NCBI GenBank assembly: GCA_016748015.1
Contig: JAAOMT010000514.1
Span: 1-27,255, forward strand
Origin: Geosiphon pyriformis
Lineage: Eukaryota > Glomeromycota > Glomeromycetes > Archaeosporales > Geosiphonaceae
DNA length: 27,255 nucleotides
Direction: 5' to 3'
Shown here: piece by piece, positions 1-27,255 of the stretch
Numbering within the stretch: the stretch's first letter is position 1
Layout of the letters: each line of letters begins with the position of its first letter
The notes under the pieces: model-generated
Database searches by the model: none
What the model was told of the DNA's origin: nothing
The model's input: only the letters and a program-made list of their open reading frames with translations
Position numbers and translations under genes: made by a program

Positions 1-494
1 CATATAAAATTTTTATTTTTTTGGATTGAAATCAATCTGATGTTAATGAAAAACAATGCACGTTATTGATACAAACTTTTGCATTCAATTAAGGCAGTTA
101 AGCCTTTTTTTTTGAAAATTTTAAAATTTGTGTTTTGTTTAATTAATAGCATTAAAATAACAAATCTTAATCTATTTGTAAACATTATACTTTCGGTTTT
201 TGTTATTTAAATTACATATATAAGTAAACCAAACTTTTTCAAAGCATATCTCAATTCAATAAAAAATAGCAGGTCATATATTTTCTAATCATCAAAGTGG
301 CTTATTGAAAAGAAAAAAAAATAGAATAGCCATAGCAAATAGAAAGTCAATATTAAAAATATTAGATAAGCAACATTCATGAATAGAAAACGAGAAAAAA
401 GGGTTAGCAGAGCAATTAATGACAATATTATAAAATAAATTGATTATTACTTAGTAAGAAACTGACTGGTAAAAAATTACAAAATAAATGATAT
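1..494. other. A+T-rich flank, no gene seen
   Basis: This is the downstream (3') side of the minus-strand pseudogene that ends at 495. The sequence is A+T-rich with short homopolymer runs and stops in all frames. I see no exon, RNA gene or clear repeat in it. Confidence 0.5.
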
Positions 495-1343
495 TTATTC
501 TAACTCAGGCATCCTTAACACATCACGGACCTTTGTTTCTTTAGTTCTAAGTACAGATTGATTAATTTTTTCCGTCAACGCCTCCTGCTTTATCATTTCA
601 TCCTACAGAAAAGATACCACCATATAAATCACCAGAAATAAAAGTATGGTCAGATACCTAATCTAAACACATACATGAAAGATAGCCATCATCCTGAGGA
701 CAGCTTTATATTGGCTCCGGGCATTAAAACTGAAAGGTATTGTGGCTGTAGCAAGCTCTGTTACAAGAAAATATCCATCAGGAAGCATGCTGAGAGCATA
801 AAGGGTAAGTTGATTGTCTGAAGTGATGGGAATGGAATATTAGAAAATACAACCTCTTAACATAAACCATATACCATGCACTTACTTATTGACTGGATGC
901 TAAAAACCTAATCTTCACTGCAAGTTTCACTTCGCAATCGAGGTGGTCCCGTAATATTGCGATTAAATTCAGAATATCAGTCCAGTGTTTTCTTTGAGTC
1001 ATCTAAGGTGTGCTTCTCACTTGCATTATAAGGAGGGCCTGCAACTTCCATGTGCCAAATATCTAATTCATCATAGGATCTTGTTGCCTTAATATCCACT
1101 GCACAATCCCAGAATTGTTTGATGACTTCATTATTTTTGCAGCGCGAGCTTGCGATTCGATCCAATCGAATTCAAGGTTAAGAAAAGTTCTTTCATAATA
1201 TTTAAATAAAGAGGATACTTGATATACTATGTGTTTTCGTTCCCCTATTTTTCTGCTCATTGTAGGATTGACATCTATAAGGTGGTAACTAAATGAAAGC
1301 AATTATTGGTATCTTCTTTGATATTAATATACAAATAGATATT

Positions 1344-1559
1344 AATGTTTACAAGTCAGTGAGAACTTTTTCACAATAAAGTCTAAAACGCTCATCTCCA
1401 TCCCCTGACAATTTAGCTTGGACTTTAGTTTTGTAATTATCCATTGTTTCTTCGAAGATAGCGTCAAGATACTTCTCCAAGGCAGGTGTTCATACAGCAG
1501 GATTAATATGACGCATAGAGGACACCTCCACAGCAAGTTCCTCTCCAATTTTTGATGAC
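1344..1559 (-). repeat. Inverted repeat arm 1 (216 bp)
   Basis: Reverse complement of 2413-2628, same length, with two differences by eye: a C/T in the codon after CATATTAAT, and TGA here against TGG in the other arm. It lies inside the decayed gene and covers KIGEELAVEVSS through RFRLYCEKVLTDL and the donor GTAAAC of the next intron. Confidence 0.9.
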
Positions 1560-2259
1560 AACTCCTCAATCGTCTCCCCAGATGCACATACTATAGAGAT
1601 GTCTTGGATAAATCTATCATATAAAGAGAGCAAAGTTAAGAATCTCTTATTGTAAAGTGATACGTAGCAGGTAGAAAAACGGGATTTACTGCTGAAGTTC
1701 TTCCTTCTCATATGGTCGCTTATTGGGAGTTATTTTCAATGGCGTTAAATCTATGAAAGTTTGAGGTGGAGTTTTGGGTGCAGGCGGAAGAATAGGCAGA
1801 ACAGACCCTGATTGCAAATGGGCTTGGAAGATATCAGTTTTTGCGTTAAGGCATATCACATCCTGCAGGTGATAATATGTGAGTATTCCGTTCGAAACGA
1901 GTGTGCATACATCCATACTAACCCACCTCAGCAGTGCTGTGAATGTTAACCGATAGCTTACACGCTTTTTTGTTTCGAAGAATGTGGCACATGTTCCTGC
2001 TATTGCTACTCCCATATTAGACTATAATTATTCGAGTTTTTGTATGAGTTTTGGGTTTTATGTATTAATCAAAAATTGCAATAATACCGCACCTTCAGCC
2101 ACGTAATGTAACTGTTACAGAAAGCTCTGATTGGATTAGGCGTAACCGCAAGTTGATTTTTTTGAGCTAAGCTATCAGTGAAAAAATTGCAATATTGAAC
2201 GAAGTCAAGCTCCATCCCGGTTTCAGATATATACACGGTATATTCTTGAATACATTAGG

Positions 2260-2407
2260 TAGATGCTTTCCGACTCTTGAAGTAGTCCTCGACATAATTC
2301 ACATCTGGAGTACAAAGATACTCGAAATGTCTTGTCGAAGAAAGGCGTGGTTCACGTTCCATAGCAAAAATTTTATCTAACTGTTTCGTTGCTTCCTGGG
2401 GTAGTTT
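2260..2407 (-). other. Homeodomain-like segment of the decayed gene
   Basis: This is the first readable block of the pseudogene, about 49 codons, starting KLPQEATKQLDKIF and ending at VNYVEDYFKSRKAST before a TAA. The spacing of Leu, Phe and Pro and the final V..YFKSRK helix resemble helices 1-3 of a divergent homeodomain, which would bind DNA. The usual WF.NRR signature is replaced by YFKSRK, so the assignment is tentative. Confidence 0.35.
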
Positions 2408-2412
2408 GATAC

Positions 2413-2628
2413 GTCATCAAAAATTGGAGAGGAACTTGCTGTGGAGGTGTCCTCTATGCGTCATATTAATTCTGCTGTATGGACACCTGCCTTGGAGAAG
2501 TATCTTGACGCTATCTTCGAAGAAACAATGGATAATTACAAAACTAAAGTCCAAGCTAAATTGTCAGGGGATGGAGATGAGCGTTTTAGACTTTATTGTG
2601 AAAAAGTTCTCACTGACTTGTAAACATT
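2413..2628 (+). repeat. Inverted repeat arm 2, duplicated exon fragment
   Basis: Plus-strand copy of the exon segment found on the minus strand at 1559-1344. It keeps an open frame from EVSSMRHIN through WTPALEKYLDAIF to RLYCEKVLTDL, including the TGG tryptophan that is a stop codon in the other arm. It ends a few bases into the same intron (GTAAACATT), so genomic rather than spliced sequence was copied. No further exon of the gene follows, so this is a fragment and not a gene. Confidence 0.9.
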
Positions 2629-3692
2629 TGAAATGACTAGCACAATCTTCTAATCTTAATCTTATTGAATATTGACTAATCACAATATTCACATGCAATA
2701 TTTTACCAATAAAATGGGATTGACAGAAAAAACTGCTGATAACTTATATTGTCTAATTTGCATTTAATTCAGCACATAATAAATTTTAATTTTAATTAAC
2801 ATGTTAAATATGGTATCAATAAATCATTTTAAAAAAATACTAGATAATTAAAAAAAGATGGTAAAAAAAAAATTCAAAGCTTAGTATAAAATATTTATAA
2901 TCACAAAAAAATAAAAATCAAGTTAGATAATCATTATTTTTGCTAAACATAATTATTTGATTAGTTTCGTTCTGCTTTTTTCAAGATTATTCAACACACT
3001 CAATTCTCAAGAAGAAAGGAATTTTTATCTGAACGACAAATACTAACCATCTCACTTTACCCGAGTTTTGGTTTATTTTTCTGGTGACACTTAAAATTGC
3101 ATTAAATTGTAATAGTGAAAGCATTGATATTATATCATTGTATGTTTACTCGCTACTAATTTTTAGATAGTTTAAATATTGATAATTATTCTCTATATAA
3201 TATAGCATACCATTTATATTCGTTCTCCTAACTTAAATCTTTCCTCTACTTTTAAATTCATCTATTGTTTTCTCTCTTATTCAATTGTTTTAACTTATCG
3301 AATACTCTTTGCTCTCTTTTTTGTATCAAAACTTATCCGGTAGTTATTAATTTTATTAAAATATTATTGTAATCAGAGTAGAATTGTTTAAAATTATTTT
3401 TCCTAAACTGTAACATGGTTAGTTATCAAGTCCTTTTTGTATTGGGTTATCAATGTAAAATAGTGAGGAAAAAATCGCCATAAAAATAGGAATTTTACTA
3501 AAGGTCAGACGCAACACATATATCAATCGAGCAAAATTAAACAAAAGTAATGATCTTTAACGAATTCCATTTGTAAAATTTGTAATACTTTCGTCATAGG
3601 CATAGTGATATATAGTAAGTTGCAGAAAGAATAATGCTAGGTGTGGAGAATTGAGATGATAAATAATAAAAATAAAATTTTTGTGTCACACA
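2629..3692. other. A+T-rich spacer, no gene seen
   Basis: Stop-dense A+T-rich DNA between the inverted-repeat fragment and the diverged family member. A plausible splice acceptor (ending TCACACAG) sits at its right edge. I see no other feature. Confidence 0.4.
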
Positions 3693-4398
3693 GTTTTATA
3701 TAAATACTCAAAAAGAAACACGAATTCAAACACCATACCTTATTTACCACAATCTCAAATGTTAACAACACCAATTATTATTTTTATATTAATTTTAGAA
3801 ATATTGAATCAAATACAATTGATATGCGCATTTGATAAAAATCTATCTGAATTGGTGAAATTAATAGGAGAAAATTTTACTAATGAAATTTTTTCCTATC
3901 ATAGACGGGTACCCAGTATGAAGATAAATAATTTAGAAAAATACTCTAGAAATATATTAAGTGTAAGTTAATATATTCTTAATTGAATAATTTATTATAA
4001 TTATATTAAATTAACTTATTTAATTTATATATATATAGAAAAAAGGAAGAGATTTTAAGTTCGCAATTTTAGAAGAAATAAAAGGAGTAAACAAAAATAA
4101 ATTAAGATTATATTGTGAAAAAAATTATTAATGGGTTTGTTAGTATTAAATTATATTTAAGCATAAAAAAAACTTATTTCTAATAAATATTTTACGTTTC
4201 TAAAGTTATAACTCAGTTGATTTATTTCCAAGACCTTCAAGAAGAAGAATTGGAAAAAGAAAATTTATCATAAATCGTATCGTTTCTTTGTTCAAGTTTT
4301 ATGAAACACCATTTAGAATCTTGAAATTTGACTGGATAAAAGTGCATACCCCGTTAGCTGATTCTAAAATTGTATCAGTTGATATTAAAGGTAGTTAG
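3693..4398 (+). pseudogene. Diverged partial member of the RLYCEK/RKIGERK family
   Basis: Three open blocks line up with the middle of the decayed gene at 495-2407. Block 1 (about 3693-3962) contains LICAFDKNLSELVKLIGENF, matching IVCASGETIEELSSKIGEEL, and ends at a GTAAGT donor in phase 0. Block 2 (4039-4131) starts after TATATATAG, also phase 0, and contains NKLRLYCEKNY, matching DERFRLYCEKV. Block 3 (about 4217-4390) contains RRIGKRKF, SLFKFYE and LKFDWIK, matching RKIGERKH, SLFKYYE and LEFDWIE, and stops with TAG at 4396-4398. The ATG at 3759 precedes a hydrophobic stretch that resembles a signal peptide but aligns with an internal part of the relative, so it may not be a real start. No homeodomain-like part and no WHMEV or LYALSMLPDG part was found, and the intron between blocks 2 and 3 is uncertain. 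It is probably a decayed partial copy, though each block is open. Confidence 0.55.
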
Positions 4399-4539
4399 TT
4401 TCAAAACTTTTCAATTAGAATATCTCATAAATAGTTTAATTTTACCAGAGCTTAATCTTTTTGGAGAGAATAATGTTATAGTTCAAAGCCATTGTTTTTA
4501 TTAATTATTACATGTATTAGCCACCTTATTTTTAGAAAG

Positions 4540-4670
4540 TAATTAATAATCTGGTTATTAATCTGATTGTTGACCTAATTATTAACCTGATCAAATAGCT
4601 TGATTGTTAACCTAATTAATAATCTGATTGTTGACTTAGTTATTAATTTAGTTATTAATCACTTTAAATA
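4540..4670. repeat. Degenerate tandem repeat, CTGATTGTTGACCTAATTAT type
   Basis: About 130 bp made of repeated variants of TTATTAATCTGATTGTTGAC and TAACCTAATTAATAATCTGA. Units are short and imperfect. It looks like a decayed minisatellite. Confidence 0.6.
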
Positions 4671-7559
4671 GCTATATAAGTAATGTATTTCTCAGCTATA
4701 AAAAAGCATGTTTCAATATATAAAACATATATGAATCAAAGTAATAAAAATCACTTTTAAATATCCAATCTTTTTCAATTTGTTTATTTTTCTTTTTTAA
4801 ATTTCCAGGTATTTAAATATCTGTGAATAAAAAATTACTTGTTGGTATTTACTTAGAGCTATTAGTCTTGAAAATTAATTAATAAATGTTACTAAAAAAT
4901 ATAATTAATACTTGATATTGAATTCTAAAAGTGCTAATATGAAATATAGAAATATATTAATATGTTATCTTTTGTTAACAGTACAGATTATTCTTCTATC
5001 TTCAAATTTTTTTGTTATTTTTAGAAAAAATAGCAATTAAAATATTTATGAAACTGATCTTACATATTAAATTTATACTAATTCAAACATTTTTTGAAAT
5101 TGAATTCTTTTTTTATTAATTTTATTACAATATAATTTTGTTTTACTTTACAATTTATTAGTTTGTTATTTTAATCTGTAATATTATAATGATCATTAAT
5201 AATGAAATTTTTTTTATAAATTTATTTTTAGTAAACAAAAAAATTATACTGTACAGTATTTTACATGTGTCTCTTGTGTTATTAATAAGACATATATTTA
5301 AAGTAACAATCTGAGTTTCTTTAAAACATAACAACATTTTGTTTTTAATTTATAAATTTGTTTTTCCAGAATTGTGATAATATATATTATATTGTTTTTT
5401 GCTTCCAATTTTATTATTTTAGTATTATTAAAGTTATATGATTGTATATTAGATCTATATAGAACTAGATTATTTTTTGTGTTCGTCTATTACAAGAATA
5501 ACCAGTTTAGAACATTTAACACAATCTTATATATTATAATTAGAACTTTCTAAATTTTCCAAATCTGTGTTTTTTTATTTATGCTTGCTTAAACGCTTCA
5601 TAATACTGTATATTTGTATTATGTTTTGAACTGCTTTTTTGTCAAAATCTATTTTTTTTGCCTCTATTTTACATATTATAATGTTATCTAAAATAACTAT
5701 ATAATTTATAAAATTAAAGTTATAACTTTTATTAAGTTTATCTTTAGCTTTAAGTAGAAGAAGTAATTTAATTACTTATAAATACTTTATAGCTGTATTT
5801 AAAAATAGAGAGATAAAGTTTTTACACATTATTTTATTACTTATTACTTTGCTAAATACATTTGTATTTTTTAAAAATTTATTTATAAGCAATTTTAAAG
5901 TATTATTGCTGATTTTTACTTTTTTAAATTCATTTAAGTTTAGTTAAAAAGCACTGTCACGTTATAACCAACTGCTTTTATGCAAAATGTTTTGAAAAAT
6001 ATTTTGCAAATCCTATTTTTCATATGTTTTTTTACTCTTAATTTATATAAATAAGCTAATTTAGCGTTTATTATTATTATTAATTAGAATATTATGTTAA
6101 TTTGAAACGTGTTAATTATTTGTTATTTAGCTGGATTTTTGACCACAAAAAAAATTTAAATTTGTTTAGTAAAGAAAATTGCTTAAGAACAACATACAAA
6201 ATATGTTAAAGTCTATTAAAATACAACCATTGTTGTTTGCAGCAAATTATGATTATACAGTCATAAAATAGATAATAAATAACAAAAATAACTTAGTTGT
6301 AGTATAAATAGATATGATAAAATTTTTTTGAAAGTAGTTGTGTGCAGTTGTTAAACAAAAATTGTATTTTACTTGATGAAATAAAGAAAAACTTTTTTAG
6401 AAATGTTTTTTTAATGCAAAAAACAAGATGTAACAAATTAAGTATGTTAAAAGCATCTACTTTAATAGAATTAATTTGATTTTCAAAAAAATTCACAGTC
6501 AATTTAATATTGAACAGACTTTTAAAAATAATTTTTGTTACTCAAAGTAGAACGTCAATTATATTTACTAAACATACAGCAGTTCAAAATAAAAAATAAT
6601 ATTAATTAGAAATAAAGTTTATATGGTCTATTGTTCTTTTTTTTGTTTGTTTGTTTTAAAGTAGTTAAATTACAAATTTTTATAGTAGAAAATTACAAAT
6701 TTTGGATTAAAATGTGTGTTTGTGTACTACAAATACTGTTAACAAATAAAATAATAAAATAAATTGCTTGTTTATATTTTTTGCATTATGAGAACAATTA
6801 TGTTTTAAAAAATAAATATACATTAAATCAGATTATCTGATTTTTGCCATTGTATTCTTTATAATATTTTATAATATTATGTATTTACATAACTTTTTGT
6901 ATTTTAAAAACAAGAACAATATAAATTTTGTAATTTTAAGAAACAAATAAAATTATAGAAATTTGTCTGATAATAATTCAAAAATAATAAAGAAAACAGC
7001 TATTTATTTTAAATTTTTTAAATTTTTTGTTTTTTTCTTGGTTTAACATAAGTTGGTGGTAGTGTTTATTTATTGTTTATTCGTTTTTATTCTTTTTGGT
7101 AAATTTTATAAATGATTTTTTTTTTATCTAGATATTCCTAAAAAGTTTGAATATCATTAATTTTAAAAACATATGGAGCGATATTATTTTCTTAAGTTTT
7201 CTTTAAAATACTTCTAATAGTGCTATAATCCTTTGGTTTTATGGTGGATTTGATGTAAATTAATTTTTATATATATTATTTTTATATAGACATAATCTTA
7301 TTCTGCTATGATAATAATTTAAACTGTGATTTACATAAATTTGTTTATAGGTTACAACTATGATAATCAAAATGTTATTAATTAAATTAATTAACTTTTA
7401 ACCACATCAGTCTTTCAATTAGTTAGATAATAAAATATTCACTTTGCTTGGTTTTTGTCGCAGTTTGCCCAAATAAAATAAAATAAAATTATATTTTATA
7501 TTTTTATAAAACATAATTTTTTTTATAATTATTTTTTAATGCCAATATTTTTTAAAATT

Positions 7560-7612
7560 TGATTATAAAATATATAAAATATATAAATATATATAAATAT
7601 ATATATAAAATA
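7560..7612. repeat. TATAAA/TATA low-complexity microsatellite
   Basis: Alternating TATATAAAATATATAAATAT runs within A+T-rich DNA. Confidence 0.7.
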
Positions 7613-8249
7613 ATTTCAAAGTATATATTAATAAATTTGATGGTATTTAAAAAAATAAATAATATTTTAATTTAACAAAACCAAAATAAAAATTATATAA
7701 ATGATAACAGAAAATTAAATTAAATAAAAAAAGCAGAATATTCATGATAAGTTTAAGATAAAATTTTGAATATTGTATTTATATGATTTGGAGTTATAAC
7801 CTATTAAGTTAGATTTTTAATATTTGCGAATGAAAATATGTGTTATATTATTTCTAAAAATTAATTATAATAATGTTTTGAAATTACTTTTCAGAAAAAA
7901 ATGAATACTTGGATAATATTAATATTGTAGAAAAAGAAGTTTTTACAATTTATTCATGAAAAATTAACCAGAAAAAGTATAAGACAATTATCAGTTCATA
8001 ATGTAAAGCTGCAGATTAAAACACTTTCAAATTGACCTGCACAATTACCAGATATTAAATTAGAAATTGGTAGCTTTTGGTAGAGACTGTATTTATTTCA
8101 AAGTCTGAAACCTCCAATTCAATGATAACTTTGATTTCTGAATCTTTTCAAATCAAATTAGCTTATTTTAAAAGTTTCAGCTTTATCATGGCTTAATGAC
8201 CATAATATTTTCAAATTGGTTGGACAAAATTTGTTTTTCGTGTTCATTT

Positions 8250-8265
8250 CCCCCCCCCCTCCCCC
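8250..8265. repeat. C10-T-C5 homopolymer tract
   Basis: Ten cytosines, one T, then five cytosines, about 90 bp before the first exon of lipase-like locus A. It stands out sharply in a region that is otherwise mostly A+T. Confidence 0.9.
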
Positions 8266-8355
8266 AATATATCAAATATCATGCTTTCGGTAAAAAATTA
8301 TTATAATTCACGTGACTGAGGTTGAAAATTAAAATGAATTACTTTTTCAATTATT

Positions 8356-9801
8356 TTGCCAAATGTGTTCTTTATAATTTTGTTCTTTCTGTTCTTGAAT
8401 TTAATACCTGTTCTTCGTTCCCAAACAATAAATATACCTATTAAAATCCAAGAAAAGGTGTTGTTTAATGAGTATTTAGTAAAAGAACAATCCTACAATA
8501 AAACTCAACTATTATCTTCTTTTAAACAAAATCAATTTGTTAATGAATCAATTCAAAAAAGAAATCCACAAATTTTTCTTAATAGACCAGCCGCTGACCT
8601 TTATAATCAGTTAGTTGCAATAAAAGGAGATAGCGTAGATGTAACGTTTGTTAAAAAGACAGTGGAAGATATAGATATTTTGCAGGTATTGGATTCTGCG
8701 GCAAAATTTTCATGGATGGTATCATGTCAACAAGTTTTAAATAACAGAAAAAACTATTTGGTTGGTAAAAGACAAAAAAAGTTTGGGGTTAGTAAATAAT
8801 AATCCTTTCTTGAAGTTCATTATTAATTCTTAAAAAAAACCCCCATTTAATTTTATTTAATAAATCAATATTTTTTTTAAAACAGCAATATTTTCAGAAA
8901 AAACGATTGCTTTTAATACTCCAGAGTATGATTTTGATTATTTCACATTAGTTTCAAGCAATCGTAGATGAGGTACCATTTCTTACCCTCACGTAGAATA
9001 TGGTTTGGTGACCGAAGTTTTTTATCAATGTTGGGAAACCTGTAAAACTTGGTTCTGGGAGAAATTGAGAATTTTTGAAGAGAAAAACAATTTAAAAGAT
9101 CAATTGAACCAATATACATTTACAGGTTTTGGAATTGGAGCTGGTAAATAAAAATTTATATTCATTGAAAAACTATTGTGGAAAGAAAATTCTAAAATTT
9201 ACAATTTTGTGGTATTTGCTGCACTTGAATATAAAAGGGAATATATAAAAGCATCAATAACTCTTATTACATTCGGACAACCGAGAATTGGAAATAATCA
9301 ATTCATCTATTATATCGAACTCTTGGTGAAACTTTGGAGAGTAACTTATTGTGACGACTGGGTCCCTAATTTCCAATTGAAGATATTGATCATAAAAAAA
9401 AGAGGCTTAGTAATAAAGCTTTTAGATCTCCTATATAGACATTTTAGAAAAGAATTCTGTTTAGAACCTTCATGCGATTGTGCAAACCCAAAAATTTATT
9501 TATGTTATCACACGGTGACTTTAGATGAGAATGAGGTAATTTTCTTTGTTCTTTGTTCTTTGTGCTTTCTGCTTTCTGCTTTTTTTTTGAGTTTCACAAA
9601 AAAATCAAATTTATCAATATGATTAAAAAATATTATCAAGAGTTGCAATGGAAGAAATCATCCTTATAAAACAACATATCATACAAGTGGCTGGGAAGAT
9701 TCAATGAAATATTATAAACACATGCTGATAATCAGCATCTAGGTCCATATTTAGGGCATACAATGTTTCAAGATTGTTTTACAACAAAAGTACCTTTGTG
9801 A
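8356..9801 (+). pseudogene. Class 3 lipase-like pseudogene A (GFGIG, QPRIGN)
   Basis: All four exons of the family can be traced. Exon 1 is about 8356-8764 (hydrophobic leader IILFFLFLNLIPVL). Exon 2 is 8898-9143 and ends TFTGFGIGA at a phase 1 donor. Exon 3 runs to 9535 with ITFGQPRIGN, the Asp region VTYCDDWVP and a CDCANP cysteine pair. Exon 4 is 9641-9801 with DNQHLGPY around the expected His. Class 3 lipases are alpha/beta hydrolases that cleave ester bonds using Ser-Asp-His; here the elbow reads GFGIG, so the serine is absent, while Asp and His are present. Breaks: TTG stands where D has ATG (before CCAAAT); TGA at 8969-8971; the exon 3 acceptor expected from D is TTTTG instead of TTTAG, and the only nearby AG would make a 42-nt intron; a frameshift near 9720. 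Exon 1-2 and 2-3 phases match locus D. I judge it dead. Confidence 0.85.
9540..9590. repeat. TTCTTTG/GCTTTCT pyrimidine repeat in an intron
   Basis: Tandem TTCTTTG units then GCTTTCT units and a T run, inside the last intron of pseudogene A. It is a simple polypyrimidine repeat. Confidence 0.7.
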
Positions 9802-10853
9802 CAAAAAACTTTGAAAGGCATCCTTTTCGGAACCAAATAGAGGTTGTTTTTCTTGAAAATTTTCAAAAGATACAAGTAAATAAATTTGTCTTATTATTTG
9901 TAATTTAAAACATGAGTCGATTTTTAAAATTTATTTATATTTTAAGTTTGTAATTGTATGAATTTTGTCTTTTTTATTTTTATATTTTGAAATCATTTGC
10001 TTCAATCGAAATTTCTTTTTTGCTGTTAATACTAATATAAATATGTTGCAATTTTCAAACAATGAGCTTTGCTTTGATTTGATTACATGAATTTAACACC
10101 TCGAAGTTATATATATTTTCATCAGAGAAAACCAAAAAAATTAATGATGCCAATTGTTAATTCTAATCATAAACTAGAAAGTTATACATGTATTAAAAAT
10201 AAAAATTTGGTAATAAATGCTTTTCAAAATGTCTTGTGCATCATATCATACTGTATGTATACGTAATTGAATTCTATTTGTTTGCACCGCAAATTTCGGA
10301 GGAAAAATAACTTTTTAGTTTTTCTCATTATAAAAACTTGGACATATTCTAAATGTAGCAAGAAACGATAATAATTTCCAGCGATCCAAAAAAGTACATT
10401 TTTACCTTATAAATGTAAAGCCTTGAAAGTTTTCTTACCGATTGTTTTACTTATTATAGGTCCACTTTGATTCCAAGATCAAAAAATAGGAATCGTTTCC
10501 AGATAAGGAATAGACATGGAGGAAATTTATCTAATGATAAATTATTATCATATTTAAAATCAAGAATTCCAGAAATTTTTCTTTAAATATAATAGGAATT
10601 TAATCAATGTCCAAACATTTGGTCATCTCACGATGCGATGTTAACTTTGAAACTTTTAACATGTTTTTGTTTTGGAAAATTATTCAAAACGATAAGATTG
10701 ATGAAAATATTTGAAATTTTAAGAATTTCTAATAATAAATAATTAGAAAGCTCTCCTGATTCTTTAGATTCGAAAAATTATGTTTAAAAAAAAAAGATTT
10801 CTTTGACTAGAAATATCAGATGGCTTTTGAATTTTAGAAAGTCTTTCAAACAC
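9802..10853. other. Intergenic, no supported gene
   Basis: A+T-rich with scattered moderate-complexity patches. One open stretch follows a plausible acceptor (TTATTATAG at 10451-10459) and runs 10461-10586, starting STLIPRSKNRNRF. It has no recognised relative in the window, so I do not call it a gene. Confidence 0.4.
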
Positions 10854-11223
10854 ATGATCCTCATGGAATTAACATTTCTGATTCTTTTCTTTATTTTACC
10901 CTTCTTTTTATCTCGTCGACCCCTATTGGGATCAGGTTCGAAATTTATACAAATCTCTTTAATAAGAAATCACACAATACTTGATCATCCTATAAATCTT
11001 CAGCAAACTTTGCTATTTCCAAAAATTAAGACGCAAGATTTGGAAGTTTTCAAAACAGATAGCATCAAAGAAAAAAATAAATTAGAAGAAAGATATACTG
11101 AGCATTCTTTTTTTGTTAAAAGTCAAGTCAAAAATAATGAACTTTTAAAAATGCTTTCTAAAAAAGCAGACTTGGCATGGAAAGCACACTGCTATTTAGC
11201 CGAAAAACGTTTTCAAGAAAAAA
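10854..11223 (+). CDS. Orphan first exon of a lipase-like gene (locus B), partial
   Basis: This exon starts at ATG 10854, chosen because it directly precedes a strong signal-peptide-like segment (MILMELTFLILFFILPFF, residues 1-18). An upstream open stretch has no ATG. It ends at GTAAGT (11224) in phase 1, the same phase as exon 1 of loci A and D. Near the end, KKADLAWKAHC matches EKAELARKAFC of locus D, which places it in the lipase-like family. Exon 1 lies before the catalytic domain, so function cannot be read from this piece. No GFGIG or QPRIGN exon is found in the 2.3 kb before the assembly gap. The locus is therefore truncated, or its remaining exons were lost or misplaced. The exon itself is open and undamaged. 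The family link rests on a short motif, leader and splice phase, so it is less certain than for A, C and D. Confidence 0.55.
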
Positions 11224-13104
11224 GTAAGTAATTAAAATGAAATTTTCAAGTGATAGAATTTCAAGTTCTAGTACTAATACAACTAATTATTATAAGTTAT
11301 TAACTTATGTATTTTAGTACTTAATGTATACTTAAGTAGAAGGTGTATTCTATATTGATAAGAAGTATATTTTGTGAATTGTAATTTAAGAAGATTTATT
11401 CGAAATATATTTTTCAGAATCATTACAAATGTAAACATTATAATATTAGTTGTTAAGTTTTAGATCTTTTATTAATTTTTACATCTGGATATTTCTATTT
11501 ATATTATTAGAATACAATTCTTTGAATTATATTAAGTAAAAATATTTAAGCATAAATCAATAGAAAATGCAAATAATAGAGAATTACAAATCAACAACTT
11601 ATATTAGCCTTCTTAAAATTATAAACTTGATAAATTTTTAATTAATTAAAAATTGCAATTGTTGAAAATTAAATTATTCTAATCCACATTTAACTTTGAA
11701 TCCAAAAGTCTTTATCTTCTCAAAAACGCGTATGTAAATAAATGCTAATAAGAGCAAACCAATTTTTTAGATAATTATATAAAGCGATTTCTGATTTGAT
11801 TTATTTGTCTTGTGATCAATAATAATTTTAATATGACCTTTTTCAACTGGAATTGTAAAAAATATTTGATCTTGAAATGCTTTCAATACTTTTTTTTATT
11901 GTTAAGTTTGATAGATTTGTAACCAGACACAAAAGTTCAATTAGGTCAACAAATTACCACCATTAGATATTTTAGTTTGATAACAATGTTAGAAATTTGT
12001 ATTAGAAAACAAATAATAAACTTTCTTTGCCTGCATAAATGCTTTTTTTCTTAGGAGAATTCAAAAAAAAATGAATAAATGTATGAAAAACTCAAAAATA
12101 TCTACCTTTTTTAAATTTTTACGAATTCTCTTAATGACTTCATTATTATACAAAATTATTATCAATAAAATAATTTTTATACTGTTGATTAAATATGCTT
12201 TCAAAAACATTTATTGTAATAATTCTATTATCTAGCTTTACATAAGAATTTTTTGCAGAAATATTTTGCTTCAGTTTTACTGATTTTTAAATAAAATCTT
12301 ATTATTTCTGTCTCTGTAAATTTCAATCTTTAATTATATTTTAGACTTAATGAATTGTAAAATAGTGTTTAAAATGTCAATAAAATTGTTAATATTTTTA
12401 GTTAAAAGAAAATCTATCATTGTGATAATTATGTTTAATTAATAAAAATAATGAAATATTATTTTTCCAACAAAGTCAATCACACCATCTTAGCTTATAA
12501 TTATTATTAAAATTTTCCTAAATTTTTAACTTTTAAAGATATAATAAAACAGAAGCTCTTAATTTATTAGCTTAATAAATCTATAATATTTTATTTTTAA
12601 ATGTTAAACAAAGATTTGTAATTCAATTAGCTACAAAAATCCTCTCTTTAATTTTAGAAATTTTATTTCAGATTGATTTTTATTTTTATAATACTTAAAT
12701 TTAGAGCCATTTAAAAGAATCTTGAGCGGTTTAATAAATATTATATTTCTTAGCGATAATTTTGTAACCAAATAATTTTCTGAAGTGAAAAGTTTTTTCA
12801 TTGTGAAATATTTAAAAGCAAATAATTAAACCTAATCCGAAATAGAAGATTGGGTTATTGGCTTTCCAAATTATTAAAAAGTTGATTCTATATTCAATTG
12901 ATCAAAAATATTATTAAAAGAGCTAAATATTCAAGGAAGTAGGTAAAAAAGTATAAAATCTTTTTTATAATGTTAATTGACTATTTAAACAACCAATATT
13001 TTCGCATTAATGGTTGAATATTTTTGAAAAACCATTTTCATTTTGATGATATATTCAAGATAACCTTGAACCAATTATAAATAATAAACAATAATATTAA
13101 TAAT
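11224..13104. other. A+T-rich gene-poor tract
   Basis: I looked here for exons 2-4 of locus B and found none. Stops are dense on both strands, and no repeat or RNA gene is evident. Confidence 0.5.
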
Positions 13105-13582
13105 ATTTTAATTTAAAAAAAATTAGTATTTGATATTAAATTTAACTGCTTTTAATAATTAATAAAAAAATAATCTAAATTGTTAAAACATTAACAAATT
13201 TGTTTTTATTAAGATTTAATAATCATGGCTTAATTACTATCTAAAAATTAGAAAAAAACTAAGTGCTCTAAAATTAAATATAATTTACATATTTCTATAT
13301 ATAATCAACTACTTGAATCAATTTAGACTATACTATATTAATATAACAGAAGTAAACTTAACTAAAGTCAACATTTTTTGAAATATATCAAATAATCTAA
13401 TACTACAAAAAACTAACCTGACTAGCTATATAGCTGTTTTTAAGAAATTAGTTTTAATACTATTAAGCTTATATATCTAAAAGAATATTAAATTAGAAAA
13501 TATTTCATTATTAATATCAATTAAAAAATCTGAATTATTAAACATATTAACATTATATATACAGCACTTTTTTTTTAGTAAA
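13105..13582 (+). repeat. Direct repeat copy 1, left of assembly gap
   Basis: These 478 bp recur at 13603-14080 with no difference that I can see by eye, and the copy runs right up to the N block. This is the pattern of two contig ends that overlap but were joined by a spacer. Confidence 0.9.
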
Positions 13583-13602
13583 NNNNNNNNNNNNNNNNNN
13601 NN
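13583..13602. other. Assembly gap (20 N)
   Basis: Twenty undetermined bases, a round number typical of a scaffolding placeholder. It is flanked on both sides by the same 478-bp sequence. Confidence 0.99.
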
Positions 13603-14080
13603 ATTTTAATTTAAAAAAAATTAGTATTTGATATTAAATTTAACTGCTTTTAATAATTAATAAAAAAATAATCTAAATTGTTAAAACATTAACAAATTTG
13701 TTTTTATTAAGATTTAATAATCATGGCTTAATTACTATCTAAAAATTAGAAAAAAACTAAGTGCTCTAAAATTAAATATAATTTACATATTTCTATATAT
13801 AATCAACTACTTGAATCAATTTAGACTATACTATATTAATATAACAGAAGTAAACTTAACTAAAGTCAACATTTTTTGAAATATATCAAATAATCTAATA
13901 CTACAAAAAACTAACCTGACTAGCTATATAGCTGTTTTTAAGAAATTAGTTTTAATACTATTAAGCTTATATATCTAAAAGAATATTAAATTAGAAAATA
14001 TTTCATTATTAATATCAATTAAAAAATCTGAATTATTAAACATATTAACATTATATATACAGCACTTTTTTTTTAGTAAA
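13603..14080 (+). repeat. Direct repeat copy 2, right of assembly gap
   Basis: Starts at the first base after the N block and matches 13105-13582 at a constant offset of 498. Matching ends at 14080, exactly where the left copy meets the Ns. Confidence 0.9.
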
Positions 14081-17000
14081 ACTATTTTTTTTCAACTTAC
14101 CAACAACTTTGCTAAAAAAAACTTAAATAAACTATAAGTTCATTAATTTTGAAACTAAAAACACTGCTTAAAACTAAATTACTCTTAATAAATTGTTTAA
14201 ACACAGTAATTAGAGAGCTAACAGATTTAACATTTAATTTAATTAATATAAAAGTTTAACAAAATCAGATTCCAAAAAAGTCAACTAAAAAAACACCAAA
14301 GAATCACTAATAATTACAGAAAAAAGACAGAAGTCATTAAAAGTAAAAACTTAGAGGAGTTTAAGGGAACAGAAGCTTTAACATAAGATTTAGCATTTAC
14401 AAAACATGGTATAAACACTTTAAAAACTTTAGAACTCTGAAAAGAAAAAGTGGAAACAGCTTATAATTTACAGTTAGATAAATTACTTCTTAATATCTAA
14501 AATAGCACCAACACCAAAAGTTTTTTATTAGATATAGCACTTTTTTAATATACTAGTTTTGACTATTGTAATATTCAAATTAGTCTAAGATTTAAATATA
14601 ACCAGAACAAATCAGAAATATTGACCAAAATTAAAAAAGTAAAAAATAAAACAAATCTAATTATCAATATAAAAGATTATATTATTAATTTCAAAGACAA
14701 TATAATCAGAAAAAAGATTAATCAACTTGGTTTTAAACTTATTATAAAACAAAATAATCTTATTTTAATTAATTAAAAGAAAAATTCTAATACTATTTTT
14801 GTTTACTAACACCAATCAATAATTTAAAGTAGATATAATAGTATATAGTTCTTTAAAATAAATAACAATATATTGTCAAACATTAGCAAATTTTAGTATA
14901 ATACAGATAATTTTACCAAAAACACCAAATATTGTTTTAATATTAGTAATAAATACATTTAAAAGCATATTATACAAAGCAATAATAGCAAAAGAAGAAC
15001 CAAACTCAGAAATTACCAAAGATTTGAAAATTTTGAGAGTAGTCTAATAAACAAAACTTGCAAATTCAACCAAAAATACAGTTTTTAAAGACTTTTAAAT
15101 AACAAATTCTATGCAAAAAAACTTTATATTGTTCTTTAATACAGACTTAATACTTAGAAAACCATACACAGATTAAAAAACAGCCTTAAAATAAACCAAT
15201 TTAACTTTGAAAATAGCACTAAACACCAGAATAAAGACCATTTATACAGTAAATTTTTAATAATTAGAGATGATTTCTTAAGCACCACCAATAATAGTAC
15301 CAAAAATCATCAGAAAAAATGATTCAATTTCTATTTAAGATTGTAAATTTATTAAAAATTATGATTATTTTGTTTTATTTATAAGTTAATTAGAAAGCTA
15401 TAATATTATTTTATTCTTTAAACTTTGCTTAATCTAATTTGGAAAAAAGATCTAGCATATCTTAAAAAATAAAACTCTTGATTACTTGACTAATAGCCAA
15501 TTAAATACATTTTTATTAAATGTAGTAGAGTTGAAAAAAAAAATTAGAATATTTAAGATTAATTTGATTATTTAAAAAATTAATTTATCTTGTTAATTAT
15601 TTAAGCTTTTTAAAAAGTTAGATGAATATTACAATAAAAGAAAATAAAAAATAATCAAAAACAAAATTGATTAGCAATTATTTTTTTTAAGTAATTGTTT
15701 TCTCATAAATATATTAATAATTTATTTGTGTAATATTAAAATCTAGTTTTTTAATTGGTTATTACAATTAAAGTTTAATATTATAAATTAATTTATAATA
15801 ATAATTTATTATAGTAACAAAATTTTAATATTCCAGAATAATATAAATTAAAATTTCTTTATAATAGTTCATATATATATAATATTATTAAAAAATTAAT
15901 TAAAAATAAAAGCAGAGTTATTATAATACATACATAAATTCTCTATATTAATATTAATTTGATGTGTTTTTTATTAACAAATAAAATAAAAAAATAAATT
16001 TAATTGTATACTTTCAACATTTAGTTTATATTTAAAAACAACAATTTTATTAAAATATACCTATTGATAAAATGTAAAATATAATATTTGATGTATTAAA
16101 CCAAAAAAAAAAATTATCTTAAGTTTAAGTAAGCTTGATTAATTAAAATGTTAATTTAGATAGATATTACAAATATATATAAATAATGATTCAAAAGAAT
16201 AAGGTTTTTAAAACATGTTTGTACATAAATAAAATTAATAAGCAAATGTCTTATATTTAATAACTTTTATTTAAAAAGTTTTTCTTAAAAAAGATATAAA
16301 GATAAAAGTATATATATGCTAATATATTATATTTTAAAGAACCAATTTCTCTTTTAATTCTTGATTTTTATATCATTAATAAAGGTTTTTAGATTAAAAG
16401 CTTTTTGAATATAATAAATGAAAGACTTATCATTTATAGAAAACCCAAGTTTTGAGATTATTGAATTTTATATCTTACTATATTATAATATGCTAACATC
16501 TTGTATTTTTTCTTTTTTTATAAACAGATATATTTATTTTGTATTTGCTAATTTTTTTTAAGATGTATACTTTTCTATTACAAAATGCTTTTTACCAATT
16601 ATACCTAAAATAGTTTTTTAGTAAATAATAACAAAATCATAAATATTCCTATTTTTAGTATGAAAGATTTTGTTACAAATCTTGGATGTTAGATATTTAT
16701 TAACCTCATAAATTTTGGCTGACTGTAAATAATAATTTACCAAATACAACTTTTAAGAATTATTCATAATAAATAAAAATTTCATGTTGTGCCTAATTTT
16801 ATTGACTAACTTATATAAGCAGACTGGCAGTAAATCTGTTTAAGTAGATTAAATCAAGTAAATTAAATCAATCACTCATCTAAAAATGTAAATATTTACC
16901 AATATTTGAACTTTTCATTATATGAATCAAGGTGGGAATATGCTTCCATAGAACGAAATATATTTAAAATAATGTACTTAATTTTATTTAGGTGTTTAAA

Positions 17001-17880
17001 TTAGATAGTTAATTATTTGTTGATTATTAATACTTTTCCAATTCTTTGTTATTTGTTGCCCATTGCCAAATTCCTATTTTTTTTAGTATCTAATATTGAA
17101 ACTAGACTGAAATTATAATTTTAATTGAGATATGATAATAATAAACACTAAACTTGTTTTGAAATCTTTTCAATGTTTAAAAGCTGTATTTTAAGTAAAC
17201 AGTCATGTTTCTAGATCCTATGTTATAACAGAGAGTATATGTATTGGCTATACCTAATGGTTTTCAATTTTTTTTACATTATTCGGTTTAATATATTAAT
17301 TTTTTTTAGATATGAGATATGGATAGTATGTTCTTAATGACTAATCTATCTGTGATTATTTATATTGTTTTCTTAGACAAAAAAAAGAGCTAAATCAAAT
17401 GTTATAATAAATCTGATAGTTTTAAGAAGAATGTAAATTTGATTTCTATACTAATTGTATTTAGTTATTTTAGAATAACAGAGTCAAAAAAAATAAGTCA
17501 TAAGAATCTGTTTAATATTACATTAGTTATAAAGATCTACATAATAATATAAAAAATTTTCAAACAGTATTAAAATTTCAAAAAATAATGTTTTGTTTTT
17601 AATTACTACATATTAATTAACCCCATTCTTGTATTTTTGTATTCTTGTTATCACATTTTTGCATGAAAAACAAATACATAATTTTTGATCTTAAAATTAA
17701 CAACTTAAAGACAATAACATATAAAGAGGTTTTTTCTGTCTTTAAGCAAAATTTTATCCTATATAGGATTACTCTTATCTTTATTAGCAACGAATTACCA
17801 GTGTCTAACAACTTACAAACCCAATAGCTATAATCAGTACAACTAATAATTTATTATTCATAACTCATAAATTCAAAGAA
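14081..17880. other. A/C-skewed then A+T-rich tract, no gene
   Basis: From about 14081 to 15340 the plus strand is rich in A and C, with CACCAA and ACCAAAA strings recurring. Beyond that it becomes plain A+T. Translating the reverse strand gives stop-rich, vaguely protein-like stretches without a recognisable motif, so an old decayed element is possible but not supported. The overlapping open stretches at 17617-17827 lie on both strands of the same A+T DNA and look like chance. Confidence 0.4.
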
Positions 17881-18154
17881 CACTAAAAAAATTTAAGAGA
17901 TTCATTTTTATCCCCAGTCATACTAATAACCACAGCAGATCTCAAAAGTTAAAAATTTCTAGTTGATAAAACAATCCAGATAAGGATGTTAATATATATT
18001 TTTTAGCTCTAAGTATTAGATGAAGGAGAGGGGCATCTTTTACCAAAAAATCCCAATTTTAACCAAAAAAACTTAATCAAGCATAAGGTTTCCAATTCTT
18101 TTATATCACCAAATGTGGTGTTCTCTAATTACTGTGTATGTATCTATTCTGCCG

Positions 18155-18270
18155 AATGTCTGATTCTACTTATGGTCTATAACATGAATTGTATTTAACT
18201 TCTATACTTGTCATATTCCAACTAAATGTCTGTTTTTACTTATGGTTATTAATATGTATTATGGGTTAAA
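18155..18270 (+). repeat. Two-copy imperfect tandem duplication
   Basis: AATGTCTGATTCTACTTATG (near 18155) recurs as AATGTCTGTTTTTACTTATG (near 18223), each followed by a related A+T stretch. The spacing is about 68 bp. Confidence 0.6.
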
Positions 18271-18369
18271 CTATTCCTATTTACTACCTAATGAAACCAC
18301 AGCCAACAAAATAGACTTGGCAAAATCAGCAGAAAAAAAACCCTATTGAGCTTGACTCTAATTTAATAT

Positions 18370-18835
18370 CAACAATTAACAGATAATTACTGTCTACCAA
18401 TAATTTGCAAATTCAAAATTTAAATAACTACCATCCACCAATAATTTGCAACTTAATATTTGAATAACAACCACTTATCAAAAATACATGAATTCAACAT
18501 TCAAATAACTATCATTTACCAATAATTTGCAATACAACATTTGAATATACCTATTTACTAATATTTCACAACTCAATATTTAAATAACTACCAGCCATCA
18601 AAAATGACTAAATTCAATATTCAAATATAACCACTACCTACCAATAATTCAACTTAACATTTGATAACCACTACTTACCAAAAATACGCAAATTCAATAT
18701 TCAAATAACCATTACCCACCAATAATTTGCAACTCAATATTTAAATAACTATTACCCAATAATTCGTATCTCAACTTTCAAATTACTATGCTCACCAGTA
18801 ATTCACAATTCAATATTTGAATAACCAATGAATAT
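18370..18835 (+). repeat. Degenerate tandem repeat block, about 45-bp unit
   Basis: About ten imperfect copies of a unit of the form TACCAATAATTTGCAA followed by TTCAATATTTAAATAACTA. Alternate units carry CATCAAAAATA in place of CACCAATAATTTG. The spacing is about 40-60 bp. This is a decayed minisatellite or an internal repeat array of a mobile element. No coding frame runs through it. Confidence 0.8.
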
Positions 18836-18840
18836 GAAAT

Positions 18841-19720
18841 AGAAATTCATGAACAATTAATTATCAAATAACTAAATTAAATTTTAGGATTAGGTGGTAA
18901 AAAATTAATAATTGTTAATTTGTTATTTATGTCTTGCAAGAATAAAGAGTAGGAAAAAAGTAGTTTAAGATTTTTTACAAAAGTAAAAAATAGAAAGGAG
19001 TAGTTTTAGTTTAAGATTTCTTACAAAAGTGAAAAGCAGAAAGAGGTAGTCACATTTGTCAATTATCTTTTCTATATCTATCTAGTCTATATAAAAAAAT
19101 TGGTTATCCATTGTTACAGGTAATTATTTGGGGTCTGAAAACAAACAACAAACCCGTAACTTGGTGCTCAATAGTAGATATGGTTGGTAATATCTAAAAG
19201 TTTGGTATCTGAAAGTTTTGGTTGAGTTCTTTGTAAAATGAACAGAGATTTAATGGTAGTTTTATCTGTAGCTTCCTGGAATTACAATTTTGTCAAATTT
19301 CTTTCTTAGCATGATGGCTGGTAATCTTCCTGGTAAGCTATCCTCAATTCTTGAGTGTTCTATCCTTATTCTTGGATCTTTTACCAGTCACTTTGACATC
19401 AATAATTCTGCATGTTACTCTTTAATCAATTAGTAAATAATAAACAACACAACAAAAAAAATAAAAAGAAAATAAAATAAAAATAAGAGCCAAGGCAAGA
19501 AAAGAGTTAGTATCCCATTAATAGTCATAATTAAGAGCTATTGGTCCAGTGTAGTTAAGTATCAGTTGTTATCAACATAAAATGTTAATAGCGAATAAGA
19601 AATTATGATTAAAATAAGTATTTTATTAATATGAGATATTAGAACTTGGTTATTCTAAACTAAAAATTCTGTTCTTTCTGCTTTAATGCTACTGTTATAT
19701 ATATATAAATTTTGTTATAC
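18841..19720. other. Moderate-complexity non-coding region
   Basis: Contains near-duplicate phrases (AGTTTAAGATTTTTTACAAA near 18961 and AGTTTAAGATTTCTTACAAA near 19008) and a 40-codon open frame, 19311-19433 (MMAGNLPGKLSS start), which I do not recognise. Part of it could be the remains of a retroelement, but no LTR pair or protein domain is visible. Confidence 0.35.
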
Positions 19721-19890
19721 GAGATTCCTTGAATTTTTCAATTCTCTAGCCAGGAATCCTGGAATTCCTGGAATTTTATAATTCCTTGAGAGAAATCCTG
19801 CAATTCTGGAATCCTGCAATTTCTCATACTAGAATCCTGTAATTCTGGAATCCTGTGATTCCTCTGAGAGGAATTCTGGAATTTCATTTT
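19721..19890 (+). repeat. AATCCTGCAATTCTGG / GGAATTCC repeat cluster
   Basis: At least four tandem variants of AATCCTG(C/T)(A/G)ATTCTGG, with palindromic GGAATTCC and CAGGAATCCTGG. The cluster is about 170 bp and clearly richer in G+C than its surroundings. Self-complementary units could fold into stem-loops. Confidence 0.8.
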
Positions 19891-21289
19891 TACTACATCT
19901 TATTCTGATTGGCTAATTTGTGTACTAATATATAATTCTTATATTCTGAGTAACACCATTACCAATTTTGATAAACTCTTGTTATTTACTGTTTATTGTT
20001 TAAGCCTATTGAAATTTAATTCAAAAATTTGAAATGATTGATATAAAATATTTAAGAAACCTAATATATAATAAACTATTGTAATTAATATAAGTATTTT
20101 TAAATGATAATAGTTTGGTAATAACTTTAAGAATTGCTAATATTGGCTTAAGTCCAAGCAATAATAACTTCATTTTTAAACCACTTGAGACTTTTTTTAT
20201 GCAAGTTTTGATTTAAATATTAAAATTTAGACAATATTGAGCATACTTAATATACTTTTTCACCGCGTAAAAATTTTTTGCCCTTGCTAAAAATCCTTTT
20301 CAGTCTGGTCATTCAATACATTCTTATCATAAATATGTAAAAATCTTGATTTATTACTTGGGAGTTATCGATGCTCAAGTGACTTTGATATATTTTAGGA
20401 TATTATTGTCAAAACTGATCACATGCAATAATTCTTGGATCAAATAGACGAGAGTTTTATTGTTATATAAAATCTAATATCTAAATCTTTTAAATTAAGT
20501 TTCGTTTCAATTAATTATGGATTTTTATTTATTTATGCAAAAGTGATTTTTTTAATGCTCAAATTATTTTTGGTACTTTCTAAATTTGATGAAAGAAATA
20601 TATTCAAAATTTCGGGGGGTATAATAATTCTGAGATTAATATTATAAACTCATGATATAGTAATTTTTCGCATAAAGTTTTTATATTTAAAACAGTTTTG
20701 AAAACAAATAATTTTTATTTATCATTTAGTATTTAGTATTTTAAAATTTGATCATTAGTTCATTTTAATTTTTTAGTAGAAATTAATAAAACAAACTTAT
20801 TATATATTTTTTATTTAATTTTTTTATTTCTATAATTAACTTTTTTAGGAAACGGTTAAAAGCAACCATCAGGCTCTTGTACTATTATTTAATACTAAAT
20901 TCTATTATATTTAAAAAACAATTATTATTTTAAAATTGCTTTGTGGTTTTCATTATTTAATCACTTTTGATTGCAAAAGATGGTTTCATTCAAAATTGTC
21001 TAAAGTAACTTGTAAATTCGTTTCAATGATAGAGAAATAAAAAATATTAAAGTGAAAGCATTTATAAGTTTTTCAAATGAGCTTTGTATTAGAAAACAGG
21101 CAAAATTCATGTTTCAAATATCTCATGCAACCTTGGCACTAAGTTTTGTGTCAAAATTATTCAATATTCAGTTTTGAATTATTTTTCAGAAACGGTAATT
21201 TATAGATTAAATTTTTTATTACATTTACATATTAAAACAGTTATAAAATAACCAAAATAAAGACCCAAAGGAAACATCATAGCTGTGTT
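19891..21289. other. A+T-rich intergenic, no gene
   Basis: No exon, RNA gene or distinct repeat seen. A short G run (TTCGGGGGG near 20612) is the only compositional oddity. Confidence 0.4.
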
Positions 21290-22303
21290 CTTACCTCCAT
21301 GAGCATCTGCATTACAACTCTTCAAAGTAGAATTTTTTTTTTCAATATTCAATTAACTTTTCAGATAAAAATAATTTTCAAATTCTACTGGTGATTCTAG
21401 CCTATATTCTTCTGTCGTCAAAGATTCTGGACATTCATATACATTTGGCCGTGGTTCACTTCGACGACCTGAACAATCACATGGCGCTCTATCACCTGGG
21501 CATGATGTAAAAACTCATTGCCAAAATGCAATTTTGGATATTTTGGAACAAAGTTATTGTAGTTTGTCATGCGAAATATTTTTCCTGGGAGTTTTGTGTT
21601 GACATAGTGAGAAAACATCAAATTTCCAATCCGTGGTTGCTTGTATGTATAAACTTCAATATCTAGCCTCCATTGTTTGACCCATCTAAATCGAGATTGA
21701 AAATATAATCTAGCAAAAATTGCATATCCCTTATAAAAATTCTAATGAGTTTTTTCAGAAAACTCAAATGTTCCATCATGCAAAATGTTAATGTCAATTC
21801 TATTACTCCCACCAAAACTCCATGCTTAGTAAATACAAGTCTCTTATATTTTCAATGTTTGAGAACCTCATCAACCCTTTTTTTCGATTCCAAACGTCCA
21901 GCAGAGGACTCTCGGTAAAATTCTTCATTAACCATTGAACCTTTAATCTTTTTGTCATATGGAATTTGTGATCTTTCATTTTGAGCAAACTCAATTGTTA
22001 AAAATTTTCCTTTAAAGAAACTTGAAATTCTTTGTCTAGCCTAACCTTTTTGATTTTCACTGATATTCGAAAATTGTTTCAGTTTTAAAGGAGATTTTCC
22101 TTAATTTAAGTTTGATTAGGATGCTTTAGGAACTTACCATATATGTTTGGGGGTTAATTTGTAATTTTCTTCTAAGCAAGAAGCTCTTTGTGAAACATAA
22201 GCATATAATTCAAATTTGTCTTACGAGGATCAGTTTTGGATAACCGTATTTTGTCATGAACGAACAATATTTGTTGGTGATGATGAGGAATATCATTGCT
22301 CAT
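21290..22303 (-). pseudogene. Class 3 lipase-like pseudogene C (QPRIGN, former GHGVG)
   Basis: Minus-strand copy of the same family. Exon 1 remains run from ATG 22303-22301 to the donor GTAAGT (22137-22132), with ELYAYVSQRAS like the ELYDH region of D but one frame off the ATG. The next exon begins about 22059 (KKVRLDKEFQVSLKEN) and aligns with exon 2 of D through KGSMVNEEFYRES to RLVFTKHGVLVGVI, apparently a decayed GHGVGGVI elbow. The third part has YTYKQPRIGN at about 21625 and FRMTNYNNFVPKYP, where the expected Asp is Asn. A frameshift near 21485 leads to PCDCSGRRSEPRPNVYEC, which matches the cysteine pair of A. A last piece near 21325-21290 reads SCNADAHG before GTAAGAAC and resembles the His exon. 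There are stops after FQVSLKENF and VDEVLKH, and further frameshifts in the elbow region. This is a dead copy. Confidence 0.8.
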
Positions 22304-22672
22304 TGTCTTAAATTTAAAACTCCCTAAAAAATTAATAAACATCCAGACCCATTTTGAAATAAAAATTTTTACTTTCTAACCACTCTTTAAATGTTCTGTG
22401 CTCCCATCTTTAGCATAGCAATCTATGTTTTAAATTATTAGATTTTTACTCTTATATTAGCTGTAATTAAAATTAAAGATTAATAATGACATTTTTTTTC
22501 ATAGCACATTTCTATTCGGCCTTTTGTTTTAGAATTAGAGTAATTTATTAAATTTACATAACTTTTATTGATGTCTTTGTTTGGTTGTAAATAAAATAAA
22601 GATAAGTTTTGTATCATATTTGTATTAATTCAAATTATTAATTTTCCTTTTATTTGTTGATTTTTCCATGAC
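22304..22672. other. Spacer between pseudogene C and the MITE
   Basis: A+T-rich. No leader exon for pseudogene C could be recognised here, although the homologous N-terminus with its hydrophobic segment would be expected. Confidence 0.4.
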
Positions 22673-23202
22673 AATTCATTCTGTGCTCTATTTTACAATT
22701 ATTAGCGATGGCAAATGGTGAAATTTTGTATTTTACTTCCCGTTTTAAAATTTACGTCACATTCCAAATGGTCTAAATCCCAACTTGCTCCAAAAAATAT
22801 ATTCCCAACCGGGTAAATGAAAATTTAATCCCATTGAAATTTACAAGATCGAGATAAATAGTTAAAAAACCATAAATTTATTGCAACTCTGCACTACCCT
22901 CCAAAAAGTAACTCCTAATTCGAAATTAAATACAAAAATTCAGTATTTTTCAGATTTACTTTCTTTTTAACCAAATAAAGTCTCATATAAAAATATCTAA
23001 TTGCAACACAAACTAAATAATCTGAGATTAGACAATATTGTGGCTATTATCTTTTGCTCTTTTTCCAATCATTCAATATTTAGTTTGTGTTGAAATCAGA
23101 TAAATCTGATTGGACCAGGTTGGAGATTAAGACTATTTTGGGATGTGATACAAAAATTATTTGCCATCGAAAGTAATTTTAACATAGAGCGAGGAATGAA
23201 TT
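22673..23202. mobile_element. MITE-like element with long imperfect terminal inverted repeats
   Basis: About 530 bp. The left end (AATTCATTC, GCTCTAT, CGATGGCAAAT at 22706-22716, TTTTGTAT) reappears inverted at the right end (ATTTGCCATCG at 23159-23169, ATAGAGC, GAATGAATT at 23194-23202). The arms stay similar for roughly 55 bp and again at CACATTCCAAA/CACATCCCAAA and CCAACTTG/CCAACCTGG. A second perfect 16-bp inverted pair lies inside: CAACACAAACTAAATA at 23004-23019 and its complement at 23077-23092. There is no coding capacity, so it would be non-autonomous and mobilised by a transposase encoded elsewhere. I could not define a target-site duplication. Confidence 0.7.
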
Positions 23203-24508
23203 ATAATAAAACAATGAATCATCATAGATCAAAAAAGCATCGAAAAAGGTAAGATACAAAACTTGTCTTGAATTTATGTACAACCAGACAAATGTATCAA
23301 AATCATTCTACTTTCTTAATTTACACTAATAATCTTCAGTATCAATCTATAATTTTATTTGCAGAATAAATATCAATAGTTTCCTATGCTAAAGTCAGTA
23401 CACAGAAGAAGATAGTTAAAGAGCGCTTATAAAAGGCACTGGAGTTAAAATTTAAAAAATTTATAGTCATACATAGAAAGAAATATTTTTATTTTTTCGC
23501 GTAATACATGTGTTCCAAAATAGTTATAGAATCTTTTAAGTTATTTATTTTTATTTTTAAGACAATGAGCGATGATTTCTAATTGTTCGTTAAAGATTAC
23601 AGCAGCAGGCATAAAATAAATAAAGAATTAGAAAGTATCATGTTTTCTTGTTTTTAAAATTTCATAAAGATTTTCAAGTAATTAACAAATAATTGAGGAT
23701 CGAATTTAAAGACCTAAATATAGTCAAATGTATTATTTTAAATAAATTCCATTATATGAAAGCATAAAAAAAATAGAATAAAAGTAAAATAACAAAGAGA
23801 AAAAAAAGAGATATGAGAGCCAAAAGAAATTACAAAAAAAGATAGTTGATGACATATAGCATATAGTTTAGAGATTTTAATATTGGTTGGAAATAAAATT
23901 TTTTTCACATGAAAAGCTACTTTTATAAATTATAAAATATTGATATTAATTTTATTTTAAATATAAACATTTTTTTCATAAATAATTTATATTTCATTAG
24001 TTAAACTATGAAATAATTACTAATATAGTTGATTAGTGATTGTTATTTTAGCATCTTCATCTCGTCCCATAAATGAAGTTTCAAATTTTATTGTGTAGTA
24101 ATATTTTTCGGTTAAATTGGGGGCTAGTTTTCTATAAAAAGTTTGTCAGATGGGATCGGTGATCGATATTATTCACTTTCAGAAACTATAACCCAGTCTT
24201 TTGGTTAACTTTAAAAGTGAATATTAAAAATAATTAAACTTGATAGCAATTTTTTTATGGTTTTTTTTCACAAGAGCTTTATTACTTCTCATTATAACAC
24301 AATAATTCCATTAGAATGGAACGAAATGAATATGACTTATTCCAATATAGTCTCATTACTTACAGAAAACAATTGTAATATTTTTATTTATCAAATCATT
24401 GAGCTTAAATCGATAATATCTCAAGGAGACTGATTTAAGTATAAAATGAGCCAGGAAATTTTCATCAAACTTTCAGGTTAAATATGAAAGTAAAAGAATT
24501 ACGATATT
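23203..24508. other. A+T-rich intergenic, no gene
   Basis: Stop-dense in all frames. No recognised repeat or RNA gene. Confidence 0.4.
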
Positions 24509-24547
24509 TGCCCGCCATCGCTAATTAAATAAAGCGCATGGCGGGCA
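24509..24547. repeat. GC-rich hairpin, TGCCCGCCAT...ATGGCGGGCA
   Basis: A perfect 10-bp inverted repeat (24509-24518 and 24538-24547) extended by CGC/GCG with one unpaired base, around a short A+T loop. Most of its G and C sit in the stem, unlike anything nearby. The left arm and loop contain GCCATCGCTAATT, which matches the MITE terminal repeat at 22701-22713 in inverted form (GCCATCGCTAAT plus T), so the two may be related. Confidence 0.75.
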
Positions 24548-25220
24548 GAAAATTTTCAACTTAATTAAATGCGTTCTAATGCAAGTGATCTCGCTTAAAT
24601 TGTTTTTGGGAAAGGATTCGGAATTTTGAATTAACTTTTGGAAATATTCCGAATTTATAGAAAAATGAAAAATCTTATTTTGAATATTTAAATTTCTAAA
24701 AGCCAAAAATTTGAAATCGATTTGCACCATATGATAGCCTAAGGTTAGATTTTTTCATTTTTTTTCAGCCGAAATTTACTTTTTCATCTAACGCTACATC
24801 AAATTTTTAAACAATAGATGCGCCAAAGGCCTATGATTTGTTTATCATAATACTTTAAGAAATTTAATTTTAAAATTTTAATTTTTAATATTTGTAAATT
24901 CTTATTTTAAGCTCTTAACCTCGCAGAATTATGGTCGAAGTTTTTATGCACTATAAGTTAAATCAACTCATAAGAAATGTGAAACAACAACAACAATAAT
25001 AAAATCAAAAAGAGAAAATATTGATCCCAATGTTTTTGATCGAGTTTATGAAAATAACTTTTAAACTGGTAATCTCTCTGTTTTGAGATTTAAAACACTG
25101 TTTTAGAAATCTAATCTGGACTGACCTAAAAAAGACATTTAAAAAAATAGATCCCTCTAACGAAATTCTCATATTTATTCGTTTTCCATCCAATTCGCTA
25201 TAAAAAAAAGATGAGATTGC

Positions 25221-25226
<6 letters not shown>
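24548..25226. other. A+T-rich spacer downstream of lipase-like D
   Basis: No exon seen. A loose inverted pair (GATAGCCTAAGGTTAGAT near 24733 and ATCTAACGCTACATC near 24786) is too weak to call an element. Confidence 0.35.

Positions 25227-25265
<39 letters not shown>
25227..25265. repeat. (TAA)n microsatellite
   Basis: About a dozen uninterrupted AAT/TAA units, just beyond the stop codon of lipase-like gene D on its 3' side. Confidence 0.95.
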
Positions 25266-25268
<3 letters not shown>

Positions 25269-25275
25269 CTTCTAT

Positions 25276-25287
25276 TTTATTTTTATT
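25276..25287 (-). terminator. Candidate poly(A) signals of gene D
   Basis: Two overlapping-range AATAAA hexamers on the minus strand (25287-25282 and 25281-25276), beginning three bases after the stop codon of gene D. In this A+T-rich DNA the hexamer is common by chance, and a signal so close to the stop would give a very short 3' UTR. Confidence 0.25.
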
Positions 25288-25289
25288 TC

Positions 25290-26691
25290 TTAACAAGTCA
25301 TCGTTACTTCATAATAAGGCCCGAAATGATCATTATCCCCCTGTTGACCGCTAGAATTTACACACATCTTTTTATAAAGCAAAATTATATTTAGATGATT
25401 TTTAATAAAAGTTATGCTTATTTCACTTAAAGGTTTTTCAGTTACCTGACTTTCAAGTGAGGTATCGCTATTACAATAGAAGGATTCCCGATCCACGCCA
25501 TTGTTCCAGATCTCAGTTCCATCGTGGATATACTCTCCAGTTGGCAGTTGGGGAATTTTATCATGCCCAAAAGTTGAACGCCAATGTTCCAGCCGATCAT
25601 CAGCCCCTTCTGCGAATTTCTCATTCCCAATTCTAGGCTGGCCGAATGTAAACACCAAAGGTTTCGGAATATTTGGCAAATTATTTTGTGCATAATCTAG
25701 AGCTGCCAATTCAGCATACACTAATAAATTCCATTATAATCGATTGGGAATCCAAAAAAAAAAAAATTTCTTATTCCTAAAGAATGAACAATCTTTGAAG
25801 CCAGACACAATTTTATTTTAGCTAAAAGACAGACTTACCTCCACCGATCCCAAAACCAACAAATGTTACTAAATTTGAATCTTTTTTAGCTTGCTCTATT
25901 ATTGAATTTATATCGGCTAAATTTTCTGAATGCCAATTTTTATATTCATCTCGAAATTTTTGTAAAATCCTTGCACCAGATATTGGATTTTCCTCAGGAA
26001 ATTGGCTCATGTGATCAGCAGATTGAAGGTCCTTCAGCAAGGTTTCTTCATTGCCAGCAAAAGAAATATTTATTTCATCTTCAGATTTTTCAGCAAAATC
26101 TGAAAACAGAATTCAAGCCATGACTTTTTTTTATTGAAATTCAAGTTGATGCTTCTTAATTGTTGTTAATCTTTTTTTAAAAAACTTACGGTAAATCTTA
26201 TCAGATTGATCATTCTTACTTTTTCGAGTACAAAAGGCTTTTCTAGCCAGTTCAGCTTTTTCTTTCATCCAAGATTGATCTCTAGGACTAACTATGTGAT
26301 CATATAAAGATTCTGTCACTTTATCTTCTTGCACTAGAAATTCATTTATGGAGAACCAGGAAAAACCCTTTGATCCAAAGTTTAATGGATCAGAACTCGT
26401 TTCAAAAGATACCGCTGCATCTGTTTTGAATGGGTCATTGAAATTAAAGTTCAAAATGGAACTTTCATCATTCAAATTAAGATAATCATTGGTCGAAGCC
26501 AAAATTGGTTCCCCAAAAATATTTTGCTCAGAATCCAAAGTTATTGGTGAGGCTGTGACCACCATTATATTGGGATTTGAGATCGATGACAATTGCCATA
26601 TTATTCTTATTAAAACTATGAGAAAAATTTTGTATGCTAAGTTCGAAATTTTATTTGGCATGGTGAGAATATCTATGCTAGAATTTTGCAT
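25290..26691 (-). CDS. Secreted class 3 lipase-like protein D, nucleophile Ser replaced by Gly
   Basis: The only apparently intact gene. Exons 26691-26190, 26099-25839, 25720-25446 and 25367-25290; introns of 90, 118 and 78 nt, all GT-AG. The sum is 1116 nt, or 371 aa. The ATG at 26661 (MPNK, context CACCATG) may be the real start, because it aligns with the start region of A. A hydrophobic segment at residues 18-35 suggests secretion or membrane anchoring. The catalytic domain follows: NPISGARILQKFRDEY, then VTFVGFGIGGVYAELAALD (elbow, residues 249-254), TFGQPRIGN (279-287), Asp308 in GHDKIPQLP, IHDGTEIW, and His360 in DNDHFGPY; Cys at 337, 348 and 371. Class 3 lipases use Ser-Asp-His to hydrolyse acylglycerols; residue 251 is Gly (GGG codon), so normal hydrolysis is not expected although Asp and His remain. 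The third intron is in frame, so reading through it is also possible. It may be a lipid-binding pseudoenzyme; that is inference. Confidence 0.85.
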
Positions 26692-27023
26692 AATAGAAAG
26701 TTATAAATTAATCCGTTTGCTTATATGTAGTTTTTTATCGGTTTTTTCGACCAGTGTGATAACCTCAAAGTTTTTCCACATATTAAAACATAATATCTTA
26801 AACCAATGATGGATAATCCGAAATTAGTGATGATTAATAATTTGCTTAGTAGATTGTTGATTAGCTGTGATAAAAAAATTTTCGTTTATCCGAATTTATA
26901 TTATAATCCAAATAAATCATAATTGATTTTTTTAGAATACTTACTCAAAAATAATCATTTATTTGAATAAAACATTTATTTAATTTAGCATTTTTAAATC
27001 ATATACTTTGTAATTATATCAAT
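26692..27023. other. Upstream region of gene D / flank of transposase remnant
   Basis: The two genes diverge from here. GGATAATCCGAAATTA (near 26812) and TTCGTTTATCCGAATTT (near 26881) form a loose inverted pair around TATCCGAA, which could be an old transposon terminus or subterminal repeat. No promoter motif is convincing. Confidence 0.35.
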
Positions 27024-27255
27024 ATGACAGAACAACTTAATGTGAAAAGAAAAACCTCACCTGTTACAGTCGCCTCCGAAATTAACGCCCGATTTTGGTG
27101 TAACAAAGTACTCGAAAATTTACCATGATCTGGACGCCCACCAGCTCTCAATAACCAAACAAAAAGTGCTCTCTTACGAAAAGTTAAAAATGAACGACGT
27201 AAACCACTACAAGAGATTGTTGATGATTTGAAGCTTAATTGCAGTTTAACAACAG
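27024..27255 (+). pseudogene. Tc1/mariner-like transposase N-terminus, degenerate and cut by window end
   Basis: From ATG 27024 the frame reads through KRKTSPVTVASEI to VLENLP, then TGA at 27126-27128, and continues in the same frame as SGRPPALNNQTKSALLRKVK and RRKPLQEIVDDLKL to the window edge. The pattern VLxxLPxSGRPPxL followed by a basic helical segment is what Tc1-type transposases have between their two helix-turn-helix DNA-binding units, where an Arg normally stands before SGRP. A CGA to TGA change would explain the stop. The DDE catalytic domain lies beyond the window. G+C is higher here than in neighbouring DNA, which fits a more recent arrival. Confidence 0.7.

What the first reader, a model, noticed from the sequence alone, without database searches (positions are those of the whole stretch)
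25290..26691. Lipase-fold gene with Gly in place of the catalytic Ser, Asp and His kept
The spliced model of D is clean (371 aa, four exons) and its elbow is GFGIGG instead of GxSxG, with Asp308 and His360 in their usual contexts. The change is not simple decay: A also has GFGIG, and C's elbow reads as a former GHGVG. A family-wide Ser to Gly change in an expressed-looking secreted protein suggests a pseudoenzyme, such as a lipid carrier, decoy or receptor-like role, or a different nucleophile.
Basis: partly seen in the sequence, partly recalled or inferred. Interest (0 to 1): 0.75.

Follow-up and report, generated by a model that had tools for sequence, protein, structure and literature searches.

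The report
Giant fungal family of serine-less lipases
This gene belongs to a very large family of lipase-like fungal proteins in which the cutting residue, serine, is usually glycine while its two helper residues stay fixed, which suggests the lipase fold was reused for a job other than ordinary fat digestion.

Summary
Confirmed and extended. D (26691-25290, minus strand, four exons, 371 aa) is a Rhizomucor-miehei-type class 3 lipase homologue (Pfam Lipase_3, E 2.4e-17) whose residue at the catalytic Ser144 position is Gly251; Asp308 and His360 sit in the usual contexts. The host is an unnamed AT-rich fungus (124.7 Mb) with at least 223 further Lipase_3 loci. I cut out 180 and could model the elbow in 174: 112 have Gly, 41 Ser, 21 something else. 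The catalytic Asp is kept in 173 of 173 aligned rows; the His in 88 of 96 Gly rows, 34 of 37 Ser rows and 13 of 20 others. In the Gly rows Asp308 shows 0 amino-acid changes but at least 21 silent codon changes, and Gly251 at least 41: both are held by selection, so this is not decay. No substitute nucleophile column was found in exons 2 and 3. The genome shows no match to type I FAS, trypsin or thiamine-phosphate synthase, and 118 HMG-box matches, which fits an arbuscular-mycorrhizal-type fatty-acid auxotroph (inference). Most likely D is a targeted, non-hydrolytic lipid- or ligand-binding protein; its function is untested.

The parts
26190..26691 (-). D exon 1: start codon, hydrophobic N-terminal segment (about residues 18-36) and N-terminal region of 167 aa
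   Evidence: spliced model; hydrophobicity 2.14 in a 15-aa window; alternative in-phase donor after 26220 and start at 26661
25839..26099 (-). D exon 2: oxyanion-loop equivalent FAGN184, lid region, nucleophile elbow GFGIGG
25849..25851 (-). Gly251 codon (GGG) at the R. miehei Ser144 position
   Evidence: PDB alignment and family alignment; coordinates counted from the exon model
25721..25838 (-). phase-1 intron directly after the elbow
   Evidence: in the genome search many Lipase_3 matches stop or start at model position 74-77; the paralogue models assumed a phase-1 intron here
25446..25720 (-). D exon 3: FGQPRIGN, Arg302, Asp308, Glu324
25560..25562 (-). Asp308 codon (R. miehei Asp203)
   Evidence: coordinates counted from the model
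25290..25367 (-). D exon 4 with His360 (NDH360FGPYY) and the stop codon; preceded by a 78-nt stop-free intron 25368-25445
8338..9790 (+). Copy A: looks like the GFGxGA subgroup (compare L055, L060, L073, L078); elbow GFGIGA, Asp and a HLGPYLG motif kept, damaged start and exon 3 acceptor
   Evidence: read by eye
10854..11231 (+). Copy B: exon-1-like piece with hydrophobic N-terminus; no catalytic exons recognised in the stretch read after it (to 11420)
   Evidence: read by eye
21300..22000 (-). Copy C: frame-shifted, decayed copy; Asp column reads Asn (TNYNNFVP)
   Evidence: read by eye

Best explanation
D is one member of a hugely expanded family of R. miehei-type class 3 lipase homologues in which the nucleophile was replaced, many times and mostly by Gly, while Asp, His and the core of the fold were kept by selection (shown at sequence level). 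Without Ser or a fixed substitute, D should not form an acyl-enzyme, so it is very probably not an ordinary lipase (inference from the known mechanism). The N-terminal hydrophobic segment suggests entry into the secretory pathway, either released or anchored (inference from hydropathy). Most likely function: the fold binds a lipid or other acyl ligand under the lid. Gly at the elbow would leave room and a free backbone, and the Asp-His pair would hydrogen-bond the ligand head group or pin the two loops that carry them. The copies would have diversified as lipid capture, carrier or recognition proteins of a fungus that cannot make its own fatty acids (inferred). Likelihoods: the pseudo-lipase description is near certain; the ligand-binding role is about 0.45.
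For: Lipase_3 and R. miehei lipase matches with Ser144 aligned to Gly251. 223 distinct loci besides D from two searches, a lower bound. Nucleophile column in 174 of 180 cut loci: G112, S41, A6, N5, C3, R3, D3, T1, the same in 173 of 174 under a rule blind to that residue. Asp308 is D in 173 of 173 rows with the column. His in 88 of 96 Gly rows, 34 of 37 Ser rows, 13 of 20 others, in the 153 of 174 rows where exon 4 was found. Gly rows: Asp308 0 amino-acid changes with at least 21 codon changes; Gly251 at least 41 silent codon changes, against a median of 0.46 amino-acid changes per row over 154 columns. At least 22 changes between Ser and non-Ser on the tree, 4 forced by starred branches; the Ser-only clades branch first, nearest R. 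miehei lipase, with supports of 81 to 98. Hydrophobic N-terminus in 19 of 20 Gly members against 106 of 1000 shuffled proteins; under a stricter rule 10 of 20 against 5 of 400 shuffled DNAs. 0 matches for PF08354, PF00089 and PF02581, 118 for HMG_box.
Against: Ligand binding is not measured. Arg302 and Glu324, which are not catalytic, are almost as invariant as Asp308, so the constancy of Asp may be structural. Where His is lost it is mostly Asn (13 of 18 rows), which suits hydrogen bonding but also a purely structural role. Two of 13 close non-Ser pairs have dN/dS above 1, so some copies may be free of constraint. 41 of 174 modelled copies keep Ser and may be real lipases. The auxotrophy argument rests on missing matches in an assembly with gaps, and one of the two FAS searches had no working control. 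The tree is weak inside (28 of 173 inner branches starred).
Confidence: 0.5

Rival explanations
1. The lipase fold is only a stable scaffold for a diversifying family of symbiosis or host-interaction proteins (effector- or recognition-like). The active site is kept for fold stability, and the variable surface does the work.
For: More than 200 copies of one fold, most of those modelled without Ser; median column changes 0.46 times per Gly row while a small core stays fixed; close non-Ser pairs with dN/dS 0.48-1.19; Arg302 and Glu324 nearly as fixed as Asp.
Against: His and Asp would not need to be kept at the level of the Ser members for a scaffold alone; no positive-selection test by site was done; host and expression are unknown. 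When matched for dS, Gly and Ser pairs have similar dN/dS, so faster evolution of the Gly class is not shown.
Confidence: 0.3
2. A Ser-less enzyme: the kept Asp-His pair acts as a general base on water or substrate, so Gly members still catalyse a reaction without an acyl-enzyme.
For: Asp fixed and His as conserved in Gly as in Ser rows (Fisher p=1.0), and more than in rows with other residues (88 of 95 against 13 of 20, p=0.003, one doubtful row dropped, not corrected for relatedness); Gly251 itself kept through at least 41 silent codon changes.
Against: An oxyanion-type residue (T/S/D/N) at position 184 is in 18 of 103 Gly rows against 21 of 35 Ser rows, though only 3 independent pairs bear on this. 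His to Asn occurs in both classes. No new polar residue is fixed in the elbow.
Confidence: 0.12
3. Decay: former lipases on their way to being lost in an AT-rich genome.
For: Copies A and C in the window are damaged. 6 of 180 cut loci could not be modelled, at least one of them degraded (L090), though L026 and L040 were missed for other reasons and read GHSLGA.
Against: D has 371 open codons; 164 of 174 modelled loci have open exons 2 and 3; Asp and Gly are held through many silent changes; the decayed copy C lost Asp, unlike the modelled ones.
Confidence: 0.05
4. Wrong gene model: a different junction gives a Ser elbow.
For: Introns are predicted, not seen in RNA; exon 1 has an alternative donor.
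Against: The elbow is inside exon 2 and no [GA]xSxG exists in any minus-strand frame of the gene. Of 112 Gly loci, 7 show any [GA]xSxG-like string close by in some frame, 4 of them a Ser two residues after the Gly.
Confidence: 0.02

Closest known systems
Rhizomucor miehei lipase family (Pfam PF01764 Lipase_3; PDB 4tgl, 1lgy; also feruloyl esterase A 2hl6)
   Same: Profile and sequence match over residues 200-351, elbow context, GQPRxGN, Asp, and by motif the His; Ser-bearing paralogues of the same genome lie nearest to it on the tree.
   Different: The nucleophile Ser is Gly in D and in 112 of 174 modelled paralogues; the His motif is HxGPYFG, one residue longer than the R. miehei motif as I recall it; hundreds of copies.
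Expanded Lipase_3 families of Entomophthorales (E. muscae 348, E. maimaiga 132, Z. radicans 190; PMC11105155, passages on 'lipase' read)
   Same: Very large Lipase_3 expansion in a fungus specialised on a host.
   Different: The passages read treat them as lipases and do not mention loss of Ser. The present genome has no trypsin match, whereas trypsin is among the E. muscae secreted enzymes named there.
Non-catalytic alpha/beta-hydrolase proteins: EDS1/PAD4/SAG101 (weak PDB hits); neuroligins, Drosophila yolk proteins and GID1 (recalled)
   Same: A hydrolase or lipase fold reused for binding or signalling; some have lost the catalytic Ser (recalled).
   Different: As far as I recall those are small families in other lineages; here Gly dominates a giant paralogous family, with the Asp-His pair kept.

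Membership tests
R. miehei-type class 3 lipase (homology, PF01764) | profile match above the curated cut-off | tested here: met
   63.6 bits against 22
R. miehei-type class 3 lipase (enzyme) | GxSxG nucleophile Ser | tested here: not met
   Gly251 at Ser144; no GxSxG in D
R. miehei-type class 3 lipase (enzyme) | catalytic Asp | tested here: met
   Asp308 on Asp203; 173 of 173 family rows
R. miehei-type class 3 lipase (enzyme) | catalytic His | tested here: met
   His360 by motif only; exon 4 was not aligned to the PDB chain
R. miehei-type class 3 lipase (enzyme) | oxyanion-hole polar residue after the first strand | tested here: inconclusive
   D has N184 in FAGN; Gly rows carry T/S/D/N in 18 of 103, Ser rows in 21 of 35 (where exon 2 labels are one too low); the R. 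miehei residue itself was outside the fragment aligned
R. miehei-type class 3 lipase (enzyme) | alpha/beta-hydrolase structure with lid | not tested
R. miehei-type class 3 lipase (enzyme) | esterase activity | not testable with these tools
   needs a bench assay
pseudo-lipase (alpha/beta-hydrolase pseudoenzyme) | intact, selected gene with an essential catalytic residue lost | tested here: met
   open model of D; selection shown for the family's Gly rows, not for D alone, which has no close paralogue
pseudo-lipase (alpha/beta-hydrolase pseudoenzyme) | absence of activity and presence of a binding or signalling role | not testable with these tools
   needs purified protein
Entomophthoralean lipase expansion | host genome of Entomophthorales type (with trypsins) | tested here: not met
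   0 PF00089 matches, control rang in 11 of 14 genomes

The most novel reading that the evidence does not exclude
The Gly members form a new kind of Ser-less hydrolase-fold protein in which the conserved Asp-His pair and the glycine elbow do chemistry, or gated lipid hand-over, without an acyl-enzyme, and an obligate lipid-dependent fungus has evolved well over a hundred of them to take lipid from its host.
Probability: 0.12. Interest if true: 0.92.

Novelty: new variant of a known kind. Interest (0 to 1): 0.7.

Why it matters
Annotation by domain would count these loci as lipases. If most lack the nucleophile, counts of 'expanded lipases' in host-dependent fungi can mislead, and a large protein family of unknown role has been hidden under a familiar name. 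If the host is an arbuscular mycorrhizal fungus, as the missing FAS and thiamine genes suggest, a large diversified set of lipid-fold proteins without hydrolase chemistry bears on the open question of how these fungi take up plant lipids. The natural series of Ser, Gly, Ala, Cys, Asn and Asp elbows with a fixed Asp also offers a test of what the Asp-His pair does when Ser is gone.

Tried and rejected
Substitute nucleophile: 154 well-filled columns of exons 2 and 3 were tested for residues that differ between Gly and Ser rows. The polar residue nearest to fixation in Gly rows only is Thr304 (T in 109 of 112 Gly rows, 31 of 41 Ser rows), but only 4 phylogenetically independent pairs on supported branches exist and the sign test cannot reach significance. 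The same holds for D at position 213 (63 of 111 against 9 of 39; 4 pairs) and for the oxyanion-type residue at 184 (3 pairs). Exons 1 and 4 were not scanned.

Faster evolution of the Gly class: among 117 loci, 13 close non-Ser pairs (dS under 0.5) give dN/dS 0.48-1.19 and the basal Ser pairs 0.14-0.43, but dS differs. At matched dS the classes overlap (0.24-0.34 Gly, 0.26-0.30 Ser at dS about 1.2-1.5), so this is not claimed.

The inference from gene absences is all that is left. Literature: nine searches; among the titles and abstract starts listed (one search found no paper; the others listed 1 to 25 of up to 216 papers each) I saw none that describes this family. PMC open library only. Papers opened, passages only: PMC8778642, PMC11426481, PMC12574304, PMC11105155, PMC5293756. 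NCBIfam gave no hit for D; Rfam gave none in the window at its gathering scores.

Limits of the sampling: the 223 loci come from rows copied by hand and merged within 700 bases; one search had more matches that it did not list, and one listed row (C96:319250, which has the same scores as C96:297852) was left out by oversight. Cut were 122 of 142 Pfam-found and 58 of 81 D-found loci, in blocks, not at random. The modelling script assumed a phase-1 intron right after the elbow, so members without it are missed; L026 and L040 both read GHSLGA and would raise Ser to 43 of 176.

Errors mended on the way: exon 2 residue labels are one too low, so the Asp count printed was read at the wrong column and was redone. 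One doubtful His row (L130) was dropped in the Fisher test.

Full report
The observation. On the minus strand, exons 26691-26190, 26099-25839, 25720-25446 and 25367-25290 join into 371 codons without a stop. Pfam finds only Lipase_3 (E 2.4e-17, residues 200-315). The nearest solved structure by sequence is Rhizomucor miehei lipase (E 3.9e-11); there GFGIGG lies on GHSLGG and Asp308 on Asp203. The nucleophile position is Gly251, and His360 follows in NDHFGPYY (His by motif, since exon 4 is outside the PDB alignment). No GxSxG occurs in D, nor [GA]xSxG in any minus-strand frame of the gene. Weak points of the model are an alternative exon 1 donor, a second start codon and a short in-frame third intron.

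The family. The window lies in an unnamed assembly G000, contig C232; G000 has 124.7 Mb in 406 contigs. A search with Lipase_3 gave 163 exon matches (150 of 750 candidates scored; not all listed), and D as query gave 112, D's own exons included. The listed rows, copied by hand and merged, are 223 distinct loci besides D, a lower bound. I cut 180 of the 223 (122 of 142 Pfam-found and 58 of 81 D-found, in blocks) and modelled the exon 2 / exon 3 junction in 174, assuming a phase-1 intron after the elbow as in D; breaks of the Lipase_3 matches at model position 74-77 support that intron. Six were left out: L026 and L040, which read GHSLGA (L040 runs on without an intron; L026's printed frame ends there), L090, which looks degraded, and L123, L139 and L164, which gave no model. 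The nucleophile column reads Gly 112, Ser 41, Ala 6, Asn 5, Cys 3, Arg 3, Asp 3, Thr 1, and in every row the motif call and the aligned column agree. By source: 117 Pfam-found loci with 76 Gly and 28 Ser; 57 D-found loci with 36 Gly and 13 Ser. A rule that ignores the nucleophile residue gives the same call in 173 of 174; the missing one uses a GC donor.

What is kept. Asp308 is Asp in 173 of 173 rows that have the column (111 Gly rows, 41 Ser, 21 other). Exon 4 was recognised, without asking for His, in 153 of 174 rows. His is present in 88 of 96 Gly rows, 34 of 37 Ser rows and 13 of 20 other rows. Gly and Ser rows do not differ (p=1.0). Gly rows keep His more than rows with other replacements (88 of 95 after dropping one doubtful row, against 13 of 20; p=0.003, not corrected for relatedness). 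Where His is lost, Asn is usual (13 of 18 rows).

Selection. On a maximum-likelihood tree built without the nucleophile column, the Gly rows need 0 amino-acid changes but at least 21 codon changes at Asp308, and at least 41 silent codon changes at Gly251; the His column shows 18 codon changes, 6 of amino acid, in 96 Gly rows. Over 154 columns the median is 0.46 amino-acid changes per Gly row; Asp308 and Gly281 have none, and Arg302, Glu324 and Pro283 one each. So Asp and Gly are held while most of the protein changes. The limit of this argument is plain: Arg302 and Glu324 are not catalytic and are nearly as fixed, so structure alone could explain Asp. Close pairs of non-Ser copies (13 pairs, dS under 0.5, among 117 loci) have dN/dS 0.48-1.19, 11 of 13 below 1; the pairs are not independent. 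Ser and Gly pairs overlap once dS is matched. D itself has no close paralogue, so no dN/dS for D.

History. Clades with Ser only (L041 and L042; L024 and its seven relatives) branch next to R. miehei lipase, and the large radiation above them is mostly Gly with scattered Ser (117 loci; SH-aLRT 81 to 98 on these branches). With all 174, the tree needs at least 22 changes between Ser and other states, 4 of them forced by well-supported branches; inner branches are often weak (28 of 173 starred). Ser codons are AGY in 40 of 41 and Gly codons are spread over GGT 46, GGA 43, GGG 14, GGC 9; AGY and GGY are one step apart. L102 (Ser) sits inside a supported Gly/Ala clade, so Ser may have come back there. 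D's own nearest relative is L003, 40-42% identical, also Gly (GFGSGG).

Targeting. Twenty Gly loci, chosen by me, were cut further upstream. In 19 of 20 the longest open frame starts with a strongly hydrophobic stretch within 60 residues, against 106 of 1000 shuffled proteins; D scores 2.14 on the same scale. Under a stricter rule tried first it was 10 of 20 against 5 of 400 shuffled DNAs. Several have a long charged lead before the stretch, so a signal anchor is as possible as a cleaved signal peptide.

The organism (inference). Fungal chitin synthases are present. No match to the helical domain of type I fatty-acid synthase (PF08354; control rang in one genome) nor to FAS_I_H (no control rang, so this one says little). 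No trypsin, no thiamine-phosphate synthase, 118 HMG-box matches. Loss of cytosolic FAS is recorded for arbuscular mycorrhizal fungi, Malassezia, Pneumocystis and Microsporidia (PMC11426481, passages), and loss of FAS and thiamine-phosphate synthase together for Glomeromycotina (and for a Mucoromycotina fine-root endophyte; PMC12574304, passages). Large HMG-box numbers in Rhizophagus are recalled. With low G+C and 124.7 Mb, an arbuscular-mycorrhizal-type fungus fits best. Missing matches in an assembly with gaps are not proof.

How it most likely works. Steps shown: fold family, loss of Ser, selection on Gly and Asp in the family, conservation of His, no fixed substitute nucleophile in exons 2 and 3. 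Steps inferred: no acyl-enzyme can form, hence no ordinary lipolysis; the pocket under the lid is reused to hold a lipid or acyl ligand, with the Asp-His pair as hydrogen-bond partner or loop clamp; export by the N-terminal segment; selection for many variants in a lipid-dependent life style. The rivals are a scaffold for diversifying host-interaction proteins, and a Ser-less enzyme using Asp-His as a base. The lower share of oxyanion-type residues in Gly rows (18 of 103 against 21 of 35) argues against esterase chemistry, but it is not phylogenetically independent.

What is known. Lipase_3 expansions are reported in Entomophthorales (348 in E. muscae; PMC11105155, passages); those passages do not discuss the catalytic Ser. 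Mean lipase numbers for Glomeromycotina are given as 189 per genome in PMC12574304 (passages), by a method I did not read. Nine literature searches listed, in the part of the hits shown, no title or abstract start on a Gly-elbow class 3 lipase family. Related cases of lipase-fold proteins without Ser (neuroligins, yolk proteins) are recalled, not tested. I therefore file it as a new variant of a known kind: a pseudo-lipase family, unusual in size, in the single favoured replacement and in its intact Asp-His pair.

Noticed in passing
window 27024-27255 (+): Start of a Tc1/mariner-like transposase reading frame at the window edge (recognised by eye).
   Followed up: no
window 1344-1559 and 2413-2628: Inverted repeat, 216 nt arms, 99% complementary, 853 nt apart, with open frames in and around the arms; looks like two inverted copies of a gene fragment or mobile element.
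   Followed up: no
window 13105-13582 and 13603-14080: Direct repeat on both sides of a 20-N gap (300 nt reported at 100%; the longer extent read by eye); most likely an assembly artefact, two overlapping contig ends not merged.
   Followed up: partly
window 3663-3971 (+): Short open frame holding a hydrophobic stretch after a Met (MLTTPIIIFILILEILNQIQLICA); possibly another exon 1 piece of a secreted protein.
   Followed up: no
L102 against L103, L115: Ser-bearing copy nested in a Gly/Ala clade, 64-68% identical to its Gly sisters: possible regain of the nucleophile and a natural trio for assays.
   Followed up: partly
L015, L088, L023: Elbows with Cys at the nucleophile (GFCYSG, GHCVGG); L015 and L088 are a close pair. 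Possible Cys nucleophile.
   Followed up: no
L016, L059, L092, L093: Gly elbows with a Ser two residues later (for example GFGYSG, GHGVSG); a shifted Ser, not modelled.
   Followed up: no
G000: 118 HMG-box matches (lower bound) in one fungal genome, several in clusters on C283, C207 and C77.
   Followed up: no
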